This document shows, in pieces, positions 1 through 52,174 of a stretch of 52,174 bases of DNA. The first letter of the stretch is position 1. Each line of letters opens with the position of its first letter. Made by a program: the position numbers and the translations under genes. The DNA is from a virus, in the IMG/VR virus record IMGVR_UViG_3300025889_000166, positions 1 through 52,174 of that record, one strand, 5' to 3'. The notes under the pieces were generated by a model. That model did not search any database. It was not told where the DNA came from and saw nothing but the letters and a program-made list of their open reading frames with translations.

Positions 1-1425
1 GTTGGCACCACCTTCTTTAGTTGGGATGGCACGGGGGTCAGCCGGATGAAGAAGATCACCAACCAAGGTGGCTTCTCTATGGGGGCAGACTCGTCCATCG
101 TCATTGCTGCCGGGGATAATGTCGATACCTACGTCACTGGTCGTGGCATCGTCGCCGCAACGACTGCGGAGAACTTGCATTTGGTCGCAGACTCCAATGT
201 GTACATCGCACCCAACCAGCAAAGCGGATATACGACCGCTGCCCAATGGGTGTTCACGACAAGCGGTCAAGTTCAGCCCGCATACAGTGGAGGGAACTCG
301 ACTCCGACGTATTCGTTTAGCGCCGACACCGACACCGGGATGCGCCTAACTACTGCTGGAAACTTACGTCTCAGTGCAACCACTGACGCCGCTTTTTTAG
401 ACGTAGACGCTGTAAACTTGCGAATCAATACAAATCGGTATCTCACCATTTCGGAGGCACGCAACGAATTACTGCTTCTAAACCACACATCTACCACTGG
501 AAGCCCCTACATCTCTTGGAATCAAAACGGCACTCGCCGGATGTACCTCTCGTACAACAACAGCAACGCCCATACCTACCTCGTCAACGAAAACGGCGGG
601 ACGATTGAATTGCAGACTACGGCTGACGAAGCCCTGACGGTGCGAGTCAGTAACACAACCGGGAACCCTTACATCTCGCTTGCCAACAACGACGGCTACA
701 AAGCGTATTGGCAAGTCTATGACGACGGGACGACCTACTTCGGCACGGCTGTCTCAAACCAGAAACTTTACCTCCGCGACTTCGGCCAATCGTTCAACCT
801 CGCTGCCTTTGAACGTGACGCGACCTACATGGCGGTGTTCAACTCGGTTAACAGCGGAGTGCTCCGACTCAACAACACCTCGGCTACAGGCGATGTCAAT
901 TTCGCTTTCTCACAGGCTGACACCGATAGGGCGTACCTCCAATGGAACAATGCGTCGAGCCTGTTGCGAATCAACCTGAGTAGCTCCAACACCCACAATT
1001 TCGCTGTCCAGACAGGTGGGCAGAATCGGTTCTATATCAACGGCACCAGCACCGCCACCGGACGCTACTGGTTTGACCTCGGTCAGGTCTACAACATGGA
1101 GGGCGATGAGGTCACGCGCACGACTGCCGGTTCCGTCACACTGGATTGGGACAGATACAACCAAGTCGATCTCCGCAACGACGGGAACATCGACACCATC
1201 GATATTGATGATGTCTCAATGCAGGACGGCGGTCACTACTGTCTGGTCATCCGGTACGCGACTAGCGGTCAAACTTCCATCACGTTCAGCGCGGCGGGTA
1301 CGCTGCAATGGCAGGGCGGCTCCGCGCCGACGCTCCCGAACGCGACAGTCGGAGATCGCACCGTCATCACGTTCGTCAAGACGGGTGGTATCACGCTCGG
1401 CTATTACGCGGACGCACCCGCATGA
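1..1425 (+). CDS. Tail fibre protein, C-terminal part (enters from the left edge)
   Basis: The frame is open from base 1, so this is probably the C-terminal part of a larger protein; the first ATG in frame is at 46. The 474 visible residues are rich in Gly, Thr, Ser, Asn and Asp, with short beta-type repeats of the form NLRL/NLHL and Y-I-S-W/Y-I-S-L motifs, typical of phage tail-fibre shafts and tips. No enzymatic motif was seen. The stop overlaps the next start as ATGA. The J-like protein that runs off the right end of the window is of the same type, so the two are probably one gene split by linearising a circular sequence. If position 46 is the true start, it would instead be a separate 459-residue fibre protein. 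Confidence 0.75.
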   Translation, partial: VGTTFFSWDGTGVSRMKKITNQGGFSMGADSSIVIAAGDNVDTYVTGRGIVAATTAENLHLVADSNVYIAPNQQSGYTTAAQWVFTTSGQVQPAYSGGNSTPTYSFSADTDTGMRLTTAGNLRLSATTDAAFLDVDAVNLRINTNRYLTISEARNELLLLNHTSTTGSPYISWNQNGTRRMYLSYNNSNAHTYLVNENGGTIELQTTADEALTVRVSNTTGNPYISLANNDGYKAYWQVYDDGTTYFGTAVSNQKLYLRDFGQSFNLAAFERDATYMAVFNSVNSGVLRLNNTSATGDVNFAFSQADTDRAYLQWNNASSLLRINLSSSNTHNFAVQTGGQNRFYINGTSTATGRYWFDLGQVYNMEGDEVTRTTAGSVTLDWDRYNQVDLRNDGNIDTIDIDDVSMQDGGHYCLVIRYATSGQTSITFSAAGTLQWQGGSAPTLPNATVGDRTVITFVKTGGITLGYYADAPA

Positions 1426-2012
1426 GTCCGTTTCCTCTTTCTGGTGCGTTTCCCGGCTTACTGTCAGGCAACCCACTAGACGAAACGATATGGGCCGATA
1501 GCGACAACCTCACCTCTGGCTGGGAGGACGAGGGTGGCGCGACGACCAACCTGTATCAGTCTGTCGATTCGGACAGTGATTCGGATTGGGTCGAGCTAAC
1601 AACCGCGAACCGAATCCCTGACACGGCAACGTGTGGAGGCAGTGAGGTCACGCGCACGTTGCGGTTCAACCTGCAAAACCCATCAGGTGAGCCGACGCCG
1701 AACCAGACGGTCGAGGTACGGTGCAAAATGGAGTACGTCGTCCTGCTCGCGGGTAACGGATCGGAGTCTCATACTGTGGACATCCGACTGCGCGAGGGAA
1801 CGACGAGCCGCGCCGTCGATACGAACAACACGCTGACCACGACCCCTACTGAGTTCTCCCTGTTCTTGAACACCACGCAGATCAATAGCGTTACTGATTG
1901 GGACAACCTGAACGTCAGTCTGGAGTTCACTTCGTGCTCTGGTGACACGATCCCGAACAGCGGCGAGTTCGACCTACTGTGCTATCGATGCAGACTGATT
2001 TTCTCACCCTAA
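1422..2012 (+). CDS. Small virion or tail-appendage protein (hypothetical)
   Basis: A 196-residue protein starting at the ATG that overlaps the fibre stop (ATGA). It is acidic, Ser/Thr/Asn rich and predicted to be mostly beta strand, with five cysteines spread along the chain that could form disulfides. There is no signal peptide or membrane segment. Its position directly after the fibre gene suggests a fibre accessory or appendage protein. This is inferred from context; no named family was recognised. Confidence 0.7.
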   Translation: MSPFPLSGAFPGLLSGNPLDETIWADSDNLTSGWEDEGGATTNLYQSVDSDSDSDWVELTTANRIPDTATCGGSEVTRTLRFNLQNPSGEPTPNQTVEVRCKMEYVVLLAGNGSESHTVDIRLREGTTSRAVDTNNTLTTTPTEFSLFLNTTQINSVTDWDNLNVSLEFTSCSGDTIPNSGEFDLLCYRCRLIFSP

Positions 2013-2026
2013 CCCCTTGAAGACTC

Positions 2027-2287
2027 ATGGCGATCACACGCACACGCATTTCGATTTGTTTCGACCTTGACCCTGACACGGGTGAGGTTGCGATGGCGCA
2101 CATCGGGTATCAAGACGCTTTCCCAGACGAGCCGTCGAATCCGGGATACACGCCCCCGCCTATCGCTAATCGCATCGGCTACAGCCGCGCCGATTTCACT
2201 CAGGGCGAACAGGCAATGATGGACGCCATCATCCCGCTGCTTGGCGACAAGCTCGACGCCGACAGGCCGATCAACTCTGGCTCGTAG
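2027..2287 (+). CDS. Hypothetical protein, fibre-adjacent
   Basis: An 86-residue soluble protein with a conserved-looking N-terminus (ITRTRISICFDLDPDTGEV) and a central proline-rich stretch. It lies between the fibre cluster and the small membrane-protein genes, separated by 14 bp from the gene before it. No known domain was recognised. A structural or fibre-accessory role is possible from position only. Confidence 0.6.
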   Translation: MAITRTRISICFDLDPDTGEVAMAHIGYQDAFPDEPSNPGYTPPPIANRIGYSRADFTQGEQAMMDAIIPLLGDKLDADRPINSGS

Positions 2288-2342
2288 TAACCTGCGAGGG
2301 TTAGATTCCATAACCACCCAAACGCATCACAAGGTGATCCAC

Positions 2343-2480
2343 ATGGAAACGTCTGAAATCTTCTCAATCGTCATCGCACTGGTGATCGTTGGCGGCATCG
2401 CCACGGTCGGGCTCAAGTGGGTCCGTCGTGCGAAGGGTGGCCGCGCTGAGGGAGGCGCACCGCAGGACCGCAAGAAGTGA
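2343..2480 (+). CDS. Small single-span membrane protein
   Basis: A 45-residue protein. The ATG at 2343 is preferred over in-frame codons further upstream because an AAGGTG box lies about 8 bases before it. Residues 6-25 form one hydrophobic segment with GG pairs, followed by a basic tail (RR, K, R, RKK) that should stay in the cytoplasm. It overlaps the next gene by four bases. Size and location fit an accessory lysis protein, such as a holin partner, but function is not proven. Confidence 0.6.
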   Translation: METSEIFSIVIALVIVGGIATVGLKWVRRAKGGRAEGGAPQDRKK

Positions 2481-2641
2481 TCGACGACAAGATGCTTACC
2501 CTAATCGCGTTTGTTGTACTCGTCGCGGTCATAGGGTGGGCTCTTGATCGCTTTGTAAGCGGCAGCAGTACGACGGTAACGCGAAACATTCATCAAGACG
2601 TAAAGGAGGCAGTGGCCGCAGATGAAAACGGTGACAATTAG
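2477..2641 (+). CDS. Small membrane protein with GTG start
   Basis: A 54-residue protein starting at a GTG that overlaps the previous stop (GTGA). Residues 7-22 are a hydrophobic segment, followed by a polar, partly helical tail. It has no recognisable family. The tight coupling with 2343-2480 suggests that the two membrane peptides are made together, possibly as lysis accessories. Its end overlaps the next gene by 20 bases. Confidence 0.55.
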   Translation: MIDDKMLTLIAFVVLVAVIGWALDRFVSGSSTTVTRNIHQDVKEAVAADENGDN

Positions 2642-2939
2642 CGCAGAGATGTTCCGGGGCGTGGTCTGGCCCGTGTGTGCCTTCGGCAGCGCCGAAGGCG
2701 GCATCGCAGAGCTAAGGACGGGCGTGCGCGTCCTCGACAAACTCGAAGAACCAGCCGAAAAGATTCAGACAGCGGACTCGCTGGAGTGGCGTCTGCCGTC
2801 TGATTGTCTGGCGCACGAGTTCGAGTTCGAGGACGAAGAGGCAGCGTTCTTGCACAAGGTACTGGAGGGCTCCGTCAGCAAATTGCCGATGTTTCAGGCG
2901 AAGGACTTGCTGCCGATCCTCGACGGGCTTCAAGGCTGA
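2622..2939 (+). CDS. Hypothetical protein in lysis cassette
   Basis: A 105-residue soluble, acidic protein preceded by a strong Shine-Dalgarno sequence (AAAGGAGG, about 12 bases before the ATG). It contains an acidic run (EFEFEDEEAA) near residue 70 and no membrane segment. No family was recognised. It lies between small membrane-protein genes, so it may belong to the lysis transcript. Confidence 0.65.
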   Translation: MKTVTISAEMFRGVVWPVCAFGSAEGGIAELRTGVRVLDKLEEPAEKIQTADSLEWRLPSDCLAHEFEFEDEEAAFLHKVLEGSVSKLPMFQAKDLLPILDGLQG

Positions 2940-2948
2940 CGCAGAACG

Positions 2949-3362
2949 ATGAAAGCAACGTCCGCGGCTCTACTGCTAACTACTTCAGGAGTAGCCATCG
3001 GATCAGTGACAATCATCGAAGCGAGCGCGGTAGCTAGTACAGTCGCCGCACAGGTAGGACCAGATACACCAGTGCAAGGACTGACCCTCGGGGCGCTGAT
3101 GGTGGCGGCGGTGTTCGCTGTCGGCGCAGTAATACGCGGGGGTCAGCACCTTGTCAAACTTGGCCGAACCCTTCAGCAGTGGCAGGACGCGCTCGACGGC
3201 GTATCGGCAGTAGACAGCGATCTCAAGACGCTTGCGGATGCAGTGCGACAACAGGGCGAGAAGGTGGACGCTCTCACCGGCTGGAAAGCTGAGGTTGATG
3301 CACTCATACATGACATTCGTGCAACCGTGAGAGACGCACATGACACACATACAGGTACCTGA
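2949..3362 (+). CDS. Membrane protein with C-terminal coiled coil (holin-like)
   Basis: A 137-residue protein with two hydrophobic segments (about residues 5-35 and 46-62) followed by a helical, coiled-coil-like region and a His/Asp/Thr-rich tail. Two membrane spans next to another two-span protein and a DUF5675 gene suggest a holin or holin regulator, though a phage membrane protein of other function cannot be excluded. The next gene overlaps its 3' end by 23 bases. Confidence 0.6.
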   Translation: MKATSAALLLTTSGVAIGSVTIIEASAVASTVAAQVGPDTPVQGLTLGALMVAAVFAVGAVIRGGQHLVKLGRTLQQWQDALDGVSAVDSDLKTLADAVRQQGEKVDALTGWKAEVDALIHDIRATVRDAHDTHTGT

Positions 3363-3618
3363 CCACATCCCACCAGAGGACGTGGACGGCTACATCGCTA
3401 GGATCGTGAAGGAAGCAGAAGCGGATCAAGCCGATGAGCGTGCGAAACTCAAGACCATCGGGCAAGCCGTCACGGGCTTCGCTGGCGTGGGCGTCGCGGC
3501 CTACGCTGCGCTCTGGGAAGGTGAGCCGATGATCGCGCTCGGCGGCATCTTGACGGCGTTCGTCGGCTTCGGACTCATCACGGTCGAGCAAGTCCTAAGC
3601 TACTGGCGCAAGGACTGA
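3340..3618 (+). CDS. Putative holin (two membrane segments)
   Basis: A 92-residue protein with an acidic/helical N-terminus, then two hydrophobic segments at about residues 44-60 and 65-84, and a charged C-terminus (YWRKD). This is the size and layout of class II holins, which form holes in the inner membrane to release or trigger endolysin. It sits directly before a DUF5675 gene, a common neighbour of phage holins. The assignment rests on topology and context. Confidence 0.6.
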   Translation: MTHIQVPDHIPPEDVDGYIARIVKEAEADQADERAKLKTIGQAVTGFAGVGVAAYAALWEGEPMIALGGILTAFVGFGLITVEQVLSYWRKD

Positions 3619-3619
3619 C

Positions 3620-4072
3620 GTGCAGATCCGCGTGAACCGCTTCGGGTATGGGTCAGACTCGACAGTCGGTCGGCTGTACGTCGATGATATGCCCCTCATG
3701 TACACGCTGGAGGACGAGGTGCGCGACGGCCCGAAAGTCCCCGGCGAGACAGCGATCCCTGCGGGCTACATCTATGACGTGACGCCTCGCACGACAGGAG
3801 GCATGACTCAACGATATGCCGAACGCTTCCCCGACCTCCATCGGGGCATGGCGTGGCTGCGAGACGTGCCGGGGTTCAGCTATGTGTACATACACATCGG
3901 CAACACCGACGACGACACCGAGGGATGCCTGCTGGTCGGCTATAACTATCGCGAATCGGACGGCGAGTTCACTGTGAGTTCTTCGACGGACGCATACGTG
4001 GCGCTGTACAAGCTGATCGCAGAAGCGTGGGCTCGCGAGGAGCGTGTCACAGTAGAGGTGCAAGACACATGA
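3620..4072 (+). CDS. DUF5675 family protein, lysis-associated
   Basis: A 150-residue protein with a GTG start one base after the preceding stop. The N-terminal half carries the family pattern: a beta strand with an SDSTVGRLYVDD-like stretch, then YTLEDEVRDG, then PGETAIPAGYIYDV, and later a YIHIGN segment with a DTEGCLLVG stretch. DUF5675 proteins are frequent next to phage holins. They have been suspected of acting on cell-wall material, but their reaction is not established. The Cys of the EGCLLVG motif and the HIGN histidine are natural candidates for active-site residues (inference). Confidence 0.75.
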   Translation: MQIRVNRFGYGSDSTVGRLYVDDMPLMYTLEDEVRDGPKVPGETAIPAGYIYDVTPRTTGGMTQRYAERFPDLHRGMAWLRDVPGFSYVYIHIGNTDDDTEGCLLVGYNYRESDGEFTVSSSTDAYVALYKLIAEAWAREERVTVEVQDT

Positions 4073-4269
4073 GCCACCACAAGCACACGGTCACGATGGT
4101 CGTGCGCGGCACCGTATGGACCGAGGACGGCCTGAGCGAAGCGGATGCGTCTGCGAGCGTTGCATCTACGGATCGCCTCTCTGATCTCATGGTGATATCC
4201 GATCCCCGCAATCTATTCGCGGAGCTTGTCAGCCTGACTGTGGATAGCACAGAGGGCGAGGAGGACTAG
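4069..4269 (+). CDS. Hypothetical small protein
   Basis: A 66-residue protein whose ATG overlaps the DUF5675 stop (ATGA) and whose stop abuts the GTG of the next gene. It begins with a histidine-rich stretch (MSHHKH) and then alternates short beta-prone segments with acidic residues. No domain was recognised. Translational coupling on both sides supports it being real. Confidence 0.6.
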   Translation: MSHHKHTVTMVVRGTVWTEDGLSEADASASVASTDRLSDLMVISDPRNLFAELVSLTVDSTEGEED

Positions 4270-5952
4270 GTGGCGACCGCAACCGTATCGGGCATGACCA
4301 ACTTCGGCGGCTCGGCCTCTGGGACTGATGCGGGTTGGGGTGACATTGGCGGCGGCCCCGGTGGTGGTCAGAACACCGATGACTTCATCGAAGGCACTGA
4401 TTCGTTCGGAGGTCGGAAGACCGCTTCCGGAAGAGGTCTAGCCTACACGGCGGGCGCGGGCGTAGACATGAGCACCACCTCCACCCATATCTACACGTGG
4501 ATCAACTGCAAGTCGATTGGTGCGCTTGACCTAATTTCAAACGGCGGGATCATCCTGCGTGTCGGTTCTAGCGCGACCAATTACCGCAGCTTCTATATCG
4601 GTGGCAGTGATACGGTCAAAGCTGGCTGGCAGGTATATGTCATTGATCCGACCAAGACAGGAAGCGCAGCCGACACTGGCACGCCAGACATGACGAGCGT
4701 GACGTACATAGGCGTCGAGCTAACTCTGTCGGGCACGGTGGGAGGAACGTCCGACAACATCCTTATGGATGTCATTCGCTATACGACCGGCCCATACGTG
4801 ACAGGTGGCACGACAGGTGATCGCTTGCTCTGGTCGGACATCGCCGCGACTGACGCCAGCAACGCATACGGAATCATACAGGAACGATCGGGGGTGTACT
4901 TCGCAGCGGGGCAGGTGGCGCTCGGGGCACCGTCTGCAACCGCTGGCGATTGCTACCTTGACGATGCTGGGCAGGTAGTTGTCTGGGAGCCGAAAGAGTA
5001 CCACAACGGCACCGCAGTCGTGACCGCTCTGGCTACCGATTTTAACGCGCTGGTGATACAAGAGGGGACTGGAACGACAGACGTAGAAGACGGCAACCTC
5101 GTCGGCACAGGCGATGCCCGAAGCGGCACAGGGGGCTCAGTGTTTCAGAAAGCTACCGAAGGCATCCTCGGCGCAGCGAATACGAACGACTTACGGCTGT
5201 CCATAGAGGGCGCGATCACGGCAGTCGATTGTCATGGTAGCACCTTCAAAAGATTCGACCGAAGCGTCACGATGTCGAACGATGCTACCGATGGACCGAA
5301 TCACGTCTTCGCGGGCTGCGTGTTCACAGAATCCGAGCAAGTTGTCGCCAACCGTCCGGTCTATCGTAACTGCGTTTTCTCCAGCTACAGCGGCACCGAC
5401 GCAGCTTTCCTATGGAACGCCAACGTCGACATCAAGAACAGCAGCTTCCTCGCCAACACGGACGGCACGAACGACCCAGCAGGTATTGAGCACCCGAGCA
5501 CCGGCACGTTCACGCACGACGGGCTCACTTTCAGCGGTAACGACTTCGATGTGTACAACTCCAGCGGTGGACTTGTCACGATCAACGTGACCAACGGATC
5601 GAACACATCGACCGACCGGACACCTACCGGCACGACTACCATCAACGTGTCTGTACCCGTAAGTTTCACAGCAATAGATAGTGACGGCAGTGCGATCCAA
5701 TCGGTGCGCGTGACCGCGTACCTAGTGGCCGACAACAGCGAGGTGGTTAACACGACGACGGACGCAAGCGGAGTGGCATCGACGAGTTTCGCAGGGACAA
5801 CGCCTGCCGATGTGTACTATCGCTTCCGCAAGTCGTCACCGGGCGCGACGAAGTATGTGAACCTGTCCGGGTTGGACACCATCGCTAGTAGCACAGGACT
5901 CAGCGTCAAGCGCACGATGCGCGAGGACGATACAGCGGACCCGTCACTATAG
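4270..5952 (+). CDS. Large virion or appendage protein
   Basis: A 560-residue protein with a GTG start directly after the previous stop. The N-terminus is very Gly/Thr/Ser/Asp rich (GWGDIGGGPGGG near residue 20). The middle has short repeating C-x-F and FxGCVF-type strands consistent with a right-handed beta helix (about residues 290-410). The last 100 residues look like an Ig-like domain with a VRVTAYLVADNSEV stretch. No signal peptide is present. It is one of three consecutive large beta-rich proteins in this region and is probably part of the virion surface. The exact location is unknown. Confidence 0.65.
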   Translation: MATATVSGMTNFGGSASGTDAGWGDIGGGPGGGQNTDDFIEGTDSFGGRKTASGRGLAYTAGAGVDMSTTSTHIYTWINCKSIGALDLISNGGIILRVGSSATNYRSFYIGGSDTVKAGWQVYVIDPTKTGSAADTGTPDMTSVTYIGVELTLSGTVGGTSDNILMDVIRYTTGPYVTGGTTGDRLLWSDIAATDASNAYGIIQERSGVYFAAGQVALGAPSATAGDCYLDDAGQVVVWEPKEYHNGTAVVTALATDFNALVIQEGTGTTDVEDGNLVGTGDARSGTGGSVFQKATEGILGAANTNDLRLSIEGAITAVDCHGSTFKRFDRSVTMSNDATDGPNHVFAGCVFTESEQVVANRPVYRNCVFSSYSGTDAAFLWNANVDIKNSSFLANTDGTNDPAGIEHPSTGTFTHDGLTFSGNDFDVYNSSGGLVTINVTNGSNTSTDRTPTGTTTINVSVPVSFTAIDSDGSAIQSVRVTAYLVADNSEVVNTTTDASGVASTSFAGTTPADVYYRFRKSSPGATKYVNLSGLDTIASSTGLSVKRTMREDDTADPSL

Positions 5953-5963
5953 GGACAGAGTAA

Positions 5964-8441
5964 ATGTCGGACACAATTCTTGGCGGCGACTTCACGGTCT
6001 ATTGGATCGACGAGAACCGCCAGAAGCACATCGAATGGACCGGGACCGCGACGGGCACGCGCACGGTCAACGAACTATACTCCGCGATGGCGAACCTCCA
6101 AGATGAGGCGACCACCGGAGATGACGCGACGTTCATGTCTGCGGAAACGCCCACCGAGTACACCATCGGCCTAATCGACGCCAATGATAGCGAACCCGCT
6201 TACATCCAGTACGAAGCTGTCCAGCATCTGACGGGTGGCGCGATCAAGACTTCCGGGTGGACACGCACACCGGGGTCGGCTACGGGTATCGTCGTCGTTC
6301 CTGTGACGAATAGCACCAACACCATTGTCACAGCAGATGTCGGATTTGACATCACTCACGCTGACGGTGACTCGGGCACTTTGCTCGAAGTCCTGACACC
6401 GAACGGGACGACTGACTACCTCGTCATCCGGCCCGATTCGTCAGCCGCCGCGAACAACTTCGACTCGACCTCTGGCACTCTCACGTGCAACGCGAACACA
6501 GCCACACAAACAGCCGCCAGCAAAACCGGCGAGCAGGTCTGGGCGAACCTCTTCAACGTCACCCCGATTGAAGCCGACACTCACGTCTATATGTACCAAG
6601 GCGCAGTTGCTGACGCTTCACGCGCTCGCATCTCGGACATTAACGACTCGACTCAGGATTGGTGGGCAGAGGGCTCTTTCGACCGTCTCATCTACATCCG
6701 CGACTTCACGAGCGCGTCAAATCCGATCATCGACGGCGGTCGTGTCACCGCTTTTGCCCGCAAGGCGAATACGCTTTACGACAGCTTTGAGGTGTCTACC
6801 AGCACGACATCTGGCGGTCGGAACCCCGTACCGCTTTCGTCTGCTGCTGACCTGAACCACACCACCGGATACAGGTCGATCACGCTGTCCGGTGACAGCG
6901 GAAACTTCACGGTAGGTGACGAGATTCAGGACGACTCCAACGGTGCGCGTGGAATTATCACACTCATCACGGGATCGTCTCCGACACGGACGTTGCACTA
7001 CTACATCATCGGAGATCCGCAGACGGATTTCGACGGTGGGGCAATCACGAACAACGACGACACAGGTGCGGCGACGGGAAGCTCTTCCCCGACCAACCAA
7101 GGCCCTGCGCTCGCAACGTGGTTCACGTCGAACAGCTTCCCGACGATTACCCACGCGAACACGACCGCAGACATTGACGACGATGGAACAGCGGAGTTCT
7201 ACGGCATCACGATCGATTGCAACCAGAACCCGCTGACCGAGGTGTACGAGTGGCTTCAGCACGTCACGCGAAACGGTGAGACAGGGACAACCGCCACGGA
7301 CGGCATTGAGGGCGAGCAGTACGTCGGGCCGACTGTGTACCTCGCCTACAGTGGCACGGTCACGGGAACCGTCTCGGAGGGTAGTGATGTCACGCAAGCG
7401 ACATCTGGCGCGACAGGCATCGTCGTCAGTCACGACACGACCAACAAGGTTCTGCTGCTACGAGACACGCGAGGCACGTTCAACACGGCCAACGTGGTCA
7501 CAGATAATGACGCGGGTGGCACGTTTACGCCTAACAGCGCAGCGGTGACGTTCAACGCTAATAAGCAGAGCCCGTTCGGGAGCTTGGCTGGTGGCCGTTT
7601 CTTCGGCGCTCGCGGTGTCGTGCTGACCGACTACCTGTCGAGCGACGAAAATAATTTTCAGCTAATCGACGCCCCCGGCGACACGAAGCAGCGACCCATC
7701 GCCATTTCGCTGTCAGTCTCTAACCTCGTCGGAACAGACGAGACGACGGCTACGGACGATTATGTCGTCAGCCATCGCTTGCTCGGTGCAGGGCTCGCGA
7801 TTGACAAAGAGGAGTACAGCGCGGCAGGTGGAGAGGCGCAGGGTGCAAACACGTTGGTCGTGGATACCGCAATCACGGCAGACACTCCCGGCAAGAGCAC
7901 GGGCGGCGTCCTCAACCTCCGCGATGCGTCGGACAACGACAAGCACTATCGGCTGCGGTTCTCAAGCTGGGCGACATCAACGTTCACGCTGGCGTCCATC
8001 GAGAGCATCACGCTAGATGCGGCGACGGACAGCGACACGGTGGTCGCAACCGGCTCGCCTTTCACCAACGCCAAGCGTGGCGATCTTGTCCTCAACCAGA
8101 CGCAGAACGCGGTGAGCTACGTCACGACAGTCGATGACGCGAACACGCTGCAAATCAGCCCAGCGATTACCGGACAGAGCAGCACGGACACCATTGAGAT
8201 TAATACCTGTCCGGTCGCGATTGATACGGCTGATGATGTCTACGTGAGCCTCATCGACGAGTTCGCAACGAGCAGCAGCGCATCGGTTAGCATCGTCTAC
8301 GTCTCGCAAATCGACTACCGCGTGAAGGTCAGCAACACGAGGAACGCGACCAAGATCAAGCGTTTCGTGACCGACGATGCTACGACCGGGACAGACCGGA
8401 ACGTGGCTACGATTCGCAACGAAGACACGATTCATACCTAA
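5964..8441 (+). CDS. Large virion or appendage protein
   Basis: An 825-residue protein, the largest wholly contained protein of the appendage block. It starts at an ATG 11 bases after the previous gene, preceded by GGGACAGAG. It is Thr/Asp/Ala rich and beta-rich, with repeated segments of the type GxVTGTVSEGSDVTQATSGA and GDEIQDDSNGARGIIT, which look like several copies of one small beta domain that binds or modifies the surface. No catalytic motif was seen. Its end overlaps the next start (TAATG). Confidence 0.65.
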   Translation: MSDTILGGDFTVYWIDENRQKHIEWTGTATGTRTVNELYSAMANLQDEATTGDDATFMSAETPTEYTIGLIDANDSEPAYIQYEAVQHLTGGAIKTSGWTRTPGSATGIVVVPVTNSTNTIVTADVGFDITHADGDSGTLLEVLTPNGTTDYLVIRPDSSAAANNFDSTSGTLTCNANTATQTAASKTGEQVWANLFNVTPIEADTHVYMYQGAVADASRARISDINDSTQDWWAEGSFDRLIYIRDFTSASNPIIDGGRVTAFARKANTLYDSFEVSTSTTSGGRNPVPLSSAADLNHTTGYRSITLSGDSGNFTVGDEIQDDSNGARGIITLITGSSPTRTLHYYIIGDPQTDFDGGAITNNDDTGAATGSSSPTNQGPALATWFTSNSFPTITHANTTADIDDDGTAEFYGITIDCNQNPLTEVYEWLQHVTRNGETGTTATDGIEGEQYVGPTVYLAYSGTVTGTVSEGSDVTQATSGATGIVVSHDTTNKVLLLRDTRGTFNTANVVTDNDAGGTFTPNSAAVTFNANKQSPFGSLAGGRFFGARGVVLTDYLSSDENNFQLIDAPGDTKQRPIAISLSVSNLVGTDETTATDDYVVSHRLLGAGLAIDKEEYSAAGGEAQGANTLVVDTAITADTPGKSTGGVLNLRDASDNDKHYRLRFSSWATSTFTLASIESITLDAATDSDTVVATGSPFTNAKRGDLVLNQTQNAVSYVTTVDDANTLQISPAITGQSSTDTIEINTCPVAIDTADDVYVSLIDEFATSSSASVSIVYVSQIDYRVKVSNTRNATKIKRFVTDDATTGTDRNVATIRNEDTIHT

Positions 8442-8653
8442 TGAGCGGCTATTCGGTTGACGGACTGAAGCATGGCATTGAGAGGGCACGACACAACATC
8501 GTGGTCCTCGAAGAAGCAATAGAACGCGAGGAGCGCACTATCGCGGACTATCGCATCATGCTGGCCGACATCAAGCGAGCAGGTGAGAAGAAGGCCGAGG
8601 CAGAGGCGAACATTCGCATAGAGGTGGTCAGAGACGATGGCGGTTCGGAATGA
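8441..8653 (+). CDS. Small coiled-coil protein
   Basis: A 70-residue protein that is nearly all alpha helix, with heptad-type hydrophobic spacing and high charge (EEAIEREERTIADYR, then KRAGEKKAEAEANI). It overlaps the preceding gene by one base and the following gene by 17 bases. It may be a chaperone or trimerisation helper for the neighbouring virion proteins, but this is only inferred from context. Confidence 0.6.
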   Translation: MSGYSVDGLKHGIERARHNIVVLEEAIEREERTIADYRIMLADIKRAGEKKAEAEANIRIEVVRDDGGSE

Positions 8654-10874
8654 CATCAGCGTCCGCTTTGATCTCAGTCCGCGCCTAGCGGAGGTCGAGC
8701 CGGGGTCCAACGAGATCACGGTACAGGACAGTCACGACACGCTGACCGGGATTCAGGACAGTGTGGAGGGTAGCGAGTTTCCTGACCTCGTGGACACTGC
8801 CGGCGGCGAGACGCTAGGCGGTGGCGTCTTCGTCGGCCTGACTACCACGCTCGAAGATGTCCAGTACGCACCCGCCGCGACCTCACCACGCACGACGGGA
8901 ACCGTCACGACTAGTGATCCTGCTGGTATCACGCTGATCGACTCGGGCGCGACTTTTATTACCAGCGGAGTCGTGCGTGGCGATTGGGTCATCAACTTCA
9001 CAGACCAGAGCGTCAGCGAGATCCTCAGCGTTGACAGCGAGACGCAACTGACGACTCGCGGACTGCGTGACGGCACCGGAAACACGTTCGATGTCAGTGA
9101 CGCCTACAAGCTGTGGGAAGTCGATCAGTTCAAGCTCGACGGCGGGAACTTCGTCGCAGTGGACTCTCTCGGCTCTAACATCGAACCTCTGTTCAGTAGT
9201 TTCGGGAGGTTCTTAATTAAGACCAGCGCATCGTCTGCGACCTCGCTAGACAGTGAGGCAATCCAATTTTCATCCTATGCGGAGTCTAGCGTATGGATGA
9301 ACGTGGCTACGGGGTCGGCTGGCACGGTTTACCCAATCGGCACATCGCGGTCCCCAGTAAACAACACCACCGATGCCCAAGCCATCGCAGATGAAAAAGG
9401 GCTAGAGACAATCCGCATCACCGACAACACGACCGTTGATGTCGGACCGGATCACACCAATATGCTTTGGATCGGTCGGTCGCCCAGAACGACGCACCTC
9501 ATAATCCCCGACTCGGGGCTCGCGACAGTAGCCGGTGGCGAGTATCGGAATATGTTGCTCACGGGTCCGCTATCCGGTGGCACTTACATCACGTCAGTCG
9601 CCATGAAGGGCGTGGACAACTTCGCAGGACACGCAGAGCAGTGTGTTCTTCGTGCTGACCTGTACCCCGGTCTGAGCTACTCTGTGCGAGGCAACGGTGC
9701 GGGCATCATGATGTTCAACAAATGCTCAGCGGTCGATGCTTTCAACGTCGGCGCACCCGCAATCATCGACTGCAATGGTGACTCAATGGTGGCGGCTCGT
9801 CAGTTCACGGGCGAGATGAAGATCGTGAACAAGACCGGCACTAAGAACATGAGCATCGACATGGTGGCCGGTACGCTTGAGCTAGATTCGACTGTCACGG
9901 GTGCTTGTACCATCTACATCCGTGGCGTCGGGAAGCTGATCGACAACTCTGGCCCGAATGTTACGATTGTCAACGATCTAGTCGATGGTGCTTTTCAGCA
10001 GGATATGAGCTTCGACGGCGCGGTCCATATCGACGCGGTGAACGGTACCGCTGGTACGCGCTACCCGCAGGGCACGATGCTGTACCCAGTCAACAATTTC
10101 GATGACGCGGTGACCGTCGCGAACCTGCACAACATCACGACGTTTCATCTGGTCAGCGACTTCACGATACCGGCAAGCGCGAACCTGACCGGCTTCCATA
10201 TCGTCGGTGAGGGGCGGCGGCTGACCACGGTGTCGATTGACCAAGACGCCACACTAGAGGAGTGCATCATCCGCGACTGCTACGTGACGGGTGTGCTGGA
10301 CAATGAGTCTACACTCGTTCACTGCACGGCAGAGGATGTCGAGCTACGCAACGGCAACCTTGAAGACTGTACACTGCTTGGCACAATCACGCTGGCCGGA
10401 AACGTGACCGCAGTCGCCAAGGTCATCGACTGCTGGTCCGGTGTACCGGGTACGGCGACACCCGTCATCGACATGGGCGGCGCGGCGGGAGGGCTCTCTG
10501 TGCGCGGCTATCATGGCGGTCTGACGCTACGGAACAAAACCGGCGCGTCATCAGTGTCGGTAGACATGGCAAGCGGCCAGCTAATCCTCGACGCGACCGT
10601 GACCAACGGTACCATCGTGGCGCGTGGTATTGGTAAGCTGCTCGACAGCTCTGTCGGTGCGACTGTCGTCGATGAGATGGTCGATGCTCGCCGCCTGACA
10701 CTGATCGAAAAGATCCAACGCAACCGGCTGGAGACAGACCCGACCGGAGGCACGCTGACCATCTACGATGACGACGGCGTGACGCCTCTCGTCACGGCTC
10801 CGATCTACGAGGACATCGCCGGGACGCAGACCTATCGTGGTCAGGGAGTAGACCGCAGGGATCGACTGACATGA
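8637..10874 (+). CDS. Beta-helix virion protein with two internal repeats
   Basis: A 745-residue protein. Residues about 219-452 and 462-687 form two diverged copies of one unit: each has a V-x-(M/I)-x-x-x-x-G-(S/T)-A-G-T-x-Y-P-x-G-T segment, a PVNN motif, a block of short strands, a (K/L)-x-(V/L)-x-N-K-T-G segment and an R-G-(V/I)-G-K-L motif before a D-x-(L/M)-V-D ending. Such repeats occur in many phage virion proteins and suggest a solenoid on the particle surface. The protein follows a coiled-coil gene and ends at an ATGA overlap with a tiny downstream gene. Confidence 0.7.
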   Translation: MAVRNDISVRFDLSPRLAEVEPGSNEITVQDSHDTLTGIQDSVEGSEFPDLVDTAGGETLGGGVFVGLTTTLEDVQYAPAATSPRTTGTVTTSDPAGITLIDSGATFITSGVVRGDWVINFTDQSVSEILSVDSETQLTTRGLRDGTGNTFDVSDAYKLWEVDQFKLDGGNFVAVDSLGSNIEPLFSSFGRFLIKTSASSATSLDSEAIQFSSYAESSVWMNVATGSAGTVYPIGTSRSPVNNTTDAQAIADEKGLETIRITDNTTVDVGPDHTNMLWIGRSPRTTHLIIPDSGLATVAGGEYRNMLLTGPLSGGTYITSVAMKGVDNFAGHAEQCVLRADLYPGLSYSVRGNGAGIMMFNKCSAVDAFNVGAPAIIDCNGDSMVAARQFTGEMKIVNKTGTKNMSIDMVAGTLELDSTVTGACTIYIRGVGKLIDNSGPNVTIVNDLVDGAFQQDMSFDGAVHIDAVNGTAGTRYPQGTMLYPVNNFDDAVTVANLHNITTFHLVSDFTIPASANLTGFHIVGEGRRLTTVSIDQDATLEECIIRDCYVTGVLDNESTLVHCTAEDVELRNGNLEDCTLLGTITLAGNVTAVAKVIDCWSGVPGTATPVIDMGGAAGGLSVRGYHGGLTLRNKTGASSVSVDMASGQLILDATVTNGTIVARGIGKLLDSSVGATVVDEMVDARRLTLIEKIQRNRLETDPTGGTLTIYDDDGVTPLVTAPIYEDIAGTQTYRGQGVDRRDRLT
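9291..10695 (+). repeat. Two diverged copies of a ~230-residue unit within one gene
   Basis: Copy 1 spans about 9291-9990 and copy 2 about 10020-10695. Shared landmarks in order are AGTxYPxGT, PVNN, NKTG and RGxGKL. Similarity is clear at the protein level but low at the nucleotide level, so the duplication is old or came by recombination between related genes. Confidence 0.75.
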
Positions 10875-11020
10875 TCCCGACCTACGGATACGCTCGGGGC
10901 GGGCAGGGCAGCATCGCGACCTACGGGTACGGCAAGAGCTTGATCGTCGAGATCATCGGTGCCGTTAGAGCGTTCGTCAGGTCATGCGTACCGTTGCGCG
11001 CCTTCCGGGAGTCATGCTGA
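10871..11020 (+). CDS. Tiny protein with YGY motifs and decapeptide repeats
   Basis: A 49-residue protein starting at an ATG that overlaps the previous stop (ATGA). The N-terminal half has two TYGY motifs (residues 4-7 and 17-20). The C-terminal half has two copies of a ten-residue unit with the pattern x-V-x-(V/L)-R-x-F-x-x-S. The following gene, in another frame and joined by TGATG, continues the same decapeptide pattern. No known family was recognised, and a structural appendage role is only inferred from location. Confidence 0.55.
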   Translation: MIPTYGYARGGQGSIATYGYGKSLIVEIIGAVRAFVRSCVPLRAFRESC

Positions 11021-11172
11021 TGGCCTTGCGTGGATACGCGACCTCACGAGTATCGGTGCGCGAGTTCTACCAGTCACGGGTGCTCGTCCGTATTTTCAGA
11101 TCATCGACGTGGGCGCGAGGCTTTCGAGATAGCCTCGTCGGCCTGCGTCTTTTCAAGGAGTCAAGGCTGTGA
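11020..11172 (+). CDS. Arg-rich tiny protein made of decapeptide repeats
   Basis: A 50-residue protein. The ATG at 11020 is preferred because it overlaps the previous stop as TGATG; in-frame ATGs also exist at 10984 and 11014. From about residue 10 it consists of four near-tandem units of the form x-V-x-(V/L)-R-x-F-x-x-S (third unit one residue shorter), giving a basic chain with alternating hydrophobic and arginine positions. It overlaps the GTG of the next gene. No family was recognised. Confidence 0.55.
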   Translation: MALRGYATSRVSVREFYQSRVLVRIFRSSTWARGFRDSLVGLRLFKESRL

Positions 11173-11537
11173 GCTGCACGGACTGTCGATTCAAGGTCGG
11201 CCAGATCGGCGCGATCCTCGTCATCGACTTGGTACAGGTAGACGAGAATGGCACGGAGTCACCGTTCGATGTGTCGTCAGCTTCGACGCTTCAAGTCGTG
11301 GTGGGCAAGCCTGACGGCGCAGCGTCTAGCCCGCAGACATTCACGGCGGCGTTTGCTGAAGCTGCTGACGGCGGGAACGGCACGGGCACGGATGGCAAGA
11401 TCAAGTTTACGACGACGCTCGCGACGGACTTCGACGTTGCCGGAGACTACATCGCGGAGCCCTACATCGTTGATCCGGTGACCGGCTTCAACGGTCGCAC
11501 TCAGCGGATCAGCTTCGCGGTCGAGGCGACGATCTAG
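11169..11537 (+). CDS. Beta-sandwich virion protein (baseplate or fibre Ig-like)
   Basis: A 122-residue protein with a GTG start overlapping the previous stop. It starts with a Cys-x-x-Cys pair, then shows a strand pattern like the N-terminal beta-sandwich domain of phage upper-baseplate proteins: an ILVIDLVQVDENG stretch, a hydrophobic strand, and a C-terminal TQRISFAVEATI strand. It is probably a virion appendage domain encoded as a separate protein. Confidence in the precise family is low. Confidence 0.6.
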   Translation: MSCTDCRFKVGQIGAILVIDLVQVDENGTESPFDVSSASTLQVVVGKPDGAASSPQTFTAAFAEAADGGNGTGTDGKIKFTTTLATDFDVAGDYIAEPYIVDPVTGFNGRTQRISFAVEATI

Positions 11538-12200
11538 GTGGACCGCATCGCGGCGGTCGTCCTCTTGGTCATCCTGATGGTGACGCAGTGGCAACTCGTC
11601 GCGACTCGCGAACGCCTTGCTCGGGCCGACACGATAGCTGACAGCATAGCCGCAGACGCGGCCATTGACGCGATCCGGCGAGATAGCGCATGGAGCGCGG
11701 CGGTCGCATCGACTCGGCGCGATCTGGCGCAAGCGATCAGCGAGAGGGACAGCACGAGCGCGGCTCTCGTCGCTCGTCTGGATGACGCGAATATCCGTAT
11801 AGCGATGCTGACTGATCTGTCAGCGACAGCAAAGGGCGAGGTCGAGTCACTAGCGCACCGAGCGACGGTGCTCACGGACTCTCTCGCGGCTCTCGCGGAT
11901 ACGGTCGAGCGTTGGGAAGGCGAGATCGACGACGGGGTTCTCACGGCGAGGTGGCGGTTCGACCTACCACCCGCTCGTCATACGCTGACCTACGGAGTCA
12001 CGATACCCGGCGAGCTTGTCGTGTCTGAGACGGGCGACGGCAGGACGGTCGTGCTCGCGAGATCGACGCACCCGAGAGCATCGCTCGACATCGGAGAGGT
12101 CGTCGTATCCGAGCCAACCAAAGACGAGCAGCCTGTCGCGTGGCGTCGGTATCTGTGGGCCGCGCTGGCTGGCGCTATCGCTTGGGAGATGGCTCGCTGA
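11538..12200 (+). CDS. Membrane-anchored coiled-coil protein (spanin-like)
   Basis: A 220-residue protein with a GTG start directly after the previous stop. It has an N-terminal membrane segment (about residues 4-20), a long Ala/Arg/Asp/Ser-rich helical region to about residue 130, a small beta-prone region and a second hydrophobic segment near the C-terminus (about 203-218). This resembles an envelope-spanning or spanin-like layout, though no lipobox is visible and the role is inferred. The stop codon is followed immediately by eight T residues. Confidence 0.6.
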   Translation: MDRIAAVVLLVILMVTQWQLVATRERLARADTIADSIAADAAIDAIRRDSAWSAAVASTRRDLAQAISERDSTSAALVARLDDANIRIAMLTDLSATAKGEVESLAHRATVLTDSLAALADTVERWEGEIDDGVLTARWRFDLPPARHTLTYGVTIPGELVVSETGDGRTVVLARSTHPRASLDIGEVVVSEPTKDEQPVAWRRYLWAALAGAIAWEMAR

Positions 12201-12208
12201 TTTTTTTT
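12174..12208 (+). terminator. Possible intrinsic terminator and/or AT-rich upstream promoter element
   Basis: A short hairpin, GCTATC (12174-12179) with GATGGC (12188-12193), is followed after seven bases by the T8 run at 12201-12208. The stem is weak and its distance to the T run is long for a terminator. The T run ends ten bases before the first operator of promoter module 1, exactly as at 33343, so it may also act as an upstream promoter element. Confidence 0.4.
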
Positions 12209-12218
12209 GTATTGAGGT

Positions 12219-12259
12219 GTTGACACCCGCAACAGTCTGTATAGATTGATAGCATCAAC
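12219..12259 (+). promoter_or_regulatory. Promoter/operator module, copy 1
   Basis: The -35 box TTGACA is at 12220-12225, then a 16-bp spacer, then -10 box TAGATT at 12242-12247. The first 15-bp inverted repeat, GTTGACACCCGCAAC (12219-12233), covers the -35 box. The second, ATTGATAGCATCAAC (12245-12259), covers the end of the -10 box and the likely transcription start. The leader CCACCACTTAGGAGAT follows, with the AGGAG ribosome-binding site for the gene at 12279. Confidence 0.8.
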
Positions 12260-12278
12260 CACCACTTAGGAGATTAAA

Positions 12279-12647
12279 ATGAACGTCATCACTCTCACAC
12301 CCGGCTCGGCCCGCCTCCTCCAAGACCTGCGCCAAATGGATCAGTTCGACGGCGAGATCATTCTCCGCGAAAAGAACCTGACGGCCTCGCAGCGTGGCAA
12401 CCTGTCCGACCTCAAGAAGAAAGGTCTGGTCGATCTCGTGTGCGAGGACCAAGATGCAAAAGGGAATCTTAATTGGTACGTCGTGGACATGACGACCGAG
12501 GTCGTCTCGCCTGAGCCGGATTACAGCGACATCGACGAAGCAGATTTGGCTGCACTGCGCGTGTCCGTTGATCGGATGACCGACAGCGCGTCCGCTGCCG
12601 CTCGTATGCTCGACGCATTGGTGACTACGCTTCGCGAGAACCGCTGA
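12279..12647 (+). CDS. Early protein, possible winged helix
   Basis: A 122-residue protein, first gene of the early region, driven by promoter module 1 with the AGGAG box seven bases before the ATG. Residues 28-64 read like a winged-helix unit (SQRGNLSDLKKKGLVDLV followed by a beta hairpin with DAKGNLNWYVV). The C-terminal 40 residues are helical. A DNA-binding role is possible but unproven; no family was named. Confidence 0.65.
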   Translation: MNVITLTPGSARLLQDLRQMDQFDGEIILREKNLTASQRGNLSDLKKKGLVDLVCEDQDAKGNLNWYVVDMTTEVVSPEPDYSDIDEADLAALRVSVDRMTDSASAAARMLDALVTTLRENR

Positions 12648-12656
12648 CGATTTACC

Positions 12657-12709
12657 GGGGTCGGGCCTACACGGGCTCGGCCCCACAGCCACCACTTAGG
12701 AGATTAAAG
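12657..12709 (+). promoter_or_regulatory. GC hairpin followed by a second copy of the conserved leader
   Basis: An 11-bp stem (12657-12667 with 12674-12684, two G-T pairs, 6-base loop) is followed at once by the conserved leader CCACCACTTAGGAGATTAAA (12690-12709). There is no T run, so this looks more like an RNA stability or processing element than a terminator. The same order recurs at 33678-33728. Confidence 0.6.
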
Positions 12710-12714
12710 AGAAA

Positions 12715-12906
12715 ATGAACTACATCCACGCCCTTCAAGTCAAAGTCGAGAAACTGGAAGCCGAGAAGCGCGAAGCGAAGGAGGCCGCGCACGAGATCCT
12801 GATCTACCTCGCCTCCTCAAAGTTCTCCGCTCCGGAAGATCGCTGGGTGAACGTGGACGACATCCGTGCGCGCCTTGAGCCGGTCATCTCCCCTCTGAGG
12901 GGTTGA
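12715..12906 (+). CDS. Small coiled-coil early protein
   Basis: A 63-residue protein preceded by the conserved leader and AGGAG box. Residues 3-32 form a charged helix (KVEKLEAEKREAKEAAHEIL), followed by a short C-terminal segment with WVNVDD. No family was recognised. It probably lies on the same early transcript as the gene at 12279. Confidence 0.6.
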   Translation: MNYIHALQVKVEKLEAEKREAKEAAHEILIYLASSKFSAPEDRWVNVDDIRARLEPVISPLRG

Positions 12907-12929
12907 AGGAGAGAGAAAGGAGCTGTGAG

Positions 12930-13031
12930 ATGAGCCAGCCAGATTTGAACGAGCGCGTCATCATCGGCCTGCTGCGAGCCCTCGCCATCTTCGGCCCGCT
13001 GCTCGTCATCGGGCAGCTTGTACGGCTATGA
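12930..13031 (+). CDS. Micro membrane protein
   Basis: A 33-residue protein with an AAAGGAG ribosome-binding site about seven bases before the ATG. Residues 11-28 form a single hydrophobic segment (IIGLLRALAIFGPLLVIG). Its stop overlaps the next ATG (ATGA). Function unknown; early small membrane proteins are common in phages and often alter host physiology. Confidence 0.5.
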   Translation: MSQPDLNERVIIGLLRALAIFGPLLVIGQLVRL

Positions 13032-13213
13032 GAGAGACGACGTGGACCGCATTCCTCGCTTACGAGAGAGCGGTGTTGCGATGGGAGGCAGCAACCGGGG
13101 CCGAGCGCGGCAAGCTGATGGACGAGAGAGCCGAGGCTCGCCAGCGACTGAGAGACAGTATCCTTGCCGCCGAGACGCGGCACAACGACGGAGGACATGA
13201 TGGGAAGGTTTGA
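13028..13213 (+). CDS. Small helical early protein
   Basis: A 61-residue protein starting in an ATGA overlap. It is alpha-helical and charged, with a TGAERGKLMDERAEARQRL stretch, and no membrane segment. It overlaps the following gene by 14 bases. No family was recognised. Confidence 0.55.
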   Translation: MRETTWTAFLAYERAVLRWEAATGAERGKLMDERAEARQRLRDSILAAETRHNDGGHDGKV

Positions 13214-13691
13214 CCTGAAAGACTACGTGGAGGTCAAAGATCGGATTCCGCTTTTTCTGGAGTCGCACCCAGACGGCAGGATCGTAACCGAGATCGTACA
13301 CCTCGACTTCGCGGCCACGCCACCGACGTGCGTGATCCGCGCAGAGCTTTACCGCGACCACGAGGCGACCGAGCCGATGGCGACGGGTCTGGCCTACGAG
13401 CGCGAGACGGGCATGATAAACAAGACGAGCTTCGTGGAGAACTGCGAGACGAGCGCGGTCGGTCGTGCGCTCGCGAACGCGAACTTCGCGGGCACGGGTC
13501 CGCGTCCATCTCGTGAGGAGATGGAGAAGGTCGAGCGCGCTGAGGCCGAGCTTGATATGATGGTCGATCGCGTGAGGAGCCTGTACGCAGACGAGACAGG
13601 CAAAGCGCGACAAGCTGCTGACGCAGCGATTCGCGAGAGGAACTTTTCACGGCTGCAAGCAGCCATCACACACAAGGAGGCGGGAGCATGA
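13200..13691 (+). CDS. Putative single-strand annealing recombination protein
   Basis: A 163-residue protein. Two adjacent ATGs (13197 and 13200) follow a GGAGG box; 13200 has the better spacing. The N-terminus (DYVEVKDRIPLFLESHPDGRIVTEI) and the central ENCETSAVGRALANANF motif (about residues 80-95) match a phage family often found beside SSB genes and suspected to be Rad52/Erf-like annealing proteins. A helical C-terminus follows. The neighbouring SSB and the YqaJ exonuclease at 18921 make a two-component recombination system plausible. The biochemical role is inferred. Confidence 0.6.
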   Translation: MGRFDLKDYVEVKDRIPLFLESHPDGRIVTEIVHLDFAATPPTCVIRAELYRDHEATEPMATGLAYERETGMINKTSFVENCETSAVGRALANANFAGTGPRPSREEMEKVERAEAELDMMVDRVRSLYADETGKARQAADAAIRERNFSRLQAAITHKEAGA

Positions 13692-14017
13692 AGATCGACG
13701 GCAAGGTCGTACACATCCTCGACGAGCAGAACGGAGAAGGGCGACGAGGACCGTGGCGCAAACAGGACTTCGTGGTCGAGATCCCCGGCGAGTACCCGAA
13801 GCCGGTATGCTGCACGATGTGGGGCGACAACATCGACGGCTTCGCGCTTCAGGTTGGCGACGACGTTTCGGTGAGCATCGACATCAAGAGCCGCGAGTAC
13901 AACGGACGCTGGTACACAGACGTGACAGCGTGGAAGCTCGACAAGCGGGCAGCGGTCACGGCACCATCGTCACCACCAGCGCGGATGTCCGACCCTGACG
14001 ACGACCTGCCGTTCTGA
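13688..14017 (+). CDS. ssb: Single-stranded DNA-binding protein (DUF3127/OB-fold)
   Basis: A 109-residue protein overlapping the previous gene by four bases. The OB-fold region shows the DUF3127 pattern: WRKQDFVVEIPGEYPKPV, then WGDNID, then SREYNGRWYTDVTAW. The chain ends in an acidic tip, DPDDDLPF, which is the hallmark of bacterial and phage SSB tails that recruit replication and repair enzymes. It should coat single-stranded DNA during phage replication and recombination. Confidence 0.85.
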   Translation: MKIDGKVVHILDEQNGEGRRGPWRKQDFVVEIPGEYPKPVCCTMWGDNIDGFALQVGDDVSVSIDIKSREYNGRWYTDVTAWKLDKRAAVTAPSSPPARMSDPDDDLPF

Positions 14018-14283
14018 TGGCGACGACACCGACGCCCGGTAGCCAGTGCCACACCGTGCTGACCTACCTCAAACGGCACGGCAGCATCACGGCGATGCAG
14101 GCCATGACGGACTTCCGATGCTATCGGCTGGCTGCGCGGATCAAGGACTTGCGTGACATGGGCTACGACATCGAAACGCACACGGAGGATCACGGCAACG
14201 GCACGCACGCGAGGTACGAGCTACGCATCACCGACGCAGACTTGGAGGCGGCAGGGCAAATGTCGATGTTCGCCAGTGGGTGA
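14017..14283 (+). CDS. Winged-helix DNA-binding protein (HTH_39-like)
   Basis: An 88-residue protein whose ATG overlaps the SSB stop. Residues 10-50 match the phage HTH_39 pattern: VLTYLKRHGSITAMQAM, then YRLAARIKDLRDMGYDIE. The C-terminus carries QMSMF, which resembles the beta-clamp-binding pentapeptide QL(S/D)LF. Its position between SSB and two nucleases suggests a role in replication or recombination, possibly clamp-linked (inference). Confidence 0.7.
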   Translation: MATTPTPGSQCHTVLTYLKRHGSITAMQAMTDFRCYRLAARIKDLRDMGYDIETHTEDHGNGTHARYELRITDADLEAAGQMSMFASG

Positions 14284-14545
14284 GGTATTCGGTGAGCACG
14301 CCGAGTACATCCGCACGTTGCCGTGTGCGGCGTGTCACAAGCCGGGACCGTCCGACCCCCATCACGTCAGGAGTCGAGGGGCTGGCGGCAAGGACGAGGC
14401 AAACTTGATCCCCCTCTGTCGCGTCCATCACACGGAGATCCACCAGATCGGCAAAGCGACTTTCGCGAAGAAGTGGTGCATCGATCTCGCGGAGCAGGCA
14501 AGCCGCTACGAGGAGATGCGACAGCGCGGGGATTTACCGTTTTGA
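14276..14545 (+). CDS. HNH nuclease (DUF968/Ref-like)
   Basis: An 89-residue protein starting at the only suitable in-frame start, a GTG that overlaps the previous gene by eight bases. A C-x-x-C pair (CAAC, residues 17-20) precedes the HNH core: DPHHVRSRGAGGKDEANLIPLCRVHHTE, with HH, the Asn and the final HH being the expected metal and catalytic positions. The layout fits the DUF968/Ref-type HNH nucleases of phage recombination regions. It ends in GDLPF, reminiscent of the SSB tail. Confidence 0.75.
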   Translation: MGEVFGEHAEYIRTLPCAACHKPGPSDPHHVRSRGAGGKDEANLIPLCRVHHTEIHQIGKATFAKKWCIDLAEQASRYEEMRQRGDLPF

Positions 14546-14883
14546 GCAAGCTCAGCCGCACGAAAGGACACGGATTCGAGCGCCGGGTCGCCCGCGACAT
14601 GAGCGAGGCGAGTGGTCGGACATACCGGCGCGTGTTAGTCGAGACGCAGCAGGGTAATAGCGGCGATGTAAGGGCTGACGACGAGCGCGCCGACCCGATA
14701 GCCGTGGCAGCGATCCGCAGGACGCACAGGGGCGGCGAGCAGTTCGCAGCGGTGCCGTGGGATGACTGGCTGGAGATCGTCAGCGCGTTAGACGCCTACG
14801 ACTTCGTGGTGCAGTGCAAATGCGGCAAACGACCGGACATCTATGCAGCTATAAGAGAAGCCGAGGAGGCTAGAGATGATTAG
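14542..14883 (+). CDS. PD-(D/E)XK nuclease, Holliday-junction resolvase-like
   Basis: A 113-residue protein starting at a TTG overlapping the previous stop (TTGA). The N-terminus has KGHGFERRVARDM, with the conserved Glu on a helix. An SGDVRADD stretch and a YDFVVQCKCGKRPDIYAAIREAE segment supply the D and (E/Q)-x-K elements of a PD-(D/E)XK core, with Gln in place of Glu. Archaeal-type Hjc resolvases and phage PD-(D/E)XK nucleases share this layout. It probably cleaves branched DNA, given its neighbours. Confidence 0.65.
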   Translation: MSKLSRTKGHGFERRVARDMSEASGRTYRRVLVETQQGNSGDVRADDERADPIAVAAIRRTHRGGEQFAAVPWDDWLEIVSALDAYDFVVQCKCGKRPDIYAAIREAEEARDD

Positions 14884-15148
14884 CAGGTTCAGCAGCTATA
14901 TAGGCTGCGATCACGGCTCGACCGGGTGGATCGTCGTCGAGCACGAGGAGGGCCAGTGCGAGAAGGTCGAGTGGACTCGCGAGGGTCCGATCTACACGCA
15001 GGGCGAGGCGTTTGCCGAGGGCGTCAGAATCATCCTCGCTGATCGCGTACACGACGCCATATATGGCGACAGGCAGGACGACGTGCTGAAGGAGGTGTGG
15101 GAGTACCTGCGTCGGCCTGCCATCATCGTGACGGGTACGGTACACTGA
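14876..15148 (+). CDS. Hypothetical early protein
   Basis: A 90-residue protein with a GGAGG box six bases before the ATG and an overlap with the preceding nuclease gene. It alternates beta-prone segments (GWIVVEHEEG) with an acidic helix near the middle. No domain was recognised. The next gene starts in a TGATG overlap. Confidence 0.6.
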   Translation: MISRFSSYIGCDHGSTGWIVVEHEEGQCEKVEWTREGPIYTQGEAFAEGVRIILADRVHDAIYGDRQDDVLKEVWEYLRRPAIIVTGTVH

Positions 15149-15771
15149 TGGCTACCGACATCACGATCGAACAGCGCATCAAACTGGCTGCGTCTCGCTA
15201 CGGTAGCGAGGCTCCGAGCTTCGATGATGTGCTGGCGGCGATCACGCCTGACTACGGCAGCGACGAATCTCACACGATGCTCTGGCACGATTTAGCTAGG
15301 GAAGCGCAAAGCGTACCGCCAAGCATCAAGCTAGACTTCAAGGCTTGCGGTCACCTTCTCCATCACCGAGGGACGTGCAAGTGCAAGGGCACGACCTACG
15401 CGAACCGAGGCAGTGCGCCAGACAAGGGCACGATCGACGACATCGTTGAGCGGTACCGAGAGGGGCGCACGGTGCAACAGGTCGCGAAGGAGTTCGGGAT
15501 CTCTGCTGGTCGGATACGTCGGTATCTCAGCAAGCGCGGCGTCGAGTTGCGAGAGAGGACACCGAAGCACACGGGTCAGCCGTTCTGCATCCGCGCAGGG
15601 TGTGAGAGGACAGTCAAGGGAGACGACCTGTATTGCTCACTGCGATGCGCTAGTAAGTCGGGCGCAGGGTCAGGCCGGACTTGTGCAGCCGAGGGATGTA
15701 GCGAGCCGACCTTCCGCTCGACGTACAAATACTGCGGCACAGAGTGCCGAGAGCGATCTCGGAATGGTTGA
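15148..15771 (+). CDS. Helix-turn-helix protein with zinc-ribbon C-terminus
   Basis: A 207-residue protein. A resolvase-type helix-turn-helix lies at about residues 92-132 (DDIVERYREGRTVQQVAKEF then SAGRIRRYLSKRGV). It is followed by two Cys-rich units, each with Cys pairs spaced as in zinc knuckles (CIRAGCERTV with YCSLRC; CAAEGCSEPTF with YCGTEC), and an upstream C-G-H/C-K-C cluster. It is probably a DNA-binding regulator. Its stop at 15771 falls within the degenerate operator-like repeat upstream of the replication genes. Confidence 0.65.
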   Translation: MATDITIEQRIKLAASRYGSEAPSFDDVLAAITPDYGSDESHTMLWHDLAREAQSVPPSIKLDFKACGHLLHHRGTCKCKGTTYANRGSAPDKGTIDDIVERYREGRTVQQVAKEFGISAGRIRRYLSKRGVELRERTPKHTGQPFCIRAGCERTVKGDDLYCSLRCASKSGAGSGRTCAAEGCSEPTFRSTYKYCGTECRERSRNG

Positions 15772-15809
15772 GGGTTCCAACAGCACGCGGATGGGTTTAG
15801 ATTCTCAAC
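15767..15809 (+). promoter_or_regulatory. Degenerate operator pair upstream of replication genes
   Basis: GTTGAGGGTTCCAAC (15767-15781) and GTTTAGATTCTCAAC (15795-15809) match the GTTGA-N5-TCAAC operator pattern with one mismatch each. A TAGATT box identical to the -10 of modules 1 and 2 lies at 15798-15803, but no TTGACA is at the right distance, and the operators are 28 bp apart rather than 26. It may be a binding site without a strong promoter. Confidence 0.35.
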
Positions 15810-15834
15810 CCTCGACACCTATGACGGAGGGATC

Positions 15835-16035
15835 GTGGATGATTTGGACCGGGCGATCAGAGAGACGCGAGCGCGTCTGGAGGACGTTCTGATGCGCTGC
15901 GACGAGACAGACCTGTGGCAGGAGTTGGCCGCGATCGTGGACCGGCGAGAGGAGGACGGAGAGTTCGGCGGCGGCGAGTTCATCCTTGAGACGTGGAAGG
16001 CGCTCGTCATATCGCGAGGTCTTGCCGATGGGTAG
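15835..16035 (+). CDS. Small acidic helical protein
   Basis: A 66-residue protein with a GTG start and a GGAGGG box about five bases upstream. It is acidic and helical (a DLDRAIRETRARLEDVLM stretch, then DRREEDGEFGGGEF). Its end overlaps the replication-initiator start. No family was recognised; a helicase-loading or initiator-partner role is possible from position only. Confidence 0.6.
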   Translation: MDDLDRAIRETRARLEDVLMRCDETDLWQELAAIVDRREEDGEFGGGEFILETWKALVISRGLADG

Positions 16036-16801
16036 ACTGCGCGTGCATGACTGGGAGAGCTGGCAGACATATCGCAAGGATCGCGACCCGCCGCCGTGGA
16101 TCAAGGTCCACCGGAGGATCGTTCACAACGTCAAATGGGCGAGCCTATCGGACGCCGAGCGGGGTCAGCTTCTAGCGATCTGGGTGCTTGCGGCAGACGA
16201 CGACGGGTACATTCCAGACTGCCCGGTGATCGTCCGCAAGCTCTGCATGATGGACAGTGAGCTAGATCTGTGGCGTCTAGTTGACCTCGGTTTCCTCGAC
16301 ACGGTGACGACAAGCCGACGTCAGCGTGACGCCAACGTGACGGCATCGGGCGGTCAGGGTGCCGTCACAAGTGCTCACGAATCACACGACGATGAGGGCG
16401 TAAGCGACGGCACGGGAACACGTTACGAGCCTGACGTCAACGTGACGTCATCGTGGCGTCAGCATGACGCCCTAGAAGCAGAGGCAGAGGCAGAGACAGA
16501 AGATATATCGGTGCCCTCGCAGTTGTTCTCGCTGATGAGATCGGGAGACACGATCTACACCGTCGAGAAAGCCTACGCACTGGTGAAAGCGGCAGGCTTG
16601 TCGGACGAGGAGGTGATCGCGGCGAGGCGTGCCGTATGCGAGCAGACCGAGCGGCGGTACTGGAAGGCTCTGCCGACGTGGCTGCGTGAGATCGCCAGCG
16701 GCGGGCTGGTCAGACCGGACACTAGCGCAGCCGATGCCCGCAAGCAGCGCCGGGAGTACGAGCGCGAGCTTGAGGCACGCATACAGGGCGACATCGCATG
16801 A
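16028..16801 (+). CDS. Replication initiator / replisome organiser (DnaD-like)
   Basis: A 257-residue protein; the ATG at 16028 overlaps the previous gene. The N-terminus (WIKVHRRIVHNVKWASLSD, ERGQLLAIWVLAADDDGYIP) matches the winged-helix domain of phage replisome organisers. A low-complexity Glu/Ala stretch (EAEAEAETED) joins it to a helical C-terminal domain with a LPTWLREI stretch. It lies directly upstream of a DnaB-like helicase with a four-base overlap, so it probably recognises the phage origin and loads the helicase. Confidence 0.75.
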   Translation: MGRLRVHDWESWQTYRKDRDPPPWIKVHRRIVHNVKWASLSDAERGQLLAIWVLAADDDGYIPDCPVIVRKLCMMDSELDLWRLVDLGFLDTVTTSRRQRDANVTASGGQGAVTSAHESHDDEGVSDGTGTRYEPDVNVTSSWRQHDALEAEAEAETEDISVPSQLFSLMRSGDTIYTVEKAYALVKAAGLSDEEVIAARRAVCEQTERRYWKALPTWLREIASGGLVRPDTSAADARKQRREYERELEARIQGDIA

Positions 16802-17685
16802 GCGACATTTTCTCGCCGGAGTTCCGCGAGGCTTTTACCGCGCGCCAGATGTCGCCAGTCTCAGCGGTGCCGAGCCCATTCCCGATGCTCAACGAGTTCA
16901 GCGGAGATGAGGGCGGCAAGGTCGGGACAGCGGACGGCTGGTTCGTCGTTGTCGGCGGCAACCCGAAACACGGGAAGACGATTCTCGCGATCAACTGGCT
17001 ATGGTCGGCACTCGCATCGGGACGAAAGCCGATGTTCGTATCGTTGGAGATGAGTCAGTGGCAAGTCGCGACGAGACTGTACGCGATGATGACGCGCACC
17101 GATCTCTGGAAGGTTGAGAAGCGCGGGTTCCGGCGTGAGCAGTTCAACCAGATATGGCGTGAGCTTGACCCGATTCGAAACGACTTGACGCTGTACGTGG
17201 ACGATACGCCTCTGGTCCGCACCGACGAGATCATCGCGTCGATGCAGAGGCACGCCGACGAGGGCGCAGACTTTTTCGTCGTGGACTATCTGCAACTCGC
17301 TGCGCTCGGCAATTCCGAGCAGATCAACGAGGCGGTCGTGATCGCGACGACTAACCTGCGACATTTTGCCAAGACGGTCGGCAAGCCGGTCATCGTGCTA
17401 AGTCAGTTCAACAGGCAGACGAGCATGAACTACACCGACACGCCGATGCCTCAAGGGCTGCACGGCGGCATGATCGTCGAGGCGTCGGCAGATCAGATCC
17501 TGCTCATCGACCATAGCCGCTACGAGAAACTACCGGGCAAGGCGCGGACGTGGCTCACGGTCACAAATCGCCACGGCCCGAGCGACGATATTCCGATCGA
17601 ATACATCTGGGAGACTCAGACCGTCCAGCAGGGCGACGAGGATCTCGAAGAGCAGTGGCCTACAAACACCCGAACCAACTTCTGA
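16798..17685 (+). CDS. Replicative DNA helicase, DnaB-like ATPase
   Basis: A 295-residue RecA-fold helicase. Walker A is GNPKHGKT (residues 54-61), the VSLEMS motif is at 81-86, Walker B is VVDYLQL (161-167), and the SQFNR sensor motif is near 202-206. It is much shorter than full DnaB (about 450 residues) and lacks the N-terminal primase-binding domain. No primase was recognised in the window, so the host primase may be used. ATPGS ends in a conserved-looking acidic tail. Confidence 0.85.
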   Translation: MSDIFSPEFREAFTARQMSPVSAVPSPFPMLNEFSGDEGGKVGTADGWFVVVGGNPKHGKTILAINWLWSALASGRKPMFVSLEMSQWQVATRLYAMMTRTDLWKVEKRGFRREQFNQIWRELDPIRNDLTLYVDDTPLVRTDEIIASMQRHADEGADFFVVDYLQLAALGNSEQINEAVVIATTNLRHFAKTVGKPVIVLSQFNRQTSMNYTDTPMPQGLHGGMIVEASADQILLIDHSRYEKLPGKARTWLTVTNRHGPSDDIPIEYIWETQTVQQGDEDLEEQWPTNTRTNF

Positions 17686-17687
17686 CG

Positions 17688-17891
17688 ATGGCAATCACAA
17701 AGACCAAAATCCTGCAAGCTCTCCCCAAGCTCACTGACCAGCAGCGCGACATCATCACGCGCTACTACGGGCTGGGCCACGACCTACCCGAGTCGATGAC
17801 ACAGATCGCGACGAGGTATGGCGTCAGCGCACAACGCGTCTCGAAGATCCGCACAGACTGTGAGCAAAAGATCCTCGAAGGTACTCTGTGA
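17688..17891 (+). CDS. Sigma-70 region 4-like mini-protein
   Basis: A 67-residue protein starting two bases after the helicase stop. It reads like an isolated sigma-70 region 4: LTDQQRDIITRYYGLG, then TQIATRYGVSAQRVSKIRTD and a QKIL ending, corresponding to the helix-turn-helix that contacts the -35 element. There are no regions 1-3. Promoter module 2 starts eight bases after its stop. It could bind the repeated TTGACA/operator sites or remodel host RNA polymerase; this is inference. Confidence 0.65.
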   Translation: MAITKTKILQALPKLTDQQRDIITRYYGLGHDLPESMTQIATRYGVSAQRVSKIRTDCEQKILEGTL

Positions 17892-17898
17892 ATTAGGT

Positions 17899-17939
17899 GT
17901 TGACATCTCCAACGTGATGTATAGATTGATAGCATCAAC
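17899..17939 (+). promoter_or_regulatory. Promoter/operator module, copy 2
   Basis: -35 TTGACA at 17900-17905, 16-bp spacer, -10 TAGATT at 17922-17927. Operators GTTGACATCTCCAAC (17899-17913) and ATTGATAGCATCAAC (17925-17939) are 26 bp apart. The leader CCACCACTTAGGAGAT follows directly and ends before the ATG at 17959. Confidence 0.8.
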
Positions 17940-17958
17940 CACCACTTAGGAGATTCAA

Positions 17959-18327
17959 ATGATCGACACGACCTACACGCGCCTCGCCCAGCACGACCGC
18001 CCAGTGACCCGCTTCCTCGAAGGGCGCGAGTCCGCTCGCTCGACGATCGTGGTGATGCGCGACGGCAAGGCCACCAGCCTTCGGGTCTACTCCGACGACG
18101 CCGGTCACTACTACGTGAGGACGGGCAAGCGGGGCGCGACGAAGGAGCTGGTGGTCGGCCACACCTCGATCCACCCCGGACGCTACTCCTTCACGATCAA
18201 GCCACAATGGGAGATCGATAACGAGTGGATGGAGGAGCGCCGGTCGGAACGACGCCGGAACCGCCTCTATCGGATTGAGGCGCTGGCCCGCCAGATGGAG
18301 AGTCCGGCGCAGGAGGTGACAGCATGA
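17959..18327 (+). CDS. Early protein, hypothetical
   Basis: A 122-residue basic protein expressed from promoter module 2. The N-terminal 75 residues are beta-prone with STIVVMRDGKATSLRVYSDD and YYVRTGKRG; the C-terminal part is a highly charged helix (EERRSERRRNRLYRIEALA). No domain was recognised. Nucleic-acid binding would fit the basic C-terminus. It overlaps the following gene by four bases. Confidence 0.65.
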   Translation: MIDTTYTRLAQHDRPVTRFLEGRESARSTIVVMRDGKATSLRVYSDDAGHYYVRTGKRGATKELVVGHTSIHPGRYSFTIKPQWEIDNEWMEERRSERRRNRLYRIEALARQMESPAQEVTA

Positions 18328-18548
18328 GCGCCTCGGTCTGCGTAGGCTGCGAGGGTGAGGGCTGGGTGATCGCATGGGGCCGCACGAGCGCCCCAGTCGC
18401 GAGCCCGCCCGAGGTGAAGGTCGAGTGCGGTGACTGCGACGGCGAGGGAATCGACTGGTCGCAGACGTGTGAATATTGCGGTGACGCTGCGAGTGCTACG
18501 GTGAAAGACGACACTCGGTACTGCGTCACCTGTGCGAAAGAAGTGTGA
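18324..18548 (+). CDS. Zinc-ribbon protein (DnaJ-type CxxC repeats)
   Basis: A 74-residue protein with four Cys-x-x-Cys pairs: CVGC, CGDC, CEYC and CVTC. The CxGCxGxG-like first unit (CVGCEGEG) and the second (CGDCDGEG) resemble the DnaJ central zinc domain. It is probably a small zinc-binding adaptor. Its start overlaps the preceding stop (ATGA). Confidence 0.65.
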   Translation: MSASVCVGCEGEGWVIAWGRTSAPVASPPEVKVECGDCDGEGIDWSQTCEYCGDAASATVKDDTRYCVTCAKEV

Positions 18549-18551
18549 TGT

Positions 18552-18692
18552 ATGTCGGTCCTCGGAGGGACAAATCTCAAAGACCACAGCGGTTGCCACA
18601 TCCCGCTCGTCGGATCTCCTAGTCCCGGACGTGGTGGTCCTGCCGACTTGTTAGCGGTCGCGATTCGAGGCGCGACCCTGACCTCTAGCTAG
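18552..18692 (+). CDS. Possible 46-residue protein in an otherwise empty gap
   Basis: An open frame from the ATG at 18552 fills most of the gap between two zinc-ribbon genes. The product is Gly/Pro rich in the middle (SPSPGRGGPADLL), has no membrane segment and no recognised domain. There is no clear ribosome-binding site, and an alternative 24-codon frame starts at 18548. The stretch may also be untranslated. Confidence 0.3.
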   Translation: MSVLGGTNLKDHSGCHIPLVGSPSPGRGGPADLLAVAIRGATLTSS

Positions 18693-18702
18693 GAGGTGAA
18701 GC

Positions 18703-18924
18703 ATGACGGTACGAATCCGATGCGCTTGCTGTGGCTCGTCAGTGAGCTTCGACGTTCCGAAAGGCGCGACCTACTGCGAGGAGGAATACCAGTGCGCCGC
18801 GTGCTGGCGCATGATGACGGTCAGCTTCGCGGTGCATCACGAAGCGCCGAGCACTTGGTGGCTTGAGATCAGCCATCACGACGAGACGCTCGCGCCACGC
18901 ACATACACCACAGGAGGACGATGA
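18703..18924 (+). CDS. Zinc-ribbon protein
   Basis: A 73-residue protein preceded by an AGGAGGTGAAG ribosome-binding site. It has CxxC pairs CACC (residues 7-10) and CAAC (31-34), with an additional Cys at 25, forming a plausible zinc ribbon. The C-terminal half is His-rich. It overlaps the exonuclease gene start by four bases (ATGA). Confidence 0.65.
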   Translation: MTVRIRCACCGSSVSFDVPKGATYCEEEYQCAACWRMMTVSFAVHHEAPSTWWLEISHHDETLAPRTYTTGGR

Positions 18925-19898
18925 TGCAGCACCCGACTCAGATGACGGACGACGAGTTCCGGGTATGGCTTGACGGCAAGCGTCGAGGGATCGGCGGCTA
19001 TGACATCGCGGTGCTCATGGGAGCAGGTGGCGAGCCCTACGATGTGTATGCGAAGTTCGTGGACCTTCGCGACGAGGTTCGCCCGACGCCAGCCATGAGG
19101 CGCGGCCTCGCGATGGAGACGGCAGCGATTGAGGTGATGAGCGAGGCGAGCGGTATCGCCGTGACGCCATCAACCGACGACGACCGATGGCTGCGCGACG
19201 GCAAGCTCGTCGGCACCGTGGACGGCTGGGCCGAGCCTGACGGAAAGCTCGTGCCGTTAGAGTGGGGCACCGGCATCTGCGAGGCGAAGGTTCCCGACTC
19301 GTACACGTGGCCGCGCTACGTAGAGCAGGGAGTCACCGACACGAACTACCTTCAGCTTCAGTGGTATCTCGGACTCAGCGGAAAGCGGTGGGGCTGCTTC
19401 GCGGTGTTGTCGTACGAGGACTGGCGAACGCTCGGCGGCTCGACTCCTCCGATCGTGGAGTTCGACCCGGTATTGTACGAGACGATGCGCGAGACAGCCG
19501 AGGCGTTCTTGCACGATCACGTGTATCCGAGAGTTCCTCCTCCGCAGGTTGGTGGCGTGGACCCGCTCGACATTGACCGCGCACCTGTAGGCAAGGAGCA
19601 GGCGCAACTCGAAGCGCACGAGCACATCGCAGCGGTGACTCGCTACTTCGAGGCACTCGCCCGAAAAAAGGCGGCAGAGGCCGACGTGAAGGTGTACCGG
19701 GAAGAGGTCGAGCAAATCTTCACAGACCTCGACGCAGTGACTCTCGCGCTCGACGATCGCAAGCTACACTGGTCGCCATCGACACGGAGATCACTCGACA
19801 CGAACGCGGTCAAGCGGTTCCTGAAATCGAACGGCGTAGACGTGGACGAGTTCATGCGCGAAACCAGCACGCGGTCGATGCGTGCGGTCGGTATCTAA
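18921..19898 (+). CDS. YqaJ-like (lambda exonuclease family) recombination nuclease
   Basis: A 325-residue protein. The YqaJ/lambda-exo fold is marked by GIGGYDIAVLMG (residues 23-34), RGLAMETAAIEVM (61-73), the GTVDGW motif with Asp101, CEAK with Glu121 and Lys123, and the QGVTDTNYLQLQWYL helix (136-150). These carry the metal-binding and catalytic residues of a 5'-3' exonuclease that makes 3' overhangs. It pairs logically with the putative annealing protein at 13200. The C-terminal 130 residues are helical and charged. Confidence 0.85.
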   Translation: MMQHPTQMTDDEFRVWLDGKRRGIGGYDIAVLMGAGGEPYDVYAKFVDLRDEVRPTPAMRRGLAMETAAIEVMSEASGIAVTPSTDDDRWLRDGKLVGTVDGWAEPDGKLVPLEWGTGICEAKVPDSYTWPRYVEQGVTDTNYLQLQWYLGLSGKRWGCFAVLSYEDWRTLGGSTPPIVEFDPVLYETMRETAEAFLHDHVYPRVPPPQVGGVDPLDIDRAPVGKEQAQLEAHEHIAAVTRYFEALARKKAAEADVKVYREEVEQIFTDLDAVTLALDDRKLHWSPSTRRSLDTNAVKRFLKSNGVDVDEFMRETSTRSMRAVGI

Positions 19899-19915
19899 CA
19901 GTGAGGAGAAATGAT

Positions 19916-20038
19916 ATGAGCCTGACGACCATATTCTTTGTGGGACTGTTTCTCGGGTCATTAATGGGTCTGTTCTCAGCAGCACTTGCGTGTATCGCCA
20001 AAGACTCGGACGACCGCATGAGGCGCTGGTACGAGTGA
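19916..20038 (+). CDS. Small membrane protein (DUF3789-like)
   Basis: A 40-residue protein with a GAGGAG box upstream. A single hydrophobic segment (residues 4-27, with G-x-x-x-G spacing) is followed by AKDSDDRMRRWYE, the charged tail typical of small phage DUF3789-type membrane peptides. Its stop overlaps the next GTG. Confidence 0.5.
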   Translation: MSLTTIFFVGLFLGSLMGLFSAALACIAKDSDDRMRRWYE

Positions 20039-20520
20039 GCATCGCGATCACACGTAGAGGCTACTACCGCGTCATCGTAAACGGTGGTCAGTTTAGCCAG
20101 CACGCGGACCCGAACGAGGCGATCGAAAACGCTGCGGAGGTGTTGGCGACTGACCCGAGCGTCATGGTCGAGATCCTGCCTCCGCGCATCACGGTCGAGT
20201 CGAAAGCTGCTGGCCCAGTCACGCTACCGAGTACACCGCCACCACAGTCCGATGGCGGGATGGATCTGGTGGACTTCTTGACCATGCTCGACGAACAGGC
20301 GCACGGTCCTCTCGTCGTCGGTACGGTCGTTGATGCTCCCGACTTCTACACAGGCATCCAGAAGCTCACGGTCGATCACCGTGACTCGGGCTCGTGGTTG
20401 GCACAGCGGTTGGCGGTCATGGACGCAGACGGCATCCCGCAGCGCGTCGGCCTGACGTGGCGAGGGTACGTGCTGCTCTGGAATCTGCGAGACCGAGACG
20501 CCATCAGAGTCGGGACGTAG
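20035..20520 (+). CDS. Hypothetical early protein
   Basis: A 161-residue protein with a GTG start overlapping the previous stop (GTGA). The N-terminus is beta-prone (AITRRGYYRVIVNGG), then an acidic Pro-rich linker (LPSTPPPQSDGG), then a compact C-terminal domain with DHRDSGSWLAQRLAVMDAD. No family was recognised. Confidence 0.6.
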   Translation: MSIAITRRGYYRVIVNGGQFSQHADPNEAIENAAEVLATDPSVMVEILPPRITVESKAAGPVTLPSTPPPQSDGGMDLVDFLTMLDEQAHGPLVVGTVVDAPDFYTGIQKLTVDHRDSGSWLAQRLAVMDADGIPQRVGLTWRGYVLLWNLRDRDAIRVGT

Positions 20521-20521
20521 C

Positions 20522-20938
20522 GTGTTCGTCTCCGATGAGGACGAGGACAACGAGCGCGAGGTAGCCGCGATTCTCGAACGGCGCTGGCGCTGCAAGCTGC
20601 GGAAGTTCGGCAAGCTCGACCCGATCGACTGGTGGGCCGAACGAGACGGCAAGGTCGTCGCGTTCGTCGAGCTGAAGTGCCGGAAGATCCCATCGACGAA
20701 ATACGCGACCGTGTTCGTGACGCTGCGGAAATGGCTCGACCTGCTCCGCGCTCACGAGTGGACGATCGACGGCGTTCCCTCTTTGATCGTCGTGCGCTGG
20801 ACAGACCGGATCGGCTACTACGAGATCACCGACCTGCCGCCCGGTCGCCTGTCAGTCCTACGCCGACGAGAGCACCGCGTCGAGCAAGACACCGAGCCAG
20901 CGTGGGAGCTTCCGATCAGCGGGTTCACGTGGTTGTGA
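20522..20938 (+). CDS. Putative PD-(D/E)XK nuclease
   Basis: A 138-residue protein with a GTG start. A helix with a conserved-looking Glu (EREVAAILERRW) precedes DPIDWWAERDGKVVAFVELKCRK, which supplies the D and E-x-K of a PD-(D/E)XK nuclease fold, followed by a helix rich in basic and hydrophobic residues. This would be the second nuclease of this fold in the window. Substrate unknown. Confidence 0.6.
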   Translation: MFVSDEDEDNEREVAAILERRWRCKLRKFGKLDPIDWWAERDGKVVAFVELKCRKIPSTKYATVFVTLRKWLDLLRAHEWTIDGVPSLIVVRWTDRIGYYEITDLPPGRLSVLRRREHRVEQDTEPAWELPISGFTWL

Positions 20939-20946
20939 AATTAGGT

Positions 20947-20987
20947 GTTGACACCATCAACGCCATGTGTATGTTTCAGTTATCAAC
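20947..20987 (+). promoter_or_regulatory. Promoter/operator module, copy 3
   Basis: -35 TTGACA at 20948-20953, 16-bp spacer, -10 TATGTT at 20970-20975. The first operator, GTTGACACCATCAAC (20947-20961), has perfect arms. The second, GTTTCAGTTATCAAC (20973-20987), has a degenerate left arm but keeps the 26-bp spacing. The leader has CCACCACCAAGGAGAT before the ATG at 21009. Confidence 0.75.
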
Positions 20988-21008
20988 CACCACCAAGGAG
21001 ATCGAAAG

Positions 21009-21251
21009 ATGACTCAGGAACTCGTAAACGCACTCAGCAACGCCCGCCACCACGTCGAGTGCCTCGTACCACAGGTACTCCTGACCACCAACGCCCTCAA
21101 CTACACGTGGGTCGATGGTGGCGCAGTCATGGATGCGGTGGAGGGCCATGTCCGGTATCTGCACGCGGAGCCTGCTGCCGACAGCCTGACCGCAGTGCTG
21201 CCGGGGCACGGTCTTTTCACAGTGACCAAGACCGGGGAGGTGTACCGATGA
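21009..21251 (+). CDS. Early protein, hypothetical
   Basis: An 80-residue protein expressed from promoter module 3. It is helical in the N-terminal half (NALSNARHHVECLVPQVLL) and beta-prone at the end (LFTVTKTGEVYR). No domain was recognised. The stop overlaps the next ATG. Confidence 0.6.
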   Translation: MTQELVNALSNARHHVECLVPQVLLTTNALNYTWVDGGAVMDAVEGHVRYLHAEPAADSLTAVLPGHGLFTVTKTGEVYR

Positions 21252-21637
21252 GCGCGTTCATCTGCGACCCTCGCACGATCGGAGCCGCTGCCGCGTACAT
21301 CGCCAGCACAGAGCGAGCAGACGAGCAAGAGGCGCGGCGTCTAGCGGTCAAGCTCGCCGTCGCGAACATCGTGAGCATCGACGCTCGGTACGGAGAGGGC
21401 GAGGGCGAGAAGTGGGCCGGAGACGGTTTCGCCTTCGAGTGTGCAAGTGCAGCCTCGCAGATCATCGCGGCACCTGTATCACGGGAACGTGCCCTCGGCG
21501 CTCTTCAGTGCCTTCAGTACCAGAGCTGCGAGTTCGAGGGCTACGCCGGAACGGAGCAGGGCAAGATCACCGAGGAGGCCATCGTCGGCCTCGTAGATGC
21601 GGGCGTGAAGCCCGAAGGATGGGATAGCTGGGTATGA
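21248..21637 (+). CDS. Hypothetical early protein
   Basis: A 129-residue, mainly helical protein rich in Ala and Glu with a GEGEGEKWAGDGF stretch near the middle. It starts in an ATGA overlap and is itself overlapped by the helicase-methyltransferase gene. No family was recognised. Confidence 0.6.
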   Translation: MSAFICDPRTIGAAAAYIASTERADEQEARRLAVKLAVANIVSIDARYGEGEGEKWAGDGFAFECASAASQIIAAPVSRERALGALQCLQYQSCEFEGYAGTEQGKITEEAIVGLVDAGVKPEGWDSWV

Positions 21638-23844
21638 GCGATTATTCCGACTTCTTGGCAAGTAAGGCGATCACCGATCTGCCCACGGGCATTTCGATCT
21701 CAGGAGCACTTAACACCCACCTGTTCCCGTTCCAGCGAGATGTCGTCAGATGGTCTTTACGACGCGGCAGGTCAGCGGTGTTCGCTGATTGCGGCATGGG
21801 AAAAACGCTCATGCAGCTTGCATGGGCTGAACACGTACCCGGACCTGTTTTGATTTTGGCCCCGTTGGCTGTTGCACAGCAAACAGTACGCGAGGGTCAA
21901 AAGTTTGGGATCGACGTGGAATACGTTCGCCAGCAACCGAAAGATCACGGGAGTCGCGTCTACATCACGAACTATGAGATGCTAGATCACTTCGATGCCT
22001 CGAAGTGGCACGGTGTCGTGTTGGATGAGTCAAGCATAATCAAGCACAAAGATGGAGCGTTTCGGAGACAACTGATCGAAGATTTCTCATCTGTGCCGTT
22101 TCGACTGGCCTGCACTGCGACGCCTGCTCCAAATGACTTCACTGAGTTGGGCAATCATTCAGAGTTTCTTGGGGGACTCTCAATGACTGAGATGCTCAGC
22201 ACGTTCTTTGTGCATGACGGCGGCTCGACACAAAACTGGAGACTGAAAGGGCACGCTGTTTCTGAGTTTTGGCGATGGGTGTGTTCATGGGCTGTCATGC
22301 TCCGCAAGCCTTCGGATCTCGGATACGATGATGAAGGTTTCAATCTTCCGGGCTTGGTCTATCACGATCATGTAATCCGCACAGAGACGGCACCTGAAGG
22401 CTTCCTCTTCCCGGTGCAAGCCGAAACGTTGCAAGAGAGACTAGCGGCTCGTCGATCCACAATCGCGGAGCGGGTCGCAGAGTGCGCGGCTCACGTAAAC
22501 AACTCAACCGAGCCTTGGGTTGTCTGGTGCAACCTGAACGATGAATCGAAGGCCCTCGCAGATGCGATCCCTGACGCGGTTGAGGTGAGCGGCTCTGATT
22601 CTAACGATGTCAAAGAGGATCGCTTGCTTGGTTTTTCAGAGGGTCGTTTCCGCGTACTCGTCACGAAGCCGAAGATCGCTGGTCATGGTATGAACTGGCA
22701 GCATTGTTCCAATGTGGCTTTCGTCGGATTGTCTGATTCGTGGGAGCAGTATTACCAAGCCGTGAGGCGATGCTGGCGTTTCGGGCAAGAGCAGGATGTG
22801 GACGTTCACATTTACACTGCTGAGACGGAGGGTGCAGTTGTCGCAAACATCAAACGCAAAGAAGCAGATGCACTCACGATGGTCGAGGAAATGACGGCGC
22901 AGATGAGAGACTTGAACAGAGAGGACGTGCGAGGCATGGAAAAAGAATCCGTTGAATACGTGACAGATCACGAAAGTGGCGCAGGATGGGATCTCCACCT
23001 CGGGGACTGCGTTGATGTGGTCAAGTCTCTTGAAACAGACTCAATCGACTTTTCGGTTTTTTCGCCACCTTTCGAGAGCCTGTACACGTACACGGCCACG
23101 GATAGAGACATGGGGAATTGTCGATCCTCAGAGGAGTTTGCCGAGCACTTCAAGTTTCTTGTGGATGACTTGTTCCGCGTCATCAAGCCGGGGCGATTGG
23201 TTTCTTTTCACTGCATGAACCTTCCGACTTCTAAGGTCCGTGACGGGGTGATTGGTATTCGAGACTTCCGCGGTGAGTTGATCCGTATGTTTCAGGCTGC
23301 TGGGTTCATCTATCATTCAGAGGTCTGTATCTGGAAAGATCCAGTCACGGCGATGCAGAGGACCAAGGCGCTCGGATTGCTACACAAGCAGCTAAAGAAA
23401 GACGCCTGCATGAGTCGTCAGGGAATCGCAGACTATCTCGTCACGATGCGGAAGCCGGGAGAGAACCCGAACCCCGTCACAAACACGAACGAGACTTTCC
23501 CGGTACAGCTATGGCAGAACTACGCATCTCCTGTATGGATGGACATTAACCCCTCCGACACACTGCAATACCGGAGCGCAAGGGAGCATGACGACGAACG
23601 CCACATCTGCCCGCTTCAGCTTGAAGTGATCCGTCGTGCTATTCGGCTTTGGACGAACGAAGGGGATCTGGTATTGTCCCCATTCACGGGTATAGGCTCC
23701 GAAGGCCATGTTGCCATCGAGGAGGGGCGCAGGTTCGTAGGCGCAGAGCTGAAGGAGTCTTACTTCAAGCAGGCTTGTAAGAATCTGGACGCTGCCCAGT
23801 CCTCTCGTGTGGACTTGTTCGCTTCTGCTGGCGTAGTGGTATGA
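21634..23844 (+). CDS. Helicase fused to DNA methyltransferase
   Basis: A 736-residue two-part protein. Residues about 30-430 form a SNF2-like helicase: FPFQRDVVRW Q-motif region, GMGKT (54-58), LDES (Walker B), TATPAPND, and RCWRFGQ near the end. Residues about 446-730 form a beta-class amino-methyltransferase: SPPF at 477-480 (motif IV) comes before SPFTGIGSEG (motif I), the order of N4-cytosine/N6-adenine enzymes. The gene is visibly richer in A/T and less codon-biased than its neighbours, suggesting recent transfer. Adjacent to a C5-methyltransferase; it probably modifies phage DNA against host restriction. Confidence 0.85.
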   Translation: MSDYSDFLASKAITDLPTGISISGALNTHLFPFQRDVVRWSLRRGRSAVFADCGMGKTLMQLAWAEHVPGPVLILAPLAVAQQTVREGQKFGIDVEYVRQQPKDHGSRVYITNYEMLDHFDASKWHGVVLDESSIIKHKDGAFRRQLIEDFSSVPFRLACTATPAPNDFTELGNHSEFLGGLSMTEMLSTFFVHDGGSTQNWRLKGHAVSEFWRWVCSWAVMLRKPSDLGYDDEGFNLPGLVYHDHVIRTETAPEGFLFPVQAETLQERLAARRSTIAERVAECAAHVNNSTEPWVVWCNLNDESKALADAIPDAVEVSGSDSNDVKEDRLLGFSEGRFRVLVTKPKIAGHGMNWQHCSNVAFVGLSDSWEQYYQAVRRCWRFGQEQDVDVHIYTAETEGAVVANIKRKEADALTMVEEMTAQMRDLNREDVRGMEKESVEYVTDHESGAGWDLHLGDCVDVVKSLETDSIDFSVFSPPFESLYTYTATDRDMGNCRSSEEFAEHFKFLVDDLFRVIKPGRLVSFHCMNLPTSKVRDGVIGIRDFRGELIRMFQAAGFIYHSEVCIWKDPVTAMQRTKALGLLHKQLKKDACMSRQGIADYLVTMRKPGENPNPVTNTNETFPVQLWQNYASPVWMDINPSDTLQYRSAREHDDERHICPLQLEVIRRAIRLWTNEGDLVLSPFTGIGSEGHVAIEEGRRFVGAELKESYFKQACKNLDAAQSSRVDLFASAGVVV

Positions 23845-24062
23845 TTGGAGTCAAGGGAGCGCCACGGCACGTTGGACTAATGGATCGTACAAAGATCTGC
23901 GAAGCGTGCGGCGACATCTTCGCAAAGCCCTCGAATCAGCCGTGGGGCCGATGGCGTAAGCGTCGGTTCTGCTCACACGAGTGCTGGTGGATGACGAGGC
24001 CCAACTGGAACAGGTACGCAAACCAGAATGTGCCGCTCCAAGAGGATGAGCGGGATGCTTAG
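23841..24062 (+). CDS. Zinc-finger-like small protein
   Basis: A 73-residue basic protein between two methyltransferase genes, starting in an ATGA overlap (an alternative ATG is at 23880). It has CEAC and, after a Trp/Arg-rich stretch (PWGRWRKRRF), CSHEC, which suits one zinc site. It ends overlapping the C5-methyltransferase start. Function unknown. Confidence 0.6.
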   Translation: MIGVKGAPRHVGLMDRTKICEACGDIFAKPSNQPWGRWRKRRFCSHECWWMTRPNWNRYANQNVPLQEDERDA

Positions 24063-25242
24063 GGTCGGTAGCCTGTTCTCAGGGATCGGAGGATTGGAGC
24101 TTGGCCTAGAGCGGGCAGGGATGGAGGTGGTGTTCCAAGCCGAATACGACAAACAACCGCGTCGGGTGCTCGCGAGGCACTGGCCCGACGTCCACAGATA
24201 CGAGGATGTGCATGATGTCAGGATTTCACGAGAACTTGTCCGCGAGCGTAACGACGGAGTCGATAGCGAAGGCTCTCCGCGCTGGCGCCAGCGCGAACTA
24301 TCAAGGGGTGGTCCCCGGAATGGTGGAGGACCGACAGCCAATGCCGGACCAGTTGACGTTATTTGCGGAGGATTCCCGTGCCAAGATTACAGCGTTGCAG
24401 GAAAGCGCGGCGGCTTGGCTGGAGACCGTGGCGCGCTCTGGTGGGAAATGCACCGGATCGTTGCTGAGCAGCGCCCCACGTGGGTTGTCGGAGAAAATGT
24501 GTCTGGCCTCCTCTCATCGAACGGAGGAGCCGACTTCCGTACCATCATCGCCTCGCTTGTACAACTCGGGTATGGCGTCACATGGGCTACTATGGACAGC
24601 CAATACTTCGGAGTGGCGCAACGACGGAGACGCCTGTTCATTATCGGACATTCTGGAGGAGTCCCCAGACCCGAAATACTCGCTATCTCCGAGGGCTTGT
24701 TCGGGCATCCTGCGCCGAGCAGAGAAGAGGGGCCGGGTGCTGCCGAAGGCGTTGAGGCTCGCACTTACAGCAAGACAACAGCACAACCAGACTACGACAA
24801 TTGGGACGCAGCAGCAGTGAACCGAACGCTATCAACCTTCGAGAACGCGAGCGATGTGCGGGCGAGCACGATAGTCCTCGCAGGTGACGGTGCCAACGCA
24901 GAGATCACCACGGACTCGTCACCGGGGCTGGGTCCGACGCTGAAGGTGGGGTCCGGTATCGGGATTACCACGATCCCTCGCCGCCTCACCCCGAAAGAGT
25001 GCGAACGCCTACAAGGCTTCCCAGACGGTTGGACAGCACGATACGACGACGGGACAAAAGTAGCTGACGGCCCACGATATCGGATGCTCGGCAACGCGGT
25101 AACTGTGAGCGTGGCTGAATGGATCGGGAGACGAATCATGCAAGCCGAGAAACAAGACAGGGCGCGGATAGGATTCGACGCTTCGCAAGACTCGCAAGAG
25201 AACGGAGCGGACCCCGGTTCGACTCTGGGCGCGTCCATGTAG
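24055..25242 (+). CDS. dcm: DNA (cytosine-5) methyltransferase
   Basis: A 395-residue enzyme that transfers a methyl group from S-adenosylmethionine to C5 of cytosine in a specific site. Motif I is LFSGIGG (about residues 7-13), the catalytic Cys is in GGFPCQ (C109), the ENV motif is at 147-149, QRRRRLFIIG is motif VIII (about 189-198), and RMLGNAV (motif X) is near the end. The start at 24055 is preferred by distance from the AGAGG box; 24046 and 24028 are also in frame. The gene hosts a long overlapping frame at 24206-24820. Confidence 0.85.
   Translation: MLRVGSLFSGIGGLELGLERAGMEVVFQAEYDKQPRRVLARHWPDVHRYEDVHDVRISRELVRERNDGVDSEGSPRWRQRELSRGGPRNGGGPTANAGPVDVICGGFPCQDYSVAGKRGGLAGDRGALWWEMHRIVAEQRPTWVVGENVSGLLSSNGGADFRTIIASLVQLGYGVTWATMDSQYFGVAQRRRRLFIIGHSGGVPRPEILAISEGLFGHPAPSREEGPGAAEGVEARTYSKTTAQPDYDNWDAAAVNRTLSTFENASDVRASTIVLAGDGANAEITTDSSPGLGPTLKVGSGIGITTIPRRLTPKECERLQGFPDGWTARYDDGTKVADGPRYRMLGNAVTVSVAEWIGRRIMQAEKQDRARIGFDASQDSQENGADPGSTLGASM
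24206..24820 (+). CDS. Candidate overprinted gene nested in the cytosine methyltransferase gene
   Basis: A 204-codon frame lying entirely inside the methyltransferase gene, shifted by +1. The product does not look random: it has QLTLF (a beta-clamp-motif look-alike) followed by AEDSRAKITALQESAAAWLE, then NTSEWRNDGDACSLSDILEE, then LSPRACSGILRRAEKRG and LPKALRLAL. I recall similar endings in separately annotated phage hypothetical proteins. Some of this similarity could be imposed by conserved methyltransferase motifs in the other frame, so the gene is a candidate only. Confidence 0.35.
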   Translation: MCMMSGFHENLSASVTTESIAKALRAGASANYQGVVPGMVEDRQPMPDQLTLFAEDSRAKITALQESAAAWLETVARSGGKCTGSLLSSAPRGLSEKMCLASSHRTEEPTSVPSSPRLYNSGMASHGLLWTANTSEWRNDGDACSLSDILEESPDPKYSLSPRACSGILRRAEKRGRVLPKALRLALTARQQHNQTTTIGTQQQ

Positions 25243-25398
25243 AACAGGCTCGGGAAGCGCGTCTGATATGTCATGCAGAGCTTAACCGTGGGACGCGCAC
25301 GGCACGGGGGTGGTTCCTCGGTAGCCATAAGACAGCGCAGCCCTCGTCAGCTTCGGCGGGCGGGGGCTTCGCACTTCACAGAACCCACTCGCGCGTCC
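25229..25398. promoter_or_regulatory. Cluster of GCGCGTCC octamers before terminase (possible packaging or regulatory site)
   Basis: GCGCGTCC occurs at 25229-25236 and 25391-25398, GCGCGTCT at 25257-25264, and the reverse complement GGACGCGC at 25291-25298. The second and third can pair as a 7-bp stem with a 28-base loop. The cluster straddles the only sizeable gap between the DNA-metabolism genes and the terminase genes, where pac or cos sites are often found. Function is inferred from position. Confidence 0.35.
25339..25368 (+). terminator. Terminator-like hairpin at the early/late boundary
   Basis: AGCCCTCGTC (25339-25348) pairs with GGCGGGGGCT (25359-25368) in a 10-bp stem with two G-T pairs and a TTCGG-containing loop. 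There is no proper T run after it. The outer stem sequence is the same as in the better terminator at 34019. It may end early transcripts before the terminase genes. Confidence 0.45.
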
Positions 25399-25439
25399 TA
25401 CCTTTGAGACTCAACCCAACCCCAACACGGAACGGGTGG

Positions 25440-26111
25440 ATGAGTCCTAAGAAGCACAAGCTCGACCACGAGAACGATCTCTGGCTCCAGCAGCCGGGAG
25501 AGAGCCCGCAAGCCTACGAGGCGTTCTGCACGTTTCGCGACCTGCCGCGTCAGAGGCGCACGCAGAATCTCGTTGCCTTGAGGTTGGGAAAGAGCGGGAC
25601 GATCATAAACCGATGGGCGCAACGCTGGTCATGGCACGATCGCGTCCTGCCGTGGGACCGCGAGGACGACCGCGTGGTCCTCGAAGAGCATTGGGACCGC
25701 CTGCGCGAAATGTCTGCGCGACAGTCTGACGAGGCGATGACGATGGCCTCGACTTTGATGGAGCCAGCGAGAGCGATCCAGAAGCTGATGCTCGAACAGC
25801 CTGACGCTTTCTATGATTATTTTATGGCCGACGATGGCGAGGGCGGCAGGGTGCTCGACTTCGACCGACTCGACCGCGTGCTTCACATGGTCTACACGTC
25901 GGCGCGGTATCTGCCGATGATCGCTGAGATGGAGCACAGGGCGCGAGGTATCCGTGGCGAGGTGGTCGAGCAGGAGTTCGGGAGCCAGCACGCCTCGCCG
26001 GTCGTCGGTCGCATCGAAGTCGGGCGCGACACCGCTGCCGCTTCTGAGTTATTCGCCAAGCTGGTCGGGCGCACCGCTCCGCAGATCGCTGTCAGTGATC
26101 GCGCTGGCTGA
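25440..26111 (+). CDS. terS: Terminase small subunit (putative)
   Basis: A 223-residue protein directly upstream of, and overlapping, the large terminase gene. The N-terminal region has a helix-turn-helix look: EAFCTFRDLPRQRRTQNLVA, then GTIINRWAQRWSWHDRV, a pattern seen in phage small terminases that bind packaging sites. The middle is helical (oligomerisation) and the C-terminus is Ala/Thr-rich. The assigned ATG has only a weak ribosome-binding site; the frame stays open far upstream. Confidence 0.7.
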   Translation: MSPKKHKLDHENDLWLQQPGESPQAYEAFCTFRDLPRQRRTQNLVALRLGKSGTIINRWAQRWSWHDRVLPWDREDDRVVLEEHWDRLREMSARQSDEAMTMASTLMEPARAIQKLMLEQPDAFYDYFMADDGEGGRVLDFDRLDRVLHMVYTSARYLPMIAEMEHRARGIRGEVVEQEFGSQHASPVVGRIEVGRDTAAASELFAKLVGRTAPQIAVSDRAG

Positions 26112-27588
26112 CATTGATGACGCGGTGCTCGCTCGCAGCTACCCTGCGGGCTTCGCCCGTTATGCGAGCTTCGGGAAATGGGAGATCGCGGATCACCTGC
26201 TGCTGATTCAAGCCTACCTGTTAGAGCTTGTTTACGGAGACATCGACAACCTCATCATCTCCATGCCGCCACGGCACGGGAAGTCGATGTTCGTGAGCAC
26301 GTATTTCCCATGCTGGTATCTGGGCACGCACCCAAATCACAACGTCATCCTCGCGTCATACGAGGCAGGGCTCGCGTCGATGTTCGGGGGACGTGTCCGC
26401 GATCTGATGGCAGAGTTCGGCGCGAGTCTATGGGGCCTGCGGGTCCGACCTGACAAGCGAGCCGCGAGCGATTGGGAGCTAGTCGGCAAAGGCGCGGACG
26501 GCACGCCGGTCGTCGGCGGCATGAGATCAGCAGGCGTCGGGTCGGGTGTTACAGGACGAGGCGCGAACCTCGTCATCATCGACGACCCCGTGAAAGACGC
26601 GGAGCAGGCGCAGAGCGAGAGGTATCGGCAGCGGGTCTGGGACTGGTATCTCGCCACGCTGTTCACACGTCGCGAACCCGGCTGCAAGCAGTTGTGTGTG
26701 ATGACTCGCTGGCATGAGGACGATCTGGCTGGACGGCTCAAGGATCGGGCCGAGGAGCAGGCGGGCATCCAGTGGCACGAACTCTCTCTTCCCGCAATCG
26801 CTGAGGAGAAAGACGAGGGCGACGAACTCGGGCGCTCGCTCAACGATGTTCTATGGCCGGAACGCTGGCCGATCGACCAGTTGGAAACGGTACGCGGTAC
26901 CATGTCGGCCTACTGGTTCGGGGCGCTGTATCAGCAGCGACCGGCACCAGCCGAGGGTAACATCTTCCGGCGCGACTGGTGGAGGTTCTGGGTGCCGCCA
27001 GAGCTAGAGGGCAAGCTGCCGCCTGTGCGCCTGTCGGGTACAGACAAAGCCGCTGAGGTCATTGTGCGTCCCGAGATGCAGCGCGTGGCGCAGTCGTGGG
27101 ATCTGACCTTCAAGAAGGGCGAGGACACCGCGTTCGTCGTCGGGCAGACGTGGGGGCGAGCAGGGCCTGACGCTTACCTGCTCGACGAGGACCGCGCTCG
27201 TCGTAGCTTCCCCGAGACTGTCGATGCCGTGCGCTCGTTCGCGCAGCGATGGGATGAGGTGTCGGCTATCTGGATCGAAGACGCGGCAAACGCGCAGGCA
27301 ACGATGGCGGTCTTGGCTGGCGAGGTGCCGGGGATGATCCCGGTGCGTGTTGAGGGCAGCAAGGAGGATCGTGCTCTGGCGATCAGCGCGTACCCGGAGG
27401 CGGGCAACGTCGTCCTGCCACATCCTGCGGTCGCTCCGTGGGTGGTCGATTATATTGAGGAACTCGCTAGTTTCCCTAATGGCCGATACGCAGACCGTGT
27501 GGATTGCACGAGTCAGGCGCTCCGCAGAATATTTACGACGGAGGAGAAGAAGCGCCTCGTCTGGGGGAAGCGACATCATCGGAGGTAG
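26095..27588 (+). CDS. terL: Terminase large subunit
   Basis: A 497-residue packaging motor; the GTG start overlaps the small-subunit gene by 17 bases. ATPase: Walker A PPRHGKS (58-64), Walker B VIIDD (160-164), coupling motif LCVMTRW (200-206). The nuclease domain begins with SWDLTFK (D336), then WIEDAAN (about 393-399), and a DRVD cluster near residue 465, giving the three acidic metal sites of the RNase-H-like fold. It cuts and translocates phage DNA into the prohead. The length is normal for the family. Confidence 0.9.
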   Translation: MIALADIDDAVLARSYPAGFARYASFGKWEIADHLLLIQAYLLELVYGDIDNLIISMPPRHGKSMFVSTYFPCWYLGTHPNHNVILASYEAGLASMFGGRVRDLMAEFGASLWGLRVRPDKRAASDWELVGKGADGTPVVGGMRSAGVGSGVTGRGANLVIIDDPVKDAEQAQSERYRQRVWDWYLATLFTRREPGCKQLCVMTRWHEDDLAGRLKDRAEEQAGIQWHELSLPAIAEEKDEGDELGRSLNDVLWPERWPIDQLETVRGTMSAYWFGALYQQRPAPAEGNIFRRDWWRFWVPPELEGKLPPVRLSGTDKAAEVIVRPEMQRVAQSWDLTFKKGEDTAFVVGQTWGRAGPDAYLLDEDRARRSFPETVDAVRSFAQRWDEVSAIWIEDAANAQATMAVLAGEVPGMIPVRVEGSKEDRALAISAYPEAGNVVLPHPAVAPWVVDYIEELASFPNGRYADRVDCTSQALRRIFTTEEKKRLVWGKRHHRR

Positions 27589-27591
27589 GAC

Positions 27592-28920
27592 ATGGCAGTC
27601 GGTATGATGCGGGCGCTAGGCGATTTGGCGACCCGCATGGGCATCTCGGGCAAGCTCGGGCAGACCTACAAAGGCGACCGGGATCTATACACGACATTCG
27701 GGTATCGTCGTGACCCCGACTTCAACACGTATCTCGACTACTACCTGCGCGGCGACATCGCTGCGCGTGTCGTGGATATGGCACCGAAGGCGTCGTGGCG
27801 ACACGCTCCGATCGTGAGAGCCTACGGAGACGACGGTGGCGCGTTCGGTGACACGATCGCGATGCTCGACGACCGAGTGCGTTGTTGGCATCACCTGTCG
27901 CGCTTGGACGAGATCAGCGGCATCGGTCAGTTCGGGGTGGTGCTGATCGGGACGCGAGGCGGGCCGGTCACACAAGAGCCGGTCGGCCTGACTTCGCCCG
28001 AGGACATCATGTACCTGCGGGCATACCATCAAGGCTCGGTCGAGATCAAGGAGTGGGAGGAGGACACCACCTCGTCGCGCTACGGACTGCCGAAGGTCTA
28101 CGAGATCCAGATGCAAGGCACGACGACCGACTCCTCCTCACGCACGACGACAAACCCGTCCCTGCTCGTGCCGTGGCAGCGGATCATCCACGTGGCCGAG
28201 CAGACGATTGAGGATCAAGTCTACGGACAGCCGAGACTCGCTCGCGTGCTCAACCGAGTCGATGATCTCAGCAAGGTTCTCGGCGCGTCAGCCGAGTTGT
28301 ACTGGCAGAACATCGCGGGTATATGGCACGCCAACGTCGGCGCAGACATCGACGTGTCCGACGAGGATCTCGAAGCGTTTGAGGACGACATTCTCGCGGC
28401 TCGGCATGGCCTTACCCGACTCATCCAGACGCGAGGCGTGGACCTCGACGCGATCACTGGAGCGCCTGTCGATCCGCGTGGCGTGTACGACTCGCTGCGT
28501 CAGGTGATCTCTGCGGCTGCGGACATCCCCGAACGTGTCCTGTTCGGTAGTGAGCGCGGCCAGCTTGCCGCCGACCAAGATCAGCGCGAGTGGCAGGCAC
28601 GCATCGCGTCAAGACAAGAGCAGCACGTCGAGCCGAACATCGTGCGTGCGTTCATCGACCGGCTGATCGACTTGGGCGCGATTGAGACGCCCGCAGACGG
28701 CTACGATGTGATGTGGCCTCCGATCGATGCGCCATCGACGGCAGACCGCGCAGAGACGGCTCAGAAGTTCGCAGACGCGATCGCGAAGGTTGCGCCAGCG
28801 GGCGCAGCGGATCTCGTCATGCCGTCGTGGGAGTTCCGGCAGCACGTGCTCGGGCTCGACCCGGTGCCGCCTGAGATGCCCGAAGGCTTCGATCTGATGA
28901 TCGACGATGAGGAGGACTAG
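27592..28920 (+). CDS. Portal protein (DUF1073-like)
   Basis: A 442-residue protein directly after the large terminase. The N-terminus (RDPDFNTYLDYYLRGDIAARVVDMAPKASWRH) and the middle (QVYGQPRLARVLNRVDDL, GTRGG, SERGQLAADQDQREWQARI) match the DUF1073/Mu gp29-like portal family. It would form the dodecameric ring through which DNA enters and leaves. It lacks the extra C-terminal domain found in some DUF1073 proteins and ends in an acidic tail. Confidence 0.8.
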   Translation: MAVGMMRALGDLATRMGISGKLGQTYKGDRDLYTTFGYRRDPDFNTYLDYYLRGDIAARVVDMAPKASWRHAPIVRAYGDDGGAFGDTIAMLDDRVRCWHHLSRLDEISGIGQFGVVLIGTRGGPVTQEPVGLTSPEDIMYLRAYHQGSVEIKEWEEDTTSSRYGLPKVYEIQMQGTTTDSSSRTTTNPSLLVPWQRIIHVAEQTIEDQVYGQPRLARVLNRVDDLSKVLGASAELYWQNIAGIWHANVGADIDVSDEDLEAFEDDILAARHGLTRLIQTRGVDLDAITGAPVDPRGVYDSLRQVISAAADIPERVLFGSERGQLAADQDQREWQARIASRQEQHVEPNIVRAFIDRLIDLGAIETPADGYDVMWPPIDAPSTADRAETAQKFADAIAKVAPAGAADLVMPSWEFRQHVLGLDPVPPEMPEGFDLMIDDEED

Positions 28921-29100
28921 GTGCCGCTCTATCACTACACCTGCACAAGCTGCGGCAAGAGTCTGGAAGCCTTGCGACCTATCAACCAACGCAACGAGCT
29001 ACCGCGCTGCTCATGCGGCAGTGTGATGGAACGGGCAGGGATCGAACTACAGAAGCGACCCCGCGTGCAGGGCGGCACGTCGATCAAGTACCGGAACTGA
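28921..29100 (+). CDS. FmdB-like zinc-ribbon protein
   Basis: A 59-residue protein with a GTG start directly after the portal stop (GGAGGACTAG supplies the ribosome-binding site). It begins PLYHYTCTSCGK and continues to CSCGS, the FmdB-type zinc ribbon pattern (Y-x-C-x-x-C ... C-x-C-G). FmdB proteins are small putative regulators; in phages they are often near structural genes, and their function is unknown. Confidence 0.7.
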   Translation: MPLYHYTCTSCGKSLEALRPINQRNELPRCSCGSVMERAGIELQKRPRVQGGTSIKYRN

Positions 29101-29109
29101 GGATGCTAG

Positions 29110-29304
29110 ATGTCAGCATGGCACACGCGGACCTACACCGACCCATCGACCGGCGAGATCGTAGCGCGGTACGTCAGCCTCGACGGCGAACTCTGGATGC
29201 AGGCGCTCACCGATGATGATGTCGTTAAGCGTGAGGAGTCGCGGCGGTCTGTCCGCAGCGCAGCACCTCAAGCGGATCAGGGCGAGCGCCCAGCACAGGA
29301 CTGA
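29110..29304 (+). CDS. Small head-region protein, hypothetical
   Basis: A 64-residue protein starting nine bases after the FmdB-like gene. It begins with a beta-hairpin-like segment (TRTYTDPSTGEIVARYVSLD) and ends in a charged tail. It overlaps the minor head protein start by about 90 bases in another frame, which lowers confidence that its whole length is used. Confidence 0.5.
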   Translation: MSAWHTRTYTDPSTGEIVARYVSLDGELWMQALTDDDVVKREESRRSVRSAAPQADQGERPAQD

Positions 29305-30115
29305 CCCGTCAGGTACATCGGGGATCGTCCGGTCATATCAAGCGGACCTGAAGCGTCGATGGGCTCGGATCGAATCGCTGATCTGGCAGACGCTCGTCAG
29401 GAACGATGCGCTCAACCCGCTGCCCCGTGCGGCGGCGAATCCGGCGCGACGGTTCCCGAGCGATCCCGGCCTCCAGAACGAGGCATTCATGGCGTGGCTG
29501 AACAACGCGCTAGACGACGAGGTACTCGAAGTTGTGCGCGGCCCACAGGGCGCGATCACACGCAACACGCGCTGGCAGGATGTCTATGTCCGCGCAGGCT
29601 TCTCTCGTGGCGCACAGCACGCCGAGGAGGCCATGAGACGCGCAGGGATACCGTTCCCCGAGCAAACAGCCGAGCAACTGTTTCGCATCCCTACGAACGC
29701 CGCCACGCTCGCGAACCTCTACTCGCGTCAGTTCAACGAGCTTCAGGGTATCACGCAGTCGGCCAGCCAGCAGATCGGGCGCATCCTGACGCAAGGGCTC
29801 GCGACTGGTCAGGGTCCGCGTGAGATGGCTCGCGAGATGCGGCGAGCGGTGCAGACGATCGGCAGGAATCGCTCGGTCACGATGGCCCGCACAGAGATCA
29901 TCAACGCGCACGCAGAGTCTACGCTGAACCGTTACGCGGACGCAGGCGTCGATGGCGTGACCGCGCAGGCCGAGTTCCTCACAGCACAGGACGATCTCGT
30001 CTGCCCCGAGTGCCAAGCCCTAGAGACGGGCGAGGCGTTGGCGCTCGACGAGGCACGCGGGGTCATCCCCGTCCATCCGAATTGCAGGTGTGTATGGCTT
30101 CCAGTGGTAGGGTGA
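29213..30115 (+). CDS. Minor head protein (Mu F / SPP1 gp7-like)
   Basis: A 300-residue protein; the start is one of three consecutive ATGs at 29213. The C-terminal domain holds the family signature: QIGRILTQGLATGQGPREMA, then a MARTEIINAHAES stretch, CPECQALETGE and the terminal HPNCRC. It follows the portal gene as usual and probably attaches to the portal and is injected or helps assembly. The N-terminal part is helical and basic. Confidence 0.8.
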   Translation: MMMSLSVRSRGGLSAAQHLKRIRASAQHRTDPSGTSGIVRSYQADLKRRWARIESLIWQTLVRNDALNPLPRAAANPARRFPSDPGLQNEAFMAWLNNALDDEVLEVVRGPQGAITRNTRWQDVYVRAGFSRGAQHAEEAMRRAGIPFPEQTAEQLFRIPTNAATLANLYSRQFNELQGITQSASQQIGRILTQGLATGQGPREMAREMRRAVQTIGRNRSVTMARTEIINAHAESTLNRYADAGVDGVTAQAEFLTAQDDLVCPECQALETGEALALDEARGVIPVHPNCRCVWLPVVG

Positions 30116-30117
30116 CG

Positions 30118-30351
30118 ATGAGCAAACGACGGGCAGACATCGGACAGACAGCGAACGAGATCGTGGCCGAGCGGATCGTCGCGTTCCTGAATGGCTCGAA
30201 CTTCACGGGCACGATCGTCTTCAACTGCAACAGCGGACAGATCCGCAACATCGAAACGCATCACAAGACCCGCACCGACGATCTGGTCGAGGAGTACCAC
30301 AACGGGAACGGCAAGGTGGACACTGCGGAGCTTCTCGCGAAGTATTTGTGA
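30118..30351 (+). CDS. Hypothetical protein
   Basis: A 77-residue protein starting two bases after the minor head gene. It has a helical N-terminus, a short beta segment (TGTIVFNCNSGQIRNIE) and a helical C-terminus. No domain was recognised. A GC hairpin follows its stop. Confidence 0.55.
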   Translation: MSKRRADIGQTANEIVAERIVAFLNGSNFTGTIVFNCNSGQIRNIETHHKTRTDDLVEEYHNGNGKVDTAELLAKYL

Positions 30352-30359
30352 TGAACTGA

Positions 30360-30383
30360 CCGCGAGCGTGACGGCACTCGCGG
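30360..30383 (+). promoter_or_regulatory. GC-rich hairpin
   Basis: CCGCGAG (30360-30366) and CTCGCGG (30377-30383) form a perfect 7-bp stem with a 10-base loop in the 60-base gap before the metallophosphoesterase gene. No T run follows, so it is more likely an RNA stabiliser or processing site than a terminator. Confidence 0.4.
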
Positions 30384-30411
30384 CGACTCCGACTCGAAGG
30401 GTGAGGCAGCT

Positions 30412-31671
30412 ATGCCGTCAGCTTGGACAGATGAGCAGGACCAGTTCATTCGGCACCGCGTGGATCTCGGATATACCAACGCGAAGATATGGGCCGAGTT
30501 CCGAGACAGGTTCCCCGGAGAGCGATCGCTCCCGGCAGTCGCGAAGCGTCGAACGGCGCTCCAAGCAAGGTTGGATAAGCCAGCCAAACAAATCTCGGAA
30601 GACATCACGATCAACGAGGATAAAGACGACCTAGAGATACAGGTCGCAGCCTCGTGCAAGATCAAGACTGTCGATGATCTGATTGCGGCAGCGAAGATCG
30701 ACCTGACGATCTGGGATATGCGCGACGGTGAGGCTCGCTCGCATTACGTGCCGATGCGGATTAACGACGAGCCCATCGTAGTCGAGACGAGATACGTGAG
30801 GGTTCGCTTCCGCAGGAAAGCCGCTGACCTGTTCGATCTCGCGCCAGCAGTCGTCAAAATCGTGCGGCCCAAGATCGCCAGACAGCGCAAACCGACCGCA
30901 GATGTGTCGGTCCACTTCGGAGACGTTCATTACCCGCACCACGACGAGCGATGCCTGTCTATCCTGCACCAGATCCTAGAGATCACTGACCCGACCGTCG
31001 TCGTCGATCACGGTGACACGCTCGACGCCGAACAGCTCGGGCGCTGGGCGAAAGATCCTCACAACCGGGTCACGCTTGCTGACGAGATCCGCATGGGCGT
31101 TGAGCACTTCGGGCGCATCTCCTCGTTGACCCGATCGGACTGTCAGCACATCTGGCTAGAGGGCAACCACGAGGACCGACTGAGGCGCACGATCTGGGAC
31201 ATGGCCGACCGTCGTGCGGCGGGTGAGCTACTGACCCTTCCGACTGTTCGCGACGCGCTCCAGTGGGGCAGCTTGCTCGGGCTCGACTCGCTCGGCTGGG
31301 AGCAGTACCCGTACCAAGCGACACACGACCGCCGCAACTTCTGTCTGCTGTTCGACCGCATCGTCTGCAAGCACGGCGCATCGACCGGGGCGCATCCAGC
31401 ACAGGCGGAGTTCAAGAAGTACGGCAAGAGCGGCATCAGCGGACACACGCACAAGATGGCGAGCCACCATCACCGCGACTGGAACGGTCAGCTACGCTGG
31501 ACGTGCCTCGGGCTCATGGGCCGCATCCGCGAGGACTACGTGGATCACGCAGCTTGGCAGCAATCGCTCGCGGTCGTCACGTGGTCGAAAGACAAAAGCC
31601 GGTGGGGCATGGAGCACGTGCAGATCATCGACGGTGAGTGCCACTTCCGAGGCCAGCGTCTCGTCGGTTGA
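30412..31671 (+). CDS. Metallophosphoesterase with N-terminal DNA-binding-like domain
   Basis: A 419-residue protein. The first 50 residues look like a SANT/HTH-type helical domain (WTDEQDQFIRHRVDLGYT). The calcineurin-type catalytic motifs are GDVH (170-173), GDT (201-203), GNHE (251-254), KHG with His321 and GHTH (344-347), which bind two metals. The substrate is unknown; phage members hydrolyse phosphodiesters or protein phosphates in some cases. Its place between head genes and the early-type island is unusual. Promoter module 4 starts nine bases after its stop. Confidence 0.8.
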   Translation: MPSAWTDEQDQFIRHRVDLGYTNAKIWAEFRDRFPGERSLPAVAKRRTALQARLDKPAKQISEDITINEDKDDLEIQVAASCKIKTVDDLIAAAKIDLTIWDMRDGEARSHYVPMRINDEPIVVETRYVRVRFRRKAADLFDLAPAVVKIVRPKIARQRKPTADVSVHFGDVHYPHHDERCLSILHQILEITDPTVVVDHGDTLDAEQLGRWAKDPHNRVTLADEIRMGVEHFGRISSLTRSDCQHIWLEGNHEDRLRRTIWDMADRRAAGELLTLPTVRDALQWGSLLGLDSLGWEQYPYQATHDRRNFCLLFDRIVCKHGASTGAHPAQAEFKKYGKSGISGHTHKMASHHHRDWNGQLRWTCLGLMGRIREDYVDHAAWQQSLAVVTWSKDKSRWGMEHVQIIDGECHFRGQRLVG

Positions 31672-31679
31672 AACAGGGT

Positions 31680-31720
31680 GTTGACATCCTCAACAGTATG
31701 CTTAAGTTGATACCATCAAC
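31680..31720 (+). promoter_or_regulatory. Promoter/operator module, copy 4
   Basis: -35 TTGACA at 31681-31686, 16-bp spacer, -10 TAAGTT at 31703-31708. Operators GTTGACATCCTCAAC (31680-31694) and GTTGATACCATCAAC (31706-31720) both have perfect arms and are 26 bp apart. The leader has CCACCACTAAGGAGAT before the ATG at 31744. Confidence 0.85.
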
Positions 31721-31743
31721 ACACCACCACTAAGGAGATCACG

Positions 31744-31920
31744 ATGACGAACCCGACCGCTAGCCAGACCGAGCAGATGAACTTTGAGATGTTCTGCGAG
31801 CTTTGCTGGAGGATTCACCTGCGCGATGGTGGCACGGTGCGCGAGGCGATGGACACGGCGCTAGAGATGATGGTGGAGACTGCTCGCGAAATGGTCGCCA
31901 AGGCCGAGGGAGGCAACTGA
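31744..31920 (+). CDS. Island gene, small hypothetical protein
   Basis: A 58-residue acidic, helical protein with many Met and Glu, first gene under promoter module 4. It ends in AKAEGGN, a tail shared with two other island proteins; the codons for EGGN contain the ribosome-binding site GGGAGG of the next gene. No family was recognised. Confidence 0.6.
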   Translation: MTNPTASQTEQMNFEMFCELCWRIHLRDGGTVREAMDTALEMMVETAREMVAKAEGGN

Positions 31921-31921
31921 G

Positions 31922-32128
31922 ATGAGCACCCCCCGAGTCACTTCCGCACCGAACATCGAAGACACCGACTGCGCCACCTGCGGCAAGCTCCTCGACGCCG
32001 ACGGCGGCACCGTCTGGATCGTGGACCCAGACGGCTGGGGCAACGTCACCTGCTCGCCCGACTGCGCCGACGAGGAAGCCTACGCACTGGCTGACCTGAA
32101 CCCTGACACCAACTGGAGAGGGAACTGA
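31922..32128 (+). CDS. Island gene, zinc-ribbon-like protein
   Basis: A 68-residue acidic protein starting MST, like several island genes. It has CATCGK and CSPDC, a plausible zinc site, with Trp/Asp-rich stretches (WIVDPDGWG). It ends WRGN, with GAGAGGGAAC acting as the next ribosome-binding site. Function unknown. Confidence 0.6.
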   Translation: MSTPRVTSAPNIEDTDCATCGKLLDADGGTVWIVDPDGWGNVTCSPDCADEEAYALADLNPDTNWRGN

Positions 32129-32129
32129 G

Positions 32130-32324
32130 ATGAGCACCTACCACTCATTCAAGGAGACTACGGTGCCCGGTCTTTCCGACGCCGACCGTGGCAAAGTCCA
32201 CGCCCTCAACCCCCAGACGTTCAACGCGCTCTGTGGGTTCACAGGGGCATATCCCTGCGCCCCGCTTTCCATCACCTGCCAGAAGTGCGCGGCGATCATG
32301 GCGAAAGCCGAGGGAGGCAACTGA
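32130..32324 (+). CDS. Island gene, small hypothetical protein
   Basis: A 64-residue protein starting MST and ending AKAEGGN. It has CGF, CAP and CQKC cysteines and resembles a half zinc ribbon; such short proteins with a HALNPQTFNALCG stretch look like small regulators. Its tail again doubles as the ribosome-binding site of the following frame. Confidence 0.55.
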   Translation: MSTYHSFKETTVPGLSDADRGKVHALNPQTFNALCGFTGAYPCAPLSITCQKCAAIMAKAEGGN

Positions 32325-32325
32325 G

Positions 32326-32367
32326 ATGAGCACCGACCTACGAGCCGAGGAGTCGATGGATGGATGA
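32326..32367 (+). pseudogene. Thirteen-codon remnant or coupling peptide in the island
   Basis: An ATGAGCACC start identical to the neighbouring island genes, but the frame stops after 13 codons and its end overlaps the ATG of the next gene. It looks like a decayed copy of the MST gene unit or a short leader that carries ribosomes to the gene at 32360. Confidence 0.4.
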
Positions 32368-32572
32368 GCACCGGCACGACTTCATCAACCGCAAGTGCAT
32401 CATCTGCGGGATCGGTCAGTGGCGATGCCTCACGTGCGGGCACTGGCTAGAAGAGGGGCAGAACTGCTACTTACCGTGGTGCGTAGAGAATCGGATCAGA
32501 GCTGCGCGGAGCATGGGCTGCTACGAGCTACCGAAAGATGACGCGATGCCAGACTCAACCGGGACGCCGTGA
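32360..32572 (+). CDS. Island gene, Cys-rich zinc-ribbon protein
   Basis: A 70-residue protein with CIIC, CLTC and later C-x4-C, all with neighbouring His or Gly, giving a likely zinc ribbon (KCIICGIGQWRCLTCGHWLEEG). It starts inside the end of the 13-codon frame. Function unknown; several genes of this type lie in the island. Confidence 0.6.
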   Translation: MDEHRHDFINRKCIICGIGQWRCLTCGHWLEEGQNCYLPWCVENRIRAARSMGCYELPKDDAMPDSTGTP

Positions 32573-32814
32573 AGATCGTCACTGCCGACGAGTTCGACGA
32601 GTCGTCGGTCGAGCACGTATTGCTCGCGATGCTGATGAACCTCGAATGGCACGGCGTTGCTCTCGGCGCTGAGGCGAGTTCAGGCGCAGAGGTGCCGCCG
32701 TGTAACGCCTACGTTCTCTGGCGTGCCGTGTGCGATCAGCTAGGTATTAACCATCGTGATAGATATGCGTGTCTAGTAGACGCGGGCGAGTACCGAACTG
32801 GAGGCAGCGGATGA
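32569..32814 (+). CDS. Island gene, hypothetical protein
   Basis: An 81-residue protein with a GTG start overlapping the previous stop. It is helical with an LLAMLMNLEWHGVALG stretch. No membrane segment or family was recognised. It overlaps the lytic transglycosylase start (ATGA). Confidence 0.55.
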   Translation: MKIVTADEFDESSVEHVLLAMLMNLEWHGVALGAEASSGAEVPPCNAYVLWRAVCDQLGINHRDRYACLVDAGEYRTGGSG

Positions 32815-33335
32815 GAGTCGTAGTGATGGCGGCTACGATCGTCAGCGCAGCGTGTCACGCAGCGGAGCCCGAGCCGGTAGTGCTTGACCCGATCTACGCG
32901 GAGCCTGACCCGATCGCAGAGTACCTGCTATCCGCTCGCTGGCATTGCGAGTTCGATCACTGCGCGGACAGCGACGACATCGACCGCATCGCTGACGCGA
33001 TCCATCGACACAGTGCTCGTCTCGGCTTGCCCGTCGATCTGATGGTCGGCGTGATGATGGTCGAAGACCCGTGGCTCGACACTCTCGTCGTAAGCTCGGC
33101 AGGCGCTCGCGGTCTGTACCAAGTCATGCCGATGCACGCCGACGCTTGGGCCGAGTGTACTACGCCGCTGACGACGATAGAGGGCTCGGTCTGTCGCGGT
33201 GCCGAGGTGCTAGCCGACTTCCGACGCGGACGCACGCTGACGCAGAGCCTCCTGCGCTACAACGGATGCAACCGACCGGGGCCGTGTCGCTCCTACCCAG
33301 ACAAGGTTCTCCGAGAGGCCGCTCTGGTCGATTGA
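32811..33335 (+). CDS. Exported lytic transglycosylase (SLT-like)
   Basis: A 174-residue protein with a short hydrophobic N-terminus (MRVVVMAATIVSAAC) that looks like a signal peptide or weak lipobox. The SLT core has VMMVEDPW (with the probable catalytic Glu), then SSAGARGLYQVMPMHADAWAE, the usual S-x-x-G-A-x-G-L-x-Q-V-M-P pattern, and LLRYNGC near the end. It should cut the glycan strands of peptidoglycan. It may be the endolysin or an exported helper, although it lies far from the holin-like genes and inside the accessory island. Confidence 0.75.
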   Translation: MRVVVMAATIVSAACHAAEPEPVVLDPIYAEPDPIAEYLLSARWHCEFDHCADSDDIDRIADAIHRHSARLGLPVDLMVGVMMVEDPWLDTLVVSSAGARGLYQVMPMHADAWAECTTPLTTIEGSVCRGAEVLADFRRGRTLTQSLLRYNGCNRPGPCRSYPDKVLREAALVD

Positions 33336-33343
33336 TTTTTTTT
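33311..33343 (+). terminator. Possible intrinsic terminator and/or AT-rich upstream promoter element
   Basis: A small hairpin with a bulged G (CCGAGAG with CTCTGG, 33311-33327) precedes the T8 run at 33336-33343, which immediately follows the TGA of the transglycosylase. The T run ends ten bases before the first operator of module 5, the same spacing as at 12201-12208. Confidence 0.4.
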
Positions 33344-33353
33344 CTCCGCACCT

Positions 33354-33394
33354 GTTGACACCCTCAACAGTATGCTTAAGTTGATACCATCAAC
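33354..33394 (+). promoter_or_regulatory. Promoter/operator module, copy 5
   Basis: -35 TTGACA at 33355-33360, 16-bp spacer, -10 TAAGTT at 33377-33382. Operators GTTGACACCCTCAAC (33354-33368) and GTTGATACCATCAAC (33380-33394) have perfect arms, 26 bp apart. The core is nearly identical to copy 4. The leader carries CCACCACTTACAGGAGA before the ATG at 33419. Confidence 0.85.
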
Positions 33395-33418
33395 CACCAC
33401 TTACAGGAGACCAGACAG

Positions 33419-33649
33419 ATGACCGACCGCAACGCGAACCTCACCGCCGACATCCAGCTGGCCGCTGACTTCACCGCCGCCGCCTTGGACGAGACCCGCG
33501 ACACCGCCGCCTGCCTCCGTCTGGCAGCGGACTTCATCGGCTCCGCGCTGGCCCACTTCGACGGCGACTTGGACTACGTGCTCGGCTCGATCCGCACGAG
33601 CTTCGAGAACTCCACCGCCCGTCTGGCTGAGGCCGAGTACGGGGTCTAG
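33419..33649 (+). CDS. Island gene, helical acidic protein
   Basis: A 76-residue protein expressed from promoter module 5. It is almost fully helical and Ala/Asp-rich (ADIQLAADFTAAALDETRD, LRLAADFIGSALAHF), with no cysteines in pairs and no membrane segment. No family was recognised. Confidence 0.6.
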   Translation: MTDRNANLTADIQLAADFTAAALDETRDTAACLRLAADFIGSALAHFDGDLDYVLGSIRTSFENSTARLAEAEYGV

Positions 33650-33677
33650 TCGAAACGCCTCGACAGGGGCGTCCGGT

Positions 33678-33728
33678 GCCGGGTGGCTCCCGGCCCGCTG
33701 ATGAGACAAGCCATCACCACTTAGGAGA
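33678..33728 (+). promoter_or_regulatory. Hairpin followed by a second conserved leader
   Basis: GCCGGG (33678-33683) and CCCGGC (33689-33694) form a perfect 6-bp stem with a 5-base loop. The leader ATCACCACTTAGGAGATA follows, then the ATG at 33736. The order hairpin, leader, small gene mirrors 12657-12715. Confidence 0.55.
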
Positions 33729-33735
33729 TACTGAG

Positions 33736-33990
33736 ATGAGCACCAAGGAATGCTTCTACTGCACGGGCACGGGCGCCATCGAAGTCAACGACGACTTCGA
33801 GCGGACGTGCGGGCACTGCGGCGGGACAGGGCTCGACGGCAACACTCTGCGGGATGCCGCACCGTATCTACTGGAGGCGGCGAGGGCCGTCATCGCTGAC
33901 ATTGACGGGGCTGGGGTGCCGATGTCCAAGTCGCAGATCGACACGAAGGCACTCCGCGCAGCCATCGCCAAAGCCGAAGGAGGCAACTGA
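33736..33990 (+). CDS. Island gene, DnaJ-type zinc-finger protein
   Basis: An 84-residue protein starting MST and ending AIAKAEGGN. It has CFYCTGTG and CGHCGGTG, two CxxCxGxG units of the DnaJ zinc domain, and then a helical region. It is probably a small zinc-binding protein of unknown function. Its tail resembles that of the genes at 31744 and 32130. Confidence 0.65.
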   Translation: MSTKECFYCTGTGAIEVNDDFERTCGHCGGTGLDGNTLRDAAPYLLEAARAVIADIDGAGVPMSKSQIDTKALRAAIAKAEGGN

Positions 33991-34018
33991 GATGAGGGGC
34001 ACGTCATTGATGGTGGAC

Positions 34019-34048
34019 AGCCCTCGGCCCTTCGGGGTCGGGGGCTTT
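34019..34048 (+). terminator. Intrinsic terminator closing the accessory island
   Basis: A 12-bp stem (34019-34030 with 34035-34046, two G-T pairs) with a TTCG tetraloop is followed by TTTGTCGTT. It lies 28 bases after the last island gene and 18 bases before the next gene, which fits transcription termination at the end of the island. Confidence 0.75.
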
Positions 34049-34065
34049 GTCGTTAGGCTAGAGAA

Positions 34066-34482
34066 ATGGCGACAGACTTTCCACGTAAAGGCGACGACCA
34101 GAAGGTCAGCCTCCGCAATTCGCAGTGGCAGCTATTCCCGCTCGCCTACGCCGAGGATCTGAAAGAGAACTACCCGTCGATCTGGAGACGAGGCGGCAAC
34201 ATTCGCGGCAACGACCAGTTCAGGAAGCTCGCTCCGATCGCTCGCCGGGGAGGCAGCGTCGAGAGCGAATCGGAGGAGAACGCCGTCAGGTTGCGCGAGG
34301 CATGGGTCGCTCGTCACTACGAGGATCATCGACTCGCTGGCGTCGTCGCGCAGATCAAGTGGCTGGCTGTCGGCTCACGTGGGCTCAGTCATATGAAGCA
34401 AGTCATCAACGAGGCGAAGCAGCGCGTTAGAGACAATCGCTGCCTGACGTGCGGACGACGGTTGACACGGCCCGAGCAGTAG
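34066..34482 (+). CDS. Conserved phage head-region protein, hypothetical
   Basis: A 138-residue basic protein with stretches typical of a phage protein of unknown function: PLAYAEDLKENYPSIWRRGGNIRGNDQF, then RLREAWVARHYEDHRLAGVVAQIKWLAVGSRG, and a C-terminal CLTCGRR pair. I recall similar sequences near phage head genes but know no function for them. It lies between the island terminator and the protease gene. Confidence 0.65.
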   Translation: MATDFPRKGDDQKVSLRNSQWQLFPLAYAEDLKENYPSIWRRGGNIRGNDQFRKLAPIARRGGSVESESEENAVRLREAWVARHYEDHRLAGVVAQIKWLAVGSRGLSHMKQVINEAKQRVRDNRCLTCGRRLTRPEQ

Positions 34483-34489
34483 CGCAAGA

Positions 34490-34554
34490 TTCCCATTACC
34501 GGGAACCCCATACAGGGAACCTCGGTCAGTCACGTGACCGCAGAGTTCCCGTAT
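34490..34554 (+). promoter_or_regulatory. Multi-arm RNA structure covering the protease start codon
   Basis: Four complementary arms occur in order: TTCCC (34490-34494), GGGAAC (34501-34506), GGGAAC (34515-34520) and GTTCCC (34545-34550). Arms 3 and 4 extend to ATACAGGGAAC (34510-34520) with GTTCCCGTAT (34545-34554), enclosing a GGTCA/TGACC inner stem. The last bases include the first two bases of the ATG at 34553. No Shine-Dalgarno sequence is visible. It may control translation. Confidence 0.5.
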
Positions 34555-35890
34555 GTCCAGACATATCAGCGCAGCCCATGCTCGCTTGAATGGTGTCATC
34601 GACCCGGCGCTCGTCCAGATCGAAACGCTCTCGGACGGCACCGAGATTTTGTCGTTCCCGGTTAAGGCGCTTCGCGAGCAGATCCTTGAGTGCATGACCT
34701 GCCTTCCCGGTGGCGAGTTCGTCAGCGGCACGGAGATCAAGAAGTCGATCTCGGAATGGGACGGGATGCCATTGACGATCGACCACCCGCGCAACGAGCG
34801 CGGCGTGCTTGAATACGCGAACCGCGATGCTCAGTTCTTGGAAGCGGTGAAGGTCGGAGAGATCAGCGACCCGCAATGGCGCGACGGTTTCCTCTGGGTG
34901 ACTGCTCGCCTCAACCGCACGCTGGCGACCCGTAGCACCGAAGGTCGTGGGATCGTTCGCGCACTGCTCAACGGCAGCGCCGACGTGGAGGTCAGCACTG
35001 GATACGGTGCCGAGCTTCGTCCGATGGAGGGCGAGTTCGAGGGATCGAAGTTTGACTACGAGCAGGTCGGTATTGAGCCGGATCATCTGGCGTTGCTACC
35101 GATCGGCACAGTCGGCGCGTGTAGCGTCGAGATGGGCTGTGGAGCAGCGCGAGCAGCGCAGGCGATGCAACAGCCCGAGCAGGAAGACAACGCAACGGAG
35201 AACGCCGTGAGCGGGATCAAGAGATTGGCGCAGGCAATCCTCGAAGTGCTTGAGGGCGGCTCGTCAGAGGCCACCGAACCTCTCGCCTTGAACAGCGAGG
35301 CCGAGAGCAACGACGACACACCGGGCGATGGTGGCACCCCGGAACCAACAGAGGAGGAAGCTGTGAATCGTGACGAACTGATTCACGCCCTCGTCGGCGC
35401 TGCGTCACTGCCTTTCGATGCGGAAGAGCTGGGCGCGATGGACGACGAGAAGCTGACCAGCCTCGCGACTCTGGCCGGTGTGTGTGGTTGCGCTGATGAG
35501 CCGACCGCCAACGCTGAGGAGATCGACGAGATCGTCGAGACCGAAGCGGCACCCGAAGAGGTTCAGATGGTGTCTGTCACGCCCCAGCACGTCGAGTTCC
35601 TCGACGCACTGATGCGCGGCGAGCACCCGCTGATCGACGCGGCCAATGCAGCGCAGGCTGCTGCGGACGCGGAGCGCGACGAGCTTGTCGTGGAGTTGCT
35701 TGCCAATGAGGCAGTGGCTCTGTCCGAGCATGATCTGAAGGGCCTCGGCCTCTCGGCTCTGCGCGGTCTTTCCAAGTCCTTCAAGGCTGTTGACTACAGC
35801 GGCCTCGGTGGACCCCGTTCCAACGCACTCGGCGTCGGTGAGGACGACGGCTATATGCCGCTGCCTTCTCACGATGCCATCCCCGCCTAA
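34553..35890 (+). CDS. Prohead protease fused to scaffold (DUF2213-like)
   Basis: A 445-residue protein. The protease part has TIDHPRNERG with the probable catalytic His (about residues 75-84), DVEVSTGYGAEL with the probable Ser (about 145-156), and PDHLALLPIG. From about residue 205 the chain is acidic and helical (EPEQ, EAESNDD, EIDEIVETEAAPEE), typical of a scaffold that is cleaved during maturation. An internal GTG at 35363 with GAGGAGGAAG upstream could start a separate scaffold protein. It precedes the decoration and capsid genes. Confidence 0.75.
   Translation: MSRHISAAHARLNGVIDPALVQIETLSDGTEILSFPVKALREQILECMTCLPGGEFVSGTEIKKSISEWDGMPLTIDHPRNERGVLEYANRDAQFLEAVKVGEISDPQWRDGFLWVTARLNRTLATRSTEGRGIVRALLNGSADVEVSTGYGAELRPMEGEFEGSKFDYEQVGIEPDHLALLPIGTVGACSVEMGCGAARAAQAMQQPEQEDNATENAVSGIKRLAQAILEVLEGGSSEATEPLALNSEAESNDDTPGDGGTPEPTEEEAVNRDELIHALVGAASLPFDAEELGAMDDEKLTSLATLAGVCGCADEPTANAEEIDEIVETEAAPEEVQMVSVTPQHVEFLDALMRGEHPLIDAANAAQAAADAERDELVVELLANEAVALSEHDLKGLGLSALRGLSKSFKAVDYSGLGGPRSNALGVGEDDGYMPLPSHDAIPA
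35363..35890 (+). CDS. Possible internally initiated scaffold protein
   Basis: In the same frame as the protease gene, a GTG at codon 271 follows GAGGAGGAAG by two bases. It would give a 175-residue acidic, helical protein (NRDELIHALVGAASLPF to the shared C-terminus) without the protease domain. Lambda makes its Nu3 scaffold in the same way from within the C gene. Confidence 0.4.
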   Translation: MNRDELIHALVGAASLPFDAEELGAMDDEKLTSLATLAGVCGCADEPTANAEEIDEIVETEAAPEEVQMVSVTPQHVEFLDALMRGEHPLIDAANAAQAAADAERDELVVELLANEAVALSEHDLKGLGLSALRGLSKSFKAVDYSGLGGPRSNALGVGEDDGYMPLPSHDAIPA

Positions 35891-35907
35891 CAGGAGAAGC
35901 ATGAAGA

Positions 35908-36342
35908 ATGGCTAACGTCATTTTCCTGAAGGGCTCCGGCATCATCAAGGAGGCGGTCGCTGCTGCTTCGGGCATCAAGCCCGGTCACAGACTCGACCTC
36001 TCCCTGAACGCTGGAGTTCTCGAAGTTGGGGTGGGCGCTGCTGGTGGTGCCGCCGATGGTGGCCGGGCTGCTTTCGCTGTCGAGAACAGCGAGATCGGCT
36101 ACGACAACACCGACGCCTATCCTGACAACGCGCAGGTCAAGTACGTCGTCGCCCATAAGGGTGACGAGGTTCTGGCCCGTGCCGCGACCGGCCTCACGTG
36201 GGCGACCGGCGCACCCCTCTATTCCGCAGCCAGTGGTCAGGTGACTGACGTGCCGGGTACTGCGGTGACTCCCATCGGCTATGCTTTGTCGGATGTCACG
36301 TCGAGCACTGCCGATCTTCTTGTACCGATGGAGGTGGCCTAA
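35908..36342 (+). CDS. Head decoration / capsid-stabilising protein
   Basis: A 144-residue protein between the protease and the major capsid genes, the usual place of capsid decoration proteins. It is beta-rich and Gly/Ala-rich (VGVGAAGGAADGG) with a VVAHKGDEVLARAATG segment and a final LLVPMEV strand. No catalytic residues are visible. It probably binds the outside of the capsid; this is based on position and composition. Confidence 0.65.
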   Translation: MANVIFLKGSGIIKEAVAAASGIKPGHRLDLSLNAGVLEVGVGAAGGAADGGRAAFAVENSEIGYDNTDAYPDNAQVKYVVAHKGDEVLARAATGLTWATGAPLYSAASGQVTDVPGTAVTPIGYALSDVTSSTADLLVPMEVA

Positions 36343-37356
36343 ATGTCTGACACGACACAGGGCGCTCCGGGGCACGTGTTCGCCGGTTCGCCGGGTAAGA
36401 CGCTCGCCGCGAACGGCTGGGATCTGAAAGCCCTCCGTCCGGTGCTGCGTGACAACGGGCCTCTGCGGGCGAACGACCTTCTTCGGAAGGACGAGTGGAA
36501 GGCGCTCGACGATGCGGTCGTCGAAGTTGCCAAGCGTCAGCTGGGCGCGATTGAGGACTTGCAGGCGGCGGGCCTGACCCGCAACCTCGGAAGCCTCGGC
36601 GTCCTGCTCGACGAGTACGAGGCAGTCTCGTACATCGACGAGGCCGAGCAGAACATGTCCGGTGTCGCACCGGGCCAGCGCGACCTCGCGAAGTTCACGC
36701 TCAACAGCGTGCCCATCCCGATCACGTATCGGGACTTCCAGATTCACATGAGGCACCTTGAGGCTTCGCGCCGGGGTGGTTCCAGCATCGACACGACGAA
36801 CGCCGATCTGGCTGCGCGTCGGGTTGCTGAGAAGCTGGAGGATATGCTGTTCAATGGTTCGACCGTTGCGATCGGTGGCAACACCGTCGCCGGTTACACC
36901 ACCGCGTCGAGCCGGATCACCGGCTCCCTCACGGGCGACTGGGCGACCTTCCCGACCGTGACGGGCGAGAACATTGTCAGCGACGTGCTGGCGATGATCG
37001 CTGCCGCAGAGAACGAGAACTACTTCGGTCAGTTCATGTTCTACGTTCCGGTGACCTATATGCAGGTCCTGCGGAACGACTTCAAGGCGAACTCGGACAA
37101 GACGATCATGCAGCGTCTCGAAGAGATCGACGCCTTCCAAGGTGTTCGGGGAACCACGTCACTTACGTCTGAGGTCGTCGCTGTTCGGATGACCCGTGAC
37201 GTTGTGGACCTCTCCGTAGCAGCGCCCATTACCACCGTCCAGTGGGACGAGATGGGCGGCATGATCCAGAACTTCAAGGTCATGGCTGCGATGGCACCGC
37301 GCATCAAGATCCCCGACACGGCTAACGCCAAGACGGGACTGGTGCATTACACCTGA
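36343..37356 (+). CDS. Major capsid protein (encapsulin-like HK97 fold)
   Basis: A 337-residue protein starting directly after the decoration gene. The family pattern includes LRKDEWKALDDAVVEVAKRQL, the LEASRRGGSSIDTTNADLAARRVAEKLEDMLFNG stretch and a terminal PRIKIPDTANAKTGLVHYT strand. This resembles the encapsulin/linocin-like capsid proteins (DUF6260 type). It would form the icosahedral shell. A hairpin spans its stop codon and a strong terminator follows. Confidence 0.85.
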   Translation: MSDTTQGAPGHVFAGSPGKTLAANGWDLKALRPVLRDNGPLRANDLLRKDEWKALDDAVVEVAKRQLGAIEDLQAAGLTRNLGSLGVLLDEYEAVSYIDEAEQNMSGVAPGQRDLAKFTLNSVPIPITYRDFQIHMRHLEASRRGGSSIDTTNADLAARRVAEKLEDMLFNGSTVAIGGNTVAGYTTASSRITGSLTGDWATFPTVTGENIVSDVLAMIAAAENENYFGQFMFYVPVTYMQVLRNDFKANSDKTIMQRLEEIDAFQGVRGTTSLTSEVVAVRMTRDVVDLSVAAPITTVQWDEMGGMIQNFKVMAAMAPRIKIPDTANAKTGLVHYT

Positions 37357-37368
37357 CCGTAGTCAGGT
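37351..37368 (+). promoter_or_regulatory. Hairpin over the capsid stop codon
   Basis: ACCTGAC (37351-37357) and GTCAGGT (37362-37368) form a perfect 7-bp stem with a CGTA loop that contains the TGA stop. It may protect the capsid mRNA end, together with the terminator just downstream. Confidence 0.5.
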
Positions 37369-37379
37369 GATCTGAGATT

Positions 37380-37417
37380 CCGGGGGTGGGGGTACGCCCC
37401 TGCCCCCGGTTTCGTTT
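37380..37417 (+). terminator. Strong intrinsic terminator after the major capsid gene
   Basis: A 13-bp stem (37380-37392 with 37397-37409, two G-T pairs) with a TACG tetraloop of the stable UNCG class is followed by TTTCGTTT. It probably reduces transcription past the highly expressed capsid gene. Confidence 0.8.
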
Positions 37418-37443
37418 CACACGACGGCAAGAGAGAGAAGAGA

Positions 37444-37785
37444 ATGGCAAAGAAAAGTCACACGCACGTGCTTGCGAAGCCTCACGTCATGGTGCAGGGC
37501 AACGGCATCAGAAAGATGATGCCGACCGGCACGCCATGCTCGCCCACGGAGCGGCAGGTATTGAATATGCCTGACGTGTTCCTGCGGGCTGATGGTGGCG
37601 AGGATCGCGAGGAGTCGCGAGAGCACGGCATGAAGTTCCACTCGGTCGGCCACATCAAAGATCTGGCTGAAGAGACGGAGGACGTGGACACCCTCACCGC
37701 GATGCTCTCCGAGGAAGAGACGGGGCGCGACCGGAAGAGCGTGGTGCAGGCCCTCAAGAAGCGCATCAAGGAATTGAAGGCATGA
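37444..37785 (+). CDS. Head-tail region protein, hypothetical
   Basis: A 113-residue protein after the capsid terminator, starting with MAKKSHTHVLAKPHV and GAGAGAAG-type ribosome-binding site. The N-terminus is basic, the middle acidic (DGGEDREESREHG) and the C-terminus helical and basic (QALKKRIKELKA). No connector family was recognised; it may be a head-completion or capsid-associated protein. Confidence 0.55.
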   Translation: MAKKSHTHVLAKPHVMVQGNGIRKMMPTGTPCSPTERQVLNMPDVFLRADGGEDREESREHGMKFHSVGHIKDLAEETEDVDTLTAMLSEEETGRDRKSVVQALKKRIKELKA

Positions 37786-37844
37786 AGCATCCGAGGGGAA
37801 TCAACTGGGAGCCGTCGCCCAGTCCCCAAGGCCCCGCTATGTAA
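37782..37844 (+). CDS. Possible 20-residue coupled peptide
   Basis: An ATGA overlap start after 37444-37785 leads a 20-codon frame rich in Pro (WEPSPSPQGPAM). No ribosome-binding site apart from coupling. It could be fortuitous. Confidence 0.2.
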   Translation: MKHPRGINWEPSPSPQGPAM

Positions 37845-37905
37845 AACCGAGCAGGCGTGCGGCCACGGTCTGCGGATACCTCTGGCGGGTGTTTTATATT
37901 TAGGC

Positions 37906-37926
37906 TGACGCCTACGTTCGGCGTCA
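37906..37926 (+). promoter_or_regulatory. Hairpin in the gap before the head-tail adaptor gene
   Basis: TGACGCC (37906-37912) and GGCGTCA (37920-37926) form a perfect 7-bp stem with a 7-base loop. The 190-base gap around it also has an A/T-rich stretch (GTTTTATATTTAG) unusual for this genome, which may be a -10-like element; a TTGACA lies at 37927 but has no good -10 partner. Its purpose is unclear. Confidence 0.35.
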
Positions 37927-37975
37927 TTGACAAGCGGCACCTCGCCACGATCGCGAGTCCGCAGGGAGATAGCAG

Positions 37976-38392
37976 ATGGCTCGGACAACTACGTCGCGAG
38001 TGTGCAGTGTCATGGACACGACGCTCACCGAGGATGAGGTCGCACCGTTCGTAGAGACGGCGAACCTCATGGTGACCGCGTACCTCACTAGCACCGACCA
38101 GACTGCCGATGCGCTGCGAGAGGTAGAGACGTACCTCGCCGCGCATTTCGTGTCTCTGCGCGACCGCCTCGTCAAGAGTGAGGCAGCGGGCGGTGTCCGG
38201 TTCGACTATCAAGGCGAGACAGGCATGGGCCTCGACTCGTCGCACTATGGACAGACCGCCAAGCTGCTCGACTCCTCCGGGGTGCTCAAAGAGATTGACG
38301 GTAAGACCCGCATCACGTGGAAGCATCGAGCCGGTAGCGAGCGCACGAACATCGACTACCGGACACTGCTGCCTGACGTGGATCTGCTATGA
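37976..38392 (+). CDS. Head-tail adaptor protein (putative)
   Basis: A 138-residue helical protein with a GGGAG box upstream. It has the layout of phage head-tail adaptors of the HK97 gp6 kind: acidic N-terminus (EDEVAPFVETANLMVTAYL), an LREVETYLAAHFVSLRD helix pair and a G-x-T-G-M-G-L-D-S-S-H-Y-G-Q-T segment resembling adaptor C-termini that mention product sizes. It would sit under the portal. The next gene overlaps by four bases. Confidence 0.65.
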   Translation: MARTTTSRVCSVMDTTLTEDEVAPFVETANLMVTAYLTSTDQTADALREVETYLAAHFVSLRDRLVKSEAAGGVRFDYQGETGMGLDSSHYGQTAKLLDSSGVLKEIDGKTRITWKHRAGSERTNIDYRTLLPDVDLL

Positions 38393-38835
38393 GCAAGATC
38401 AAGTTCACCGGGCTCCAGCAGCTTGCGCTGTTCTTCAACCAGCTAGGCCGCATCAAGAACTTCGATGATGCGTATGTAGGCTCGGCGGTTGAGTACGGAC
38501 CATACCAAGAGTTCGGCACCTCGCGGATGCAGGAGCGCCCACACTGGCGCGTTGCGATCCCCGAGGTCATTGCTGCCGCTGGTAGTGGAGGGCTGAAGCG
38601 AGAGATGGAGGAGTCGCTGATGGAGGCCGTCACGGGTGGCGCGTCTGCGGAGATCGACAGCGGCGGGAACCCTCCATACGTCATGGCTCTCGCGATTGAG
38701 CGCAGGGTCAAGCAGGTCATCACTGCCAAGAAGATCATCGACACGGGCAACTACCGCGCCTCAGTTGCGGCTGGCCGGTCGGAGTCCGAGGCATACTCGA
38801 CATCTGTTTCACGTGCAACAACGATCGACGCATGA
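38389..38835 (+). CDS. Tail/neck protein, HK97 gp10-like (putative)
   Basis: A 148-residue protein with VEYGPYQEFGTSRMQERPHW, matching the Y-x-x-x-x-E-F-G-T motif of phage head-tail joining proteins of the gp10 class, and a helical C-terminus. It starts in an ATGA overlap and lies in the expected connector block. Confidence 0.7.
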   Translation: MSKIKFTGLQQLALFFNQLGRIKNFDDAYVGSAVEYGPYQEFGTSRMQERPHWRVAIPEVIAAAGSGGLKREMEESLMEAVTGGASAEIDSGGNPPYVMALAIERRVKQVITAKKIIDTGNYRASVAAGRSESEAYSTSVSRATTIDA

Positions 38836-39224
38836 GCAGGTCGGCGGCTGTGCGGATGCTGAAGCGGTCGGGCGAGTTATTCACACTGACGACATACAGC
38901 GCAGGAGCCCGTGACGATTACGAGGATGTCTCGTACACGTCTAGCACAGGGTTCGCCAAGGTTCGCGGCTTACGGCTCAACAGAGACGCTGAGAGGCAGT
39001 ACATAGACCAGACCGGCGAGGTGTCGGTCGCAGATGTCGCTGTGCTGTTCGCGTATCCGGTCAAGGACGAGCAAGGCAACGAGGTCACGATCTCGGATCT
39101 GACGACATCGCGCTTGCCCACGCTGACGGACACATACGGGCGCTCGTACACGATCGTTTCTCAGCGACTCGAATCTACAGCGGTCGGCGGGCTGATGCTC
39201 TACGGTCGCCGGGAGTTTGACTGA
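38832..39224 (+). CDS. Head closure / neck protein (putative)
   Basis: A 130-residue beta-rich protein in the connector block, with segments GEVSVADVAVLFAYPVKDEQGNEV and TDTYGRSYTIVSQRLES. Strand-rich head-closure proteins of this size normally follow the adaptor. It overlaps both neighbours (ATGA before, stop/start overlap after). Family not firmly named. Confidence 0.6.
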   Translation: MSRSAAVRMLKRSGELFTLTTYSAGARDDYEDVSYTSSTGFAKVRGLRLNRDAERQYIDQTGEVSVADVAVLFAYPVKDEQGNEVTISDLTTSRLPTLTDTYGRSYTIVSQRLESTAVGGLMLYGRREFD

Positions 39225-39685
39225 TGCCGGTTCCTAGCGTGGACCCGATCGTATCGGTCAAGGATCTGGTCAAGACGAACTGGGTAGCTGCGAACGTTAC
39301 TGGCACGACGACCCCGGACTTTCATACGGGCTGGTTCAATCCGAAGTCGAGTTCGCCACAGATGACGTTTAGCGGACGCAGCGAGGCGTTCGAGGGCCAG
39401 ACCGGCTACGGTGCGATCGGGGCGAGTGGTCCGGTCCAGATCGCGAACGGCGTCCTGTTCGTGAACTGCTGGGCGTACCGAGACGACAGTGGCGTATCAC
39501 CGAAGAAGCTCGTGCATGATATGGCCGAGGAGGTTCGTCGGATCGTGCTCGCGAACTACGACACGATCGCGGATCTCGACTATGTGTCGATCACGTCAGT
39601 CGATGATGTTGCACCACCAGAAGGGATAGATCCGATGGTCTTTCGGAAGGCTATCACAGTCGGGTTCAGATGGAGGACCACATGA
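39224..39685 (+). CDS. Tail terminator / completion protein (putative)
   Basis: A 153-residue alpha/beta protein between the neck protein and the tail tube. It begins with a basic-hydrophobic helix (VSVKDLVKTNWVAA), has a W-F-N-P segment and a helix KKLVHDMAEEVRRIVLANYD, and ends with an FRKAITVGFRW strand. The size and place match tail terminators that cap the tube. Inferred mainly from gene order. Confidence 0.6.
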   Translation: MPVPSVDPIVSVKDLVKTNWVAANVTGTTTPDFHTGWFNPKSSSPQMTFSGRSEAFEGQTGYGAIGASGPVQIANGVLFVNCWAYRDDSGVSPKKLVHDMAEEVRRIVLANYDTIADLDYVSITSVDDVAPPEGIDPMVFRKAITVGFRWRTT

Positions 39686-39876
39686 AGATCAAATGCAGCA
39701 ACGAAGGAGTACGGGCGCTCGTCATCACCGTCGATGGCAAGAGGTGTGAGGCGACGTTCGACAAAGGCATCGCGAGCGTTGATGCCGAAACGGGAGAGGC
39801 ACTGGTCGCTGCGTACCCGGACATCATGGAGGTCGTCAAGAAGACGGCCCGCAAATCATCCACACGTAAGGAGTAG
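39682..39876 (+). CDS. Small tail-region protein, hypothetical
   Basis: A 64-residue protein starting in an ATGA overlap (an upstream ATG at 39670 is less likely). It has a beta hairpin (ALVITVDGKRCEATFDKG) and a basic C-terminus (KKTARKSSTRKE). Function unknown. Confidence 0.55.
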   Translation: MKIKCSNEGVRALVITVDGKRCEATFDKGIASVDAETGEALVAAYPDIMEVVKKTARKSSTRKE

Positions 39877-39881
39877 CCGCC

Positions 39882-41078
39882 ATGTCATTCGAGAGTGGCA
39901 TCGGTGCGCTGCGGGCGAACTTCATTCGGGAGACGACCGCAGGCACGACACCAACCAACCCAGCGTGGCTTCGGTACAGCGACGAACTTGATAGCGTCGG
40001 GAATTGGGTACCGAACACGAACATCGCTGCACGCACGGCGATCGGTACGCCAGACATCACTGGCTTCAGCATCGGCGCAGAGGACCACGAGTTCTCGGTC
40101 GCCTACAAGCTGCAACGCTGGCCTTCAGCGAGCGGCGATGCGTCATACGACGGTCTAATCCGTGACGCGAACGGATACCTCCCGGCGACTCACTCTTTCC
40201 TGTCGCGTCAGATTCTCTCTGGCGAAGGGAACCAGAGTGGGGGCGACTTGCACGTCTACACCTACGGGACGGGCGGCAAGATCGACACCGTAACCGTAAG
40301 CGGTGATCCGGGCGACAGCGAGCCGGTCGCCGTCGAACTCGGATACCGCTTCGAGAAGATCCGCTCCTATGCGGTGAGCCAGCCAACAGCGGGCACGACG
40401 ATGACGGTCGTATCGGCATCTGCGAGCGATACCACGCAGGACGTGACGGTCGAGAACCTGACCGGCGCGACCAGCGAGACGATCTCCCTGTCGGGGACCA
40501 CGCCAGTAGCCGGTGTTACCTCGTTCTCCGATATCGGTGCGGTGCGACTGTCTGCTGAGACGGTGGGAGACGTGACGGTCACGTTCACGACAGGCGGCGA
40601 GACGTGCGTCATCATTCTCGGCTCGGATTCGCAGCAGGGCATCGAAGGTGACTACGGCCTGCCGTTGCTCGGCTCGGGTTCGTATGAGTCGGCGCTCGGT
40701 ACCGCGCTTGAGCACATTCTCGGTGACACGATCAACAAGGGTGGCAGTGCGCTCGACGTGAACGTGATGACGCTCTCGTTCGAGGTGCAGAACAACATCC
40801 AGAGCGATGCGGTCACACGCGGCAAGCTCAAGGTGCAGAACGAAGGACTCCGCAACTGTTCGGCCAGCGCGACGGTGTTCAGCGCACGAGGTTCGCACGA
40901 CTCGACGATCGACCACCTGAAGGCCACGCAGGCGAATATCACGTGGCAGATGGCAGGCGGCACGCTCCAGCTTGACAGCGCAGTGCTGACCGAGCCGGGT
41001 CCGCGTACCTACGAGAAAGGCAGCGCGACCATGCAGCGTGATAACACGTTCACGGGCACGGGCATCACGATCACTTGA
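39882..41078 (+). CDS. Major tail (tube) protein
   Basis: A 398-residue protein in the classic tube position before the chaperones and tape measure. The N-terminal part starts SFESGIGALRANFIRETTAG and the C-terminal part (LQLDSAVLTEPGPRTYEKG) resembles tail tube proteins. A central insertion (about residues 165-255) of TTMTVVSASASDTTQDVTV-type strands looks like an Ig-like domain that would decorate the tail surface. Confidence 0.8.
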   Translation: MSFESGIGALRANFIRETTAGTTPTNPAWLRYSDELDSVGNWVPNTNIAARTAIGTPDITGFSIGAEDHEFSVAYKLQRWPSASGDASYDGLIRDANGYLPATHSFLSRQILSGEGNQSGGDLHVYTYGTGGKIDTVTVSGDPGDSEPVAVELGYRFEKIRSYAVSQPTAGTTMTVVSASASDTTQDVTVENLTGATSETISLSGTTPVAGVTSFSDIGAVRLSAETVGDVTVTFTTGGETCVIILGSDSQQGIEGDYGLPLLGSGSYESALGTALEHILGDTINKGGSALDVNVMTLSFEVQNNIQSDAVTRGKLKVQNEGLRNCSASATVFSARGSHDSTIDHLKATQANITWQMAGGTLQLDSAVLTEPGPRTYEKGSATMQRDNTFTGTGITIT

Positions 41079-41093
41079 TAGGGAGACGACGGC

Positions 41094-41471
41094 ATGACAA
41101 AGAAGAAGCGAGCGGCGAACGGACAGGGGGCCGACCTCAAGATTGAGGACTTGTTCGTTCGTCGCACAGCGGAGGGCGAGATCGTACCGATCTCGGTTGA
41201 GGTTCCGGGCCTGAAGGGCAAGAAGATCAAAGTCTTACCGACGACGATCGGATCGGTCAAAGGGCTACAGAATCTCGACAAGGATGCAGTGACTTGGCCG
41301 ATTGAGGAGAAGGTGCGCTACGTGCGGGAGCACGTGGTTGACCCTGCTCTCTCAGAGGTCACGATGGACGAAATCATCGACAACATGACGATGTGGGATC
41401 TGGACATGGTGCTCATCGCCGCGATTCAGGCCGGTAGCGCACTCAGGAGACAGCAGCAGGGAAAAGGGTAG
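41094..41471 (+). CDS. Tail assembly chaperone (gpG-like)
   Basis: A 125-residue protein upstream of the tape measure. It has a basic N-terminus, VPGLKGKKIKVLPTTIG, and a helical C-terminus. The frame ends in ...QQQGKG just after a slippery GGGAAAA heptamer, so a fraction of ribosomes should shift -1 to make the longer product (41094-41683). Lambda gpG and its relatives act in this way on the tape measure. Confidence 0.8.
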   Translation: MTKKKRAANGQGADLKIEDLFVRRTAEGEIVPISVEVPGLKGKKIKVLPTTIGSVKGLQNLDKDAVTWPIEEKVRYVREHVVDPALSEVTMDEIIDNMTMWDLDMVLIAAIQAGSALRRQQQGKG

Positions 41472-41683
41472 GCCCGCGAAGGAGCTTCGAGGACAGTATT
41501 CTCGAAGTCGAGGCTTGGCTCCACACGCAGGGGTACAGGTACACTGGACCGGGCAATCTCTACGGGGTCACATTCGCGGAGATCGACAACCTCTCGGAAG
41601 GGCAGCGGCTTCTATCTCTGACAGCGGACGGCGTGACTAAGGGCGAGGAGGAAATGTTCAACCGTCTCGCTGAGGAGCTATAG
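41094..41683 (+). CDS. Tail assembly chaperone, -1 frameshift product (gpGT-like)
   Basis: The 0 frame is read to 41465 and then -1 from 41465 to 41683. The 72 residues added begin RVGPRRSFEDSILEVEAWLH and end in a typical EEEMFNRLAEEL helix. No separate start is convincing for this downstream part, which ends two bases before the tape measure GTG. Total about 196 residues. The shift site is GGGAAAA in the correct phase (G GGA AAA); lambda uses GGGAAAG. Confidence 0.8.
41459..41465 (+). other. Programmed -1 frameshift site
   Basis: GGGAAAA in the correct X-XXY-YYZ phase relative to the gpG-like frame, six codons... two codons before the 0-frame stop. The -1 frame beyond it stays open for 72 codons and encodes a gpT-like region. 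Confidence 0.8.
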
Positions 41684-41684
41684 G

Positions 41685-44126
41685 GTGAGCCTGCTAACGA
41701 TTGGCGCGAAGATCACAGCCGACACCGGGGCGTTCGTCTCCGGCATGGCGCAAGGCACGCGAGGGCTGCAAGCGTTCGCAGGTGCCGCAGGACTCGCTAC
41801 GGGTGCGCTCGGCGCGTTCGCTGGTGCTCAAGCGATAGGAGCCGCGATACGGCGCACTCGCGAGTATCAAGCCGAACTCATCAAGCTCAACACGTTGGTC
41901 GGTATCAGCGTAGACGAACTTGATGGATTCGACCAAGCGTTCAGAGACATCTCAGCGGTAACGGGCACCGCTGCGTCGGATGTCGCCCGCGCTGGCTTTG
42001 CGATCACGTCGGGTGGTGCGCGTGGCGCAGAAGCGATCGAAGCAATCGAACAAGCCGCCAAGCTCTCTGCGATCGGTTTGGGTGATATGCAGACGATCGG
42101 GCGCACGCTGACCGCTGCGTTGCAGACGTTCGGCAGCACAGGCTTGACCGCATCGAAGGCAGCAGACACGCTCGCGGCTACGGTGCGAGAAGGAAACCTC
42201 GAAGCCTCAGAGCTTGCGGGCGCACTGTCGCGTGTGTTGGGTCCAGCGCAAGCACTCGGCGTATCGTTTGAAGATGTCGGCGCGTTCATGGCGACGTTCA
42301 CCAGACTCGGAGGTGACAGCGCACAAGCTGCCACGGGCCTCCTAAACGTGTTCAACTTGCTAATCGCGCCACCCAAGCAAGCACGCGAGGCGATGGAGGA
42401 GTACGGCGTCAGCGTGGAGCGTCTGAGGCAGATAGCGGGTGAGCAAGGATTACAGCAAGCGTTAGAGGCACTCAGCACGGCACTCGGCGGCAACATTGAC
42501 AAGCTAGGCGAGACGGTGCCGAACGTGCGAGCCAGCAACGCGGTACTCTCGACCGCTGTCGTTCAGGCCGAGGAGTATGCTCGCATTCAAGAAGATGTAC
42601 GAGATGCGACCGGCACAGCCGCGCAAGCGTTCGCCACGTACTCGGAAACAGCTGACGCGAAGTTCGCGAGGTTCGGATCGGCAATCGAAGGCTTGGGCCT
42701 CGCTATTGGTTCGGCCTTGTTGCCGAGCTTGGCTCTGATGGTTACGGGGTTACAGACGGCAATCGCACCGTTCACCGGGTTGATTGAGCACTTCAACGAA
42801 TTAGCTGCGATTCTCGCACGCGACCTAGACGGTCCTTTGCAGGACTTTGTGGATTGGCTGCACGATCTTGACCCGAATCTCGACAGTGCCACGCAATCGC
42901 TCTACGACTACAACCAAGAACTCGCGAAGCTAGGCCGTGAGCCCGTAGACATTACGCCATACCAGCAACTTCAGAAAGAGCTTTCAGATTTAAGCGAGCA
43001 AGAACTCACCACGAAGGTCGAAGAACTGCGTCAAAGCATCCGGAATCTCACGCCGATGACCGAAGGATGGACGCAAGGCGCGATCGAGGCCCGCCGCGAA
43101 CAGAAAAAGCTGGCCGAGGAACTGGTGCAGGTCAACACGCATCTGCAACAACGCACGGCAAGGACGAACGCACAGGCCGAAGCGGAAAGGCAGTTGACCG
43201 AGGAACAAGAGCGAGCACAGGCTGCGATCCGCACTCAGTTAGAACAACAGCGAGATGCAGAGCGACGAGACGCGATTGACCAGCTTCTTGGATCGCTAAA
43301 ACAAAAAGCTGATCTGCTAGAGAAAGGCGAACGCGCCATGCTGGCGAATCAGCTAGAAACACTCGGAGCGACAAACGCGGAGATCAGTCATGCGCTGGCA
43401 CTGTATGACAGCGCCGAAGCACAAAAGGCCAAGACTGCGGAAGAAGAACGAGCGCGTGCGGTGCGGGCTCGTTTGCGGCGACAAGATTTAGCAGACCGGA
43501 TCGCAGCAAGTGAGCGTGCCGAAGATCGACGCAAGAAGCTACGGCAGAAGCTAGAGGAACAAGAAGAGAAACGTCGCCAAGCAGAGCAGCGCATGGCGCA
43601 GTTAGCGGAGCAGAATAGGCTGCGCGAAATCAGTCAGGCGGCGGGTGAGATGGCCGACGCTTTCACTGATGCGTTTGAGTCGTTGGTGAGCGACATCAAT
43701 AACGCAGAGGATGCTTTCAAGAGCCTACTGCGGACGATTGCCCAACAAGCCCAGCGGCAATTAGTCACGAGGTTCATTACACAGCCTCTGACCGACGCGA
43801 TCTCGGGCGCGATTGATTCAATTACCGGAGTCAGTCTCGACACTACCATGACCGGCCCAGACTTGTCTGGCATGAGCAAGCTGGAGACGGGCACCGCAGT
43901 GGGGTCGCTACGAGTCCAGCCGGTGCAAACGCCTTCTTCAGTTCGCGTGCAAACGAACCAACCGCAACCGCAGACAGTCGTGCAGCAGTCAATCACGTTC
44001 TCGCCCTCGTTCATCGACGGCGCAGACGGTGCGGCTTGGCTGCGTAGCAACTCGCAGGAGATTATGACCATTATCAGCGACGGTGCTCGTCGCAGTTCAA
44101 GCTACGCGACAGCGTTGAGAGGTTAG
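41685..44126 (+). CDS. Tail tape measure protein
   Basis: An 813-residue protein with a GTG start. The N-terminal third matches the TP901-type tape measure family (ATVREGNLEASELAGALSRVLGPAQALGVSFEDVGAFMATF). A hydrophobic segment (GLGLAIGSALLPSLALMVTG) lies near residue 345, and a long coiled coil covers about residues 430-660 (RTNAQAEAERQLTEEQERAQ). It sets tail length and passes through the tail tube during injection. Normal size for a tail of roughly 120 nm. Confidence 0.9.
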   Translation: MSLLTIGAKITADTGAFVSGMAQGTRGLQAFAGAAGLATGALGAFAGAQAIGAAIRRTREYQAELIKLNTLVGISVDELDGFDQAFRDISAVTGTAASDVARAGFAITSGGARGAEAIEAIEQAAKLSAIGLGDMQTIGRTLTAALQTFGSTGLTASKAADTLAATVREGNLEASELAGALSRVLGPAQALGVSFEDVGAFMATFTRLGGDSAQAATGLLNVFNLLIAPPKQAREAMEEYGVSVERLRQIAGEQGLQQALEALSTALGGNIDKLGETVPNVRASNAVLSTAVVQAEEYARIQEDVRDATGTAAQAFATYSETADAKFARFGSAIEGLGLAIGSALLPSLALMVTGLQTAIAPFTGLIEHFNELAAILARDLDGPLQDFVDWLHDLDPNLDSATQSLYDYNQELAKLGREPVDITPYQQLQKELSDLSEQELTTKVEELRQSIRNLTPMTEGWTQGAIEARREQKKLAEELVQVNTHLQQRTARTNAQAEAERQLTEEQERAQAAIRTQLEQQRDAERRDAIDQLLGSLKQKADLLEKGERAMLANQLETLGATNAEISHALALYDSAEAQKAKTAEEERARAVRARLRRQDLADRIAASERAEDRRKKLRQKLEEQEEKRRQAEQRMAQLAEQNRLREISQAAGEMADAFTDAFESLVSDINNAEDAFKSLLRTIAQQAQRQLVTRFITQPLTDAISGAIDSITGVSLDTTMTGPDLSGMSKLETGTAVGSLRVQPVQTPSSVRVQTNQPQPQTVVQQSITFSPSFIDGADGAAWLRSNSQEIMTIISDGARRSSSYATALRG

Positions 44127-44127
44127 T

Positions 44128-44751
44128 ATGGCGACGTTCCCGAGGACCAGACTACCGGAACGGGTTGGCTTGCCGTGGCTACCGGGCGCGATCAAGCAAC
44201 GCTCGCAGGCCGGTCTGCTACAGATCCGCAACACGAAACAAGTCGGCTGGACGTGGACCGAGGAGTGGAACCTTCTGAGTGTCCGCAACGCGGACGACAT
44301 GGCGCTCATCGCGTTCGTCACGAAGATGTGGAACCGAGGCGAGATCCACGACTTCACGCACCCGCTATTACCGGGTAGCGGTGTCGCTCGCAACGGAACG
44401 GGTACGGGCACGCCGGTAGTCAATGGCGCGAGCCAGACCGGCGACACCTTGAACGTGGACGGCTGGGGCGCATCGCAGTCGAATGTCATGCGGGCAGGCG
44501 ATGTCTTTACGATTGGCACAACCGACAAAGCGGTCTACATGGTCGGCGCAGACGCAAGCTCGGATGGCGCGGGCGCGGCTACGTTGCAGATCAGCCCTGC
44601 CTTGCGCGTCTCGCCAGCAGACGGTGCGGCCCTGACGATCAGCGGTGTGACGTTTCGCGCTACTTGTCTCGACCGTTCGCAATTCGAGGGGTCGGAGGCA
44701 CCGCAATACTATGGCGGGCTCACGCTGACCATAACGGAGGCGCTGCCATGA
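44128..44751 (+). CDS. Distal tail / minor tail protein (gpM-like)
   Basis: A 207-residue beta-rich protein directly after the tape measure. It carries WTWTEEWNLLSVRNADDMAL and KMWNRGEIHDFTHPLLPGSG, as in phage minor tail proteins that close the tail tube. The C-terminus (QYYGGLTLTITEALP) is strand-rich. Function from gene order. Confidence 0.7.
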   Translation: MATFPRTRLPERVGLPWLPGAIKQRSQAGLLQIRNTKQVGWTWTEEWNLLSVRNADDMALIAFVTKMWNRGEIHDFTHPLLPGSGVARNGTGTGTPVVNGASQTGDTLNVDGWGASQSNVMRAGDVFTIGTTDKAVYMVGADASSDGAGAATLQISPALRVSPADGAALTISGVTFRATCLDRSQFEGSEAPQYYGGLTLTITEALP

Positions 44752-46187
44752 CTCGGACACTGAACAGTCCGATAGGCGATCAGCGCGGCGAGTTCGCCTA
44801 CCTGTATGAGATCAATTATTCAGGCGGGACGCTGTACCTGACAAACTCGTCGGCAGACGTGGATACAGCGGTACCGGGTGGCACGGGCGCGGCGAGCGTG
44901 GCGACGGACTCCAACGGCGTCAAAACGGGCGCGATGGATTTTTCGGAGTTCTCTGTTCAAGCAACGCTACCGACCGGCCTATCGTACATCGGAGACAACG
45001 GCGGTCAGACGATGGGCGTCGGCAATGATGCCACGGAGGGCAATTACGTCTACATGACGATGACTGCCTTTCAGTCGAGCGGCATATCCTTCGACGCTTT
45101 CGATAGCGTCATCACCGACAAGCAGAACAGCAGCATCGAAATGCTTGCGCGTATCTGGGTGCCGGGTACTTACGAAGACAACCGCCGCCTCGGTGGGCCG
45201 AACGGCTATATGGGAGGCACGACTGAAGCCACGCTCGACTTCCTCGGCGGCGATGTCTATATGCGTACGTCAGGCACGACGGACATCGAATCCGGGGTGC
45301 TCGAGCTAATCAACAACGTCGGCGGTGTCATCAACGCTGACATCCAAGAAGCGGATCAGCTCGGCGTGTGGATGTGGGTCCGCGTCAGGATCGAAGACGA
45401 GGGCGCGACGGACGGCAGGTACGCGAAGGCTTGGTATGGCTCACTCGCCAACGAGCCCGCCGGGTGGGACTTCTCCAATACGGGGGTCTTCAAGCGCGAC
45501 CACGCGAACCTCGGTGACAAAATCGGATGGGGTGTTGCACAGCAGAACTATCGCGAGAACAGCGAGTCAATGAAGTGCGCGTTCCTTTCGTTCAGCTACG
45601 CGCCAAGCGGTGAGACGTTGACCGAGCCTCCTATCGCAGCAGTCCAGACATTCACGGCGGCTGGTGCCCAGCTTGTCCACGGACCAGCCGCCGAGACGGT
45701 AGACCGTAAAGCGCAGGGCGTCGAACTCGAACTCTACGGGATCGACCAGACAATCACGGACGCCATACAAGCGAACAACTTTCGCGGCCATGTCTTGCGG
45801 ATCTATCTCCTGCACTTCGATCAGACGACCGGGGCACAGGGGACACCGGACTTGCTATTCGTCGGACGGCAGAACGGCGAGTGGCGCGTTCAGGAGACGC
45901 GGGATCATAGCAATCAAGAGAGCGGCGGCACGGTGTCAGTCAGGACTCGCGTAGCTGCCGACCTAGCACAGATCAACGCGAAGGTTTCCACGAGGTCGAA
46001 CGTCCTCTCTCACGAGGAGATGATTCGCCGCTCGGGTGTCGCGAGTCCGAACGATCTCTTTTTCTTCCGAGTCAAGTCGCTCGCGAACAAAGAAATCTGG
46101 TGGGGTCCGACGAACCCCGAGAGGTCCGACTATACTACCCCGCGCAGAGAACCGGGCGGCGAAGGCGATGCGGAGGTGGTGTGGTAA
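44748..46187 (+). CDS. Minor tail protein (gpL/DUF2163-like) with inserted lectin-like domain
   Basis: A 479-residue protein starting in an ATGA overlap. The N- and C-terminal parts (YLYEINYSGGTLYLTNSS; DQTITDAIQANNFRGHVLRIY) resemble the DUF2163/gpL minor tail family. The central part (about residues 80-290) looks like a jelly-roll domain of the LamG/concanavalin type (SSIEMLARIWVPGTYEDN, GVWMWVRVRIEDEG, AKAWYGSLANEPAGWDF), which may bind sugars on the host surface. The insert is not normal for gpL. Confidence 0.65.
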   Translation: MTRTLNSPIGDQRGEFAYLYEINYSGGTLYLTNSSADVDTAVPGGTGAASVATDSNGVKTGAMDFSEFSVQATLPTGLSYIGDNGGQTMGVGNDATEGNYVYMTMTAFQSSGISFDAFDSVITDKQNSSIEMLARIWVPGTYEDNRRLGGPNGYMGGTTEATLDFLGGDVYMRTSGTTDIESGVLELINNVGGVINADIQEADQLGVWMWVRVRIEDEGATDGRYAKAWYGSLANEPAGWDFSNTGVFKRDHANLGDKIGWGVAQQNYRENSESMKCAFLSFSYAPSGETLTEPPIAAVQTFTAAGAQLVHGPAAETVDRKAQGVELELYGIDQTITDAIQANNFRGHVLRIYLLHFDQTTGAQGTPDLLFVGRQNGEWRVQETRDHSNQESGGTVSVRTRVAADLAQINAKVSTRSNVLSHEEMIRRSGVASPNDLFFFRVKSLANKEIWWGPTNPERSDYTTPRREPGGEGDAEVVW

Positions 46188-46600
46188 GAGTCGCGAATCA
46201 TGAGGTACTCGTCATCGACCTCGCAGAGCGTATGCGTGGCGAGCCGTTCGTCTGGGGGCAGACCGATTGTGCGTCGATCTGTCGCCGCACGCTGACCGTG
46301 ATGCTAGGTGTTGATCCGTGGCGTGAGGCGTTGCCGAGCTACACTAATTTGCGCGAGGCGCGACGTGCGTTCGGTAAGGTAGACATGACGAGGATCTGGG
46401 ACGATGCAAGCGAAGTCCGCGATCGTCTGATCGTGACGGGCGACATCGGCATCGCTCCGCAGCTAGACGGTCACCGCCTGCCGTCGTTGTATGTAGCACT
46501 GCCGCGCTCGCTGGCTCTGATCGCGAACCCGTCAGAAGGCACAAGGACTATCCCGAGGGCTCAACTCCTAGAGGGGACGAGGTGGTATAGATATGGCTAG
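46181..46600 (+). CDS. NlpC/P60-like tail-tip peptidase (gpK-like, DUF6950)
   Basis: A 139-residue protein with a GTG start preceded by GGAGG. It has EPFVWGQTDCASICRRTLTV, the F-x-W-G-x-x-D-C motif with the probable catalytic Cys, and downstream GDIGI and RLPSLYVALP. Such domains occupy the place of lambda gpK in siphoviral tail tips and may cut the cell wall during entry. It overlaps the J-like gene. Confidence 0.7.
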   Translation: MVRVANHEVLVIDLAERMRGEPFVWGQTDCASICRRTLTVMLGVDPWREALPSYTNLREARRAFGKVDMTRIWDDASEVRDRLIVTGDIGIAPQLDGHRLPSLYVALPRSLALIANPSEGTRTIPRAQLLEGTRWYRYG

Positions 46601-49600
46601 TGTCACAGCGGCGACTATCATCAAAACAGGGCTCGTACTCGTCGGTCAGTGGGCGCTCGGGAAGCTACAGGATGCGCTAGACTCAGCGGGCGCACTCGGC
46701 GGCAAGAATCGCGAGTCGGTTGTTCGTCGCATTGAGGCGCAGAAGGTCAACGTCCGAAGCACGCAGGCATCGCTGCCGGTAGTGTACGGTATCCAGCGGG
46801 TCGGGTTGATCGTCAACGATGTTCGCAACGCCAGCAGCCCCAGTACGTTCTTCAGCGGAGCGACCGGCAAGGACGTGCTGGTAAAATCCGGTGCCATCGC
46901 TATCGGCTCCGAGGACGGGTCTGGTATACAAGCGGTAGACAACATCCGCGTCTACGACGACGGCGACTACGCCATCACATCACCCGCGTCGTTCCCCTCG
47001 TCGGCTGTCAACACCAACGTGGCGCTGCCGTACACGAACTATCTGAAGTACATCATCCAAGACGGTGATGATGCTCAGACGGTACCGAGTGACCTCGGGA
47101 CGGCGATGGGTTGGAGTGCGGACTACAAAGCGCGAGGCGTAGCATACGGGGCGTTCTTCTGCCTGTACAACGAGAACGTCTGGAAGCGCGGCGTCCCGCA
47201 GATCACGATGGATGTGACCGGGAACAGAGTTTACGATCCACGCACCTCGTCATGGATCGGCTACAACGCATCGGGCGCATCCTCTGACAATCCCGCACTC
47301 TGCATCCTCGACTATCTAACCTCGAAGCGGTACGGGGCGGGCATCCCCTACGCAGCGCGGGACGGTGGCACGCTCGACTTCATCGACGAGCAGAGCTTTG
47401 AGGACGCAGCAGACTACTGCGACGTGTTGGTCAACACGTACACGGCAGGACCGCAGGAGAAGCGGTTCCGCATGAACGCGGTGGTCGATACTTCGCGGGT
47501 CGTGTCCGCGAACCTCGTCGAGATGTTGGCGACTTGCCGAGGCGAACTCGTCTGGCAGAACGGCAAATATCGGCTCATCATCCGACAGCCGCAGACGGCT
47601 CAATCTTTTGAGTTGACCGAGGACAATATCGTCGGCGCGTTGGATTGGACACGGCAAGGAACCAGCGTACCGAACCTTATTGAAGCCACGTTCCCGAACG
47701 GCTCGGGCGACGACTATGTGGCCGACAGCATCCAGTTCCCGCCAGTAGGCACGACGACCTATCTGGACGAGGACAACGGCATCGAAAACCGGCTGGAGAT
47801 CGCGCTGCCGTACACGACGAGCATCTACCAAGCGCAGCGCACCGTGGAGACGATGCTCAAGGAGTTGCGTGCGGACGTGTACGTCACTCTAACGGCCACG
47901 CAAGCCGCGTACACCTTGCAGGTCGGAGATGTCGTCAACGTCACTCACAGCGGCCCTCAGTGGTCGCAGAAGCCATTCGTGGTGCGTAGCGTTGCGCTTA
48001 CGGCTGACGGACTCGTGGGGCTCGGCTTGCAAGAGTACGACTCGACCGCGTACACCCTGACGACCCCGGATCAAGAGTCGTCGGACGATGCCATCGACTT
48101 GCCCGATCCGCAACGTGCGTTCATCACGATCGGTATGTCTGGCGACCGCTTCGTGTCGCAGGGTGCGACGACGAGCGGAGGAGTGGCAGCGCAGCAGTGG
48201 AAGCGGCGGCTCCAGTTCCGCACGGGGATCAACACGCGGTCGGTCAACATTGTATACGACTTCGACCGGCCCGGTCTGGCTGGGGGAGCCGCGACCAACT
48301 TCTCGCGCAACTACGTCCTCAACGTCACGCCTGACACTGAGGTCACGCACATCCTGCAAGACGGTGCGAGCGCCGATCAGATTTTCCTCGCTCGTGACGA
48401 CAACGGCACGACCAGATACGACGAGGCGATCAGTGTCACGATCACGCCGAACGATACGACGGGCGGCGGCGGGCAAGACGGGACAGTCGTCACGACACAG
48501 ATCCTCGACCTCGCACTAGAGGATGATCTCGGGTTTCGGGTAGACGCTGAGGTCGAAGTCGTCGAGGCGAACTACGCGGAGGCGAACGGTGATGCGTGGT
48601 TCTCGTTTACGACCTCCATCGCATACTTCGCGCAAGGCTTCACGATGCCAGCCGGTACCGACCGCGATCTGGCGTCGGTCGAGGTGTACCTGCAACGGGT
48701 CGGATCGCCAACTGGCGACGTGAACCTGTACGTCTACGACAACAACGCTACGCCGACACCGGACGAGCCAAACGCTTCGGTCGCTGCGGCAACGACATCA
48801 TTCACGGCATCTAGTCTGAGCGCATCGGGTCAGGTCGTTCGTCTGGACATGGACCGCGTGAGCCTGACCGCTGGCGGTTCCTATTGGGTGGTCGTCGAAC
48901 ACATCGACAGCAGCGGAACCGACTACGTGCAGATCCGCGTGGACGAGTCGAGCCCGAACGGTTCGGACATGACCGACACGGCTACCTCGCCAGAGATCGT
49001 ATCGTGGACCGTGACGAGTGCCTCGACCAGACAGGCGGCGGGCTTCTACGTGCGGCGGTTCGGCACGCAGGTCGTCCCGACCCGACAGCTTGCGCCCGCT
49101 GCGGACAAGAGTGCGAAGTTCACATGGCAAGCGGACGGCACCGTTGCACTCGCCAGTCTCACCAGCGGAGGCGGTGGTGGTGCGACCACCCTCGCCGGCC
49201 TGACCGACACCACGATCACGGCACCGGGCGCTGGCGACTTCCTCCGCTACAACGGCTCGACGTGGCTAAACACCACACTCGTCGCAGGAGACATCCCTAG
49301 CCTAGACGCTGCCAAGATCACGACGGGGACGTTCGCTACTGCGCGTATCCCCGACCTCGACGCCGCCAAGATCACGACAGGCACGTTCGCCATCGGGCGC
49401 ATCCCGGTTGCATCGATTGACCACGATTCGTTGCTCAACTTTGTCGCAAACGAACACGTCGATCATTCAGCCGTGGCGATTACTGGAAGTTCAGGACTCA
49501 CAGGTGGCGGCGATCTTACCGCGTCTAGCAGTATCACGGTGAAATACACGTCGGGCTCCAACCTCATCGACAGTGCCGCAGACAACGGGGATGTCGTCGC

Positions 49601-52174
49601 GGCTGATTACATCCTGTATCAAGACTTAGACACGGGAGAGGTTCGTAAGGACACCGTGGGCGCTCTGCCGTTTACGAACAACACGGGAGACGTCGAGAGC
49701 GTAGCTAATGCGACCAACGGCGGCTTGACCGCTACGGACAGCGGCGGGCCAGACGTTACCCTCGCGCTCGCTGTTGACAACCTATTAGATCATTCTGGCA
49801 CTCTAGCTGCCGCTGACCGTTTTGCTGTTTGGGAGTCAGGCGCGGGGACGCGCAAGATCGCTGCATCATCTATTGGGTTGAATCTTTTCAACAACAACCT
49901 GTCCTTAGACGCAACCGACATTGCTGCTGGACAGTTCGCAACCGTAGGCGGGACGTACACGTTCGCGGGGGCGGCTGTTCTGCGGATGGGAAGCAACACC
50001 ACGCAGCCGACCCTTCAATTCTGGGATCGTGATACAGTAGGAGGTGCGTACAGGGATGTCATCACGGTTCCCGACGTCGAGGAGCTAGACATCGGGTCAC
50101 TCGGTTGGGCTGTAGACATTCTCGGCTCATCGGTGCTCGTCAATGGTGCCGCAATAGGTACAGTCTCATCGGTCAGTAATGCGACGAATGGCGGCATCAC
50201 GGTCACAAATAACACGACCACGCCAACGCTCGCGGTTGACGCGAGTGATTTGCCCAACTTCACTGCCGCTACCTCTATGGAAGCGACGGATAGGTTCGTC
50301 GTCCACGAGGCAGGGCAAGCATCCCCAAGTGCGAGGCAGATCGCTCCTGTCGACATCCCGTTGAGCATCTTCAACAACAACTTGGGCCTCGGGCAGAACG
50401 TCCAAGGTGCGGGGATCACTCTTAGTACCACGACGGTCACGAACGACACAATCGCCATCGACTACCAGACCACATCGAACGTCATCTCCGATGCGAACAA
50501 TTTCGCGGGCCTGAGCGTCGATGCTGCGAATGACAGGATCTTGATTGACGATGTGAGCGCAGCCGGTACGAGCGTCGATCCCAGAGTCGGGTACATCAAC
50601 GTCAATGATCTTCCGTTCGCCACCCCAACCCACACACACCCCGCTTCCGATATCACTGCGGGTACATTCGGCTCTGGCGACTACACGTTCCCCGCCGACT
50701 TGACGGTTCAGGACCAACTTCAGGTGACCGGCACTGGCCCACACTCCATTGGTGGCGCGGCAGTTGGCAGACACCAAGTTCTCCAGTACGGTTCATTCAC
50801 CAGTGACGGGAGCTTAACATACGCGTCGGCCTTCCTTCTGGATACGGCTCTCGAAGGGGCGTCTGGTGACACCGACAGCTTGGTGGGGATGTATCTAAGC
50901 GCGAACATCACTACGCAAGGCGCAACGCAAACGGTCACCGACGTAGCTCAGCTTCTGATTGAAGAACCAGCGATAGTGGTGGGCACGGGTGACACGATCA
51001 CCAATGCCAGCACTCTCAAGATCAACAGTGCGCCTGATGAGGCTACCAACAATTACGCCCTGTGGGTCGCGAGCGGGCTGTCGAGATTCTCTGGCGACCT
51101 ACAGGCGTCGGGGGATCTGTTCGTGAATGCCGGACTCAGCCTCCAGAACGAGACATCGGCCACCGATCCTACGGCAGCAAACTCAGGCTACCAGACGCTC
51201 TACTCGTTCGACAACGGCAGCACATTTGAGCTTCGGACGATCGTGTCCGATTCTCCGAACCCAGATCTGGTCCGCAACATCCCTCTCGTCACCGGCTCGG
51301 CAGCTAATAACGAGCTGCTCGTCTCTACCGGCACAGACCATGAAGCAGAGTGGTCAGGCAGCGGACTAACGTGGAACGGCACGACACTGAACGCCACGAA
51401 CTTCACCGGAAACGGGTCGGGGCTTAGTGGTGTGTCTGCCAGTGGTCTGACGCTCAACGCGACAGTCGCCACGAACACCTACTATCCGGTATGGTCCGAC
51501 GCCACTTCGGGTTCGGGCCAGACGACCTTTGGTGACAACGTAATAAGAGTCGTCATCGGTACGCCGGATGAGGTTACGATTGCGGGGAATCTCACGACCG
51601 ACGAGGTAGACACGACCACCGGGGGAATCCTGACCGGAGGCACCCAGCGCGTTCAGCAGGACGGGGATCTCGTCAACATCGGTTCCATCACAGCGACGGG
51701 AAACTTGATAACCAGTGGAGCGGGTCCGCACTCAATCGGCGGCTCAACTGAAGATCATGTACAGGTGCAAATTGCAGGAACCTTTACATCCGGTGGCAGT
51801 TCTTTCTCTAACTCGTCTTTACGCTTGGACTCGACCCTAATCGGAGCGTCGGGCGACACCAGCTTCCAAGCCCAATTCGCCGCTGGAATCGCGGTATCTA
51901 ATGGGTCAATAACAACCCAAGCAAACGACACGGTGACCGATGTCGCCACGATGATCTTGGGTGAGCCAAACATCACAGTTGGCACCTCGGGAGCGGTGAC
52001 AAATGCGTCAACCCTGAAGATCACTGGTGCGCCGGATGAAGGTACCAACAACTACGCGCTTTTCATCGATTCCGGTGACGTTCGGATGGAGAGCGTTGTC
52101 TACACGGGCAATCTCCAACCGCTCTCTAACTCGACCTTCGCGGTCGGCACGGCGATCAATCGGTGGTCTACCGT
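46593..52174 (+). CDS. Tail-tip J-like host specificity protein with fibre repeats (runs off the right edge)
   Basis: 1860 codons are visible without a stop in this frame. The first ~480 residues resemble the J-like tail-tip family (VYGIQRVGLIV, ALCILDYLTSKRYGAGIP, GELVWQNGKYRLIIRQP, VGDVVNVTHSGPQWSQKPFVV). A middle part has Fn3/jelly-roll-like modules. From about residue 900 there are fibre modules: a DAAKITTGTF repeat (49302-49409), two NATNGG(L/I)T units, and two GPHSIGG...NASTLKI...APDEATNNYAL units (from 50736 and 51723). It should bind the receptor and form the central fibre. The remainder probably continues at base 1. Confidence 0.8.
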   Translation, partial: MASVTAATIIKTGLVLVGQWALGKLQDALDSAGALGGKNRESVVRRIEAQKVNVRSTQASLPVVYGIQRVGLIVNDVRNASSPSTFFSGATGKDVLVKSGAIAIGSEDGSGIQAVDNIRVYDDGDYAITSPASFPSSAVNTNVALPYTNYLKYIIQDGDDAQTVPSDLGTAMGWSADYKARGVAYGAFFCLYNENVWKRGVPQITMDVTGNRVYDPRTSSWIGYNASGASSDNPALCILDYLTSKRYGAGIPYAARDGGTLDFIDEQSFEDAADYCDVLVNTYTAGPQEKRFRMNAVVDTSRVVSANLVEMLATCRGELVWQNGKYRLIIRQPQTAQSFELTEDNIVGALDWTRQGTSVPNLIEATFPNGSGDDYVADSIQFPPVGTTTYLDEDNGIENRLEIALPYTTSIYQAQRTVETMLKELRADVYVTLTATQAAYTLQVGDVVNVTHSGPQWSQKPFVVRSVALTADGLVGLGLQEYDSTAYTLTTPDQESSDDAIDLPDPQRAFITIGMSGDRFVSQGATTSGGVAAQQWKRRLQFRTGINTRSVNIVYDFDRPGLAGGAATNFSRNYVLNVTPDTEVTHILQDGASADQIFLARDDNGTTRYDEAISVTITPNDTTGGGGQDGTVVTTQILDLALEDDLGFRVDAEVEVVEANYAEANGDAWFSFTTSIAYFAQGFTMPAGTDRDLASVEVYLQRVGSPTGDVNLYVYDNNATPTPDEPNASVAAATTSFTASSLSASGQVVRLDMDRVSLTAGGSYWVVVEHIDSSGTDYVQIRVDESSPNGSDMTDTATSPEIVSWTVTSASTRQAAGFYVRRFGTQVVPTRQLAPAADKSAKFTWQADGTVALASLTSGGGGGATTLAGLTDTTITAPGAGDFLRYNGSTWLNTTLVAGDIPSLDAAKITTGTFATARIPDLDAAKITTGTFAIGRIPVASIDHDSLLNFVANEHVDHSAVAITGSSGLTGGGDLTASSSITVKYTSGSNLIDSAADNGDVVAADYILYQDLDTGEVRKDTVGALPFTNNTGDVESVANATNGGLTATDSGGPDVTLALAVDNLLDHSGTLAAADRFAVWESGAGTRKIAASSIGLNLFNNNLSLDATDIAAGQFATVGGTYTFAGAAVLRMGSNTTQPTLQFWDRDTVGGAYRDVITVPDVEELDIGSLGWAVDILGSSVLVNGAAIGTVSSVSNATNGGITVTNNTTTPTLAVDASDLPNFTAATSMEATDRFVVHEAGQASPSARQIAPVDIPLSIFNNNLGLGQNVQGAGITLSTTTVTNDTIAIDYQTTSNVISDANNFAGLSVDAANDRILIDDVSAAGTSVDPRVGYINVNDLPFATPTHTHPASDITAGTFGSGDYTFPADLTVQDQLQVTGTGPHSIGGAAVGRHQVLQYGSFTSDGSLTYASAFLLDTALEGASGDTDSLVGMYLSANITTQGATQTVTDVAQLLIEEPAIVVGTGDTITNASTLKINSAPDEATNNYALWVASGLSRFSGDLQASGDLFVNAGLSLQNETSATDPTAANSGYQTLYSFDNGSTFELRTIVSDSPNPDLVRNIPLVTGSAANNELLVSTGTDHEAEWSGSGLTWNGTTLNATNFTGNGSGLSGVSASGLTLNATVATNTYYPVWSDATSGSGQTTFGDNVIRVVIGTPDEVTIAGNLTTDEVDTTTGGILTGGTQRVQQDGDLVNIGSITATGNLITSGAGPHSIGGSTEDHVQVQIAGTFTSGGSSFSNSSLRLDSTLIGASGDTSFQAQFAAGIAVSNGSITTQANDTVTDVATMILGEPNITVGTSGAVTNASTLKITGAPDEGTNNYALFIDSGDVRMESVVYTGNLQPLSNSTFAVGTAINRWST
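49302..49409 (+). repeat. 54-base tandem repeat in the fibre gene
   Basis: Two direct copies (49302-49355 and 49356-49409) encode LDAAKITTGTFA(T/I)(A/G)RIP. Such motifs are common spacers in long phage fibres. Replication slippage could change the copy number. Confidence 0.8.
50736..52095 (+). repeat. Two copies of a ~120-residue fibre module
   Basis: Copy A (about 50736-51100) and copy B (about 51723-52095) share GPHSIGG, FTS(D/G)GS, GASGDT, TVTDVA, EP, NASTLKI and APDE-TNNYAL in the same order. They are separated by about 620 bases of other fibre sequence. Confidence 0.75.

Follow-up and report, generated by a model that had tools for sequence, protein, structure and literature searches.

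ArdK, a protein of 102 amino acids (aa), carries a helix-turn-helix (HTH) that resembles the -35-reading HTH of sigma70 and represses five promoters of plasmid R388 via TTGACA repeats (PMC9723621). Repression extends to synthetic inverted repeats of TTGACA spaced by 3-4 bp, and the specificity residues of ArdK are R45 and Q46 (PMC9723621). Among Microbacterium phages, Quhwah (cluster EC) is described with a 77-aa sigma-annotated gene and 12 repeated intergenic motifs, and MementoMori (cluster EI) with an 86-aa sigma-annotated gene and 5 such motifs (PMC7302621). Phage proteins consisting of region 4 alone are already found in structure databases, where they bear no more than a family name: BFVD contains stand-alone Sigma70_r4 proteins from uncultured phages (e.g., A0A6J5LKM7, 94 aa) that share the region-4-only size and fold of the protein described below.

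Here, we describe a small region 4 protein and the repeated promoters that surround its gene in a 52,174-base IMG/VR virus record with a G+C content of 60%, analyzed over its whole length (hereafter, the window). Window proteins match the terminase, portal, head-morphogenesis, and tape-measure families of PHROG, and all genes picked by a codon scan lie on the plus strand, which suggests a siphovirus-like phage. An integrase was not detected in the window proteins scanned. In the last 5.5 kb (46600-52174), the scan picked no closed plus-strand gene, and this part is probably occupied by a large gene running past the contig end. A 67-residue protein and five candidate target promoters in one genome make it testable whether a detached sigma region 4 is used for repression, for appropriation, or in some other way. 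The features concerned are the following (L004 is a related contig introduced below).

12215-12278, plus strand: promoter module 1, TTGACA at 12220, preceding the replication unit to which the region 4 gene belongs
16798-17685, plus strand: DnaB_C-type helicase, 295 aa, immediately before the region 4 gene, with the same neighbor in L004
17688-17891, plus strand: stand-alone sigma region 4 protein, 67 aa
17895-17958, plus strand: promoter module 2, TTGACA at 17900-17905, 16-bp spacer, TAGATT at 17922-17927, leader ATCAACCACCACTTAGGAGA
17899-17913, no strand assigned: dyad O1 of module 2 (GTTGACATCTCCAAC), overlapping the -35 element
17925-17939, no strand assigned: dyad O2 of module 2 (ATTGATAGCATCAAC), overlapping -10/+1
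20943-21008, plus strand: promoter module 3, TTGACA at 20948, O1 perfect, left arm of O2 broken
31676-31743, plus strand: promoter module 4, TTGACA at 31681, O1 and O2 perfect
33350-33418, plus strand: promoter module 5, TTGACA at 33355, both dyads perfect, preceding a unit with head protease and capsid genes

The 67-aa ORF extends from an ATG at 17688, 2 bases past the helicase stop at 17685, to a TGA stop ending at 17891, and its codon use is typical for the genes of this phage (0.28 per codon). An ortholog with 84% amino-acid identity is encoded in L004 (IMGVR_UViG_3300038825_001358, 12.5 kb), a contig that shares with the window long blocks of 80-92% nucleotide identity. The two genes differ at 9, 4, and 18 first, second, and third codon positions, respectively (dN 0.086, dS 0.549, dN/dS ~0.16); conservation in two genomes, the bias of the differences to third positions, and the low dN/dS together indicate a genuine gene that is maintained by purifying selection. 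Gene order in L004 is the same as in the window, that is, the helicase (97% amino-acid identity), the 67-aa protein, and then a module at the same distance, in which both dyads are perfect. The C-terminal DnaB domain is the sole Pfam match of the 295-aa helicase (16798-17685), the N-terminal domain being unmatched.

Among the collections searched, only the window and L004 yielded the gene, and a search of 84,980 species genomes of bacteria and archaea gave no ortholog. No orthologs were detected in named phages at the limits used, and a later search yielded weak matches, mostly to the C-termini of sigma-like proteins. In phage MrSmee and in Caudoviricetes MW202627, no small sigma-annotated gene lies beside the DnaB gene, and in MrSmee the 74-aa product of the gene after DnaB has no Pfam match. 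The contigs of the relatives G003, G004, and G005 contain no DnaB gene and are thus uninformative on the presence of the region 4 gene. Two sets of candidate orthologs were rejected: L002 and L003 seem to encode multi-HTH proteins beside a sheath-like gene, and the L018 protein is a full-length phage sigma factor rather than a region-4-only ortholog.

The sequence-only reading had taken the protein for region 4 of a sigma factor without the rest, and this assignment holds. The protein matches Pfam Sigma70_r4 (PF04545) with E=9.1e-9 and 35.1 bits, above the cut-off of 24.1, and PHROG_351, 'RNA polymerase sigma factor', with 1.4e-7; a profile of the two orthologs searched against the PDB retrieved region 4 of SigB and RpoH with E of about 5e-4. 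Sigma region 2 (PF04542) has no match at E<=10 anywhere in the window, and the region by which a functional sigma factor reads the -10 element and binds the beta' clamp is absent from the protein, which comprises only 67 aa. Structure prediction, proposed earlier as a check, returned an HTH and, on comparison, the sigma region 4 fold: the AlphaFold model (pLDDT 88) consists of four confident helices (H1, 5-14; H2, 17-27; H3, 37-44; recognition helix, 48-64), and sigma region 4, by itself or within initiation complexes, accounts for all 50 of the best PDB matches listed, with an rmsd of 1.2-2 A for the compact matches and a TM-score of 0.80 (rmsd 1.2) against S. aureus SigA (4g6d). The model stops 3 residues past the recognition helix, with no dimerisation domain, and the protein appears to lack the C-terminal tail of sigma. 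This free-standing region 4 domain probably serves the phage as a small, sequence-specific transcription regulator. Late activators of the ArpU/RinA type are about 140 aa long and act at the late/terminase promoter; the 67-aa length and the location in the replication unit do not fit this type, and phage activator profiles gave only weak matches (E 0.017-0.09).

The residues with which sigma reads the -35 element are R584, E585, R588, and Q589 (E. coli numbering). In the profile alignment, the corresponding stretch R-E-R-V-R-Q of sigma is replaced by A-Q-R-V-S-K in the phage protein (recognition helix S-A-Q-R-V-S-K-I vs S-R-E-R-V-R-Q-I), so that in the alignment of the two orthologs the sigma residues are not kept, and A/S48, Q49, S52, and K53 are found instead; residue 48 is not the same in both orthologs.

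Five promoter modules exist, as had been claimed, with a common layout of TTGACA, 16-bp spacer, TAnnTT, leader ATCAAC, A/C-rich stretch, AGGAGA, and ATG. The region 4 gene does end 8 bases before one of them (stop at 17891, TTGACA from 17900), and the -35 box of this module lies within a palindrome, which is imperfect, with one arm mismatch in GTTGACATCTCCAAC. The O1 dyad has the form GTTGA-N5-TCAAC, with the -35 element in the left arm, and in 5/5 modules TTGACA forms part of a GTTG(A)N5(T)CAAC dyad. Exact GTTGA-N5-TCAAC occurs 5 times in the 52 kb window, always within modules, against 0.065 occurrences expected. Half-sites of the dyads are spaced by 10 bp (one turn), and in 4/5 modules a second dyad, O2, is centered 26 bp downstream of O1, over -10/+1; O2 is broken in module 3 and in the L004 counterpart of module 3.

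Ten distinct modules from four contigs were picked by the hexamers and the leader, without a dyad requirement. In this set, the right arm of O1, CAAC, is invariant in 10/10 modules and 11/12 other spacer positions vary (P=0.003 for the invariant CAAC falling at the O1 right arm), with the qualification that L004, L006, and L007 were fetched with the dyad pattern, so that the sample is partly dyad-chosen, the five window copies being free of this effect. The modules are related copies, and their similarity is therefore partly due to descent; the invariance of CAAC amid a varying spacer points to occupation of the -35 element by a symmetric DNA-binding protein. The layout of O1 and O2 over the -35 and -10/+1 of consensus promoters looks operator-like. 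O2 is the less certain operator because its right arm is the start of the leader, which is also found without a promoter (L004 9141), and O2 may not be an operator.

No Rfam RNA element was found in 11000-35000, and a terminator scan around modules 1-3 gave nothing above chance. A GATTTTTTTT tract, which may be a terminator or an UP-like element, lies just upstream of modules 1 (12195-12214) and 5 (33330-33349) and of modules in L007 and L065. Outside the modules, two dyad copies with one mismatch each (GTTGAGGGTTCCAAC and GTTTAGATTCTCAAC) are located 28 bp apart at 15767-15809. In L007 (9279-9599, minus strand), a module at the place of module 4 drives a homolog of the gene that follows module 2 in the window (17896-18211), and module and gene seem to move together as a cassette. 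In the same contig, a lone dyad, GTTGACACCATCAAC (7117-7131, minus strand), is followed at once by CACCACTAAGGAGA with no -10 element between them, and looks like what remains of a module after a deletion from O1 to O2.

The module pattern was not found in the same 84,980 bacterial and archaeal genomes, and in 11 other contigs the dyads are not, as a rule, coupled to region 4 proteins. Promoter-like GTTGACANNNNCAAC dyads are present in five unrelated phage contigs (L023, L029, L057, L067, and L070), and some of these have a second downstream dyad at other spacings, with a center distance of 40 in L023 and 33 in L029. The dyads of L027 (G008), one of the contigs with no region-4-only protein, are flanked by two weak HTH matches encoded in opposite orientations, an arrangement that suggests a repressor/cro-like pair; this class of dyads was thus probably reached convergently by different regulators.

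We tentatively propose, with a probability of about 0.4, that the region 4 protein is linked to the modules as a dyad-reading repressor. Coverage of a consensus promoter at both the -35 and -10/+1 by a dimeric protein has repression as its simplest reading, and the obvious candidate is the region 4 protein, whose fold reads TTGAC-like sites; the gene and the adjacent module are, furthermore, kept together in two genomes. Under this scenario, the protein would be expressed from the gene that closes the first replication unit and would act as a dimer or a cooperative pair, with the TTGA/TCAA half-sites in both the -35 and the -10/+1 dyad as its binding sites. Its targets would be the phage's own promoters of the host sigmaA type, where the bound protein would compete with region 4 of sigmaA and with RNA polymerase, and the expected outcome is that expression of up to five units is lowered or timed, in a negative feedback like that of ArdK on R388. 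The fuller evolutionary version, in which a true sigma region 4 became detached and turned repressor, with one half of its inverted-repeat operator formed by the -35 core and polymerase being excluded at five copies of one promoter, is doubtful. Several observations count against the repressor reading: the recognition residues are replaced, with residue 48 varying between the orthologs; a dimerisation domain, such as KorA and ArdK carry, is missing; two other HTH proteins are encoded in the window, with matches to HTH_58 (15097-15771) and HTH_39 (14017-14283); and most of the other dyad-bearing phages have no region-4-only protein.

Much of the same evidence bears on the somewhat improbable alternative that this is a region 4-type DNA-binder with other targets, e.g., a regulator of the replication unit or an origin-associated protein, the adjoining module being coincidental and the dyads being read by another protein of phage or host. 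The position of the gene directly behind a DnaB-type helicase in the replication operon, the altered recognition residues, which suggest a new target, the similar dyads of phages that encode no such protein, and the two additional HTH proteins all speak for it; however, the region 4 protein and the TTGAC dyads are the only pair that shares a recognition logic, and a canonical phage repressor that could read the dyads was not found in the window, where a Pfam scan of 53 ORFs detected no CI/XRE-type repressor above the cut-off (the best HTH_3 match being sub-threshold).

The sequence-only reading had suggested a mini-sigma or sigma-appropriating factor acting on the modules. Appropriation factors of the T4 AsiA/MotA type bind sigma region 4 or the beta flap and redirect polymerase; the phage protein would replace region 4 of sigmaA at the beta-flap tip and redirect polymerase to the modules or other phage sites. 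The part of this proposal that stood is that region 4 occurs alone; consensus -35 elements with operator-like dyads fit repression better. The closest folds do include region 4 of sigmaA with WhiB proteins, beta-flap chimeras, and phage G1 ORF67, and lytic cluster EC and EI phages of Microbacterium pair a small sigma-annotated gene with repeated intergenic motifs (PMC7302621); the EC and EI proteins have no Pfam region 4 match, however, so that this parallel may be one of likeness rather than homology. With TTGACA, a 16-bp spacer, and TAnnTT, the modules have no need of a mini-sigma or appropriator, this mode of action does not require two dyads per module, and the protein ends shortly past the recognition helix, apparently without the C-terminal tail of sigma, all of which makes appropriation unlikely. 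That the gene is what is left of a full-length phage sigma factor, now without function and in decay, is very improbable: its weak sequence neighbors in actinophages are the C-termini of 257-280 aa sigma-like proteins and L018 encodes a 302-aa phage sigma with a 39% identical region 4, but the gene has its own start codon and a dN/dS of about 0.16, is intact in two genomes, and is accompanied by no region 2 debris in the window.

The family and fold of the protein are those of sigma-70 region 4 (PF04545; SigB and SigA of actinobacteria, T. aquaticus SigA 1ku7, S. aureus SigA 4g6d); compared with a full sigma factor, it consists of region 4 alone, without regions 1-3 and apparently without the C-terminal tail, and the specificity residues of the recognition helix are replaced. 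Among phages, the likeness to Quhwah and MementoMori consists in a small sigma-annotated protein accompanied by 5-12 repeated motifs ahead of genes, and both are described as lytic siphoviruses of ~54 kb with exonuclease genes, with no repressor or integrase reported (PMC7302621). Their proteins are 18-20% identical to the 67-aa protein and have no Pfam region 4 match, and the motifs differ from those of the window and are not TTGAC dyads. The cluster EI repeats of MementoMori (L086), at 7236, 13082, 16683, and 21913, contain GGTATAGAGTAGGCGTTAGCC, preceded by a CCCGNNTTAGG-like block, and resemble promoters whose -35 element is unusual. Conserved leader and/or dyad elements repeated ahead of numerous actinophage genes are also known as SAS/ESAS in cluster K mycobacteriophages (PMC3203893) and as inverted repeats in cluster O (PMC4351075) and cluster EG (GATCAACCNNGGTTGATC, PMC7302621); their sequences are unlike the modules, and the available parts of these three sources describe no promoter hexamer within a dyad.

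The likeness to ArdK and KorA (PF16509) lies in a small protein with a sigma-like HTH. The repeats through which ArdK represses its five promoters contain TTGACA at the -35 position; dyads built on the -35 hexamer are found in 5/5 phage modules, which would be candidate targets of the phage protein. The phage protein is not a member of the KorA/ArdK family (KORA profile, 12.3 bits vs a cut-off of 26.7, E=0.21), and, judging from position, only the glutamine of the ArdK specificity pair, Q46, would have a counterpart, Q49. KorA and ArdK carry a C-terminal dimerisation domain, whereas the 67-aa phage protein has none, and the natural operators of ArdK are direct repeats, whereas the phage modules carry dyads. 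If the phage protein is a repressor, it would represent a second, independent route to the ArdK-type use of a sigma-like HTH against sigma.
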